NCBI GenBank assembly: GCA_037951105.1 | Contig: JBAMJV010009319.1 | Span: 49,345 to 113,344 of the forward strand | Origin: Echinarachnius parma | Lineage: Eukaryota; Echinodermata; Echinoidea; Clypeasteroida; Echinarachniidae | Direction: 5' to 3' | DNA: 64,000 nucleotides | Shown here: positions 1-64,000 of the stretch, one piece after another | How the letters are laid out: the number at the start of each line of letters is the position of its first letter | Numbering within the stretch: the first letter of the stretch is position 1 | Made by a program: the position numbers and the translations under genes | The notes under the pieces: generated by a model | Seen by the model: the letters and a program-made list of their open reading frames with translations, nothing else | Told to the model about the DNA's origin: nothing | The model's database searches: none

Positions 1-214
1 GGTGATGATGATGATTATCGTGATGATGATTATCACCATCATATGATGGTTATGGTGAGGATGATAATGATGGTGATAATGGTGATGATGATGAATATGG
101 TGATGATGATGATGTTGATGATGATGATTATCGTGATGATGAAGAATATGGTAATGATGATTATCGTGATGATGGTGGTGATGATGATGGTGATCATGAT
201 TTTGAATGATTAAT
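1..214. repeat. GAT/TGA-type trinucleotide microsatellite
   Basis: Imperfect repetition of GATGAT/GGTGAT triplets broken by TATCG and ATATGG interruptions. It is simple-sequence DNA without coding value. Confidence 0.9.
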
Positions 215-319
215 TTATATTTATTTTGGGACATCCGTTTAATACTAGTTCTGGGTATCTATCTAGTCCTGCTTCCATTCTCATAACCCTAACCCTAATT
301 ATATCATCATCATCACCAC

Positions 320-958
<639 letters not shown>

Positions 959-2002
959 AATAAATCTATATAGTTACTTTTCTGAAGAGTACGAAACCGG
1001 TTAGAACTTAGAAGTGATTGAATAAAAAGCTTTACCATGTAATTATATCGTGTTTTTTTAGTTTGTTGTGTTGACTTTTTATATATATATTTCATCGATG
1101 AAGACTTGTAAAGTTATATCTATTTATTTATCTATATCTATATATTTATATATCTAGGCCATCTATATACATACATGTATATATATCAACCTTAGCTGTA
1201 TCTAGAACAGTTATACCAAGATAACCTCTCATAGGCTACGGATCTAAAGTTAGTATAGGCCTATAGTTGATAGACTGCAATTCTGCTTACAAAAATTGCC
1301 AACATATGAAAACACCAATTTACAGCTAAAAGTGTAAAAAGTGGAGGGAACAAATTCGGGACAAAGGCACTTAGATCAAATAGCTTCAGGCGACCCGTGG
1401 CTATAATAATAATGACATTAGAAATTTAAATTGGGGTTGGATCGGACTCGGCTCCCCATCTCTATTCAATCTTGACATCCCCCCAAAAAATGATGATAAA
1501 TGTAATCAGTAATCAGCTGTTGGAACAAAGCACATTAGCGCGCAATGCATGCATGGAAAGAGCATCATTTGGGACCAGAAAAAAAAAACATCAACTGGGG
1601 AAACACTTTAGGTCTTCATGGATGGATGCAAAACTGGAATATTAATCACATTTTATATAGTTCCATGTGAATGACAATTTGTGTAGATATTACATTATGA
1701 TAAAAACATAAAACAATTTGACAAGGCGAATATCATTTTTGCTCCCAAAATAATAGGCATCCATAATTTTGTTGTGCATCCATCTCGCGATCTCAACTCC
1801 GGAGCGGCTGGGAAATCGACCGAATATCGTACGTAAATAACACGATGGTACATGCATGGTACGGAGTACGGTACCTTACTACCAGTTTTTACATGCAAAA
1901 ATTATGCACAAATAATGTGGAGCTTTGCGGCGTCGATTATGTATGCGTGAAGCGCAGATGAATCTACTTTTCCATCATTGTTTACCATAAAACCCGTCAA
2001 AA
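959..2002. other. 5' flank of the NKAIN gene, no recognised element
   Basis: AT-rich sequence between the CTAT array and the first NKAIN codon. The transcription start and 5' UTR must lie here or in an upstream non-coding exon, but I see no convincing TATA or initiator context. No open frame here has a family resemblance. Confidence 0.5.
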
Positions 2003-2056
2003 ATGGGATGCTGCACAAGGGAATGTACGATGATTACTATATGTATTATACAACTG
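2003..2056 (+). CDS. NKAIN: NKAIN coding exon 1 (start codon)
   Basis: This exon encodes 18 residues beginning MGCC and ending in IIQL, then a consensus GTAAGT donor at 2057. The start is chosen because the family begins with MGCC followed by a Cys-rich start of the first membrane helix. An in-frame ATG lies upstream at 1978 but its added residues do not resemble the family. Coding ends in phase 0, matching exon 2. Confidence 0.9.
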
Positions 2057-5000
2057 GTAAGTTTCAGCCCCTTTTCTATCTTTCAAAGGATCGTGATTTT
2101 GGAAATAATTTTAGTGCGTGTGTATTGCGTCCAGTAGCCGGGAGGCCAGAAGCAACCACGCCGGAGATTAGGCGTTGGAGTTTCGCAGTTCATCGATAGC
2201 TTCTGTTGACTTCAGTGTGCGACTTTTGTGTGACTCGGTTACTTATTCTTATTGGCCAAACTGCAATTTAAAGAGATGATTTGACAATCCTTGATCATGA
2301 TGAATTTTATTCACCATTTTGCATTCTACATATTTTGTTTACATTTCCTCTGTTCATTGCTTTATTGTCAATAACATTTGTCCAGCTCCAGAAATAGAAT
2401 GCAGAATCATTAAATCAGTCCAGATAAATTGACAAAAATTCATGTCATTTCCAGATGAGATTACAATTTTCAAAAACATTCTTGTAATTTATGTTGATCA
2501 TACAAAGATAATTTCATTGGCAATGCATGAAAATCTCACAGTGCCACATCATGATTGTTTTCTTTCAAATTCCAACGCATATTATTTGAAGAAAAAAAAA
2601 TTAACTAACTAACCAACATCAACAAAAAAGTAACATTTTAATTTTTATTTAATATATGATACATTTTCATGACTTTTTGTAAAGTTCTAATTCTAACGTT
2701 GTATTATAACCCCAATTTGTTTGTATGATTTACAGAACACAGACAAAACATTCTTCCTCAAAAGAGATCCGTAAAATGCTGGTTATTTGGTCAAATTTTC
2801 ATTGTATTTGATTTGGGGCTGATATAGAAAGGAGTTATTTTGATGTCCAATAAAAGACAAAATTACAATGTATTCATACATGGGCATTCTCTTCGAAGAC
2901 GTGCCCATGACTTGGCATGCTTGACTAAAAGAACCGATGCGCTATACAAATTACACAGAACTCGTACTCGGGTTCTTTTAGTCATGCATACCAAGTCGTG
3001 GGCACGTCTTCGAAGAGAATGCCCATACATGTGTTAAAGAACAAAGAAATGCAATGCATGAAAAGTTACAAAATAATCAAAATAACTTGTTTTTTTTAGG
3101 AATCAGAATGTTTTTCCTTCTAGTTCTACATGTAGGCTACTTTGGTGGAATGTATTTTCAATTGGTCAAAAATGTTGTGGAATCAAATATTCAATGAAAT
3201 ATTTAAATCAGCAAAATTATGATATCAATCTTGTTTGCACTAATTAGTATACCACGTATGTTTGAATGAGTTAATTAATAGTTTGACATAATTTGCATTA
3301 ATCAGATCTGGTAGACAGATTTCCATCAAAATTGAGTTGACAAATTTATACAGTGCATGTTAATTACTACTGTATGTACATGTAGTGCCACATTACTTAA
3401 CACGCATATTTTTTGCGGAATGTGTGTTTCATTGCCAAGATCTAGAGGTGCCAGGGTCATAATGATAAACTCATGAATAATGCCCCCTATCAAAGAACTT
3501 ACAAAATTTAAAAAAGGAAAGAATTAAGCAGGGCTTTAAAACATGATCAATATCTGCTTGCCTGGGGCAAGTAAATATTGATGTTGGGCAAGTAAAATGT
3601 CATAATTAGTCTATTTTGGCTGCGAGATTGGGCAACTAACATTGCTATTCAACTCCAATTCAGCTATTTTTTATACGTGTAAATGATATTCTTTGTATAA
3701 AATTTATAAGTGAAAATGAATTCATGATTAGTTAGAAAAGTGTAAGAATGTAATTTTTAATATTTGAATCAGTTTTCAAAATAACATACCGTATGTAATT
3801 TAAATTTCACAATTATGGTTCATGTGAATTACATTGTTCTTTTTGTATTTAATTGAATGTTTAGCACGTGCAATTCAGCTTGTTTGCCATATTGTGTTCA
3901 AAATAAATACCATGAATGTTTAATAAATACAAGAAAAATGTAATTCTGTATGTGACTGTAAATCTCATCTGAAACAAGTCCGAAATTTAATTTAACAAGC
4001 AAATCGAGCTACATGTACCTCTAGCGTTAATTTTTGTTTCACATAATTAGTTTTAGGGGGCAAGTAAATTTTCTGTTTGGCCAATTCATTTGACAAGTCA
4101 TGATTTGACTTGCAAGCATGAACACAGTGAAAAAAATACACGGGAACTCAGGGCAATTAAGGCCCCCGAAATGAAAAAAGGAGAACCGGAAGATGATATA
4201 ATTCACATCTACAGTTGAATGCAAAACAAATGTTAGAGTGCTATTTTAATGCATGTAAACTTAAAAGTAGCCCCCCAGCAGGCTTTGAAATATACAGGGG
4301 CTGAGGGTGATTTTGACCCCTAATTTTCAAAATAGCCCCCTGAAATCAGTAGGTAGCCCCTAAAATGACCATCTGTGAAATATTGTGTGATCTCCATCAG
4401 ATTGAAAAAGTAGCCCTCTAAAATTAAAAATAAATTCCTTCATTGCCCCCCCAAACAAATTTTTTAAAAATATTTTTCCTGCCTGAGCAGGCAAGTATGA
4501 AATAAAGTTAGTGCGGACTGCAGAGGCTTGCACTAAGACAGGTTTAAAAGGTTTGACTGTATTCTATTGTATGATGAGTCACAAATTAAGCCTGTCCGAC
4601 CTAAATGGAGAATCAATTTAATCCTAACCACGCAATGCAAGAGTCAGTAATAGAAACAGTAAACCCAGGAATAAACGACTGATTGGATGTTTGATTGGTA
4701 CCCTTCAGAAGCTCTCAGATACGGGACTCACTAGATGCAGTGTCCCGCAATAATTATTAGGATTGTTTTCAGAAATGCTGACCGTTCGTTCCGTGAATTC
4801 ATTTATGCCCAATTCATTTATGCCCAATTCAAGATACCAATAATGAAGATAATATATTTGTCTTTGGTAGACATTCAGTGGCTATCCAAATGCAAAAAAA
4901 ACAACACACTAACAACAAGTAAGCAAGAGATTTAAAATCTGAAAAATAAGAATTATCATTCAGGTATATCATGTACTAGTACACTCATACTGTACTACAT

Positions 5001-8000
5001 CTACAGTATAACATTTCATGCATAATTAGCTATTACAGGTCCAACAACATAACATACTAGACAGTGGGTCATAAAAGACATGTACAATGCACTTCAAATT
5101 CCATCAATCATTTGCCATATGTGACTGGCTATATAATATAGCAAAACCTGCCACTTGTCGGTAATTCATGTTTTAAAGAAATGGGCATTTTAAGTTCACA
5201 CAATGTGTGTAAAAGACCTATGATTGTAAAATTGAAACAATCAAATCTTCGCCAATTATTGACCAATTAGTTATAAACAGAGCATCAAATGAAAGCTTGT
5301 GATGAGGCCTTTCTAATGGTATGAAAATCTACATTTTGATTTTTGACAAGTGCCGGGTTTTGCTATAGCCGGTCACATATAATATACAAAAGAAGTTGTA
5401 AAGAAAACTTGAATGGTAATGGTATCTAACCCCTATACAACTCTGAACACCTTTACCATTCAGTTGACTGCACTTATTCATTCTCCCAAATGCTATTCAC
5501 CTGACTCACTCAAATCTGAAGCAGCCCTTTGTTGGCAATGTACAATAAAGAGAGTTTCTCACGGCTCAACGCTGGGAATTCCAATTTTTTACAATTTTCA
5601 GGTTTCTTTTCCTTCTTCAAAGTTCAAATTTGTCTGTCCTTACCTTTTCTTTACTTTTGTTTATTTTCTTTTAAGGATATTTTCTTCTTTTCTTGCTTTT
5701 CTCTCATTCATGTCCTCACCTACCCTTTTTTTAGATTTCATTTCTGTTTTCTGTTTCCCATTCCCTTCCTTCCTTCCCTTTTAAAGGGATCTAGTAACTT
5801 TGTTGAGATGTGCAAAAACTGATGAATGGTTGATGCAATGTATACTGTTGTTATCTCATATGTCCTCAGGGTATTGTGTGAAAATTTCAGGTCAAATGGA
5901 CAATGTATGGCCAAGTAATGAGCGAAAATGCAAAGTGATATTGGGTGATATTCACCAACTCACTGCATTCACTTTGTACAGGGATGAAAATCTCGCCCGG
6001 AGATTTTCTTATCTAAATACTTCAATCATACATATCTTTGTAATGAAAGGGAAATTTGAAAAACCGAAAGCTGTCCCATGATGTTTATTGTTAATACGAA
6101 TACAACAAGGTATAAAGGAACCGCTAGAATTACAATTTTATTTTGAGGATTTGGACAATGTTACTAAGTCCCTTTAATATGTATTTCTTTTAGTTTCTTT
6201 TCTTCCTTTCCCGTTATTCCCTTTTTCTTCTTTTTGCTCTTTCTCTCTTTCCCTCTTTTCTCTTAAAAAAAAAAATTTGTATACTCTTTCCCATTCCTTC
6301 GCTACATTTCTTTTCTTTCTTCCCAATTGCTTTTGAGAGAGTGTGAGACTGACTACATAGTTATCACATCTTTTCACATGCCATTAGCATTGTGAACCTT
6401 TCTCTAAATAACAAGCTTTGAAGATTAGCTTTTGTGTTGACAGTAATTGTAAACAGAAGCAATTGTCCAACCCGCCAAAATAAGTTTTATGAGCGTACGG
6501 CTCTACACAACACAGCCATTCTTCAAAGTACAAGCAGTGCAGTTCTGAACACAGATGTTTGAAAACTTAAACATTTCAAATTATCTTGATATCTTGATTT
6601 CTGATTCTACTCAAATAATTTGAACATGCGTAAACCTATATCACCTCTTTTCGCAAGCTATTACATTTTGGTTTTAAATGGTAGTACTAGCAAAACCAAG
6701 CTGGTAGTAATGTGTAATATATCCCCTTTAAGATACTCTATTTTAAATGGTAAATCAGTTTAATACTCGCCTGTCTCAGTGGTTGCCATTCAATTCCACC
6801 GAGTTACCAACTATTGAGCATATAATTTAATATGTAAAGGATGTAATCGTGGAGTACACATGTGTTCTACAATTACATCCTTTACTACTAACTACCAGTA
6901 ATGTATGATTTACTCAACTGACGAGGGAAAAAAGAACTACCAGCACTTTGTTCTGATAAGATTACTATGATAAGAAATAGGAAGTATAGATAATTGAGGT
7001 TATTGATTCTAAAGATTTCCTCATCAAAGATTACTGATTATAATAGAGAAAATTTGCAAATTTGTGTTTGAAGTTGATGCTATTTAACAAGTTGCTGGTA
7101 TCTATAGGAAGTGTGATTTTACCAATTCACTAAAAGAACCTGACCTGATAGCATTTATTCATGAGAAATGCAATATCTCGTAGGCAAGGGGAATATGTAT
7201 GGCAGGATTTTTTCATTTTGATGATTTTATCACAGAAAACTAGGGTTTACATTGTACATTACCATGTGGCACACTTTGGATTTAGAGAAGAAAAGTCAAT
7301 AATTACAAAAATCGTGTTTGAATTAAATTTGTCAACATGCATGTCACAATGTAAATTACACCCAATAGAAATTGAAATGAAAATCAGCACTCCTCATTCC
7401 CTGTGTACTGTACATTGCTAATAACAAGTACACAAAACATGATACATCACCAGTAAATGGTACAGATTTCATTTTTATTATTTTGGAACCATTCAAAACA
7501 CATACAGCAATAATATTTCAAATGATATATAAATACAATAAAGTCGATAACATTTAGAACTTGAGTGGATGTTAAAACAAAGACACATATACACCAAAGT
7601 GACAAGAAAATGTTACACAGGTCGTTCATACACAGTCATGTACATTATACAGTATGTACACGATGTTATGAACAATAGAATTGAAATCTAAATGCATCTC
7701 TCTGGTCTCCCACTGAGATGCGTAGTGCATCTATGGTATTCTTTTGTACAATGTACTACACCGTATGAATGGCTAGATCTATACAGAGTCAGGTGTAACC
7801 CATTGTACCATTATAACAGGGCTCGACACCTGCTAGCACTTGCCCTATTGTCCGGGGCAAGTAAAAATTGATGATGAGCAAATAAAATGTCATAAATTGC
7901 CTAGTTTGGGCAATCGGGCAACCCAATTATTGGGCAAATATGAGAGAATAATGTAATTCCTTAAGTTTAAATCTCTGGTAGAAGTAAGCGGGCAAGTTAA

Positions 8001-11000
8001 CTCTCTGTTCGGGCAAGTAAAATTTGAAAAGTTATGACTTTACTTGTTCGAATGGGCCAGTAAGGAAAAATATTAGTGAGGAGGCTTGATTATAAATGTA
8101 CATGTTATTGGATCACTTGTAGTTGTATGAATGCTGAATTATGAATATTAGGGAGTTTTGATGCTTGAATGAAAAAGTGCGTTGATAATTGTTTGCTCGT
8201 GATATAATCAATAGTCACAACTAAATGTCAACTGACCTTATAATATGTATTACAGTACAACATGTTGAAAAAAAAATTTGTACTTCCTGAATATGAAGGT
8301 GATTTACTTTGGGAGTGCTCACAAATTATGACTGTATTGTTTCATTATACCACACCACAGGGAAGTTTCAACATAGAATCATAGAAGGTACAGTACCTTT
8401 CTAGATTTTGCATCCTTGATAGAGTTCTTGAATTTGAAAGTAGGCAAAGGGTTATTTGATAGAATAATTTATTTTGGGAAGTTTGCCAGTAAATCACTCT
8501 ACCCCATCATCATCATCAAAGTTTCAAACTTCCCTGTTTATTAGTCATACCTGGACAACAACAAAAGAGAAATTAAAACAACAACAGTAACAGCTGGTTT
8601 TCTGGCAAGCTCATTTTATTAATTTAATGAGAGAAAAAATAGCAAAGTTCTTGAATACTTCCAATTCCAATTGTTAGCAGTGAAAAAAATACATGATGGC
8701 TCAGGGTCATTTACATATTATATGTACAGCTCCTGAAATGCTAAAACGAATATTAAAGTAAACCTGTGACATACAATGTAGTGACCACCCAAGGGAAACA
8801 AGAAAATTGGCCAATGTGGACAGGTGACCCCATACCACTGTTTTTCACAGGGAATCACTTTTGGTGACCAGCAGTGAACATACACATGGCTCAGGGTAAA
8901 TTTACCCCCAACATGCCAACATTGAGACCTTGAAAATCATATTTAAAGGAGCCAAGTTCAATGCAAAACAAAATTTAGAGTGCTTTTTTTTTTCATGCAA
9001 GCAAGCTTGAAAAGTAGCCCCTGAAAATGAATTGTATTTGTTATCCCTTGGTGACCAGTATCTAAGGCAGGTTGGCTGAGCTCTGTTATCCCTTGGTGAC
9101 CAGTATCTAAGGCACCTTGGCTGAGCTCTATTATCTCTTGGTGACCAGTATCTAAGGCAGGTTGGCTGAGCTCTTTAGTCAGGTGGCCAGGCACTAAGAC
9201 AGGTGTGACTGTATCTAGAATTCAATGATGGATGGGATTGGATGGGGTCGTTTTGTATAAATATCATACATTATCATTCACACATTGTACTGTAGTATGC
9301 GTCTGCTTGCCATACATGTATTATCATTTCAAATATTTACTCAGGAGGCAATGTCAAATACACTGTATACACATGAATATATGTAGTGATGTTTCCTGTA
9401 TAATGTACACAGGGGAAAATGTGATATTTATTTTTCGGGGGCTACTTTTCTAGTTTGCCTGCATGAAAATAATACCGTAACACTCTTTTTGGCATTTCGG
9501 TTTGCCCTGCGCCCCCTGTGTGTTTTTATCACTGTTTATTATCCGTCGGTATGATTATATGCCAAGAATAGTTCTAACCAAACATTGCCACTTCAACATA
9601 TACATGTACATGTTTGATTTCTAACGAGGATGTTATTCGATGACGTGAAATTTATACAAATTACTCACATATTTCGCCCGCCACCCCCGTGTATTTTTTT
9701 TGCTGCACTGAATTGCCTGGTTATGAAATCATACATGTGCTACCAAGTGAGGCTCCCGAAAGTGCCCCCTTAAATATGACACAACCACATTTAATTTGAT
9801 GATATTTTCTTTTGTCAGATTGCAACGTTGGAGAAGCTGGTCTTTGATGTTTGGGTCTACATGTTTGTGCTCATCAGTGATGGCTTTCTAATACTGTTTA
9901 TTTTTGTTTTACATTGCTTACTGAATCTAAAAATAACACAAGGAACCTATATTCAAAATTAGCACCTAAATAGAGAATCTGTTAGATTTTACAATTTTGA
10001 TATTTTTTCTTTGTACAGATTGCGACGTTAGAGAGACTGCAGGTCTTTGATTTCCTGGGCTACATGTTTGTGCCTATCATCAGTGGCTTTCTCAACATAA
10101 TACCATTTACTTCTATTGTTTCTCTTACATCAAATCTAAACTGACACAAGTGATAGATTTAAGAGATTTATCTGTTTGATTTTTTGCTATTTTGTCTTTG
10201 TACAGATTGCAACATTAGAGAGACTGGTCTTTGATTTCCTGGGCTACATGTTTGTGCCTATCATTGGGGGATTCATTAACATCATCTTAGTCTTATTCGG
10301 TCTCTTTGGATCCTACCAATATCGACCAAAATTCATGGTTTTGGTAAGTAAAATTATTAATGTTTTTGTTTTTACATTTATACATTGCCCCCTCCCCCCC
10401 CCCCCAAAAAAAAAAAAAAACAACAATACAAAACAACAGCAACAACAATAATTAAAAGTATAATGTGTGTACTGTAGTCATGTGCCAATATTGATGACAA
10501 TTCAAAATTCAGAAAATTTAAAACACGAAACAAGAATAATTTGAAGTCTAATGTCCGTAGTCTAAGCGGGACGATCATCCCGATATTATTTTTGAATTCT
10601 ACCGAGACAGAATTGTTCTTTACCTAACAGTGTTACATAAAATCATTACTTTAAATGTTCACTGGAAAAAACAATTAGAAAGCATTACCAAAATGTAGCT
10701 TGTTAACATTTGAAGAAATAAATAATTTTAAAAAACTTGGACTGGAAAGAGTGAGCACTCAAAAAACCTTTCACAGTGAAGTAATTAGCTCTAAAGTCAA
10801 GTACTTTTGCTTTTTTTTTTTAACAAGCTCTTTTTATGCAAACGATAATGTAGATCACTTGTCCATGTATAATGCACCATTGATACAGTATTGGGCTTGT
10901 AATGTAACCAACTTGTTTCTCTATGCCGCTTTTATGGTGTGCATTTAGTCTGTTAAATGGCCCTGAATTACATGTTTGCAGAAATACACAATGCATTGTA

Positions 11001-14000
11001 GATAATTTATGTTTGCGGCCTGCATTTCCTAGATGCCATTTATTTGGCCGCACACACAACGACTGTAAATAGGTCATTTTGAGTCAATAAATGAGTGGCA
11101 TGACATTTGAGAGAGATTGTTTTATTTGTTGTTCGTCATCATTGTAGGAGCTACTGTCATGTTGAAATGGGTAGCTGCCCCCCCCCCCCCCCCCCCCCCC
11201 CGCCCCCATGGCAATGAATTCATATGTACAGTATGACGTGCTATACATGTGCATCATTCACTTTGTGTTTATGTCAAGTTTTCATATTTTTTCAATTTTG
11301 ATTTTGATTTTTTTAAAGAATAAAATATGTACACTCATGTTCTATTTAATATGAATACGCTGTACTAGTACTTTTGTTTCCTTTGCATTTTTTTTCAAAA
11401 AACAAACAAAGATTTCCATGTCAATTTACATAAGTAAACACACAAGTATGTGCACAATTCCTTTTATGATTTTAATGGGGGAATAAACGAGCTATACACC
11501 ACCATGGAAACCGATACTTACAAGCAACATTTAAACAGAGCTGTTCATGTACATAACTTTGAGCACTCATTTTGTTCACTATGGCTATACTATTTTAGAT
11601 GTCACACAGTGTGTGCTCCCATTTGTGAACCCTAAGAAAACATTTATGAACTGCTTGGGTCTCTGCAGTCAGATAAAGATCAAGATTGGATATTATGTTT
11701 ATCCTACTGGCTGTGAAGAAAGAGGTCTCATATTATTCCTAACACCCCAGAGCGTTGAGCGGTATTGGAGCACTGGTTTCAATAGAGCTTAGTCTTATGT
11801 TGCTTTCATGCTGGACAAATTTCTATCGGATGCGTCCGGACGCATCCGATGAAACGTCCAGCATGAATGCTACAGAGGTGAAAAAGCCGATAGAATAGGC
11901 GATGAAAAGAAGAGAAAAAGGCGATTGTTTTCTCCTACTTTAGAGCAGGAGAAATTCACTTTCTATCGGTGTCACTCCGATAGAATCGTCAGCATGAATT
12001 GGTTCGGGGAAAAAACACCGATTAAAACGGTCAAAGGTCGTGACCTTGTTCTGGCTAACGCAGTGCAGCGCGTGCTTTTTTTCGGAACACGGCGTGCGAT
12101 AATATTATGCATAGCTAGCTCGTGTGTAAAGCGATTGCGCAACAATTCTTCACTTCCGGCGGGTGAAAGCAAAAGGCGATTAAATTCCCCTCCACTATGA
12201 ACGCTACAGAGGGGAAGTTGCGAATTGCCCGTTGTTGACATAAGAAATTCTATCGGACTTTTCTATCGGTATTTTCTCCCGTTTGCCAAGCTTGAAAAGG
12301 GTATTAGAGGGTGTGTTCAGCTCATCTAATCAAGGAGGTAGCAATTTTAAATGTGTTTCCATTTGCCACATGTGTTAAAAACTTATTGAACTTTGAATTG
12401 ATCAAAATGTGTACTTCCATGTTGAAACTCGGTATTGAAGCACTGGTTTGAATAGAGGGTGTGTTTAGCTCACAAATCTATTCAGTACCTATAAACGTGT
12501 TTCCACTTTCAATGCTAAAAACATGGTATAGAGTACAGAAGCCATGACATCATAAAAACACTTTTTTAGAATTTTCAAATTTGGACTTCATTTTCAGAAA
12601 GAGCATACCGTATTTGTCGGTGTATTAACCGCTCCGATGTATTAACCGCACCCCCAACTTTGGCCGTTTTTCCATGAAAAAAAAAAAAATTGATAGTATA
12701 ATTCTTGATTTTTAGTCTTTAGATGGTCAGCATTTTCTTAGGAAAGGTACCAAAAATAGCTTATCTATCAGAGAATTTTTGCATATGAATTTTGTTTTAT
12801 TTACTGAAGTCTCCGAAGTAAATAAAGAAAATTATCAGGCCTTCTTCACAGCAGAAGAATCTATAACTTCTGTTGAATTTGCCACACGGATCACTACACA
12901 TGGGACTACATAAAACGTTAGACAACAAAACGAAGATTTCACCAATAAAACAATCAGAACGGAGATTTTAAAAAAAAATGTACCTTAATGTTATTCCTTC
13001 TTTCTAGTTCAAATTATGTTGAATCTACTCTTGAAAACTGTTTCAGAAATAGTAAGTAATAATAGCGAGTAATACGGCATACGATCGTCGTCGATCGTCG
13101 ACATGGATGAAACGATTCTCAAACGTTGACATCCAGTCCGCCCGGTACTAAACAAATGCTCCGATAGCCCGCCATATCACTCATACACTTTGCGTGAAGG
13201 TTATGGGTCTATTTTGTTACGCGAGATCCATCCGCCGGGAATTGGGGAAATCCCCGGCGGATGGATCTCGCGTAACAAAATAGACCCGATAACCTGCACG
13301 CAAAGTATATGAGTGATATGGCGGGCTGTATTGGAGCATCGGCGGCCGGGGGTCGGGAAAGAGAATCCCCGCCTGCATGCTCGGCCAAGTGCCAGTCGCG
13401 CGGCCGGGTGCATGTTAGGATTCGTACTAAGATCGAAGCAATGATCGTGAATCTTCAAAGCTGCTTTCGCAGCAACAACGAGCAATATTTAGGAAGAGGT
13501 AAAAGAGAAACATAAAAGACACTGCATGACTTGTTTTGGGGGGAATATGCTTGTATTTTCCGTGCATCGTATGAGTATGAATGCCTTGCTGAGGTGGACT
13601 TTGGTCACTTGTGAATCTTATCTCCGTGTATTAACCGCATCGTATTAGGGCCCGGCGCTGGCTAGGCAATTTGCGTGTACAATTTTCCTATCTCCGTGTA
13701 TTAACCGCTCCCCCCTTTTTGGAGCTTTTTTTTGAGAAAAAAGGTGCGGTTAATACACCGACAAATACGGTAACAAATATTGTCCAAATACCGAAAATCA
13801 AAGGAATATAGGTTACGTATTGGCTGAGATATGCCCATCCGAATGAATTTTACTTCAATAGGCAATCAGTGTTATAGTGCACTGGTTCCTAAATTTAGGA
13901 ACCAGTGCACTATAACACTGATTGCCCATTGACAACAAAATCATTCGGATGGGCATATCTCAGCCAATACGTAACCTTTTCCTTTGATTTTCGGTATTTA

Positions 14001-17000
14001 GACATTATTTATTATGTTCTTTCTAAAAATGAAGTCCAAATTTAAAAATTCAAAAAAAAATGTTTATGACATCATTTACATGTATGACATCACACTTCAC
14101 CACTCTATTGAAGCACCAGTTTTTAGCTCACCTGAGCCAAAGGCTCAAGTGAGCTATTGTGATCGCTTTTCGTCCGTCGTCCGTCGTCCGTCGTCCGTCG
14201 TCCGTCGTGCGTCGTGCGTCGTGCGTCGTCCGTCGTGCGTCGTCCGTAAACTTTTTACATTTTCATCTTCTTCTCCAGAACCAATGATCGGATTCCAACC
14301 AAACTTGGCAGGAATCATATTTAGGGGTAGAGGAACCAAAGTTGCTAAAATGGTGGGCGTGGCCCCCAGGGGGGCCCTGGGGGAGGGCACCAAATGTAAA
14401 AAATATGTAAATTTTAAACATCTTCTTCTCAAGATCCAGAAGTATGACAGACCTGATATTTCATATTTAGATGCCTCTATTGATGAAGAATGAAAGTTGT
14501 TCACAAGATTTTTGTGGGTGGTCCCATAAGGGCCCTGTGGGCGTAACAGTTTTTTTGGGGGCCCTACCATAGGAAATATACATTTTCATCTTCTTCTCCA
14601 GAATCAATGATTAGATTCCAACCAAACATGGCAGGAATCATCTTTAGGGGTAGAGGAACCAAAGTTGCTAAAATGGTGGGCGTGGCCCCCAGGGGGGCCC
14701 TGGAGGAGGGCACCAAGTGTAAAAAATATGTAAATTTTAAACATCTTCTTCTCAAGATCCAGAAGTATGACAGACCTGATATTTCATATGTAGATGCCTC
14801 TATTGATGAAGAATGAAAGTTGTTCACAAGATTTTTGTGGGTGGCCCCACAAGGGCCCTGTGGGCGTAACAGTTTTTTTGGGGCCCTACCATAGGAAATA
14901 TACATTTTCATCTTCTTCTCCAGAACCAATGATTAGATTCCAACCAAACATGGCAGGAATCATCCTTAGGGGTAGAGGAATCGAAGTTGCTAAAATGGTG
15001 GGCGTGGCCCTCAGGGGGGCCCTGGGGGAGGGCACCAAGTGTAAAAAATATGTTAATTTTAAATATCTTCTTCTCAAGATCCAGAAGTATGACAGGCCAT
15101 CGCAGAATGGCCCCATAGGGTCCCTATGTGAGTGGGGTTAATATGCTGAAGTGGTCAGTGGCTGGTGAAATGTGTTAAGCTTTGTCTTATATGTGTGTCT
15201 GTCTTTTTTTATGATTCACCCAAACATTATGGTAAATCATAATGTTAGGTACAGGGGATCAAAAGTTATTGATTAAATAGTACATCACATTATAGATTTT
15301 GGCATGATTTCAACTGATTTCATATCTTCTGAGGGTGCCAGAGAGAACATGCGCCAGATGTGAATTGATTGACCTCAGGTGAGCGTCGTGCCCCCCTGGG
15401 GCTCTTGTTATAGATAAAGGGTGTGGCTCTTGTTTATCTCATCTAACTTGTTTTAAAACGTGTTTACATTTTAAATTGCAGTATTTAAGCACTGGTTTGG
15501 ATAGAGGGTGTGTTTAGCTTCTATCGTTAAGCTCATACGTAGAAATGGCTTGCCTATAAATTGACTGCCCAGGGCAAATAAAATGCTGTAAATGGTCAAG
15601 TTTGATTACCTTATCGGGCAACTGACTTATTTTTCTTCTAAACTATGAGGGCCAAATCCTTTCATTGTAAATCTCATGTAGAAGTATGGGGGGGGGGGGG
15701 GGGGGCAAGGCAATTTTTTGCTTGGGCAAGTAAAATCTTCATATTTATGGTTTTACTTGCCGTTCTAACAAAGTCAGTTTCGAGGTTGGGATGTTTCCAC
15801 TTGATAAATATTAGCATGAAACACAATTCAAAACGTTGGTTATGGGTACGATAAGATAAACACACGTAGAGATAGGTATATGCACTGTGAATCAGCGGTA
15901 GTCCAGTAGATTGTACGAGTAATGGAAAGAAAGTCGTTTCTCAATTAATTAACGCATTCCGTATAAAAGCCTAGATGTACAGAACATGCTACTGCTGTGT
16001 ACTTCTATTTTACATTGAAGCGCTATATAAATGAAGTTATTATTATAATTATTATTATTGAAGAACAATGTATAAATATTGCATCAATTGTATCTAGCTG
16101 GAAGGAGCTCACAAATTGATTATTATAGCAACATTTACAATGCTGACTGACAACAGACTGATGAGTTAAATGCAACAGAAATTAGTGTTTGATGCAAATT
16201 GTTGAAGGTTTTTTATTAATTTATTTTAAATGTTCAAAAAGAAGCTATTTACTTTCTGATTTTCCCTCATTTGCTACATATATGTACATTACATGTAGGT
16301 GAATAAATTGTGCTGTTTTCCAAATGTTTTAACTATTTGTCTTTAATTAGTGCTGTAGTGAAATGGTTTCATGATTCCGTTACCCGGTGTTGCCGTGGAC
16401 AATTTCAAGATGACTGTTACCCGTTTCCCAAATACCCAAAATACTACAGCTCACTATTTTGTCTATTCATGTTGTACTTTCCCCTTCAGTACAAAAATGT
16501 AACTTTAATTGTGGGTGCATGTAGTCTGTCAAACAATTTACATGTAATTGTTCTGTATTCTTCCTTGTTATTTGTCCTCTGCAGTATTCATTATGGCAGC
16601 TATTGTGGCTTGGCTGGAATGTATTCATCGTCTGTTTATACCTAGGTGTTGGCTTTCTTTCAATTGAGGTAAGTGAGCAAACAAAATAAAACAAAACATT
16701 GGCCTTATTGTGTGGTTTGGGAAGTAGGCCAATTGAGGTGTCATCGATTTAGTTGGAGTGATCCGGTCAAATTCAACCTAAAAATCGATTGGTGCTTCCA
16801 CATTTCTCTTGTACCTTGTTGTTTGATTAATCAACATAAGAATCAAATTGGTTTTGATTTGTCAAATGTCTCCCTAATTATAGAGATTTTTATGATTGAA
16901 TTGAAACGCGTTAATTTAAGACTTTTCATCGTCTGTTTTTTATACCTCGGTGTTGGCTTTCTTTCAATTGAGGTAAGTGAGAAAAAAAAGAAAAAAAACC

Positions 17001-20000
17001 ATTGGCCGTATTGTGTGGTTTGGGAAGTAGGCCAAATGAGGTGTCATTGAGGTGTCATTTATTGGAAGTGATCCAGTCACTTTGTCAAATTCAACCTAAA
17101 AATCACTTGGTGCTTCCACATTTCTCTTGTACCTTGTTGTTTGGCTTTTAAAAACAGGAGAATTAAATGGGTTTTGATTTTTCAAATGTCTCCCTAATCA
17201 GGCTCTGTAGCCAGGATTTTTCATGGGGAGCTGTGTATTTACAAAAACGGGACCGAGACCACTTGCCAAAAGAGAATCGAGACCGGTAAAAAGTGGACTG
17301 AATTTGGGGGGGGGGGGGTGCATGTTACGCACCCCCCCCCCCCCCCCGGCTACGGGCTTGCTAATCATGGAGATTATTATGATTAAATTGAAATGCGTTC
17401 AGGAATACTTTAAATACGATTGCAGTCAAAATCATTCAGCAGTACAGTACATTAGGTGATACAATGTAAATCTGAAATGATTTTTTTTGTTTGATAAGTT
17501 CTTTTAGCAGCGCTCTCCATTTTCAACAATTATTATTTATTACTATTTTGTATATTCAATTTTGTATTCATTTTATCACCCCTCTGTAAGAATATATTAT
17601 GTTTATCATGTTGTAAATTTATTTTTGTTGAAAATGAAAAAATAAATGAAAAAAAAAACAGTGTTCTTTTGTCCTATTTTGAAATTTAACATAAATTAAA
17701 ATTGTACCAGCATTTCTAGTTTTCTACTGACATGTAAGTTATTTGTACTGGTTGATTAATTGTGAGTGCAACAACTGCTACGAAGCCATCTAAAGTTAAG
17801 TTGGTATGAATTATTGATTTCAGATAAATCATGGTACGGCTATAAACCAACTTCATGCATGTACTACTGTATGCAGTTGACACTTTTCATGGAACAACTT
17901 TTTTTTTAAAATCAATAACACCTGTTTTGTCAAATCAGATCTATACATGAGATGGCCTACTTTTGAAACCTACATACTTATTGTAGAGTTCCTCTCCTTT
18001 TGATCTATTCACATGTCAATGGCAATTAGCTGCCTGTGGCATGCATGTATCATGGTCACATTTATTTGGGGGGGGGGCATATTTCTTTATTTAAAACAGA
18101 TTTTCACCTTCTGGTTTTTTGTTATTGTTTTTATCTTGAATTATTAAGGGCACTTTATATTTCTTTATTTAAAAAAAAGTATTTTCTCATTCTTTTTTTT
18201 TTTTTAATATTAATTTTGCCAATATTAGGGGCACATGCCCCCCCCCCCCTCCACCAACTCCCGTCCCCTGTACTAGCTAAGCCACTCTGTGCAACATTTT
18301 GTTTACTTTTCATGTAAATCAAAATATCAAATCTTTTATAATATCTGTTGGCTTCCTATTTGCTTGGACCCCACCCCAAATGTATTCAAAATTGATTTTA
18401 ATCAGAGCTAGTGTTTTGAGTGTTTGCAATACACTTCATGTATCTTTGGGCAGATTTTGTTTCATTTCATTATGTATGTGTACATTTTATGTACAGTATG
18501 TTTGTATTTCATGTACACATGTGTACATAATGTACAATTCACACAAAGTGTGCACAGTACACTTCATATGCAATGAGCACATGTGTACAGTAGACCTACT
18601 CGTAACCCGTAGCAACGGTTCTACAGTACTTACTTAGCAGAGTGTATTTTTGGACATTTTGTTAATTGGATTTCGCTTTAACAACAGAAGGAAATGCAAC
18701 ATCAAAAATAGCATGAAATTTGCCATAAATTCACTTCAATGCTTAAATATATAAATGTAAACTAAAATATATATACCACCATGGACATATTGTTAATTGG
18801 ATTTCACTTTAACAACAGAAGGAAATGCAACATCAAACAGCATGTAATGCCATAAATTCACTTCAGTGCTTATATATTGAAATGTAAACCAGGGCTCAAC
18901 ACTAGCACTTGCCTGCTTGCCCAGGGCAAATAAACATTGATGTCGGGCAAGTAAATCTCATAAATGGTCTAGTTTGCTTGCCCGAGTGGGCAACTTAAAT
19001 TTCTTGACAACTATAAGAACAGAATGTAGTTCCTTACATGAAAATCTCATCTAGAAGTAAGGGGGCAAGTAAATTGTCTGTTTGGGCAAGTAAAATTTGA
19101 ACAATTATGATTTTCCTTGCCCAAACAGGCCAGTAGAGAAAAAAGTTAGTGTGGAAGCTTGTGTAAACTACCATGGAGTATATTGTTAATTGAATTTCAC
19201 TTTAACAACAGAAGGAAATGCAACATCAAAAATAGCATGTAATTAATTGCCATAAATTCACTTCAATTCATATGAAAATTTAAACTATATATTACACCAT
19301 GGAGTAATTACTATCTGTGAAAACGCATCATGGTCCCGTTGCAGAAAGAGATACAATCGATTGTAAGTTACAATTTATTGTAAGTCAGAAAATTTGCGCG
19401 TTACAACCAATCAGATTTGCGCATAATTGAATTTTAGAACACATGATCTGACTTACAATTAATTGTAACTTAACAGGGCCCATATCTATTTGCAACTGTA
19501 CCAAAATTCAGGTATATGAATATATCCTTATCACGGATAGGATATTTATTATCTAGACACAATTGATTTGATATGATTTGCTACATAAGGAAACGCAACA
19601 TCAAAAATAGCGTGTCAAAAGGGTTAATGATAATTCATGGTAATTATGATTTAAACTTCCCTTTTTACTTTAAAGGTAAAAAAGATTCATGGAGAATGAA
19701 TGTACATAAATTGTGTTTTTTTCTTTCTGAAAATTAATGGTGATGTGCGAAATAATAAATGTATCTTATTCCTAGTGCAGTCTGATTAAAAATGTAAATT
19801 ATTTGATTCATATTCTGTACATTGTATACATTATTTATGTACAGTTTAACAGGGCTCGACACTCCCACTGGCCTGCTGGCCCGGGGCCAGTAGAATTGCA
19901 CTTTAGGCCAGCAAAAATGTATAAAAAGTCATATTTGGTGGCCCGATCAGGAAAGCAGATTTTCAACCCGACATTGACAAAATTAGAATAATCTTGTTTT

Positions 20001-23000
20001 CTTCCATGTCATGCTTCATCCATAATCACAGGTTTGAGTAGGAAAGAGTGATATTTTGAATTGTACAAAGTTTACTCAATGAATTTTCGGGCCACCAGAA
20101 AAGGGGAAGAAACTATTTAACTGGCCTGACTGGGCCACTGACAAAAAAAGTGTGGGGCACCTGCCATATGTGATGAATTTCCGTGTGTAAGACTAAGAGC
20201 ATTATGATAAATGGGGGTATTAATTACATAAATTGCCATGTACATATTTGTGGGTACGTACATTAGTGTACATTGTACTTGTGATTTATGAAATATGCGA
20301 TGAATTTCCGTGTGCAGAGCATCGTGATAAAGGGAGGTTATTATAATATTAAATACATTTGCCATGTTATGTATCTGTGGGCATAGATTCCTGCAAGAGT
20401 CTTGGAATATTATCATCTTGAAAGATGTTTGCCAGATGCTGGCTAATGCCGGTACCAGCTGTTATGGGGGTCTGTTTTTAGCATATTCCTGGCCCATTCC
20501 CAATCTGTGCTGCAGTTTTCAAGACATATCCATCAATTCTACTGTAGAGAATTAATGTATGAACCTCTCATACCTCCTTGGTATGACCAAGGAGGTTTAC
20601 CTCCTTGGTATGACAGACCGTGATGAACTGATCAGGCTCAAGTATAACGAAAACATAAGATCATAGCCAGGGCTCAGGGTGATAACCCCCTGAAATGCTC
20701 CCTTTCCCCCCCAAAAAAAAAAAAAAAAAAAAATACTGTTGATCAAAAAATCCAAAAATAAATAAACAAAAATAATAATATACAAATAAAAAAATGAAGG
20801 AAAAAAAATTTAATTAAAAAAAGTCTAAAATATCACTTTCGGGGAAAAAAAAACAATTTGAAGTTGATCTTCTAAAAGTTAACCTGAGTTACCTATTCCC
20901 TAACCCTAACTTTCTATTTAAGCACTGTTCATAGACCCACTGGGTAATTGACACGAGTGTAAATGTGTTGTGTCCCAGGGATACATCATACTCTGCCTCT
21001 GGGTTGCACCTAGGAGTACCTCCTTGGTTGCACCAATGATCTGTTTTGTTAAGAATAGGACTGATTGGCTCGTTAGTCGCAATGTAAGTTTATTGGGTCT
21101 GGCAGCCAGATTTCTTTTCCATGCCCCGTTGCTTCCTCCCCTACATACATGAATTCTCGCCTTTCCCAATCAACTTCAGCATCATATCTCTACCACCTGG
21201 CTTCATTTGGTCCTGTTCACAAGCTTCAGAAAATTAAATTTTTGTTCATCTTCAAGGTGACTCATTAACTTCATTTTTTTTCTTCAAAAAGTGATTATTT
21301 TCAAAGAGATTTCAGTCTTACAAATATATCATAGTAAGATTCTTCTGAATGATGTGTGATGGTTTCATAAGGAAAAGAACAATGTTTACCTTAGAACTAG
21401 CAATAAAAGGGTGAAATTTAGTGTTAGATTTTATCGCCTTTACCCATTGATTTTGACTGCAATCAAAAAGCGTTAACGGAATTCAATCATAAACATCGTC
21501 ATAATTATGGAGACATTTGACAAATCAAAAAACCATTTCATTGTACTGTTTACTTTTTATTTATAAGCTAAACAACAAGGTCCACGTGTAATGTTTGAAT
21601 CTGACAAAGTTTAATAATGGATCGTACACAGGATCATGATTTGTGACCGGCTATAGCAAAACCCTGTACTTGTCAGTAAAAATCAAAATGTAGATTTTCA
21701 TACCATTAGAAAGGCCTCATCACAAGCTTTCATTTGATGATTTGTTCTAACAAATTGGTCAATAATTGGCGAAAATGTGATTGTTTCAATTTTACAATCA
21801 TAAGTCTTTTACACACATTATGTGAACTTAAAATGCCAATTTCTTCAAAACATGAATTACTGACAAGTACAGGGTTTTGCTATAGCTAGTCACAATTATC
21901 GGCACATTTGAGACGAGCCAAATGATTGCCTGCCAATTTGACACGTTATGAACTTTGTAGCTACTAGACTAGATCGAAAGTAGGGTAGTGTAAAGCTCAG
22001 CTTCTTACAAGTTTGTATCTTTACAACTCTAACAAGAGTCTGCTGATTTTTTTGTTTTTAATTGTACCTTTGTGAACTGTACCCATTGTCTGAGCACTGA
22101 TGTTGATAATCATGTATCCATGATGCAGACTGCAGATCATCTATGGAATGTGTCAACAAAATCATCCTTATTTATGAAACTAGCAACTTAATCTATTCAT
22201 GTGCTGCGTTGTGCATACTTTCTAAGAATCTTTCTAAGAGCTTTCTGATATTTTGATGTACTTTGTGAACTGTGCCAATTGTCTGAGCACTGATGTTGAT
22301 GATCATGTATCCATGATCATGGAGACTGCAGACCATCTAAATGTATGGAATGCAAGCTTCCTTTAGGGGCTGGGAATCATATCAGCCCAACAAATCACAT
22401 GATGAAAGAGAACCTGCGCGTGTACGCACAAAGATAAACGTAAATACACTACTGGGACACAGAAACGCACTCACGAATGCACATTTATGAGATAAACACG
22501 CGTTCACTGGTCCATACAATACAGTATGAAATATTGAATTTCAATAACTATCATATCAGTCCAACAAATCACTTGGTGAAAGAGAACCTGCGCGTGTACG
22601 CACAAAGATAAACGTAAATACACTACTAGGACACAGAAACGCACTCACGAATGCACATTTATGAGATAAACACGCGTTCACTGGTCCATACAGTATGAAA
22701 TATTGAATTTCAATAACTATCATATCAGTCCAACAAATCACTTGGTGAAAGAGAACCTGCGCATGTACGCACAAAGATATAAACGCACGTGTACATGCAC
22801 TTGGCCTACAGTACGTGTCAGAGGCGCAAACATGTTTGCTGGTCTGTTCACATCTAGACAAACGCACATACACTATGAGGACACACAAACACACTCACGC
22901 ATGCTGGTCTGCTTGAGATATTGCTAGAAAAAGATGCATACTGTACACTAGCCTAGGACACACAAACACACTCACGAACGGAGAGTATGAGATAGTCAGA

Positions 23001-26000
23001 TAAAGTCAGATTAAAGGGTACCACCACCCAAAAAATAATATTCGTATAAATGAAAGGTAACATCTTTAGTAGTCCATTCCATCAACAAGTTCACACTAAT
23101 ATGTTTCCAAAAAAGAAAAAAATATAATTTGAAAACGCATTACCATTCTAAAGCATGCGTTCATTGGGTTGCATGTACGAAGACTACCTTTATCCAGAGC
23201 AAAAAAAATCATTTGGGATTCTATTGTCTGAAAACGTATGCGTGAATAGAATTGGCGCACTCGCAAATGTTTGGTGCATATGGAACCATGAAATAATAAT
23301 GGTTCCGTAAGTGGTGGTAATTAATTGCATTGTTTATGAATTACCCAACCCTTTGCAAAATGTTGGATATCTATTTGATATCACAAAAAGGTACCAAAAC
23401 ATATAATTATGTGTTGTTCTTTGCCTGGTGGTCACCTTTAAAGTCCCATCAATGACCAGTTTGCATTGGACTGGAATATCTTGATTCTTGATTTGTTATT
23501 AATTTTCTTGGGATATTGACGAGAAGTTGGATTATAATGCTCATAATGCATCTAGTATATAAAATGCAGGTGCATTGAAAGGTTATATTGGCTTGGCGAA
23601 TCAATTGTAATATAACTCCAACTCACATCATACTGTGGGTTGAGGAAGAGAAGGGCGCAAAGTCACTTTTTGTACTTCAGAGATAATCATGGACATGTTA
23701 ACCCGTTCAGGACTTATTAGCCCGGATTCACAAAGCAGGTTTGTAGGAGGTTTGTACAAACCATGGTTTGACAATGGTCTACATCTATGGAATGCTGCTC
23801 GTATACAAGTAAATTTTAAATCAACATTGTTAGTTAACAAGGAGTTTAAGTATTCTTTCTCCATCAGTTTACAAATGGCATTCCATAGATGTAAACCATG
23901 GTCAAACCATGGTTTAAGTACAAACCTCCTACAAACCTCCTTTGTGAATTCCACCCATAGATTCTGCAGACCCAAGCACTAGTCATTTTGGGACCAGTCC
24001 TTTACGGGTTAAAAGTTTGGGATCCCTGTAAACACCAAATGTAGCTCCCTTTAATTTTGTGTACATTTTTCATGATTTAGAAATAATTATGATCTGAAAT
24101 TTTTGCTTACATAGAGGAGGCTCTGACTTGCAAGATGGTATGCGTGCATAACTCAATTTAGCAAACAATCGACTTAACTTCCTTCTTTCTCTCACCCGGC
24201 GGGTGATATTGTCTCTGTTATGGTTGAGATTACAATCAATACAGTCTGCCGCAGTGCATCTTCTAGAGGTCAAATCCCCGAGTTTCAAATTATTTGTCAA
24301 AATAGAAAAGAAAATCTACCCTGAGTAAAATCTGTTCAGTATACACTAACGTAGATTACATGACTGTATTTTAAAGGGATCTAGTAACTTTGTTGACATG
24401 TGCAAAAAGTGATGAATGGTTGATGCAATGTATAGTGTTGTTATCTCATATGTCCACAGGGTATTGTGTGAAAATTTCAAGTCAAATGGACATTGCATGG
24501 CCAAGTAATGAGCGAAAATGCAAAGTGATATTGGGTGATATTCACTAACTCACTGCATTCACTTTGTACAGGGATGAAAAACTCGCCCGGAGTTTTTCAT
24601 ATCTGAATACTTCGATCGTACATATCTTTGTAACGAAAGGGAAATTTGAAAAACCGAAACCTGTCCCATTATTTTATTGTTAATACGAATACAACAAGGT
24701 ATAAGGGAACCACTAGAATTAAAATTTTATTTTGAGGATTTGGACAATGTTACTAAGTCCCTTTAAAGCATTCAAGGCTTCAATTCAGTTCAATATCTTC
24801 ATAATTAGGAAGACATTTGAAAAATCAAAAACCATTTCATTCTTCTCCACCAATAAGCTAAACTACAGGGTACAAGAGAAGTATGACAGCTCCAAGTGAT
24901 TTTGGTTTCAAGAATTTGACAAATATAATTGATTAATATTACAATGTATAATATTCTCAATGGTGCAATTTTAGTATTAGAAATTGATTTCTTTTAAAGA
25001 TTAGTCTAATCAATCATACATATCTCCAACTCATTTGATGTTGTGTTTGTTGATATTGGTAGGGATAATCAATACCATCTGCTGCACTGCATCTAGAGGT
25101 CAAATTCTTCTTTTTGTTTTTTAAAGCAAAGAAATGTCCATAATATATCTACCCAACAGGATAGGAAATATACAGGGGCTGAGGGTGATTTTGCCCCCTA
25201 ATTTTCAAAATAGCCCCCTGAAATCAGTATGTAGCCCCTAAAATTACCATAGAGTATTTATGTGAACAATTTCTGGATATATACATCAGATTGGAAATAT
25301 AGCCCCCAATATAATACAAATAATTCCTGCATTGCTACCCAAAGAGATCGAGCCTTCAAGGACTTTAATTTGTATTATTTTACATCTTCGATATTAAATT
25401 TCCGTAATGTCGACTCATTCATTATAAATCTCTAAATTTGCCTCTGTTACAACCAGTAGAGATTGCAATCAATACTTGTGCTGGTCAAATCAATGAGCTC
25501 CTTGAAAAATGAAATTGTTCTGTCGACATCTTTATTAATGATCTTTTTTTCAATTTTAGTAAAGCCTCCGCACTAACTTTTTTCTGTACTGGCACATTCG
25601 GGCAAGTAAAATCATATTCTTTCAAATTCTACTTACAGAAAATGTACTTGCCTGCATACTTCTAGATTTGCATTTACAGCATTAAAGGTGCATCTGTAAA
25701 GTGTCAGATATTGCATTTACAGCATTAAAGGTGCACCTGTAAAGTGTCAGATATTGCATTTACAGCATTAAAGGTGCACCTGTAAAGTGTCAGATATTGC
25801 CCAAAATGAAATTTGAGACTTCAATCCTGTACCAAAATCATTGTAAGATATGTCCGAATGATGCGTGAAAGTTTCATTGAAAAAGAACACTGCTTTCCTG
25901 GTTAAAAAAGCAAAAATATGCGTCAGCTTTTACAACGAATTACTGTATGAGGTTTATGACTGTTCATTAACGCTCTTGAGCTGAATGATAAATATCGTCA

Positions 26001-29000
26001 TACGTACTAAAGGGGCATTTGAAAAAATATAACCCTATTTTATTCTTCTCTTACCATAAGCTAAACAACACGGTAGAAGAGAAACGAGGAAGCTCCAAGT
26101 AATTTTTGTGGAGTTAGACACTTTACAGGCATCCCTTTAATAACATATTTTCTTGTGGTTGATCAATTATTCAGTTGCCTGATAGGGCAACCAAACTACA
26201 TTTGTAGACCTGTACATGTTTATTAAATTTTACTTGCCCGATAAGAAATTATCAATTTTTACTTGCCCCGGGCAATATGGCAATGGCTAACTATGTTAAG
26301 CCCTGCATTCCATATTGCCTCTGTTACAGCCAGTAGAGATTGCAATCAATAATTGTGCTGGTCAAATCATTGAGCTCCTTGAAAAATTAAATTGTTCTCT
26401 CTACATCTTTTATTCATTCAGGGTTTTTCAAATTTAAGTATTACCAATTTTTGTTGTATTTTATGATACCAGCATGTCTATGACAAATGTCATGAATTTA
26501 TATTACAAGTCTCCTTTGAGATGGAGATTACAATCAATACTTGATGCTGGCTCCAGGCAATCTGGTCCTAAAAGTGCCAAAAAGTTCCCCTAAAAATCAA
26601 CAACCTAGCTGTAAATTCGCATCTAATGCAGAACAAAATTAAGTGTGATTTGCATGCAGCCTAGCTTGTATACTTGCCCCCCCCCCCCCCCAAAAAAAAA
26701 AAAATTTAATAATAATAATAATTTTTAAAAAAATGGAAAAAATAAATAAATAATAATAATAAATAAAATAAATTAAATTAAATTAAAATAATAATAATAA
26801 TTGTATTTGTCCTTGTTAAGATTTGGAACATGAATATTATAATGTACATCGTTAAACTAGTCTACTTCCTCATCCAATAATAACAGGGGATGAAAAACCA
26901 TTGCTCAACAATATCAGTAGCTAATTATACATACGTATATAAATATGATATTGAAATTCATATTGCAGTTTGGCATTGTGCTGCAGCCCTTTCAGCTATG
27001 ACATGTATGCACCTTACACAATACACACATACACACACAAGAAAACCACAATGGAACGGTACAATACAATGAACGGTGCATTATTGGAGTGGCTATTTTC
27101 ATTATTCCACTCTCGGTGCCATCATCATTCCTATTCTCATTTCTCATATATTTATTGCAAATAAGATAAAAGCTTTCCCCCGGCGTGCGGCAAAATTCTT
27201 TCCCGGCAGGAGTCATCAGCTTACCACGGAGATAAATGACTGGACGCAGCGTTGCCCTGTGGAGTTAAAGTTGAAGCGTTGGTGATCGGTCGCCATCAAT
27301 CTCTAACATTAACATTGACATTTAATACAGTTTGTTGAAATTTAGCAATTGCCCAATGGCTAGAGTCCACCAATAATTTCTTTCTTTGCAAAACAAAATA
27401 ATAAATAAATAACCTATCTGCAGCTTGGTTGCCGGATTCAAGCCACCGAATGTGGAAACCAAAGCAGGCCCCGAAAAATAAATGGTATTTTTCCCCTGCG
27501 ATCCGGTTATTTATATCCATGGTTTCAATCATCTGCCATCATTGCCAGTGCTTTATATTATGAATCTGATGGCTTTATTTTTAATGTACATAAACCTCAT
27601 GTGGCTTGCATTGCGTATACTATGTTTGCATGCAGGCATACAGGATATTGGTATTATACTTCATTTGGAAGAGGATTTCTATTATATTATTTAATTTCTC
27701 CATTGATCAGTGAAATTTAATCTAGAGATTAAATGCTCATCATGACTCGCTTTGTCTTTCCCTGGATACCCACTGGGGACAGTATGCGGCGTAGCAGGAT
27801 CCTACTGATTGCAGGGGGGGGGGGGGGGGGCCTCGCTCTTTGTATTTCTCGATATTCTTGTAAATTTTACCTTCAGTTTTTTTTTTGTGTCCCATTTGTT
27901 GAGGGCCGGGCACCTGGCCTTCGTAGCCTGCTCAATATTGGTATCTGGAAGAGGATTTCCATATTATCCATTGATCAGTGAAATTTAATCTCTAGGATTA
28001 AATGCTCATCATGACTCGCTTTGTTTTTCCCTGGATACCCACTGGGGATAATGGCGCAGCATGGTCCAACTGATTGCAGGGGGGGGGGGGGGGGGGGGGG
28101 CAAGCTATTTGTATTTCTTGATATCCTTTTAAATGTTACCTTGGCTTTGTTTTTTATCGTGTTGTTTTTTGGTCCCATTTGTTGGGGGGCCGGGCACCTG
28201 GCCTTTGTAAGCTGCCATTATATTGGTATTATAATTCATTTGGAAGAGGAATTCCTTTCATTGATCAGTGAAATTAAATCTAAAAAGCGTGGTGCAACTG
28301 ATTGCGGGTGGGGGGGGGGGGGGAATGCTCTTTGTATTTCTTGATTTTCTATAAATTTTGATTATTTTGGGGGTCAAATTATGGTGTCAAAATATATAGT
28401 GTGGTCCAACTGATTACAGGGGCATGCTGTTTGTATTTCTTGATTGTTTTGACGTCACTAGCTGACTGGGAATTGGGATAACTATCTTGTAGCTGCATCT
28501 ATGTACACAGTGTGCAATGTATGGAATTGTTGCCAAAATTATAAATAGAATGACTTTTTGTGATTTTGTATTGATTCAGGAATCACAATCTTTTAAATTT
28601 CCATTTGGTTTCAAAAGAATAGATGGACATGAATTGTTTTAATTTTTTCTCCTGAGCTGCTTGATTGCAACAATTGCTGCATCCCCCGTATTGTAGAATT
28701 TGACAAAATAATTTTTGTTTCATTCAAAGATAATTTTTTGTTTTATAGTACACTTTATCTCAGATTTTTATGAAGACAGTGTGATAAGTGTATTTTTCAT
28801 TATGTAACATTTTTAAGCAACTGATACATCAATTATATATTTTTTTACTGTACCTGAACTGTTTGTCAATCCCTGACCTCTTTATAGCGATATTACAGTT
28901 TCTGTCTTTTGTTTTTACGTTTTATAGGAGCACCATTATATACTGGACTTCCACACAAACAGCGAAAACTGGTGGCGGGAGCACGGGTTCAATTGTTCGG

Positions 29001-31183
29001 TGACGTACAACATCACATCACTGCCTTCGGGGGAGACCAGGAGCGAGTTATTGTCCGTCGAGGGTTGCCTTCTCGACTACAAATACATTGAGGTCATCCA
29101 TGCGGGTGTCCAGTGCGCTCTCTGCGTAAGTAGATTCAAATACATCAAGGTCATCCATGCGGGTGTCCAGTGCGCTCTCTGCGTAAGTACAGTCAAATAC
29201 ATTGAGGTCATCCATGCGGGTGTCCAGTGCGCTCTCTGCGTAAGTACAGTCAAATACATCGAGGTCATCCATGCAGGTGTCCAGTGCGCTCTCTGCGTAA
29301 GTACAGTCAAATACATTGAGGTCATCCATGCGGGTGTCCAGTGCGCTCTCTGCGTAAGTAGATTCAAATACATCAAGGTCATCCATGCGGGTGTCCAGTG
29401 CGCTCTCTGCGTAAGTACAGTCAAATACATCGAGGTCATCCATGCAGGTGTCCAGTGCGCTCTCTGCGTAAGTACAGTCAAATACATCGAGGTCATCCAT
29501 GCGGGTGTCCAGTGCGCTCTCTGCGTAAGTACAGTCAAATACATCGAGGTCATCCATGCAGGTGTCCAGTGCGCTCTCTGCGTAAGTACAGTCAAATACA
29601 TCGAGGTCATCCATGTGGGTGTCCTGTGCGCTCTCTGCGTAAGTACGGTCAAATACATCGAGGTCATCCATGCGGGTGTCCAGTGCGCTTTCTGCGTAAG
29701 TACAGTCAAATACATCGAGGTCATCCATGTGGGTGTCCAGTGCGCTCTCTGCGTAAGTACAGTCAAATACATCGAGGTCATCCATGTGGGTGTCCAGTGC
29801 GCTTTCTGCGTAAGTACAGTCAAATACATCGAGGTCATCCATGTGGGTGTCCTGTGCGCTCTCTGCGTAAGTACGGTCAAATACATCGAGGTCATCCATG
29901 CGGGTGTCCAGTGCGCTCTCTGCGTAAGTACAGTCAAATACATCGAGGTCATCCATGCGGGTGTCCAGTGCGCTCTCTGCGTAAGTACAGTCAAATACAT
30001 CGAGGTCATCCATGCGGGTGTCCAGTGCGCTCTCTGCGTAAGTACAGTCAAATACATCGAGGTCATCCATGTGGGTGTCCAGTGCGCTTTCTGCGTAAGT
30101 ACAGTCAAATACATCGAGGTCATCCATGTGGGTGTCCAGTGCGCTCTCTGCGTAAGTACAGTCAAATACATCGAGGTCATCCATGTGGGTGTCCAGTGCG
30201 CTTTCTGCGTAAGTACAGTCAAATACATCGAGGTCATCCATGTGGGTGTCCTGTGCGCTCTCTGCGTAAGTACGGTCAAATACATCGAGGTCATCCATGC
30301 GGGTGTCCAGTGCGCTCTCTGCGTAAGTACAGTCAAATACATCGAGGTCATCCATGTGGGTGTCCTGTGCGCTCTCTGCGTAAGTACGGTCAAATACATC
30401 GAGGTCATCCATGCGGGTGTCCAGTGCGCTCTCTGCGTAAGTACAGTCAAATACATCGAGGTCATCCATGTGGGTGTCCTGTGCGCTCTCTGCGTAAGTA
30501 CAGTCAAATACATCGAGGTCATCCATGTGGGTGTCCTGTGCGCTCTCTGCGTAAGTACGGTCAAATACATCGAGGTCATCCATGCAGGTGTCCAGTGCGC
30601 TCTCTGCGTAAGTACAGTCAAATACATCGAGGTCATCCATGCGGGTGTCCAGTGCGCTCTCTGCGTAAGTACAGTCAAATACATCGAGGTCATCCATGTG
30701 GGTGTCCAGTGCGCTCTCTGCGTAAGTACGGTCAAATACATCGAGGTCATCCATGCGGGTGTCCAGTGCGCTCTCTGCGTAAGTAGAGTCAAACCTGTCT
30801 ATAAAGACCACCCAAGGGAGACAGAAAATGTGGTCTTCATCAGCAGGGGGGCTATATGTGACCGGCTATAGCAAAACCTTGCACTTGTCAGTAATTCATG
30901 TATTGAAGAAATTCGCATTTTAAGTTCACATAATGTGTGTACAAGACTTATGATTGTAACATTGAAACAATCATATCTTCGCCAATAATTGATCAATTTG
31001 TTAGAACAAGGCATCAAATGAAAGCTTAAAAATCTACATTTTGATTTTTACCGACAAGTGCAGGGTTTTGGTATAGCCGGTCACATATAGACAGGTTGAT
31101 TTATGTATTTTTCAAGAGAGTCTATAAGTGGTCTCTATCTACAGGTGGTCACTAGAGCAGGGTTGATTGTTATACACTTTGTT

Positions 31184-31223
<40 letters not shown>

Positions 31224-33351
31224 GTTAAGTTAAAACAGAAACTGAATCTCATTTAATGAATTATTATTTAAACAGCCAGAAATTGATAGACATGAAATGA
31301 GACAGACAAACAAATTTTATGTTTTTTTTTTTTATCATTGAGAGAAATACTTTATTATACTTACATGTATAATACTTATAATAATTACAAATAATGTTTT
31401 TGTTATTTTCTTTGGGTTTTTTCGGCCACCAACAATTAGAAAAGTCAACAATTTGGTTGCCCAAAGGGCCACTAGATGGAAAGTTAATATAGAGTACTGG
31501 TGTAGTTTTTTGCAACCAAAAATTCCATTCGGGCCACCGATAGAAAATTCAAAACTTTGGTGGCTTAAAGGGCCACTAGATAGAAAGTTAATGTGGAGTA
31601 CTGGTTAATCCTGTTATTACTACAGTATCCTAAAAAATTTCTGCCTTATTTTTTTTTCTGCCTATCTTTTCCTTCCAGGTTATTGGGATAATATCAGCGT
31701 TAGTTATGATAAAGAAGTTCAACGAAGAAGAAGATAGTTGTAAGTATGCATGAATGCATCTATTAGAAAGAGCAGGGGGAACACACAGATTTTAAGTTGA
31801 ACTTAAATTAAGGTTTAAGACTTAAATAAAGTTATGGAAAGCCGTTTGTAGCCCTTGAATGAAAATAATATTCAAGAGCAAAAATGCACATATTTTAATG
31901 AATTTTAATAAATTTGACATCAAGAATATTAAATCTCCTTGATAATAGAACCAAAATTGAATGTTGCATTTTAAAACTAATGCATAGCAAATAATGGCTT
32001 TCCATAATTTTAAGTTCAACTTAGGATCTTTGTACAACACCCCCTAGTTGAAAAATGCATTTTCAGTCCTTGGCATTTTGCATGCTCTTGAATGGAAGTA
32101 AGCATCGTATGCTTATTTGTTTTATTTAGTAAATTTGACTTCTTTTCGTTTTTAGTTTACTTTGGAGAGACGAGAATATTATTTTGTTGATTGTAAATTT
32201 ATGATTTTTTAATTAGTTTTCTGTTTGAATAGAAGAATCTACCATAGGAATTTTCATTTCTGTTTTTATTTTGTTTTCAATGTTAGTGAACATTTTCTCT
32301 ATCTATAGTATTATAGTGTGTAGATTTTTAAATGCACATTCAATACATGTTGCATCTCGTGTGACTCAATACATCATATACATGTTTAGACATTCATGAA
32401 GAATGACTTGTCATGTACCTGAAGTGAAATTTTACGATAGAATTGCAAAAACACCCTATTGAATAAAGATTGTCCGTTTGATCTCGATCATCTGAATTGT
32501 ATTGTTTCATTGCATCACTGGGGACATTTTGATTGTCATGTCAACTGTAAGGACAGAGGAGGAATTTGTTTTATTTTTATTTTATTTTATTTGTTTTGGG
32601 GGCGGGCGGGTTCTTTTCTAGCTTGTCTGCATACAAATAGGACTCTAAATTTTGCTTTGCCAAAAATGTATGGGGCTCTTGTAGACATTTTGGGGACTTA
32701 ATTTCCCTGAAGTGAGCTCTGTGTATTTTTGTTCCCACCATAGTGTAGGACAGGTATTGTGTTCTGAACCCTAGGGGGCTCTTTTTCTGCATTACAATCG
32801 AGGCTCATTTGGACACTTATGTCGCTAAAATTGCCCAGGACCCTCAATTGGTAGTCCCTGTGGATTTGTTTGCCCACTGCAGTCATTCTGTAAAATTATT
32901 CTGCGTTACTTCGGTATTCCCTCGCACTTATTCCTTATAGTTGATTTCTAATCATTTGGGTTTGTGTCAAGTTTTATAACAGCTTCTGACCATCATGGGC
33001 ATTGAAAAGAGGATTTAGGGACGAACAAACCGTCACAGGAGCTTTCTAGCGTAGTAGTCTAGCAATCGGGAGGCCTCAGGATTGAATCCCGGGGCGAAGC
33101 CCTATATTCTTTGCTCAATTTAATTTATACTTCTGGTCAGTTTTCCTAGATGTTTGAAATAATAACAAAACATTATACATGACAATTGACGTCAGAGAGT
33201 CCCCTGTAACTGTGTTTGCACCGTGTACATCTCATGTTCTTTTACTTCCGTAGTTGATTTTATCGGTGGCTTTGATTCGTCCTACACTGCCTACAACTCG
33301 CACGCACAAAAGCCACCCGCTACAATGCAGTTGGAGCCTATTTATGTGTAA
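2003..33351 (+). CDS. NKAIN: NKAIN family protein, Na+/K+-ATPase interacting; whole gene, six coding exons
   Basis: Joined exons 2003-2056, 10206-10343, 16585-16668, 28928-29125, 31679-31739 and 33254-33351 give 633 nt and 210 residues, close to the roughly 207-residue vertebrate proteins. All introns are GT-AG; the first four are phase 0 and the last is phase 1. Visible family features are the N-terminal MGCC, VFDFLGY near residue 26, an FG..QYRP segment near 53-59, WWREHG at 107-112, a YIEVIH segment before the last helix, and EEEDSFDFIGGFD near the C-terminus. Four hydrophobic segments lie at about 9-24, 32-53, 67-89 and 148-168. N114 (NCS) and N120 (NIT) are possible glycosylation sites in the loop between helices 3 and 4. 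Known family members bind the beta subunit of Na+/K+-ATPase in neural membranes; function here is inferred. The paralogue number cannot be assigned. The exon 4 donor is amplified 30-fold, so longer isoforms are possible. Confidence 0.93.
2881..3025. repeat. Hairpin-forming repeat, family H, copy 1
   Basis: Ends are TGGGCATTCTC and GAGAATGCCCA. The arms, including CTTCGAAGACGTGCCCA and its complement, pair along almost the whole element. Related copies are at 33466-33607 and 48070-48207. Confidence 0.85.
3529..4530 (+). mobile_element. hAT-like element, GGCAAGTAA family, copy 1, interrupted
   Basis: Starts CAGGGCTTT and ends TTAGTGCGGACTGCAGAGGCTTG. Reiterated GGGCAAGTAAA/GGGCAAC phrases are typical of this family. 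A second repeat type rich in TAGCCCCC (about 4265-4460, also at 25165-25330) sits inside it. Confidence 0.65.
5121..5376. mobile_element. Foldback MITE, family G, copy 1
   Basis: Terminal inverted repeat GTGAC(C/T)GGCTATAGCAAAACC at both ends, left end carrying a small TATAATA insertion. Other copies are at 21643-21893 and 30858-31084. Confidence 0.85.
5781..6177. mobile_element. TTAA-flanked MITE, family T, copy 1
   Basis: Ends TTAAAGGGATCTAGTAAC and GTTACTAAGTCCCTTTAA are inverted repeats and carry TTAA on both sides. A copy of nearly the same length, highly similar throughout, is at 24371-24766. Confidence 0.88.
7817..8088 (+). mobile_element. hAT-like element, GGCAAGTAA family, copy 2
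   Basis: Starts CAGGGCTCGACACC, ends TTAGTGAGGAGGCTTG, with several GGGCAAGTAA phrases on both strands inside. Confidence 0.75.
9041..9175. repeat. 45-bp tandem repeat, three copies
   Basis: Three head-to-tail units beginning TTATC(C/T)CTTGGTGACCAG and ending GGCTGAGCTCT, differing at a handful of bases. Confidence 0.9.
9819..9905 (+). pseudogene. NKAIN: Decayed partial copy of NKAIN exon 2 (echo 1)
   Basis: After TTTGTCAG the sequence reads IATLEKLVFDVWVYMFV, clearly derived from exon 2, then diverges before the exon's 3' half. It keeps an acceptor but no donor. The intron sequence after it also matches the next copy, so this is a tandem duplication of about 200 bp. Confidence 0.88.
10019..10105 (+). 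pseudogene. NKAIN: Decayed partial copy of NKAIN exon 2 (echo 2)
   Basis: After TTTGTACAG it reads IATLERLQVFDFLGYMFVPI, with an extra CAG codon, then diverges and meets a stop downstream. It lies 187 bp before the true exon and has the same acceptor but no donor. Confidence 0.9.
10206..10343 (+). CDS. NKAIN: NKAIN coding exon 2
   Basis: Acceptor TTTGTACAG at 10205 and donor GTAAGT at 10344 enclose 46 codons in phase 0. The exon encodes IATLERLVFDFLGY, the second membrane helix and the FGLFGSYQYRP segment. It is the third and only complete member of a tandem triplication; two decayed partial copies lie upstream. Confidence 0.95.
11793..12290 (+). repeat. Interspersed repeat with TCTATCGG motifs, copy 1
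   Basis: Contains GGATGCGTCCGGACGCATCC, TTCTATCGG phrases, TTCGGAACACGGCGTGCGAT and ATTGCGCAACAATTCTTCAC. The same blocks occur in reverse order and orientation at 45505-46322, showing an interspersed element. Confidence 0.8.
12606..13772. mobile_element. TACCGTATTTGTCGG terminal inverted-repeat element, long form
   Basis: Begins TACCGTATTTGTCGGTGTAT and ends with its complement. It carries subterminal TATTAACCGC repeats at both ends and an internal hairpin at 13157-13338. A 191-bp short form is at 54815-55005. No transposase is visible. Confidence 0.87.
13157..13338. repeat. Near-perfect hairpin with arms of about 85 bp
   Basis: Centred near 13247. The inner arms are GGGTCTATTTTGTTACGCGA and its complement around CCGGGAATTGGGGAAATCCCCGG-like sequence. 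Outer arms carry TAGCCCGCCATATCACTCAT. ORFs here are an effect of the palindrome. Confidence 0.9.
14127..15412. mobile_element. AGCTCACCTGAG element with internal 300-bp triplication
   Basis: Left end AGCTCACCTGAGCCAAAGG and right end CTCAGGTGAGC form short inverted repeats. Inside are a GTCGTCC/GTCGTGC simple repeat (about 14173-14250) and three tandem units of roughly 300 bp starting near 14265, 14575 and 14880. Each has TTCATCTTCTTCTCCAGAA and GTGGGCGTGGCCC. Open frames in the units are repeated non-coding translations. Confidence 0.8.
15548..15763 (+). mobile_element. Degenerate GGCAAGTAA-family fragment, copy 3
   Basis: Contains GGGCAAATAAAATG, CGGGCAACTGA and GGGCAAGTAAAATC in family order, with a G-tract of about 18 bases and no clear ends. 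Confidence 0.5.
16585..16668 (+). CDS. NKAIN: NKAIN coding exon 3
   Basis: Acceptor CTCTGCAG and donor GTAAGTGA enclose 28 codons forming the third membrane helix (WLGWNVFIVCLYLGVGFLSIE is its core). The aligned human family segment is WVTWNVFIICFYLEVGGLS. The 3' half of this exon is duplicated about 304 bp downstream. Confidence 0.94.
16640..17400 (+). repeat. NKAIN: Tandem duplication of the NKAIN exon 3 end and following intron
   Basis: The segment from the exon 3 end through about 16905 recurs at about 16941-17205, and its tail once more near 17362-17400. Shared blocks include GTGTGGTTTGGGAAGTAGGC and GGTGCTTCCACATTTCTCTT. Confidence 0.9.
16925..16972 (+). pseudogene. NKAIN: Partial copy of NKAIN exon 3 with intact donor (echo)
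   Basis: Encodes FIVCFLYLGVGFLSIE in frame, one codon longer than the true exon, followed by GTAAGTGAG. The 5' half of the exon and its acceptor are missing, so it cannot act as a normal cassette. Confidence 0.9.
18651..19310. repeat. 135-bp tandem repeat, three copies, split by a hAT insertion
   Basis: Each unit carries TTTAACAACAGAAGGAAATG and CATAAATTCACTTCA. Copies begin near 18655, 18785 and 19180. A partial fourth is near 19588. Confidence 0.85.
18890..19161 (+). mobile_element. hAT-like element, GGCAAGTAA family, copy 4, with target duplication
   Basis: Starts CAGGGCTCAACACTAGCAC and ends TTAGTGTGGAAGCTTG. It is flanked by TGTAAACC on the left and TGTAAACT on the right, a 7 of 8 match consistent with hAT 8-bp target duplication. 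The host repeat units show the uninterrupted site. Confidence 0.82.
19850..20162 (+). mobile_element. Diverged GGCAAGTAA-family relative, copy 5
   Basis: Starts CAGGGCTCGACACTCCCAC but uses GGCCAGTAGAA and GGCCAGC phrases instead of GGCAAGTAA. The right end is TGTGGGGCAC. Confidence 0.6.
21643..21893. mobile_element. Foldback MITE, family G, copy 2
   Basis: Ends GTGACCGGCTATAGCAAAAC and GTTTTGCTATAGCTAGTCAC, with an interior matching the copy at 5121. Confidence 0.88.
22060..22352. repeat. Direct duplication, about 90-bp blocks 190 bp apart
   Basis: Both blocks contain TTGTCTGAGCACTGATGTTG followed by ATCATGTATCCATGAT and a GACTGCAGA(T/C)CATCTA segment. Confidence 0.85.
22377..22900. repeat. 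About 172-bp tandem repeat, three copies
   Basis: Units start near 22377, 22552 and 22721 with ATCATATCAGYCCAACAAAT. They share GAAAGAGAACCTGCGC and CGTTCACTGGTCCATACA. The third copy diverges in its second half. Confidence 0.9.
23698..23985. repeat. Foldback element
   Basis: Left arm GGAGGTTTGTACAAACCATGG and GTCTACATCTATGGAATGC pair with the right arm GCATTCCATAGATGTAAACC and its continuation, around a loop of about 90 bp. Confidence 0.85.
24371..24766. mobile_element. TTAA-flanked MITE, family T, copy 2
   Basis: Inverted ends TTAAAGGGATCTAGTAAC and GTTACTAAGTCCCTTTAA. It is highly similar over its whole length to the copy at 5781-6177. Confidence 0.9.
25562..26305 (-). mobile_element. 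hAT-like element, GGCAAGTAA family, copy 6, split by a MITE
   Basis: In reverse orientation it starts AAGCCTCCGCACTAAC and ends AAGCCCTG. A TTAA MITE (25682-26140) is inserted inside. Confidence 0.8.
25682..26140. mobile_element. TTAA-flanked MITE nested in the hAT copy, with terminal repeat amplified
   Basis: Inverted ends ATTAAAGGTGCATCTGTAAAGTGTC and GACACTTTACAGGCATCCCTTTAA-like. The left terminus is present three times as a 43-bp tandem repeat (about 25670-25798). Confidence 0.8.
26683..26810. repeat. Poly-C, poly-A and (AAT)n low-complexity tract
   Basis: A run of C, then A, then AAT/AAAT-rich simple sequence. Confidence 0.9.
27630..28450. repeat. About 300-bp degenerate tandem repeat, three to four copies
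   Basis: Units share CATTTGGAAGAGGA, CATTGATCAGTGAAATT, CAACTGATTGCAGGGGGG and GGGCCGGGCACCTGGCC. Long G runs occur at the same place in each unit (about 27814, 28079 and 28309). Confidence 0.88.
28928..29125 (+). CDS. NKAIN: NKAIN coding exon 4 (proximal donor)
   Basis: Acceptor TTTTATAG and the first GTAAGT donor at 29126 enclose 66 codons in phase 0. It encodes the loop with WWREHG, NCS and NIT sites, and EGCLLDYKYIEVIH leading into the fourth helix. Its last 45 nt are the first unit of the 30-copy array, so the 3' end of the exon is ambiguous. Using the proximal donor gives the usual family length. Confidence 0.92.
29081..30790 (+). repeat. NKAIN: 30 x 57-bp minisatellite made from the NKAIN exon 4/intron 4 donor junction
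   Basis: The array is exactly 1710 bp, 30 units of 57 bp with no indels. Each unit has 45 nt of exon (AAATACAT...CTCTGC) followed by 12 nt of intron (GTAAGTACAGTC or variants). All 30 donors are intact. Variation is confined to a few sites: GCGGGT/GCAGGT/GTGGGT (Ala/Val), CAG/CTG (Gln/Leu), CTC/TTT (Leu/Phe), ACAGTC/ACGGTC/AGATTC, and GAG/AAG. In the NKAIN frame each unit encodes KYIEVIH(A/V)GV(Q/L)CA(L/F)CVSTV with no stop. Open frames on the opposite strand and in another + phase are by-products of the 57-bp period. Confidence 0.97.
30858..31084. mobile_element. Foldback MITE, family G, copy 3
   Basis: Ends GTGACCGGCTATAGCAAAAC and GGTATAGCCGGTCAC, in NKAIN intron 4 just after the 57-bp array. 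Confidence 0.88.
31182..31217. repeat. (CA)n dinucleotide microsatellite
   Basis: Uninterrupted ACACAC run in NKAIN intron 4. Confidence 0.95.
31679..31739 (+). CDS. NKAIN: NKAIN coding exon 5
   Basis: A pyrimidine-rich acceptor ending CCTTCCAG and donor GTAAGT at 31740 enclose 20 codons plus one base. It encodes the end of the fourth helix and the KKFNEEEDS acidic turn typical of the family. Confidence 0.93.
31740..33253 (+). other. NKAIN: NKAIN intron 5
   Basis: Contains a foldback MITE (31771-32046) and a weak tRNA-like segment near 33033-33100. I see nothing else supportable. Confidence 0.6.
31771..32046. mobile_element. Foldback MITE, family S, copy 1
   Basis: Left arm TTTAAGTTGAACTTAA and TTATGGAAAGCC pair with right arm GGCTTTCCATAATTTTAAG and TTCAACTTAGGATCTTTGT. 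A related copy is at 38788-39090. Confidence 0.75.
33254..33351 (+). CDS. NKAIN: NKAIN coding exon 6 (C-terminus)
   Basis: Acceptor TTCCGTAG completes the Phe codon from exon 5, giving DSFDFIGGFD, a strong family signature, then a short cytoplasmic tail ending LEPIYV and TAA at 33349-33351. The stop lies inside a consensus donor (GTGTAAGTAC), so a further short terminal exon is possible. Confidence 0.9.
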
Positions 33352-33465
33352 GTACATGTAGCAGTTGCACGCTTTTAAAATAGGTACAAACAAGCGTTCA
33401 ATTGGTGTTCATCATTTTCTGTTTGTAGCAGTCACATGCTTGTACTGTCTGTAGGTACAAACAAG

Positions 33466-33607
33466 TGGGCATTCTCTACAAAAGTGTGCCCACGACTTGA
33501 CATGCATGACTATTTAAAGAACCGATGCTCTATACAAATTGCATGAGCATCAGAGTTCTCTTTGTCATGCATGCCAAGTCGTGGGCACGCTTTGGTAGAG
33601 AATGCCA
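33466..33607. repeat. Hairpin-forming repeat, family H, copy 2
   Basis: Starts TGGGCATTCTCTAC and ends GTAGAGAATGCC, with the same GTGCCCACGACTTG core as the copy at 2881. It lies just after the NKAIN stop codon. Confidence 0.85.
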
Positions 33608-33869
33608 ACATGTGGTGTTCAAACAAATTGTTTTCATTTTTTGCTGTTTGTAAAATTTGGTGTCGCAAATACTTTTAAACAGCTCAGCTTCTTTGCTCTA
33701 AAATTGATATGCAGTGAAGTATAATTCTTGCAGCTCTCAGATGATTGACTGTGCTGTGTTTACATGTCCGTTAATATTTGTTTTTCTTACGATTATGATT
33801 CTAAGATGGTGTTGTTTTAATGCTAAATTTATTCTCGGTCATAATGCAAATAATATTAACATCATGGTC

Positions 33870-34003
33870 ATATTCATCATCATCCCGATCCATCAGCAGC
33901 CGCAGCAACAGCAGAAGCAGCAGCCAGTAGAAGGAGCAGCAGCATCATAATCAATAATCATCATCTTCATCATCATCTTCATTGTCGTCATCTTCATCAT
34001 CAC

Positions 34004-34034
<31 letters not shown>

Positions 34035-34172
34035 TTCATCATCATCATCATCATTATCATCATCATTGTCGTCATCTTCATGTCATTATCATCACCATCA
34101 TCATAATTATCATCATCATCATCACCATCACCCTTTCCATCACCATCACCATCATCATCATCATCTATCATT

Positions 34173-34206
<34 letters not shown>

Positions 34207-34243
34207 CCACCATCATCTATCATCATCACCATCACCATCATTT
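33870..34243. repeat. (CAT/TCA)n trinucleotide microsatellite with CAG-rich lead
   Basis: Begins with a CAGCAG-like stretch and then TCATCA triplets with interruptions. Both strands stay open as poly-Ser/His or poly-Met/Asp because of the triplet period. Confidence 0.95.
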
Positions 34244-34974
34244 GTTTCCTTTTTTAATTGCATGACATGAATCCAGCTACATTATTGAGCTGTTTGTTGA
34301 TATCACTCTTCCTACTTGCAATGTAAACAATTTGCAAAATTTGTGCTCCATTTTTTTTGTTTCAATAACTTGTACCCTTTCCTTCTGCTGAGGTTCCTAT
34401 GCATTTAATTTAAAGGTCTTAAATAAAAAACTTCTCTAAAACCAAGAATCCAAATGTTAAAAACTTGAAACTAAAATATGAATAGAGAAATAAAATATGA
34501 ACTGTTTAACAACAGATACTTAGTTTTCTGGTTAGGCAAACAGTTAGGTATGATTAGACACAAACGATGCATGGTTATAAAGTAAACATTATGCATCCTT
34601 ACATTTGAACAAATTTTAATTTGAGCTCTGTGAATTATGTAATTTTATTTTGCATGACGTTGAAAGCAAGCATTTCTGCATCTTCCCTTTTTTTTCAATC
34701 AATGTTTTTACTGTGTTTTCTATACCCTTTGTTTGGCATTAATGCATATTTTCACATTGTTAGTCAAAGTTGTTCCATTGTTTGGCATGATGCATTTTTA
34801 CATTTTTAAACAAAGTTGTTAAGTAATTTTCTCTACTCTTTGTTAGCATGATGCATTTTCACATAATTTGTAATCAATGGTTTTGCCTTGTTTTCTATAT
34901 TATACCCTTGTCTGGTTTTTGTACATGTATGTGTATTGCATGATGTGACGTGACGTCCTTACATTGCTGCATGC
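34244..34974. other. Intergenic, possible NKAIN 3' UTR, no element recognised
   Basis: AT-rich, with weakly repeated TTGTTTGGCATGATGCATTTT-like phrases (about 34730-34870). AATAAA-like hexamers occur near 34424, but no clear transcript end can be chosen. Confidence 0.4.
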
Positions 34975-35900
34975 CTTGTGATGCTCCCTCTCTTGGTGGT
35001 CCGCTTGTATGACTTCTCGCTACTTCTTGGAACCAACAGCGACCCGAGGTAAATTGGATAACCCATCCAGGACGAGAACTAAATATTTCAAGGCAAAATT
35101 GTTCATTATTTACCTCCTCAAATTGGCAACTCGTTATTTTGTCCTACCTTTTAATGACATCAAAATAGGTGGAAAATATGTGAAGTTATCAACATTTTAA
35201 GAAGAAAAAAAACATTAATGAACTGGTTTGCTGTGTAGTTGCCAATTTCAACAATGAGATCTGATTTGAAAATGTGACAATACATCGCCAATTTTTGCCT
35301 TGTGATGCTCTCTCTCTTGATGGCCTGCTTGTATGACTTCTCACTACATACTGGGAACCGACAGTGACCCGAGGTTAATTGTTTGTAGAGAGTGTCAAGC
35401 ATTTGGATGATACGCTGCAGGCGGCCATTTTAAACTAGGCTATTTCAAGGAAAAATTGATCATTATTTCCCTCCTAAAATTGGCAACTCCTTATTTGTTC
35501 CTACCTCTTGATGATGACATCAAATTGGTTGGAAAATAGTTATCAAAGTTTATGTAATAAAAAACATTCAGTTGTTTTCTCGTGAAGTTGCCAATTTTAA
35601 CAATGAGATCTGATTTTGATACACTGCAGGTGGCCATTTTGAACTAGGCTTGTTTGCGTGCATTGCATAACACTGAGCCCGTGTGTATTGTGCACCTTGC
35701 ACAAGGTGTTCTCAAGATGACACCCCACATATGATTTACAAATCCAAACCACCTTTGACCCTTCCAGGGTCAAATTATCAAATTGGCAACTCCCTATTTT
35801 TGTCCTACCTTTTAAATACATCAAAATAGGTTGAAATTAGATATCAAAATGTGAGAAAAAAACATTAAGTGGTTTTCTCGTGAAGTTGCCAATTTGATTG
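34975..35900. repeat. About 300-bp degenerate tandem repeat, three copies
   Basis: ATTGGCAACTC followed by a TCCTACCT block and GACATCAAA recurs at about 35124, 35479 and 35779. TGTATGACTTCTC and GACCCGAGGT recur at about 35008 and 35333. Confidence 0.85.
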
Positions 35901-36649
35901 AGATTTCAATCATGTACCAATATCATTCTAAGATTCTTCTGAATATGTGATAAAGGAACACTGTTTAGTAACCTAGTGACAATAGTTAAATTTGATGTAA
36001 GATTTTAACAAGTACTGCGGCCAATTTATTTTTTACTACAGTTGATATTGTTCTTGGAACACTTTTCATTCAATCATAAATACATCTATAATTAAGGAGC
36101 ATTTGAAAAATCAAAGCTCATTTCATTCCGCTGTTATAAGCCAAGCCAAGCTTATCTTTCAGGGGGCAAATATGACACATCAGATAGACTCCCATTGCCA
36201 TCATAGGCTTGTGTGTTGTACATAGATCCTAATTCGGTGGTTGCCAATCAATACAAGAGTATCTAGTGGCCAAATTAAATTGTTGGTGGCCATTGGCATT
36301 TGGACCACCGTAAAGGCTAAAGCCTGGTTAAAGGACAATGAAACATGGGCAAAGCCTTGTTTGCTTCATAAGAGACGAAATAGGAGGAAAAGTTTGAGCA
36401 CAATCGGTCAAGAAATGAGAAAACTATGCCTCTTTGAAGAATTTATTTCTATGTTTATTTCAAGATTTAATTTTGAAGAATTTAAAACAATAAAAACTGT
36501 CACATAGTTTCTTTCTGTTCTTAGTGTTTTTCTGCAGACTTAGTCAGAATTATCTCACATCTGTACAAAAATTGAAAAAAGAAGAAGAATATCTTGTATA
36601 TCTTGTATAGAGGAATATGAGATCATGAAAGTAGATGTTACAACTTGTT

Positions 36650-37870
36650 TTAATAAATTCATCCGTTTTTATCTTGGACTCAAACAGGCACAGAGGAATG
36701 CGCTGACAAGATGCGGATGAAGTAAACGCCGACTTGCCTTGATAAAAGGGACGTCCTGGTTCGACGTGGATTGGACAATTGACTGAGAGGAGAGATTGGA
36801 CAAGAGCCAACAGTGCCATTGGCAAAAAAAAAAATCAGCTAAAACACAAGAATGAAGCAAACCAGCTAGTAAATAAAAGAAGCAAGAGAATGTATACAAT
36901 GTCCGATTTGCCTTGATAGAAGGACGTCGCGGTTCAACAGAGATTGAACGGTTGAAGATGAAGGAAAAGAGACAACAGTTCGTGTGAGACTCGGTAAGGA
37001 GCCTAGCTTCCAACTGCTCACTGGGAAGAATGAAGAGGCACCATAAACTGGGGTTACACTTAAAACAAAAACAAGAGAGAATGAAGTAACAGCCGAATTG
37101 CCTCAACAGGTCGTCGGAGATTGAACTGTTAAAGACGATGGAAAAGAGACACCAGTTCACATTAGGAGTCAACAAGGAGACTAGCTTCCAACTGTTCACG
37201 TGGGCGATAAAGAGGCATTATAAACTAGGGTTATGCTGATTTGTTTTTCTAACTCATGTAGGTGAAGTAAACCAGTTAGTTACTAAACAAACAAACAAAA
37301 CAAGACTTTGCTATGTACAACAGAAGGACGTCACAGTTCGACAGAGATAAGACAATGACAGAGAGGAGGATGGACAATGGAAAAGCCAACGTAGCCATGG
37401 GCAAATAAAGAGGCTTTAAAAACTGGAGTTACACTGATTATTTCTTTTGCTAGCAATCCAGCTAGTTACTTTAACAAAAAGAGGAGATATACTGTACAAT
37501 CTCCGACTGACTTGTAATATAGTACTTCTCGCCGTACGCAGTCATTTGTGGGCTAGTCTGTTACTGTATTTATGTGGCACCCTGGATAAAGAAAGATGGA
37601 CAGCGGAAAATGGGTGGATAGATGATAGTATGTTGGGGGCTGGCTGTACTCTCATTGTTACCACTGCTAGCCTAGTTTCAGCTAGTTACTTTAAAACATA
37701 ATTTATTCTTGTTTGCACTCATTTCTATGAGCCATCAGTTGATTTGTGGGCTAGTGTTTTTATGCCTCCGTCAACGAAGTGGCGGGATGCATTATTTTTG
37801 TTTGCACCCTGGAATAAGGGAAATGGACAGTGTAAAATGGATTGACAGACAAAGTCAGCTGGTCATGACT
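36650..37870. repeat. About 180-bp degenerate tandem repeat, five to six copies
   Basis: Repeated GACTTGCCTTGATA..AAGGACGTC, GAGATTG.AC, AAGAGACA.CAGTTC and AACTGG.GTTACACT phrases. Copies lie near 36717, 36900, 37082, 37310, 37500 and a more decayed one near 37740. Open frames here follow the repeat and match no family I know. Confidence 0.8.
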
Positions 37871-37914
37871 AACTGACTGTTCAGGAAATGATCCAAATTG
37901 TGCCATGACATGTT

Positions 37915-38303
37915 TAAAGTGATCCATTAGCTTTATACAATTGTTCCCAAAGTGATATTTGAGACTTCAATCATATACCAATATCATTGTAAGATTCTTC
38001 TGAATGATATGTGATGTAAAATAATGTTTACCTAGTGAAAAATTATAAATTGATGTCAGATTTTTATCACCTATCGATAGTGCGAAGTATCCGAATTTGG
38101 ACACTATGAACGATCAAAGTATGCAAATTCTGATACTTACCATTCAATCTGTGATATTTCCGTAGTAAGGGAGGTATTTGAATAATCACACCCATTTAAT
38201 TCTTCTTTTTGTAATACCACAAGCCAAGTAACAACATACAAGAGGAGTGTTAAAGCTCCCGAGTGATTTTGGTTGAATTCAACAAAGTGAATGGATCACT
38301 TTT
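37915..38303. mobile_element. Terminal inverted-repeat MITE
   Basis: Left end AAGTGATCCATTAGC and right end GAATGGATCACTT are complementary. The interior has no coding content. Confidence 0.75.
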
Positions 38304-38787
38304 ATACAAATGGTGACTCATTGGCTGTTTGTGAGACGATAAAATTCACAGCATGTTTATGTTGAGACATTACGAGAAGTTCAAAAACTATAATGAAATT
38401 TGTCATTATGCTTGCCAGTCACAGAAGGTGTGACAAAAAACATGCATTTTTTATAAATATTCACATAATTATTCTTACTATAAACAAATATTTTAGGTGA
38501 AAACAAAATACTCATAAATCTGTCATAATTTGTGTGAACACTCACATACAGAAAAGATGGAAATAAATGGGCACTAAATGGAATCATGTGAACGCTATAA
38601 AAAAAACGTACATAAACGTTTGTCATATATGAATATGATGCACTTATTTTTGTAATTTTATATGTATTTTTCCTGTTCTAAAGGCATAAGTTACACTCAC
38701 AGTAAGATAAGAGAGGCGTGGTTGTATTGTGATTTGTGAATTCTCTTTAGATTTAAAATTTTCCCCTCATTCTCATGTGATATAAGC

Positions 38788-39090
38788 TGGGGGTGTTTCA
38801 CAAAGATCCCAAGTTGAACCTAACTGTAAAGTTTACTTAAACATTTATGGAAAGCCATTAGTTTCTGCATAAAATTAAACGGGCATACAATTTTTCATTA
38901 AAATCATAATTACTTTCTTTTAATAAAGAGACTTCAAGTTATTGATGTAAATTTGCTGTTTAAAATGTTTCAAATATTTGCATTTGGGCTCTTGAATATG
39001 TTTAATTCTGAAGCTACAAATTGCATACCATAATTTTAAGTCCAACTTGGGATTTAAGTTCGACTTGGAATCTTTGTGAAAACACCCTCC
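38788..39090. mobile_element. Foldback MITE, family S, copy 2
   Basis: Starts GGGGGTGTTTCACAAAGAT and ends ATCTTTGTGAAAACACCCTCC-like. The interior matches 31771-32046. Confidence 0.8.
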
Positions 39091-41880
39091 TGGTCTGTAG
39101 TAAAAGTTTGATTGGATCTGATCATCTCGTACATTAGCTGTAATGTGCCTTGCTATTTGTCATATGTAGGGAAGGGTGATGCATTCCTGCAATTGCACCT
39201 TTGAAATTCTTAACTGTATTTGGTTGACCATTCAGGTCGGTGAAATTTAGGATCAATGAAATTTGGTGGCCCAGCTAGGCCAGTGGGCTTTTTTCTAATT
39301 TTGATTTTGAGCACATGTCACATGAGCACATGTCACTTGGAATGTTATCATTGGTTTGTACTTTGTAAAAACCTTTTATTTCATATATTTCATGCTGTTA
39401 TGGTTGATTGATGTGGTGCTCCTTTTAAATATGGCAGAAAAGGTGAAGTTCATTCATCACAATGTTAATGCCTAATCTGTTTTAAAGTGCGAAAAAGTAC
39501 TAAAAAGTTCGAGGAAACGGATAGAGTATACAAAAATAAATAAATGTTCAACTCCTGTCGGCATTTTTTGGTGAAAATGTCTGTATTGTTTTGATTATTC
39601 AAAGGACAGCTTCTTGACAATTGCCATGTTTGTAATTATTTTTATATCTTTAAATTAAGATAAAATAATGTTCTCATGTATGTAAAATGTATGTATCTAG
39701 CATGCAATATTAGTCTCGGAAATATCTCTCTTGCTCGTGTGTGTGTGTGTCTTTTTCATGTTTTCTATTTGTAAATATTTGTACTAATTCTTTATTTATT
39801 TTGAGTTTATGAATGAATGTTGACTCTGTATATTAATCATGTTAAAATTCCTTACTAGGACACTAAGGAAAACAAAATATTTAAGATATATTTGCTTAAT
39901 ATTGGAAATGCTACGTTTTGTTTATAAGGTGCAAGTGCTTCTATTTATACACATGAAGAGGTCATATATGCAAAAAAGGATAAAGCCATTTTTGACATTT
40001 TTTTAGATAAAGCTTCTGTTATATTGCATAACACAAAATGTAAAATTGTCTTTTAAATAATACCCTACTGGCTGTTTTTGAAGATGTTGTATTGAAGATT
40101 TTATTTAAATTATCAATTATCACACATTTTCTTCAATTTTTCATTGTTTTTCAGCAGAATTACCATAGAATTGGTAAAAATTATCTTTATCGGTTTTTGC
40201 ATTTAAACCCTGGTATAAAGAGGTCATTGAGGGGAAAATATATGTCCTATCCTCATACCTGCCAACCAGTCTGATTTTGCTGTATTTGTTCTGAAGGGTG
40301 AAAAATCGGAACAGTACGATTTTTACGTCAAAAAAAAACAAAAAAAAAAAACAGTGGTCCCTGACAAGGGAAACCAATGTTATCGAGTATACTATTATTA
40401 TTATTATTATAGTACCTGTAGTATATTTTGGAACCTGTCTACAGAGGTCACCTGTTTCAGTGGCCACTGTTCTTGTTCCCCTTGGGTGGTCACTATACAC
40501 AGGTTTGCATGTAGCTTGGACCAGTAACATACAACTCGTTATGATAATAATAAGAGTTATCTGGTTATTTCAGGGTTAAATTTGCGCCATGAATATAAAA
40601 AATAGGGGTACATATAGATGGTATGTACCAGCAAAATAACCAAGCTTGTTTAATAAGAGGACTAAGAATAACATGGTATGTTTTAATCTTTTTACTTATT
40701 TTTAAAGTTCTTGTACTAAAGATGCAAGTATACTTGCCCGGGTGCTTTTGTTATACATGGTCATTAATATATTGTTTTTATACACATAATGTATGAGTTT
40801 ACGCCAAAGTGTACTATATGCATGCGGTTTATTCTGTAACTCTTAAAATGTCATTCTACTTTTAATATTTGTCCTCAAATTTTCAATGGTGCACATTTCA
40901 AAATGTGATTATGCAAAGTAACATAATTTTTCAGTATAAAGCCAAGTAATGTTTAGGAAATCCACTAAAAACAACAAGTTCCCCTGAATTATAAAGGGCA
41001 TAACTATTATATATTATTATGACATGAACACCATCATGATAAAGAGGGAAGATTTTGTTCTCTCCATAATGATGAAATTTTAGTACGTACCTACATAATC
41101 ACTGTCACTGGTCATTTAACTATATTCCCACATACTTATTTCCATGCAGGCTTTTGGTGTATTTGTTGGTGTGCCAAACAATTATAATTGGAATTATAAT
41201 TTCAGCTATACTTCGGATGATGGATTGTGTCTTTGCATGATAAAGTATTCTTTATTTATTTGCAACCAATGCAAATATTTAGTGGTGTTAAAGAGAGAAA
41301 GCAGTTTCTCAAGACGTAATTGATAATTCTATTTTGGGAATCAATACTGTAGTTGCACCAGTCCAGTTCTAATAGTTTTGTATCTTCTCATTTAACTACT
41401 CTGTACTGTTTATATGGGGTATTCTATTTCATGTGTTCATGATGTATTCTAAAATGACTTGATTCACTCTCTTTAAATGTATGTACATGTATACATGAAA
41501 CTAATGTAAAATATAACGTGCAATGCAAAGTGTACATATTATACAGTTTTATTGTACATCTTGAATAATGATTAATAACACAAACTTTACTGAATATTTC
41601 ATTGTGGTTTTGTGTGTTTTTGTATTTTTGTCCAGCATCTACCGAATTCTGCTACAAGATTTGTTTTATTTGATTTTCTGTTTTCAGTTTGAAGAGAGAG
41701 CCAAAATGAATAGTTTACTAAAAATACAAAAGCAATTTACGGATCAAATCAATTGAAATACTCAACCAGAATTGTAGATGTTTAACTCACTATATTTTAT
41801 TTTTGTGAATACGTGATTACATTTAATAACATAATAAGGAATCAAATGATTTGGATAAAAAATAAAGATTTGAAAATTGG
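39091..41880. other. Intergenic, AT-rich, mostly unique
   Basis: No exon or family resemblance was found. A fragment with GTCACCTGTTTCAGTGG and CCCTTGGGTGGTCACTATA (about 40340-40510) is related to sequence near 8780 and 30795. An AATAAAG signal near 41860 could be a distant polyadenylation site, unassigned. Confidence 0.45.
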
Positions 41881-41912
41881 ATAGTGGGGCGAGTGTGTGC
41901 AGGTGCCGCATG

Positions 41913-42000
41913 TGTGTGTGTGTGTGAATATATATTTGTTTTTTATGTGTGTGTGTGTGTATATATATTTTTTTTTTATGTGTGTGTGTATATATTTGTT

Positions 42001-42031
<31 letters not shown>

Positions 42032-42033
42032 AC
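41913..42033. repeat. (GT)n microsatellite with T-rich interruptions
   Basis: Several GTGTGT runs separated by ATATATATTT segments. Confidence 0.95.
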
Positions 42034-43668
42034 TGTGTAGTAATAAGCTTTGGTATGTATTGCGTACATACTTTATAGATGGCCCCTAAACATGCCAGCC
42101 TCCATGCAGTGGACAGTCAAAACAGATTATAGTGGTTGAGAAAACCTGGATTATTTCCATTATTAGTGAAAACCATGAAGAAAATAATATAGGACCAGAA
42201 GCGACAGGATATTCATTTATCAGTTACAGCCAATTTGCAAACACTTCCAGTGCTTTATTCCCCTCTAAAAATTCTGTGAATTCTGACATAATTGCAGCTG
42301 AGCTGAATTTTTAAAAGATTTATGAGGGCAATTTTAACTTTTTAGCATAATCATGCAAGATTACAGCTTCTATGACATAGATTGTGACATTTCTAAGATA
42401 TTTGATAGGGTTTTGGGTGCACAATATTACTGTACTGTGCAGGTTTTGAGTTTTTTGATGTGCACTTTTAAAAAACCCACACCAGGTTTGCATTATAATT
42501 GTTTAAATAGAGTAAAGAAATTGGCAACAATAGTCTTTGTAGAATCGGATTGCCATTAAATTTAAAAACAACAACAACAGCAACACAATGTAAAAATGTT
42601 TCATAATATACTAGAAATATGAAAACCCCATTAGCATAATTATTGTAATCACAAAAATATTATAAAAATACATCAAAACAGCAATTGCTATACAATAACT
42701 ATTTGTTTAACTTGTTTTTGCGCCATTCTTGAGGAAATTAATTTTCAGTTAATGACAATCTGTTGCATGAATTCCATGAAATTTGGCTAGAAAAATTCAA
42801 GCTTCACTTGTTGGCAATGATATTATGAGAAAAACACAAGTTTTAAACAAATGTAAAACATGCATTACCATGGGAAGTGGCCCATTCATTCAAATTGTAT
42901 ACCAAAATGTTTGCAATCAGATTTTAGAAAGGGTCATAAAATTTCGTGAAAATCGAACAAAAACTGTGGAAGCAGTGTCGAAATGGGGGGGGGGGGGGGG
43001 GGGAGGGGTTCTGTAGGCCATATTAATCATGGTGGTCCACTGGATACAGTCCTGCAAGCTTTAATATTGATCACTTGAGAAATCAAAAGATGTTCCATCG
43101 GTTGGGTCCAGAAGCGCCTATAATAGAGCCCTTCATGTGGGTTGAGCCCCCAGAATTAGAAATACCCCCGCCCCCACCACCCCCCCCCCCCCCCCCCCAC
43201 TCGGCCCCGCCCCCTTCTTGTAATTTATCGACAACAACAACAGGAACTTATTATTGCACTATAAAAATAATGGGAACGGCTGACGTGTGTTTTCTGTCCA
43301 AGGCCGATCTGCTTTGTAATTTTATGAGGCAAGTATTTGTATTCTAAATTACTTCTCCCATTTGAATCGAAAGATGATTATTTTGTCAATCCGTGATATA
43401 TCCAGCAGAAAGTGAGCGTATTCGAATTCGATTACTGTCTGCATGTTCTTGCGTGTCCGATTTCGAACATGCCAAAATCGGAAATTGGTTCGTTTCACTT
43501 ACTAAACTGTTTTCATATTCCTCGGGGGTCTTTCGTTGTATATTTGGCAAACATTTGTTTGCATGTGCCTACAGTACAAGTACAAGGTCAAGGACAGGTC
43601 AAGAAAGATTGTAAATTTGTATTACAAATTATTATAAATACATTTGTGAAGTTGAGAATGATCATGAT
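42034..43668. other. Intergenic with G-run (42986-43007) and C-run (43165-43199)
   Basis: Two long homopolymer tracts of opposite base composition about 160 bp apart. No gene was recognised in the rest. Confidence 0.5.
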
Positions 43669-44615
43669 CAGGGTTGCCATTTGGCCTTTTTTTCGGCCAG
43701 ATTCCAGAAATCTGGCCGAATAAAATTTAGTTTGGCCGTGAAAAAAAATAACTTCACGGCCAAACAAATTTGGCCGAATTTTGGCCGTAAAAAGAAAATC
43801 TGGCCGTGAATTTTCATTTCTGGCCTTTTTCATAATTAAACAGAAAATATATCCTTAAAACTATTTTAAAATGTAATAAAACTTGAAATAATGTGTACAA
43901 CATTCCTATCAATTGCCATGCGAGCGAGAACGGGCCAAACATTTGCAAGTGCAGTGCGCCAATGTTATTCACGCGTATGTACTGTTTGGAGAGAATCCCG
44001 GACGATTCGTTCGCTCGATCGATCTGGACGTACGGACAGAGCGCGTTGATAGAAACACGCGCTCTGGATAAATTAGTCTTGTTCGTAATTCAGACACATG
44101 AACAATGCATTTTTGTACATATTTTTTCTGGAAACATATTTTTGTGAATTTGTTGATAGTGGACTACTAAAGGTGTTCATTTATAAGAATATAATTTTTG
44201 GAAGATAATGGTAAGCCTAAACTCCCATACCCCTCTATTCACATGACCAGCACGTACAAATTTGACATAACTATTTCTATTAGACCTATTCCCTTTGGCC
44301 ATGATATCTATGTCAGACCCGAGTGTATTTTATATCCAAACTTGTTTTCCTTTTTTCTTCCAGATCTTGCCGTTTTCTTACTAAGATCTGTTAAATCAAT
44401 AGCATAGGCATTATTTAAACATTGTGAAATGTATGACAGTGTGTCGAGAGCCTGACTTTTTAGAGATTTTGCATGGGGGTATACCTATATACTGCTTTTT
44501 TATGTCTATACAATCTGGCCGTGAAAGTTGGCCGTGAAAAAAAAAGTTTGGCCGAATTTGGCCGTGAAACGTAAAGAGTCTGGCCGTCAAGACTAGCCGC
44601 GATCTGGCAACCCTG
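43669..44615. mobile_element. Non-autonomous hAT element with 8-bp target duplication
   Basis: Terminal inverted repeats CAGGGTTGCCA and TGGCAACCCTG, flanked on both sides by ATCATGAT (43661-43668 and 44616-44623). Near both ends GGCCGTGAA and GGCCGAAT phrases recur in opposite orientations, as expected of subterminal transposase sites. No transposase frame is present. Confidence 0.9.
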
Positions 44616-45504
44616 ATCATGATGATGTGATTCAACAACAGCTGCTATTTAATATGATTGTTTTTGGTAAGCCTGTAATATGTGGTAGGTGTATGATGGG
44701 AGCATCAAAGTCGCGCACATAACTTTAATTGCAACATTTTGGAAAGGAATATATATACTGTAGCAGGGTGGAATTCTCACCAAAAGGCATACCTGTACTG
44801 TCATGTGTAAAATACTTTGTATGTTACACATGACCCCACACACTTCGTGGTGCCTTTGTTCTATACCGCTAGCGTCCGGTCGTAACCATTAACAACTCAT
44901 TGTCAACTGGGTCAAAGTGAATTCGCTCACACCCCTCGAACAATCAATTGCCCCGCCGAGCAAAAAAATAACGCACTACGTCAATGTGATTCTGTATGCT
45001 AAGCACAAACGGTATAAGTGGTGGTGCTGGTGCCAAAAGGTTAAATTTAGCACGGTGCTAAAACACGTCATTCGCATTGTTTTACGTCCGAAGTGGGTTG
45101 AATTTAACCCACTGTTTTATGGAAAGCTGGGTAATTGACGCTTTGCCACCGTGGTCTCCCTTGGCATTTTGCTAAATTCTTAATTCATTCAATAAATGCT
45201 TTCTACACTTGGTTTTGACAGCAGTGGTATGCACCCCTACAAGTCAAGGGGTTAACTGCATAATTTATGCTGCAGTGATTGGTATGGAGGTTCCCTGCAA
45301 GATGAGTCCATATACATTGTAAGTGAAATAAATCTGGCAAAATCGACGATAATAGTCATTTTTCTTACACACTATTTTATACTCTCTGCCTGCCAGTTTA
45401 GCATAAAAAATAAGCATCAGGCGCAATGGTTTAATCATAGGTTTTGTGTGGCATTTGTGAATGATGAGCGGGCATCTAGCAACAAGCGCGCATTTATACC
45501 ATTT

Positions 45505-46322
45505 TCAAGCTTACCGTACCGATGAAAAAACCGATAGAAAAGACCGATGGAATTGCTTATGTAAACAACGGGCAATTCGCAACTTCCCCTCTGTCGCGTT
45601 CATAGTGCAGGGGAATTTAATCGCCTTTTGCATTCACCGGCCGGAAGTGAAGAATTGTTGCGCAATCGCTTGTAGCGACGTGATCGACAGGGCGAATTCC
45701 AAGGAAAGAAACGGAACATGGGTGCGATATCGTATCGACGATCGATCGTGATTAAAAAAATCCACTATACTTTCAATAAATTTGTTAGTGATCGGTTTTA
45801 AATATTGTTCAGTTCATCATTTGGTTATATAAATATATATTTTATAATAAATATATTATTATAACGATGTACATGAAATAGTATTATTGTTTAAACCTTT
45901 ATATTCATGCAACATACAAGTAAAACGAATCAATTTATACCTAAACAAAACATCAACAAAAACACGTGCACGATACTCGAGGTTCACTTTACACGAGCTA
46001 GCTATGCTGGCGCAGCATAATATTATCGCATGCCGTGTTCCGAAAAAAAAACGCGTGTTACACTGCTTTAGCCGGAACAAGATAACGACCTTTGACCGTT
46101 TTCATCGGTGTTTTTCACCCGAACCATTTCATGCTGCCTGTTCTATCGGAGTGACACCGATAGAAAGAGAATTTCTCCTACTCTAAAGTAGGAGAATTTA
46201 ATCGCCTTTTTCTCTTCTTTTCATCGCCTATTCTATCGGCTTTTTCACCTCTGTAGCATTCATGCTGGCCGTTTCATCGGATGCGTCCGGACGAAAAGTC
46301 AGTAAGCTTGAAAGCAACATTA
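45505..46322 (-). repeat. Interspersed repeat with TCTATCGG motifs, copy 2, inverted
   Basis: Carries the same blocks as 11793-12290 in reverse, including GAAGAATTGTTGCGCAATCG and GCATGCCGTGTTCCGAA. About 260 bp of unrelated AT-rich sequence (about 45700-45960) is inserted. Confidence 0.8.
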
Positions 46323-46792
46323 GATAGTAAAAGCGCATTATTTGCAGTGCGGCGCTCCATAAAGTGGTGGGTTAAATTTATCACAGGCTAAATTTAACCT
46401 TTTGATGAGAATTCCACCCCTAAGGTTAAATTACTGTTTTTTATCATGATTCTCGTACCAGTTGAGTTTATTAAGAATAATCTGTAGAGCTAGACTTCTA
46501 CTAGAGTGTAGTATAATTCAACTATATGAACATGTTTTCGAAGACGACATCTCAAAATATGAGATATCATTTAAGTCGCAGATCTGATCATCGCATCGGA
46601 ATCTGTTCTATTTTGCCAAATCAAGGCATATCCTTTTGTACAGGAGAAATTTAATTTTTGGCTCTAATTGTTTTCCTACAAACTTTTGAAAGGTGGATAT
46701 GCAACTGCAAGTTAAATGTATGTTTCAGGCCTATAGAACGTTTCAAAGTTAAAATTGACATTCCAAATGTTTTTCCCATAAAGGGCAATTCC

Positions 46793-47561
46793 ATGATTAG
46801 AGGGACATTCAACCCAATTTTCTATTTGATTATCCTCAAATCCTGGTTCTTTTTAAAGCTATATTATCTCAGGAATTACAATGAAATCTAGAGAGAGCTT
46901 TAATTTCCCACATTTAAATCACACTGTCGTGTCCTCGTTACTTAGATACAGAACTATACATGAAATGGCCCATGTGGGACTACACATGCTTTAAACACAT
47001 TTTTATAGGATTTTAAAGAAAAGTATAATTTCTTTTTCATTTTTTTCTTTTGGATACTGTAAAACACTTCATATTACACCAACCAGTGTCTCCTCTATGA
47101 ATTTGAAATGCATATTCATGCTAAAAACATCATTTTAATTTGGACGGACAAACTGTAACTTTACTAACTGTAACGTTACTAACCGGGTTTTTGTTGTTCC
47201 TACTAAAACCAAAAAAACATATTTCAATATTTGATACATCAGACCACTTGCTAAGACAATGTCAATGGTGTAATGATAACAATTTATTTCAGATGACTCC
47301 TGTTTACAAGAAATATTTTTCACAAGGACTCATGTTTTTTTCCATGTCCTTTTTTTGTAACGTTACTAACCGACAATAAAAGTTGCCATAGCGACACAAA
47401 TGTTATTTGAATTGTGATCATATTTTTCTGTATTATAGACCTAGGGTGGGTGAACATGTTGTAACATGATTGTGACTTGAAATGAATAGATGGTGGTGTT
47501 ACAGTAGAATATGATATGAAAATATGCTATAAATGTAACATTACTAACTGTGGAATTGCCC
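46793..47561. mobile_element. Candidate element with GGGCAATTCCA ends and internal GTAACGTTACTAAC phrases
   Basis: Perfect inverted ends GGGCAATTCCA and TGGAATTGCCC, 769 bp apart. GTAAC(G/T/A)TTACTAAC occurs near 47155, 47170, 47356 and 47534. No target duplication is evident. Confidence 0.6.
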
Positions 47562-47572
47562 GAGTACAGAAG

Positions 47573-47952
47573 CTGTGACGTCATAACAATCTATTTTTAG
47601 AATTTTCAAATTTAAACTTCATTTTCCGAAAGAGCATCAAAAATAATGTCCAAAAGTCGAAAATCAATTGAATGTAAAGTATTAGCTGAGATATGGCCAT
47701 CTGAATGATTTTGTTTCCAATTGGCAATCAGTGTTATAGTGCTCTGGTTCATAACATTATGAACCAGAGCACTATAACACTGATTGCCCATTGAAGTAAA
47801 ATTCATTCGGATGGGCATATCTCAGCCAATACTTTACATTCAATTGATTTTCGACATTTGGACATTATTTGTGATGCTTATTTGTGATGCTCTTTCAGAA
47901 AATGAAGTTCAAATTTGAAAATTCTAAAAATTGATTTTTGATGACGTCACAC
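47573..47952. repeat. Nearly complete 380-bp palindrome, family P, copy 2
   Basis: Centred near 47756. Arms run from TGACGTCAT on the left to ATGACGTCA on the right and include GGCAATCAGTGTTATAGTGC and complement. It is the uninterrupted relative of 12541-14098. Confidence 0.9.
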
Positions 47953-48069
47953 TTCACCACGCTATAGACATTTGTCATAGTGATCAGTATAGTGTTTCTA
48001 TTGGCCAAATTAAATTTCTGGTTGCCGTGGCAATGGCACCCTGGCCACCGCTAAGGACAAGCCTCACTG

Positions 48070-48207
48070 GGGCATTCTCTTTGAAGACGTGACCACGCAT
48101 GCATGACTAAAAGTATTCAGATGCACTATACAAATCGCATAGAGCATGGGTTCTTTTACTAGTCATGCATACCAAGCCGTGGGCACGTATTCAAAGAAAA
48201 TGCTCCC
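48070..48207. repeat. Hairpin-forming repeat, family H, copy 3
   Basis: Same GGGCATTCTC...GAAAATGCTCCC layout with the CATGCATGACTAAAAG core, slightly decayed. It lies less than 200 bp before the FAM8A1 first coding exon. Confidence 0.8.
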
Positions 48208-48371
48208 ACTGGTTTAACAGTAACAGTACAATGAATCTACTATATTTATCATTTCCATTTATGTCCTTCCTACAGATTGTTTTGAATATCAAATTCAAAA
48301 GTTGTGGGGCACTGTGAGAAGTAACCAGAGGCACTTGACTCTCTAGAATTACAGAAGCAACTACATGTAGT

Positions 48372-48520
48372 ATGGAGATGAAAGATTTAAAAGTTTCAGA
48401 GGCTGCTGCGGCAGATGCAAATGGAGCGGCGCCACCAGGGTCAGGGAGTTGGAACACACGCCCCTGCACATCTATGGAGGAGTACTATAAAAGCCTTCAG
48501 ACCTGGGTAGACATGTACAG
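48372..48520 (+). CDS. FAM8A1: FAM8A1 coding exon 1
   Basis: Two in-frame ATGs lie at 48372 and 48378. The first is used because the frame is open from a stop at 48336. The exon ends ACATGTACAG followed by GCAAGT, a good GC-type donor. Joining AG to the A of exon 2 gives Arg and keeps the frame. A strong acceptor (CCTTCCTACAG, 48275) just upstream suggests a preceding non-coding exon. Confidence 0.85.
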
Positions 48521-51500
48521 GCAAGTATCATGTATATAGATGGTCTTGTTTAGCCCTCCGCACACAGAGCCGACTTGATCCGATCCGAGTGGTCTTCAGT
48601 CAGGCTAGAGTCAGTTTCGCTGTCGCAGCCGATGTTGAATCGGCTTCAATTCACTGGCCTCGGATGATATCTGACTGGCTCTTGACCAGCAAAACAGGAG
48701 TCCTGAGACAACGTATACTGAAAACCAGTCGAGTCGGCTCTTTGTGCAGAGGTCTTAAGAATTACATGTTTGATATACCTAGGTTACCAGGAACAGATGT
48801 GCGAAATAAGTTTGTTATTTGAACTGTTTCTTTTTATGTTGTGAAAGCCCATAGTAACCATTGACTGACGTTACGTGTACTTTTGCCATTATAGGATTAA
48901 CACATGAAAATTCATGATTAAGAATCAGTTTGTAGTATCTCATGTCCTGACTGTTGTTTTGAAAAAGTTTGGAAATTCAGTATTAAAGTCTATTTATTGC
49001 CTGAGCTTCATTCAATATTATTGTCTTCCATACAGAATGCACACCTTCACTGCTTGGAATGTGCCCATGATGATGACCTATGTTGCTTGCGCTACAAATT
49101 CCCTGCTACAACATTATTTTGCCTGAGCTATTAAAAGATGTTCATAATTGTTTTCCTTACAGAATGCACTCCTGTACGGCATGGAACATGTCCATGATGA
49201 TGCCCTACGTTACCTGCGCTACCCAGATGCAGTGGCAGCAGCAACAGATGGCAGCATCAGTCGGTGGTGTTGCAGCAACAAGCAGTGCGGGCACGTTGCA
49301 GGATCACTTGCCTGGCAATGTCCAGCAGCAGCAACAAGTGCCAGCAGCGGACGCCAACAGGCAGGGTGGACCGAACATAATTATCCCACATATCCCAGGT
49401 GAATCACTCATACGTACATAGCCATTCAGTTGTGTTTAGCAGGCAATGCAAAGACAATGCATGGTTTGGTGGTTGATCGACAAAAAATGCTGGAGCAAAC
49501 TGTTTGTATTTTGTCCCTCCAAAGTTTTGGAATTCTCTGTTCCATCCATCGGATAGCAAAGCTGTTTGATATCAGTTTAGTTTATTTCTATAACATCACT
49601 GTTTCTAATTCCCCCCCCCCCCCCAAAGTTATGAAACTTCTGTTCCATTCATCTACCGGCAGGTGATAGCAGAAATAATTTAGTTCAATTTAGTTCATTT
49701 TCATACCTCATCACTGTTTGTAATTTTCCCCTAAGAAATTCTCCGTTCCATCCATTTACTGGTGAGTGATAGAAGAGCTGATCGACTTTTTCCTGCTGTT
49801 CTCTGCCAAGCTTTGTTTGCTAACATATTATCCAAGCCTCCACACTAACTTGTTTCTGTACTGGCCCATTTGGGCAAGTTAGACCATACATTTTCATTTT
49901 TTACTTGCCCCAATATAAAATGTACTTGCCCTAACTTCTAGATGAGATTTACACATATGAAATCACATTGTTCTTCAGATGCTTAATCGGGCAAGCAACT
50001 AGACAATTTATGAAATTTCACTTGCCCAACATACATTTTTACTTGCCCTGTGCAAGCGGGTAAGTGTTAAGTGTCGAGACCTGTATTACCTTATTGTGCT
50101 GTTTAAAAAAAATGTTTCTTAATTTTTCCTCTTAGTTTTAGAATTCTCCGTTCCATCCATCTACCGGCGGGTGACGGCAGAGCTGATTGACTTCTTTCTG
50201 CTGTTCTCTGCCAAACTCAGTCTGATGCTGGTCATTATTGACTACTTAGGAATAAAGTGAGTACAGTATCAGTCAAAATAAACTAACCACTTTACTGCAG
50301 TAATCAAATCTGCAGTAATCCCTAGATTCATATGTACAAATCAATAAGGATTACTGCAGACAAACGTTAGGGGGGTTAGTTTATTGATTTTGTATTGATA
50401 CCATAAACCAAGCCTCCACACTAATTTTTTCTCTACTGGACCATTTGGGCAAGTAAAATCATAAATCTTCAAATTTTACTTGCCCCAACAGATAAATTAC
50501 TTGCCCAGGTACTTCTCTAGAGACTAGATTTACACATACAAAATTGCCTCTTTTAGTTGAAAATGTTGTTAGTTGCCCGATTGGGCAACCAAATGAGACC
50601 ATTTATGAAATGTTACTTGCCCAACTTAAATTTGTACTTGCCCGGGGCAATATGGCAAGTGCTAGCATCGAGCCCTGGATATACATTTAAAGGGAAAGTT
50701 GAGTTTTGGTAGAGAGGGCGCTAGACTACTTAATTGGTTTGTGAGGTAATGAAAAACTGAGTGTAAAATTTGAAAGAGCATAATATTTAAACAATAAAAT
50801 CATCTTTGTTTGATCAAAATCGGTTCAGAAACGGCTGAAATATCCATAAATATAAGAATTTGTAATAAACCCGGGGCCCCGGGTTTATTAGAGAATTTTG
50901 AACCAGCCGTTAAAAATTCAAAAAAAATGCTTCCACTTTTCAAAAAGTTACAAAATAGGTATTTAAATAGTTGTTGGTTATTTCTCTATCTAATCACTAT
51001 TTCAACAAAGCATCACATGCACAATATTTTATTCAAAATGGTTGAAACCGATGAGTGTTTAGAGAGCGCCCTCTTACGTTTTAACGGCTCTTTTTGAATG
51101 ATAACATGATCTTTACTACGTCATTTGTAATTTTGTATTCCTTTCTAGTTATAACTATTAGTTTGTAATGTAATGATGCAGGTTTTGGTTACTAAAATTC
51201 AGTTTCACTAAAACTGTACTCTCCTTACCAGAACTCAACTATCCCTTTAACAATGCTTGAAATAAAAAAAAAAAATTGGGGGGGGGGGGGGGGGGTGGGA
51301 GGGGGCCAACAAAAAAGAAAAGAAAAGAAAAACAATTGTTATCATTCACATGGCCACTGAAACAGGCTTGAGTTAATTCATGTTGACACTACTTGACATT
51401 ATCAGTAGAACTAGTATTATATAAATTGTTATTGCTATCATTAATAGTACTATCATTATCACTATCGGCAGTGATACGACGGGTTTCATGATGCGGTTCC

Positions 51501-54500
51501 TGGTGGAGGAGATGAGACGATGTTGACAGTAATAATAGTAACACCATATTTATAATAAGCATGTTTATATGCGCTAGAGAGAGGAAAGTTCAGCTTACTA
51601 CATGTGAAGTTTCCTTTATAGGTGCTCAACTATAGAAACAAAGAATGAATGACCCTTGAATGGGGTACGTTCCCATGAAACCTTTTTCATTGCTCATATA
51701 ATCAGAAGCTATATAAACCTGGCACTAACCCAAGGATAATTAAATCAACTTTTGTAAGGAAAGTTTGAGGGATCACTCAATGCAATGCAGCTTTTTGTTT
51801 TACAGGTTCTAACATAAAGTTTGTGTCTATCTGCAGTGATACGACGGGGTTCATGATGCGGTTCCTGGTGGAGGAGATTGAGGATGACACGTCCCTGGAG
51901 GAGCTGCAGCAGATGCTGGTCTTCGCCTTCTTATACAGAGTCATCGTCTGCATGTATGAGGTCAGTTAAACTTCCCCGGGTAAAATTAAGTAGTAGGGTT
52001 TGCTTTTATTCATTGCGATGTTAATCTTTACTTCAAGATGATAGACTTGCCCAGTTCAAGTGTTTTTAAAAGCGTTGCTGATGTAGCTGTAATACAAGAC
52101 ACTTTGTTGTAAGGAGTCCAGCAGATGTCTTTGCATTGCTTTACAGAGTCACCATCTACATTAATGAGGTCAGTCAGAAACCACTGTTGTAGTGTGTTAA
52201 GACCAGATTTATAACATTTATGATGCTAATTTCAGTTTGGAAAGTATAAAAAGAAGAGCTGCAACATTTATCTGCTGGTCTTTGCCTTTCTCGATTTCGG
52301 GAGTATTTCCCTCCCGGGACTCGCGATAATTTTTTCGGGCGAGTCACGGGTACACAAAATTTACCCATTTGTTGATTTCGCTATCGGCATGTCACGCCGC
52401 TGGGAAAACATGGTTTAATACATTGCATCTCATGAGTTTATAATGAACTGAATGATAACTAGCATATTATTACAGATGGGAGTGATGGGCAGATAACTCG
52501 GGCGTTCAAAAAGGGGACTTTTGCTTTTTTCGGGATATCGAGTATCGATATTTGCGCCCGGGACTCAACATTTTTCGGTGGGACCCGGGTACCCGTGACT
52601 CGTCAACAGCCTTAGTCTGCATGTATGAGTTTATGCCAGGTAACATATTATTTTAGCAACATTGTCAAAATCAACAAAAGAGAAATAGTTGTTCTGATAT
52701 ACATTTTGTTGTACCTTGTTGTATTTGTATTACCAATAGAAGCATGGGACATGTATAAAATGTTCGGATTTGAAAGTTCATTGCATTACTTCATTGCAGA
52801 CGTTCTTCTTGTGCAGCCAGATGAACCGAGGAGTAGGCGGCGCCACGCCAGGCAAGTTCCTGATGCGATTAAGAGTGATCTCCTTGGAGCAAGTGCAGGG
52901 GATGGGACCAGGACGGGTCCAGGTAACCCTCCCTGACAGTATCGGCTTCACACAGTAAGTAAATGCTTGAAATAAACACAGGCCCGCTAGCCCTAGGCGG
53001 CGCCCTGCTAAGCAACATTATGGGGGCGAATTTTCAAGCCTTTTGAAAGCTTCTCCCGGAGCCCCTGTGTATTTTTTCACTGGTTAAGTGTGATCTCCAT
53101 GGAGCAAGTGCAGGGGATGGGACCGGGACGGGTTCAGGTCACCCTCCCTGACAGTATCGGCTTCACACAGTAAGTCAATTCTTGAAATAAACACAGGCCC
53201 GCTGGCCCTAGGTGGCGCCCTGCTAATCAAAGATCCTGATGCGGTTAAGAGCTGGGTAAACATATTTGTTCAATTGTTGGGGCTAATTTTGAAGTCTTTT
53301 GAAAGCTTTGGCTTGCAAATAACACTCAGAGACTTGTTATGACTTTCAGGGGCTCCTGTGCCCCAACAAATCTTGAAAAGAAAACAATTAAAAACATAAG
53401 GGTAACATTTAAAAAATAACCTTTGCCCCTTCCTCCATAATTTGTGTGCCTCCTCCCAATCAAGATTGTGTTTAAAACACCCATTGTCCCAATTTTCCCA
53501 ATATGGGGGCTCCTTAAATCTGAACATGATGTGTTCATTATACGGTTTAAACTTAATCTGCTCATAGTTTTTGTCCATTATCTGTGCTTCTCAGATGTGT
53601 TTAGAATTGCTATCATGACTGTTTGATTTAAATCAAACAGTAAACAGTGGCCTCCGCCTAATCATAATGGAGTAATATTTAGAGTTAATGGGGATAGATT
53701 CGACCAAATATTTCTTATGTTTCATATGGAAATTTTCTCCACTTAATTGGTTACACCCGTTTATAGGGTAGAATAAACTCCCCAAAAGTGTAGTCGAAGC
53801 TCCCTCACTCCTAATTTTCAAGAAACAATTATCCAACTTTAACAATCGGCTCAAAAGGGCCCCCTAAACCCTGCCACGTGAAAATGTCTACTCTCACAAC
53901 AAAGATGGTCAGGTGTGGCCTTCAAGGTATGTCAAGAATAGTCTTGCAAAAGCCTTCCAGATAAAGGGGACACTACTGTATTATGCCAGGGCTCAACACT
54001 AGCACTTGCCCTATTGCCCGGGGCAAGTGAAATTGATGTTGGGCAAGTAAGTTTTCATAAATGACCATGTTTGTTTGCCCGATTGGGCAACAAAATTATT
54101 ATTATTATAAGGAATAATGTAATAATTCCTTAAATGTAAATTTCATCTAGAAGTGAGTGGGCAAGTCAATTTTGTGTTTGGGCAAGTAAGATGTGAACAA
54201 ATAATGATTTTACTTGCCTGATCGGGCCAATAGAAAACAAAGTTAGTGCGGAGGCTTGATTATGCATTCACGATCAAGGATAGACTACAGACCTAGTATT
54301 TTAGGGAACAGTCCTGAAAGGGTTTAGGTTAAACCTCTATGTTCCATTTTTATCTCACCCAATTTTTAGGTCCAAATGATTCTGAAATTTGTTGATACTC
54401 TTGTATAAAATTTCTCCCCCTTTTGTTTTGTTTTCATGCAGAGCGCTCCTAAGATCTGTGGTCAAGAATTTCTCCATGGCTTTCTTCTTTCCCGCGTGCG

Positions 54501-54613
54501 TCACCGTGTTCTTCAACCCGCACTTCCGCGCCGCGTACGAGGTTCTGACGAAAACGATGGTCGTGGGGATGGAAAACTGGCCCCTCACTCAACAGGCAGA
54601 GAGACGAAGATGA
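48372..54613 (+). CDS. FAM8A1: FAM8A1-like RDD-domain membrane protein; whole gene, six coding exons
   Basis: Joined exons 48372-48520, 49163-49398, 50136-50256, 51837-51960, 52800-52954 and 54442-54613 give 957 nt and 318 residues. The N-terminal third is low complexity (Ala-rich, then Gln-rich). An EEYYKSLQTWVDMY motif corresponds to the conserved N-terminal motif of the mammalian protein. The RDD domain starts near residue 131 with FSVPSIYRRVTAELIDFF, continues through IEDDTSLEELQQML, has GGATPGKFLMRLRV at 223-236 and KNFSMAFFFPACVT in the last helix. Mammalian FAM8A1 sits in the ER membrane with HRD1 and HERP in ER-associated degradation; the role here is inferred from homology. Intron 1 uses a GC donor, and intron 2 has two in-frame acceptors 6 nt apart. 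Decayed exon copies accompany exons 2 to 6. Confidence 0.92.
49036..49095 (+). pseudogene. FAM8A1: Partial copy of FAM8A1 exon 2 start with acceptor (echo)
   Basis: CCATACAG followed by AATGCAC(A)CCT...TGGAATGTGCCCATGATGATG matches the first 60 bases of exon 2. It lies 127 bp upstream as part of a tandem duplication that includes the preceding GCCTGAGCT intron block. No donor follows. Confidence 0.88.
49163..49398 (+). CDS. FAM8A1: FAM8A1 coding exon 2
   Basis: Acceptor TTTTCCTTACAG and donor CAG|GTGAAT. It encodes a Trp/Met-rich start (MHSCTAWNMSMMMPYV) and a Gln/Ala-rich linker ending IIIPHIP. The linker is poorly conserved in the family. Confidence 0.83.
49525..49570 (+). pseudogene. FAM8A1: Partial copy of FAM8A1 exon 3 start (echo 1)
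   Basis: CCAAAG|TTTTGGAATTCTCTGTTCCATCCATC matches the exon 3 beginning and then decays. Confidence 0.8.
49629..49675 (+). pseudogene. FAM8A1: Partial copy of FAM8A1 exon 3 start (echo 2)
   Basis: TTCTGTTCCATTCATCTACCGGCAGGTGATAGCAGA follows a poly-C tract and an AAAG acceptor remnant. It is about 105 bp from echo 1. Confidence 0.8.
49735..49815 (+). pseudogene. FAM8A1: Partial copy of FAM8A1 exon 3 (echo 3)
   Basis: AATTCTCCGTTCCATCCATTTACTG...GAGCTGATCGACTTTTTCCTGCTGTTCTCTGCCAAGCT matches about 80 bases of exon 3, including the Asp of the RDD motif, before diverging. Confidence 0.87.
49833..50082 (-). mobile_element. hAT-like element, GGCAAGTAA family, copy 7, in FAM8A1 intron 2
   Basis: Reverse orientation: CAAGCCTCCACACTAAC at the left, GTGTCGAGACCTG at the right, with TTTACTTGCCC phrases. 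Confidence 0.75.
50136..50256 (+). CDS. FAM8A1: FAM8A1 coding exon 3, start of RDD domain
   Basis: Acceptor CCTCTTAG (50135) gives VLEFSVPS; an alternative TTTTAG acceptor at 50141 gives EFSVPS, both in frame. The upstream decayed copies keep the longer start, supporting 50136. Donor is GTGAGT. It encodes RRVTAELIDFFLLF and the first helix. Confidence 0.9.
50409..50677 (-). mobile_element. hAT-like element, GGCAAGTAA family, copy 8, in FAM8A1 intron 3
   Basis: Reverse orientation: CAAGCCTCCACACTAA at the left, GCTAGCATCGAGCCCTG at the right. Confidence 0.8.
50687..51250. mobile_element. TTAA-flanked MITE in FAM8A1 intron 3
   Basis: Inverted ends TTAAAGGGAAAGTTGAGTTT and AACTCAACTATCCCTTTAA, with nested inverted GAGAGGGCGCT/AGCGCCCTCT. 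The open frame inside has no family resemblance. Confidence 0.87.
51275..51335. repeat. G-run and AAAG low-complexity tract
   Basis: Poly-A, a G-run of about 18, GGGAGGGGG, then AAAAGAAAAG repeats. Confidence 0.9.
51471..51527 (+). pseudogene. FAM8A1: Partial copy of FAM8A1 exon 4 start (echo)
   Basis: CGGCAG|TGATACGACGGGTTTCATGATGCGG and CTGGTGGAGGAGATG match exon 4, then break after the Val-Glu-Glu codons. Confidence 0.88.
51837..51960 (+). CDS. FAM8A1: FAM8A1 coding exon 4
   Basis: Acceptor CTATCTGCAG, donor GAG|GTCAGT. It encodes NDTTGFMMRFLVEEIEDDTS and the following helix ending VIVCMYE, closely matching the family's EEIDEDTSMEDLQ region. Confidence 0.94.
52109..52176 (+). pseudogene. 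FAM8A1: Partial copy of FAM8A1 exon 4 end with donor (echo)
   Basis: CAGCAGATGTCTTTGCATTGCTTTACAGAGTCACCATC and ATGAGGTCAGTCAG match the exon 4 end and its GTCAGT donor. A shorter trace, TAGTCTGCATGTATGAG, is at about 52613. Confidence 0.78.
52800..52954 (+). CDS. FAM8A1: FAM8A1 coding exon 5, GGATPGK signature
   Basis: Acceptor TTCATTGCAG, donor ACACA|GTAAGT, ending in phase 2. It encodes MNRGVGGATPGKFLMRLRV, the most conserved RDD-domain stretch. The 3' two-thirds are duplicated 231 bp downstream. Confidence 0.94.
53086..53240 (+). pseudogene. FAM8A1: Copy of FAM8A1 exon 5 end and following intron, intact donor (echo)
   Basis: VISMEQVQGMGPGRVQVTLP then DSIGFT, followed by GTAAGT. It differs from the true exon over this stretch by one conservative change and three silent ones. 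The duplicated part continues into intron (AATAAACACAGGCCCGCT) for about 80 bp. Confidence 0.92.
53987..54258 (+). mobile_element. hAT-like element, GGCAAGTAA family, copy 9, in FAM8A1 intron 5
   Basis: Starts CAGGGCTCAACACTAGCAC and ends TTAGTGCGGAGGCTTG. It is one of the best-preserved copies in the window. Confidence 0.85.
54442..54613 (+). CDS. FAM8A1: FAM8A1 coding exon 6 with stop
   Basis: Acceptor TTTTCATGCAG restores the frame (Gln262) and encodes ALLRSVVKNFSMAFFFPACV and AAYEVLTKTMVVGMENW, then TGA at 54611-54613. The family equivalent is IRALIKNFSIASFFPAF. Confidence 0.94.
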
Positions 54614-54658
54614 CGCAGTTGTATTGGGAAGAATCGAACAAATACAAAATAACAGTTG

Positions 54659-54745
54659 AGCACTTCCGCACCGTGTGCGAGGTTCTGAATAGAGATGGTG
54701 GGGATGGTTCATCGCTCCCTATGCAAAGAGGCGAAGATGACGCAC
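54659..54745 (+). repeat. FAM8A1: Decayed copy of the FAM8A1 exon 6 end in the 3' UTR (echo 1)
   Basis: CACTTCCGCACCGTGTGCGAGGTTCTGA...GGGGATGG...CAAAGAGGCGAAGATGACGCA parallels the exon 6 end and stop, about 127 bp after the original. Confidence 0.85.
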
Positions 54746-54814
54746 TTTCACCGGCAAGAACTGTTCAAACAAAACAAAAATGACGATAGAGAGATTAAAA
54801 GGGACGATGTTGCC

Positions 54815-54862
54815 TACCGTATTTGTCGGTGTATTAACCGCTCCGGTGTATTAACCGCACCC

Positions 54863-54914
<52 letters not shown>

Positions 54915-55005
54915 TGGTTAATACGGTCGTGTATTAACCGCACCCCCCCTTTTTTTTTTTTTTTTTTTGAAAAAAAGTGCGGGTAATACACCGACAAATA
55001 CGGTA
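54815..55005. mobile_element. TACCGTATTTGTCGG element, short form, in the FAM8A1 3' UTR
   Basis: Same inverted ends and subterminal TATTAACCGC repeats as 12606-13772. The interior is reduced to a run of about 46 A and a run of about 20 T, which could fold back. Confidence 0.88.
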
Positions 55006-55037
55006 AGTGTCTAGAGGAGTTTTTAGATCATAAAGAG

Positions 55038-55094
55038 AATGATGTGGACGGTGTTGAGGAATGAAAACTTGCCTCCCAATCCTCATGCAGAGAG
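55038..55094 (+). repeat. FAM8A1: Decayed copy of the FAM8A1 exon 6 end in the 3' UTR (echo 2)
   Basis: ATGATGTGGACGGTGTTGAGGAATGAAAACTTGCCTCCC and GCAGAGAG match exon 6 around the Met-Val-Val-Gly-Met codons. A MITE (54815-55005) separates it from echo 1. Confidence 0.7.
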
Positions 55095-55232
55095 TTTTGG
55101 TGGAAAGGACTGAAGAAAAAAACATCGGTGGAGTGAGAGCAAGCTTTGTATGGATTAAAAGGAACAATTTTATCAACATTTTAGAGAAATTTTTACAAAT
55201 GAATAATAATAACCATATATTATCATTTTGAA

Positions 55233-55238
55233 AATAAA
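55233..55238 (+). terminator. FAM8A1: Candidate FAM8A1 polyadenylation signal
   Basis: AATAAA about 620 bp after the stop codon, in AT-rich sequence. Other AT-rich hexamers follow, so the true cleavage site is not certain. Confidence 0.5.
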
Positions 55239-55239
55239 T

Positions 55240-56110
55240 GCACTAAAATATCAATTTTGTGTTAACAATTACCCCATGTAACGTCCGAAACACATTTGTT
55301 TACATTGGTTGATCTCAAACATTTGTTTTGGCAATTAATTACCCAATTCATGTGTAAATTTGTTTCAAAATGAATACTATTTTATATTATGATGATTGGT
55401 TCATATAATGTGCCCTTTCCTGTGACTTATGAGCTTATAAGTTACATTTTTGGTTTCGGACGTTACATTTGTTTCGGACGTTACAAATGTTAACGGAAAG
55501 TTAACTTTAAAGATATAATCATAATACAATAAGTTATTGCATTTTTTTTTTCTGTGATGGGAAGGTACATCAAGTCTCTTCAAAACTGAGATAAATAATT
55601 GTTTGTGTTATCCCCCTTTTAAAAATTATTTCTAAAGAAATATTGTTTCGGACGTTACAAAATTGTTAACGGAAAATGAGAGCATGTGTGCATTTCATGT
55701 TTTTTTTTTTTTTTATCGCTGGCTTAAGAAATCAGTCATTTCCCTTTTAGGCAATATGATGAGGAAACTGTTAGTTCAATTTTCATACTGATATCATTTC
55801 AATAAATTATGATACTGGTAGGGGTAATGAGGGGTTAAATTGTTAACGGAGGATGTAACGTCCGAAACACCAATTTTGATGGCATTGTACTGTCAAAATA
55901 TTACTTTACATATTAAGCGCCGTTAATTTTCTGAAAGTTTAACTCACACTCGTTCATAATTATCAACAAATAAAAAAACAAAAAAATCTGTTAAGTGTTT
56001 TTTTATACCTGAACATAATTGAACCCATTTTTGGTTGACAAATTTCCGTTAACAATTGGCCCTTTAGGGTTATCTGACCTATATAAAGGGAAGTCCAAAT
56101 ATTTTCGTTA
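55240..56110. repeat. Zone with recurring CGGACGTTACA and GTTAACGGA phrases
   Basis: TTTCGGACGTTAC occurs near 55454, 55472 and 55646, its complement near 55279 and 55855. GTTAACGGA occurs near 55489, 55666 and 55841, its complement near 56045. The surrounding sequence is AT-rich and not otherwise repeated here. Confidence 0.7.
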
Positions 56111-58397
56111 AGGTATGGGAGATCAATCTAGGTGGATGCTATAAGAAAATACAAAAATAAGTTTTCAGTTCAGTATGTTTTTAAAAATACAGGCCCTCAA
56201 AGTGCCATTAAGCCTTTTGGCACCTTTAAAAAAACCAGAGCCTTATGTCTCTCATATCCCAGATAGATTTATTTCCTGCAAGTCATTTAACTGTAACAAA
56301 TTTATGAAATGTTGTGCTCACGGACGTTCGTTCGTCATTTATTGCCCCAAAAATCTTAGTAAAAGTTCAAGTACTGGTACAATTTTTTGACAGCAGGTGC
56401 CCCTTGTGTGTGCCTTTCGACCCAGGTCATTGCCAACCACACATGAATATGTTGATTTTTAGTCACCATCACGGAGGTTCGTTTTACATTTGATCAACTT
56501 GCTTAGCTGTTTTGTAATACCACTAGATATTATATTTACTTCCACCTGTGCAGCGTGGACATTGTATTATAGGAAGTCAAACCCCAAGATTATGATTATG
56601 CAGTCGCAGGCCTACAAGCGAAAGAAAGCTGTTCAAAACATAAAAAAGGGGGTATATGGCGCAGTAACAAGTAACAACATTGCAACCGAAGGTCTGTGTG
56701 GAAACTGTTGCCCCACCCTCTGCAAAACTTGAGACTGTTGGCCCCATCTCTGCTGCAGGCTTTGAGACTGTTTTCTCATCTGCCTGTCGGATTTAAGTCC
56801 AACTAAATGGTTGTATGGCGCAAGATTGGTGTAATATTTATGCATTATTTTGATGACTTCATCGTAATAATACTTATAATATTGTCTGTTTTGTTATTTC
56901 TTGATATATCAAAAATATTGTTTTTGCTAGAATCATTATAATATTGTACAATTAAAGTTTAGCTCGCGCAATATTTATAATAAACCATTCAAGGTTAGCC
57001 TTGTTCTTAATTATAATTGAAACATTGAAACCGGTTGGAGGTTAACAATTAGGAAACAAGATGTGGGTCAGGAAACATCGGAAACTATCAACATGATTAT
57101 TTGCAAGATTTAACTTTGAAATATGTTATAAAACAATTTATAATCTCTGCAAATTAGATTTAAATGTTAAACACGTTTAGTTACTTTAGTTAGCCCTTAA
57201 AATGATTGAATTTATTATATATGCGATTGTTATTACATTTTATTAAGATATTCTTTCTAAATAAAATGCAATAACAAACATATATAATATGTTTAGCGTA
57301 TAATATTTAGCGTAATGGTTTCTATGTCTAATATTTCTTTATACAAAACATAATATAAATGTATGATCTAAAAAGGCATTCTTTAGGTATTTATTTAAGA
57401 AATAAGTTTTACGTGTATATTATTTACTTTGCTCATGGCTTTTGGTACCCTCAGTTTGTTTCATGTTTTGTGAAAATTTATGGCTGGAAAAGATAAATAT
57501 ATGTATTTTCAATTAATAAACCATATACGAATTGAATCGAAATACAACATACACAATCCAAAATAACTTTTATATATGGGTCTCCCAAAGTCAAAATACA
57601 TCTCAAATATATATGGCAAGGTTTTGCACATATAAAAACGTGTGATATGCATATATTAACAAATTATGTTGGCGCTTACATTTATTTCTGTAAGGAATTG
57701 ACTCGAGATTGGACACTTGGGTACCACTATAGGCAATTCGAGAACGTCCGTGAAATTAAGACTCATGTGAGAAACTGTATTCTGGTGACAGGAAAATGGC
57801 CTTTATTTTGATTAAACATGTTATTTATGATTGCGGAAATGTTGTAAAATCATTTATTTACAGAAGTATGGTGGCATTTCTGTTATAGAGTGCCCAACCG
57901 AGGAAAGCCGGTGTAAAATTAGGGGTTACGATTTCCACAGGTCCACTAAGAGTGATAGTTAAGTAGCAGACATTTCATTATAATCAATTCAGATAGCTAA
58001 AATCATATCAACTGATAAATTTATATGTTTTATATTGGTCTGGAGCCTAGAGGAGATTCAAATAAATGTTGTCATCAATTTCTGTAAGACTGTTCAGGCA
58101 GAGAACGTCCGTGAAATGTATGCGAACGTCCGTGAAATTGCAATTAAAAACAATAATAGTAAGAAAGAGGGACCAGGCGACTTGGAAAATGCTACTTTTA
58201 TATCTGACTAGGATGTATGCATAGTTTCTGGCTTAAATATAATAGGAATAGATAAAGTATTATCATCATATTGTTCTATATAAGCATTAAGTCAATTCCA
58301 ACCAATAATAGGACTCATTATATCCTACATGAATGAAATCCTGTTCCGTGATTGGTCTACATAGGGTCATGTGACCAAACATAGTAATGCCCATGGA

Positions 58398-58470
58398 GAA
58401 AAATGTGCTATGCGTGACGTCATTCATGGAATAGTAAATGCTATTCCATGAATGACGTCATAGACGCCGG
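58398..58470. repeat. Short hairpin containing TGACGTCATTCATGG
   Basis: GACGTCATTCATGGAATAG and its complement CTATTCCATGAATGACGTC are separated by five bases. Confidence 0.9.
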
Positions 58471-59112
58471 GAGATCATATTGAGCCCATAGAGATGCGTG
58501 TTATAAAACTTCCCTGCGAGAAGAGATCTTGTTTTAGCTTGCGAAAGATGCTCGACGAGATTTCTCAAAGAGTTATTTAAAAAGAAATACAGCATATTTT
58601 CACCCGTGAATATCAATAAGTTCCTAAGAATATTCTAGAGATGCATTTCATGTATAACGTAGCGGTATTCGAATTTAAAAATTACGACAATGGTGCACAT
58701 TGTGCATCGTTATCCTTCTGTGGTCGTGACATAATTCGTCATTTTACAATCGGCCGCGGTGTGCACTACTGTACTAGCTGTATGTGTAATGTACGAATAA
58801 CTATTTTCTCCATACAATTACACGTGCGTACTGTAAAGCAGGTTAATTATTCACTTTGATGCGCGCGTTTTGCATTTGGGTGCGCATTAGTTGTTAAGGC
58901 GCGTAACCATGAATGGAAAGATAGCGCAATACGCGCTCTGCTCTAGGACTATTGCGCAAAGGGGGTCAGTGTCACAAACAGAACATAGTCAGTGCAGTGA
59001 TGGTTCCATGATCAATGTTTTGTTTTTCTTTATATTTTTCTTTAATTTAATTGAAATAATTAATTTTTGCGATGATTATGATTATACGAAGGATATAAAA
59101 CAAATATATCAT

Positions 59113-59252
59113 GCACTTCGAGCCACTAGTGAAATTATGGATTCCTCGGTGACAGAAAAAGCACTATGTTCTTCGGGTCTACGACCCTCAGAACATAGTG
59201 CTTTTCCTGTCACCTCGGAATCCATATTTTCAACTAGAGGCTCTCAGTGCAT
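59113..59252. repeat. Foldback with arms of about 60 bp
   Basis: GAAAAAGCACTATGTTCT and AGAACATAGTGCTTTTCC pair around CGGGTCTACGACCC. The outer arms include GGATTCC and GGAATCC and continue to GCACTTCGAGCC. Confidence 0.88.
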
Positions 59253-59639
59253 GGTATATTTGTTTATTATAACGACCAGGTTCATGTAAAAACCAAACTA
59301 TTTAAACAGATTTATTGCAATTTTCAAGTTTGTTTGTATAATGACCCTGTTTTAAAGCCATTTGCGAAGAATAGAAACTCTTTTGGATGAAATCAGATCA
59401 TTCTGCCAACATTCTTGTTTCTAGCGAACGTCCGTGAGCGATATGGGAACGTCCGTGATGAAAACTATACTCTCTTTGGTCATGTAATTATGCAATATTA
59501 TGATCTAGACAGCAATTTATCCTATTAACATGCACATTGAAGTGTGTGGTACGGGAATACGAGCGTATATAGATGCGTTCCTAAAAAATGCGGCTAAAGT
59601 AAAGCAAAGGTTCTGAATAACACATTGATTTTAAACAAA

Positions 59640-60151
59640 TATGGTCGGGGGTGAGAAATACCTTGGAAACAGGCGAGGCTGGGCCGAGGCGTTTACCTGC
59701 TCCGAGGCGTCATCCCTTCCTTCCATGGGTCGTCGAGCTGCTCCTAGCTCGGGGCTTCCGTCGCCGGTGCCGTAGGCCGATGGTAGCGGCGTGTGAGGCG
59801 GTCTGCGACGGGGGTATACCGAAGCCAGATGGTCTGCTCCCGGGGTGCGACTCCTAGCGGAGGCGTAGGTGATGTTGTTGTACACGGTACATACAGATAT
59901 ATTGGGTCGATCCACACGATACACACATGTGAATACAGATAGTTCGGTGGAGCCGATGTTGCACTGACTTGCGGGTATAAGTACGTCCGTTCATCAGTGC
60001 AGGTAAGGTCAACTCTGACGATATATTCGTCCCGTTCTGCTGACCCGTGCGCGATAACAAGCGCACGGTGCGTCCGTAATACGCGCCCGTATAGACATAT
60101 GCGAGGGAGTGCTTCCTACGGTAGCCTTAAAGGGACCACTGTAAATCGGTC
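59640..60151 (-). mobile_element. Possible LTR retroelement 5' end fragment, reverse strand
   Basis: Read on the minus strand the GC-richer block begins TGTAGGGACCGATTTACAG. It later has an open frame starting MEGRDDASEQVNASAQPR near 59733 that runs out at about 59640. The layout resembles LTR plus leader plus the start of a gag-like frame. No second LTR, primer site or enzyme domain is visible. A cellular first exon on the minus strand is the alternative. Confidence 0.35.
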
Positions 60152-60559
60152 CCTACAACATATCTCCCTGTTCTATCAGAGTCAGGGGCACATACTGACT
60201 CTCAACTAATAAACACTTGTATGAACCTATTTACTGTGGGTAGCCTATATAAAAAACAATACACTCGTTACTCTAGAGCAACCACGAATATCAAATATTA
60301 TATCTTCCTAATACTTCCAAGCCATTCTGCTCTATACAACCGATCCAAACCTAGTACATAAAATAAATTACTCCGAGCACCGGGTTCACCTGGATCCAGT
60401 ATACAAATTAATCAGTATAGACCAAGACCCACATATAAATTATTATTTAACCCTCAAATAACCCAGCTGGGAGATCACTTATCTATCAAAAAAAACAACC
60501 CAAGGGCAATACCACCAGAACAGACCAAACAACCATCCCAACAGCTAAACGACCATGTT

Positions 60560-60965
60560 TCCAAAAATGGCAGCGGTAACTGAATTACGAAAATGGTAAC
60601 GGAATTATGCCTTCTGAAATGTACCTTAAAAAATCAAATTTCTTGAACACCAGATAAGCTGAAATCCCTTCAAAATGTTATTTTGATGTTCAAACATTTA
60701 TAACAACCAAAATGCAAGATACTTTTATGCCAAATTATAAAATATTATATGAAAACACCTGCTTAATTTGTTAATTTTGGTAACGCAATGTGAAATTTCT
60801 AAAAAAATAATTATTTCTGTTTGCGAAATTCAAGTCAGTCTTTGTTTACATAGTCCTTGTTATCAAACTCTGTAGTCCTGGCTCAAATCAATGGTCACAT
60901 ATTTCTCAATTTATACTAGAAAACTGTCTAATAAACATGGTAACAGAATTACACTAATTACACTG
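60560..60965. repeat. Zone with recurring GGTAAC(G)GAATTA phrase
   Basis: GGTAAC followed by GAATTA or a close variant occurs near 60575, 60595, 60780 and 60938. Confidence 0.65.
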
Positions 60966-61585
60966 TTTTGTCAATTGTGCACAAATTCTTCTAAATTACA
61001 GTATCCATTGGATAAAAATCACTGCCATCAAAGTATTTCATACACACATAATACCAAAACACTTTTTTGATCATGTACACTTCCTTATTTTATGCAATTT
61101 GGACAAAACAAATTGGGAAGCAAGTGCATAGCAGAACAATAATTCAAAGTCAGATGTCAAGTGATGCATGTATCAAGGATACCAGGAAATGCTTGTAGTA
61201 TATATCATGCAATGCACAATGTGTACAATTTGATGTTAGAATTCAGAAAAACCCTCTAGACTATTGGACATGTACTAACAAAGTATGTAACCATGTTGGC
61301 AAGTGTAATGGCCAGCAAGGATAGGGTTCAATCCTATTGTCTGAATTTTAATACCTACCAATTAAGCCATCACAATAATTCTGGGAAGTTAAAAGCCAGG
61401 GAACTAATTAGCATGCTACAAGTATTTATATGAAGAAAAGTGTATATATTCTGTCTGTTTGTGGCTCATTGAGGATATCTATATAATATTTGCTATTAAA
61501 CCAATGTCAATGCCATAGATCTACTAAAATGTTCTAAATTAAACCCATCCATTTGACAAAAATCACTGCCACTGAAGAATACTAT

Positions 61586-61930
61586 GTGGTGTGGCAAGAT
61601 CGGTAGAGCGCGCGCTTTCAGATCTCGAGATCCAGAGTTCGAACTCTGCCTACTCTGTTTGTCCATCAGCAAGACAATTAATCCACAATTGCTGCTCTCT
61701 ACCCAGGTGTATAAATGGGTACCATGGTCGGGTGTTAATTAGCTGTTAGCGCCGTCATCAGTGGCAGCTCCGCTACTCTGCTCCCCGGGGAGTTGAGAAA
61801 GTATGCAATATCATTGTGTTGGTTTGAAATGTACCTGATGACCATGGGTAATAATGATTTAGATAGTTATTTAAGCGCAGTAGAGTATATATTTATAGTA
61901 GCTGCGCTATATAAATGTATATTATTAAGA
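61586..61930 (+). mobile_element. tRNA-derived SINE
   Basis: A tRNA-like head has TGGCAAGATCGG as A box and AGTTCGAACTCTG as B box. A unique body follows, ending GCGCTATATAAATGTATATTATTA. A related 3' end (GCGCTATATAAATGAAGTTATTATTA) occurs near 16020-16060. Confidence 0.8.
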
Positions 61931-61953
61931 CACTTTTTTGATCATGCACATAC

Positions 61954-62522
61954 TTAAAGAGGAATTCCACCCCAGAAATGTGATATTTGCTATAAAATGA
62001 GGTGAATATGAAGAATCGGGATCGAAAATTTGAGCCAAAACGGATAAGCAATAAAAAAAGTTATGACAGGACGAACTTTGCTCCGATTTTTAGTATCGTT
62101 CGCAATTGCTATCGATCGTGACGTCACTTGCGAGCTGCAGCCATTTTGACTTCTACATGGAAATTTAACAAAATTTAAATTTTCTTCATAACAAAGCAAA
62201 TTTATGAGCTTACACATTCAAATGAGGTTGCCCCATCGATATTCTTTTATGAATTCGTGAAAAAAGGAGAGAAAAGTTAATTTTTAGCATCGAAAAATGA
62301 GAAATAAGTGTATTTTCATGTACTAAAGCCATGGCGAGGTGCTCGTGAATGAGGTTGCATATGGCGGCAATTTTGAAACGATCGCTCATTATTACATAAT
62401 GTTCAAACAGGTATAACTCCCGTGTTTCTTGTCCGATTTTGATCAAATTTTCACCAATCATTCGTCTTGTTCTGCTTATTCAAAAAACGAATAGTTATAT
62501 CAGGCCCGGACTACCCCTTTAA
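61954..62522. mobile_element. TTAA-flanked MITE
   Basis: Ends TTAAAGAGGAATTCCACCCC and GGACTACCCCTTTAA are partly complementary and carry TTAA on both sides. Open frames inside match nothing recognisable. Confidence 0.75.
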
Positions 62523-62924
62523 TACAATTTGGATATAAAAAATTGGAAGCATAACATGTACAAGAACATTAATTCATAGTCAGAGATCAAGTGATACATG
62601 TATCATGGATACAATTAATTGCTTGTAGTATACTAAGCATTTCACAATGTGTACAACTTGATAAAGGCGGCTCCATTGATTTACATTTTACTACACTTGC
62701 CTTTATAGTGGACAAGCAGTTTTCAGCAGTTTTTTACATTTATTTGTACAACTTGATATTAAAGATGTTCAATTTTTAAAAATCCTAAACTTATTTAAAA
62801 ATTGTACTTACAAAGTATGTTACAATGCTGGCAAGTGGAATGGCCAGCAAAATTCTGACCCATGTACATGCACCTGCTTATACCATACACGCAACACAGT
62901 TACACCTGCTGCTATGATATGTAT

Positions 62925-63309
62925 GTAGCAGCTCTTAATTTCTTAGTATGTTGGACATCGCCTTTAAGAGTTTGCCGAGGTCAGCACTCTTGTGTTAATT
63001 AGCATATTAAGCGTTGTGATGGCAACGGCGACCTTTGGAGCCAATTGGAGCTGAACACGCATCGCGGCGAGTTTCGCTGGTTGATAGATCGGAGGTTTTC
63101 TCCCCACTCTTCTATATCTCACCGTCCGGTTAGCACGCAGAATTATCGTGACAGCCGGCGACTTTTGTTAGAACGTTCTACCCCAGAGTTCGGGTAGTGA
63201 AACCAGCGGATACCCTGCTAGGTTCGCGAGTTATGATACTGGTTGAGGGGTATCTTTTGGCATCGATCGCTTCTTCGTTCGGGTCGTTCGCAATCTAGGA
63301 GGGGGCTAC
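62925..63309 (+). repeat. LTR-like direct repeat, copy 1
   Basis: Begins TGTAGCAGCTCTTAATTTC and ends GGAGGGGGCTAC, so the termini TGTAGC and GCTAC are short inverted repeats. About 290 bp recur almost identically from 63310. This could be an LTR or a duplicated promoter. Confidence 0.6.
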
Positions 63310-64000
63310 TGTAGCAGCTCTTAATTTCTTAGTATGTTGGACATCGCCTTTAAGAGTTTGCCGAGGTCAGCACTCTTGTGTTAATTAGCATATTAAGCGT
63401 TGTGATGGCAACGGCGACCTTTGGAGCCAATTGGAGCTGAACACGCATCGCGGCGAGTTTCGCTGGTCGATAGATCGGAGGTTTTCTCCCCACTCTTCTA
63501 TATCTCACCGTCCGGTTAGCACGCAGAATTATCGTGACAGCCGGCGACTTTTGTTAGAACGTTCTACCTCAGAGTTCGGGCAGTGAAACCAGCGGATTCC
63601 CGCTAGCGTCAGTTTAATTTAGTGAAGCGTACTTTCTTCGCGTTTTAGCGACTTTACCCCTGAAAGTTCCAGGGATTCTTTCGTTCACCAAGGATTGGAT
63701 TTTCATAGCTTTAGCATTATTTCCGCTTGCGCTGACCGAGTTGGGTTAGTGCAATATTTTGTAAGTTAGAATCGCGTTTATGTGTATCTCCGAGCTAAGT
63801 AGCGACACGGTAGAAATGCGTTCATTATTGTGAGCGTCGAGTGAGCTGACTCTTCCAAAACCGCGTAAGCACAGGAAAGACACCTAGCGAGACGCCATTT
63901 TGTTTTGGAAGCGACCTCGATCGTCTACAACTTCACGGAGTTCATCCAAGTCCCGAGTTCCTCAATTCCGAGCCTGACAGAGCTGTTGGTGAGTGGAAAT
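63310..64000 (+). repeat. LTR-like direct repeat, copy 2, running into GC-rich leader
   Basis: Matches copy 1 to about 63595 (GTGAAACCAGCGGAT), then continues with different GC-richer sequence to the window end. The last bases, CTGTTG|GTGAGTGG, form a good donor. The block may be an LTR plus leader or the first exon of a gene continuing beyond the window. Confidence 0.5.

What the first reader, a model, noticed from the sequence alone, without database searches (positions are those of the whole stretch)
29081..30790. A splice donor amplified into 30 perfect in-frame tandem copies
The NKAIN exon 4/intron 4 boundary has become a 30 x 57-bp array with no indels. Every unit carries an intact GTAAGT and no stop in the NKAIN frame. 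Any donor can join exon 5 in the same phase, so this one locus could yield 30 protein lengths differing by a 19-residue segment placed just before the last membrane helix. Retention of frame, donor and openness could reflect selection or simply recent homogenised expansion.
Basis: partly seen in the sequence, partly recalled or inferred. Interest (0 to 1): 0.92.

Follow-up and report, generated by a model that had tools for sequence, protein, structure and literature searches.

The report
Splice-donor minisatellite in an NKAIN gene
In an intact animal membrane-protein gene, the junction between an exon and the next intron has been copied head to tail 30 times, so 30 nearly identical cut-here signals sit in a row; it is probably a by-product of local DNA duplication in which the cell mainly uses the first signal, much like a known human case.

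Summary
Window 29080-30789 is a 57-bp tandem array of 30 units without length change, starting in the last 46 bases of NKAIN exon 4. All 30 units keep GTAAGT; none has a stop in the NKAIN frame. It is not perfect: 9 columns vary, giving 12 unit types. Splicing at donor 1 gives a complete 210-aa NKAIN (Pfam 243 bits). All 30 donors can join exon 5 in phase (210-761 aa).

Selection for many isoforms is not supported: two other frames are equally open, substitutions show no purifying bias, and 3 of 10 splice junctions of this gene lie in local duplications against 13% of sampled points; the other two duplications carry in-frame stops. Zero indels is mildly unusual (P about 0.14, my arithmetic). 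Identical donors under exon definition were spliced at the upstream one in five published minigenes (PMC9225289); human IFI6, a donor minisatellite, is described as using two downstream units. I favour an ordinary though striking minisatellite with donor 1 dominant. No RNA was available.

The parts
2003..2056 (+). NKAIN exon 1, coding part (MGCCTRECTMITICIIQL)
   Evidence: ATG to GTAAGT donor, phase 0; part of the spliced protein scored by Pfam
10206..10343 (+). NKAIN exon 2
   Evidence: AG/GT borders, phase 0, PF05640
16585..16668 (+). NKAIN exon 3
28928..29125 (+). NKAIN exon 4 (198 nt, ends at donor 1); its last 46 bases are the exon part of repeat unit 1
29080..30789 (+). 57-bp x 30 tandem array carrying the exon 4/intron 4 boundary
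29126..29131 (+). donor 1 (GTAAGT); further donors every 57 bp up to 30779
   Evidence: 30 of 30 intact
30779..30784 (+). donor 30 (GTAAGT)
30785..30871 (+). read-through end of the array frame, ending with its stop at 30871; includes the start of an interspersed sequence with partial matches at 40507-40479, in L027 and in L008
30852..31090 (+). MITE-like inverted-repeat element (43-nt arms, 93%) just downstream of the array, high copy in the genome
31679..31739 (+). NKAIN exon 5, whose acceptor would be the common partner of all donors
33254..33351 (+). NKAIN exon 6, coding part, ends QLEPIYV and stop
   Evidence: end position counted from 210 codons plus stop
16925..17031 (+). Diverged tandem copy of exon 3 end plus donor (second GTAAGT at 16973); in-frame stops lie between the two donors
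9790..10080 (+). Two diverged tandem copies of the exon 2 acceptor and exon 2 start (acceptor edges 9819 and 10019); both meet in-frame stops before the exon 2 donor

Best explanation
A 57-bp minisatellite that arose by tandem duplication across the exon 4/intron 4 boundary of an intact NKAIN gene and then grew and was homogenised by unequal exchange. CAAA stands both at the start of the array (exon ACTACAAATAC) and right after its end (intron GAGTCAAACCT), which suggests slippage or short-homology repair (inferred). The gene most likely still makes ordinary NKAIN by using donor 1, with occasional use of donors 2 and 3, and removes the rest of the array with the intron (inferred from published splicing behaviour, not shown here). 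That the unit length is divisible by three and open is a one-in-a-few coincidence copied 30 times, which lets minor longer isoforms stay in frame.
For: Donor 1 gives a full-length NKAIN matching profile positions 1-205 of 206 in one stretch, while donor-2 and donor-3 isoforms split the match in two. Introns of 8149, 6241, 12259, 2553 and 1514 nt suggest exon definition, and exon 4 would grow from 198 to 1851 nt with distal donors. PMC9225289 (abstract and the part of the Results shown): identical donors under exon definition, upstream donor used exclusively in 5 of 5 minigenes; near-equal human donors between long introns favour the upstream one. Block copying inside the array: units 1-2 recur as 5-6 and units 12-15 as 19-22. 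Local duplication is common in the gene: 197 of 1474 sampled points outside the array and 3 of 10 splice junctions (binomial P 0.14). GTAAGT-bearing arrays occur elsewhere in the genome. Neutral expectation for stops, donors and N:S is met.
Against: No transcript data, so donor use is inferred. Nine of 11 control arrays carry at least one indel type and this array none; pooled, 22 indel types per 100 substitution types give P about 0.14 for none among 9 (sums, division and exponential are my arithmetic). PMC9225289 also reports that, without matching donor strength, about 60% of human events prefer the downstream donor, with a majority in all four intron classes, and that with both donors weakened the larger-exon minigenes skipped the exon; it tested two donors in human material, not 30. 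Exon 4's donor pairs less well with U1 than the donors of exons 1-3 (-6.8 against -9.1 to -11.5 kcal/mol; exon 5's is -6.5), so leakage or skipping could be larger.
Confidence: 0.8

Rival explanations
1. A maintained multi-isoform generator: many of the 30 donors are used, and selection keeps frame, donors and openness, giving NKAIN proteins with a variable number of 19-residue inserts.
For: 30 of 30 donors intact and in phase, no indel in 1710 bp, no stop; 9 of 11 control arrays have an indel type.
Against: No N:S depression (6:3); intact donors and open frame expected by chance with P 0.34 and 0.68-0.76; two minus-strand frames are just as open; identical donors under exon definition favour the upstream one; inserts would fall at a conserved membrane segment.
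Confidence: 0.06
2. The array acts as a cluster of U1-binding sites that helps define exon 4 or protects the intron from premature cleavage, with only donor 1 cut.
For: 30 GTAAGT sites at 57-nt spacing, all with identical -5 to +7 context.
Against: No functional data; the spaced triple GTAAGT pattern is found at 3059 forward and 3172 reverse places in this genome, fewer than the backward-read control (15035 and 14395), so such clusters are not rare.
Confidence: 0.08
3. Copy number or homogeneity is partly an assembly product; the true array may be longer, shorter or carry indels.
For: One assembly of 14,790 contigs; the array was found at one place only, so there is no second allele to compare.
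Against: Nine variable columns in a structured order and a complete gene around the array show that unit variants were resolved.
Confidence: 0.06

Closest known systems
Human IFI6 (6-16, G1P3) minisatellite with multiple splice donors (Turri, Cuin and Porter 1995, NAR 23:1854)
   Same: [quoted passage not shown] alternative isoforms use two downstream repeat units as donors and three mRNA species result (title and description as cited in PMC4526556, passages seen; the original paper was not held). That it starts at an exon end is recalled.
   Different: From recall, IFI6 has a 12-bp unit in about 26 copies; here the unit is 57 bp in 30 copies, 46 bp of unit 1 is exon, and the insert falls at a membrane segment. 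Use of downstream donors is reported for IFI6 and not known here.
Competing 5' splice sites of equal strength (PMC9225289)
   Same: Identical donors competing within one exon under exon definition.
   Different: Two designed donors in minigenes rather than 30 natural ones.
NKAIN family, Pfam PF05640
   Same: Intact gene of six coding exons, 210 aa, whole-profile match.
   Different: Array at the exon 4 donor. In this genome the only other exon-4 hit below E 0.1 is a broken remnant, so no paralogue could be compared.

Membership tests
NKAIN (PF05640) | Whole-length profile match above the curated cut-off | tested here: met
   243 bits against cut-off 25.9, positions 1-205 of 206
NKAIN (PF05640) | Four hydrophobic membrane segments | tested here: met
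   Four Kyte-Doolittle peaks above 1.2 in the donor-1 protein; hydropathy only; the number four for the family is recalled
NKAIN (PF05640) | Interaction with Na,K-ATPase | not testable with these tools
   needs biochemistry
Splice-donor minisatellite (IFI6 kind) | Tandem repeat starts inside an exon end and runs into the intron | tested here: met
   array starts 46 bp before donor 1; that this defines the IFI6 case is recalled
Splice-donor minisatellite (IFI6 kind) | Each unit holds a donor consensus | tested here: met
   GTAAGT in 30 of 30 units
Splice-donor minisatellite (IFI6 kind) | In-frame unit so that downstream donors keep the protein frame | tested here: met
   57 = 3 x 19; predicted isoform lengths for 30 of 30 donors rise by 19 from 210 to 761 aa
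Splice-donor minisatellite (IFI6 kind) | Downstream donors used in real transcripts | not testable with these tools
   no RNA data held
Selected multi-isoform generator | Purifying selection on units beyond the first | tested here: not met
   6 nonsynonymous and 3 synonymous types; 2.1-2.6 synonymous expected of 9; 9 types give little power
Selected multi-isoform generator | Fewer indels than other arrays of like divergence | tested here: inconclusive
   0 here against 22 indel types per 100 substitution types in 11 control arrays; P about 0.14 (my arithmetic); coding status of controls unknown

The most novel reading that the evidence does not exclude
A natural molecular ruler: position-dependent choice among 30 identical donors makes a graded ladder of NKAIN proteins from 210 to 761 aa, with added half-helices before the last membrane segment, and array length sets the ladder in each individual.
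Probability: 0.05. Interest if true: 0.87.

Novelty: new member of a known kind. Interest (0 to 1): 0.45.

Why it matters
It is a natural test bed for how the spliceosome picks among many identical donors differing only in position, in an otherwise intact gene. It also suggests how a minisatellite born on a splice junction can stay harmless: the first donor preserves the protein, and in-frame units make leakage tolerable.

Tried and rejected
Rejected: that openness is special to the NKAIN frame. One further plus-strand frame is open from 29362 to 30786 and two minus-strand frames across the whole array; counted within the array, 3 of 6 frames have no stop.

Rejected: a second allele or paralogue as comparison. 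The array was found at one place only (that search scored 1 candidate of its first look). The only other exon-4-like hit with E below 0.1 (C12553, L008) matches exon 4 and 36 bp of upstream intron at 74% over 133 bp and holds stops; of its 60 blastn rows against the window none lies inside the array except a 48-bp row at 30781-30828 that covers its last 9 bases.

Rejected: the neighbouring MITE-like element as source of the unit. 62 bases lie between the array and its inverted arms, and the 39 other scored full matches in the genome start at 30851-30857 (40 of 3754 candidates were scored; one shorter partial row starts at 30834).

Led nowhere: predicted RNA accessibility of donors 1-6 differs little (0.31-0.43 mean unpaired). 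Literature searches for other donor minisatellites brought the IFI6 case and no second one that I recognised from titles and abstract starts; most of the listed papers were not opened. Searches for NKAIN splicing showed nothing on it in their listings. I opened five papers: passages of PMC4526556, PMC2572611, PMC3618361 and PMC2915984, and outline, abstract and part of the Results of PMC9225289. Structure prediction was not attempted. The species was not identified.

Full report
OBSERVATION. Tandem Repeats Finder reports 29080-30793, period 57, 30.1 copies, 96% matches, 0% indels. Cut in register from 29080, 30 of 30 units are 57 bp long. Nine of 57 columns vary and there are 12 unit types; the mean pairwise difference is 4.0% per site. 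So the array is free of length change but not perfect. GTAAGT is intact in 30 of 30 units, and the context from -5 to +7 is the same in all. There is no stop in the NKAIN frame across the array; that frame runs from 28928 to its stop at 30871.

GENE. The whole coding region of an NKAIN gene lies in the window on the plus strand: exons 2003-2056, 10206-10343, 16585-16668, 28928-29125, 31679-31739 and 33254-33351, with AG acceptors and GT donors at the internal borders. Spliced at donor 1 it encodes 210 aa that match Pfam NKAIN over positions 1-205 of 206 with 243 bits, in one stretch. Donor-2 and donor-3 isoforms score alike (241 and 244 bits), but the match breaks into two stretches. Donor 1 thus makes the normal protein. 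The unit encodes KYIEVIHAGVQCALC, the first half of the last hydrophobic segment, plus in most units VSTV from the intron start; each added copy would be an extra half-segment before the complete last one.

CODING CAPACITY. Predicted proteins for 30 of 30 donors run from 210 to 761 aa in steps of 19.

IS RETENTION EVIDENCE OF SELECTION? Four tests. (1) Other frames: within the array 3 of 6 frames carry no stop, two of them on the minus strand, so openness is a property of the copied unit. (2) In a simulation of nine random substitutions in the unit, no stop arises with probability 0.68-0.76 and GTAAGT stays intact with probability 0.34; no stop and an intact nine-base donor together have 0.12-0.14. 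(3) Nonsynonymous to synonymous types are 6 to 3; 2.1-2.6 synonymous of 9 are expected without constraint; nine types give little power. (4) Indels: in 11 control arrays of this genome (six chosen by me from the listing and fetched, three from the 200-kb sample, two from the window; the other arrays were not used) I count 22 distinct indel types per 100 substitution types, and 9 of the 11 have at least one. At that rate none among 9 has P about 0.14 (my arithmetic). One array, C97, was read by the program at about double its period.

HOW IT AROSE. CAAA stands at the start of the array (29080) and again right after its last unit (30790), which fits duplication at a short repeat (inference). Within the array, units 1-2 recur as 5-6 and units 12-15 as 19-22: block copying, as by unequal exchange. 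Local duplication is common here. 197 of 1474 sampled points of the gene outside the array have a copy within 1.5 kb, and 3 of 10 splice junctions do: exon 2 acceptor (two copies upstream), exon 3 donor (one copy downstream) and exon 4 donor (binomial P of 3 or more is 0.14). The exon 3 donor copy is separated from the real donor by in-frame stops. Both exon 2 acceptor copies meet in-frame stops before the exon 2 donor. Duplication across splice junctions therefore occurs in this gene without in-frame isoforms. GTAAGT-carrying repeats are widespread: the spaced triple pattern occurs at 3059 forward and 3172 reverse places in 1.2 Gb, below the backward-read control (15035 and 14395); these are places, not arrays, many overlap within one array, and only about 100 were listed, some of them microsatellites.

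HOW IT PROBABLY WORKS. Introns of 1.5-12 kb suggest exon definition. In PMC9225289 (abstract and the part of the Results shown) identical competing donors under exon definition were spliced at the upstream one exclusively in five of five minigenes, and near-equal human donors between long introns also favour the upstream one. Against this, the same paper finds about 60% downstream preference when donor strength is not matched, and exon skipping in the larger-exon constructs when both donors are weak. Here the donors are identical, and each step along the array also lengthens exon 4, from 198 to 1851 nt. I expect donor 1 to dominate and donors 2-3 to leak. No RNA was available, so this step is inferred.

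KNOWN PRECEDENT. [quoted passage not shown] 1995, cited in PMC4526556, passages seen); isoforms use two downstream repeat units and three mRNA species result. The original paper was not held; its 12-bp unit, about 26 copies and start at an exon end are recalled. The present array is a new, larger-unit member of that kind by structure; its use in transcripts is untested.

VERDICT. Real, well described, and attractive as a natural experiment; the extraordinary reading (30 proteins under selection) is unsupported. Interest 0.45.

Noticed in passing
window 9790-10264: The exon 2 acceptor and start of exon 2 exist in three tandem copies at about 190-200-bp spacing; the two upstream copies are diverged (79-87% identity), still read as NKAIN-like protein at their start, and meet in-frame stops before the exon 2 donor.
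   Followed up: yes
window 16609-17031: Exon 3 end, its donor and following intron are duplicated about 304 bp downstream at about 90% identity near the junction, with in-frame stops between the donors.
   Followed up: yes
window 30852-31090: MITE-like element with 43-nt inverted arms just after the array; 40 of 3754 first-look candidates in the genome were scored, and the 39 others match at 83-94% identity.
   Followed up: partly
L008 1469-1593 (G000:C12553): Degraded copy of the start of NKAIN exon 4 with some upstream intron, with stops.
   Followed up: partly
window 322-958: Long TATC microsatellite, 158.8 copies by TRF, open in all three plus frames for more than 200 codons.
   Followed up: no
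L045 6760-8124: A second large minisatellite, in the 200-kb genome sample: 52 bp x 26.4, 91% matches.
   Followed up: partly
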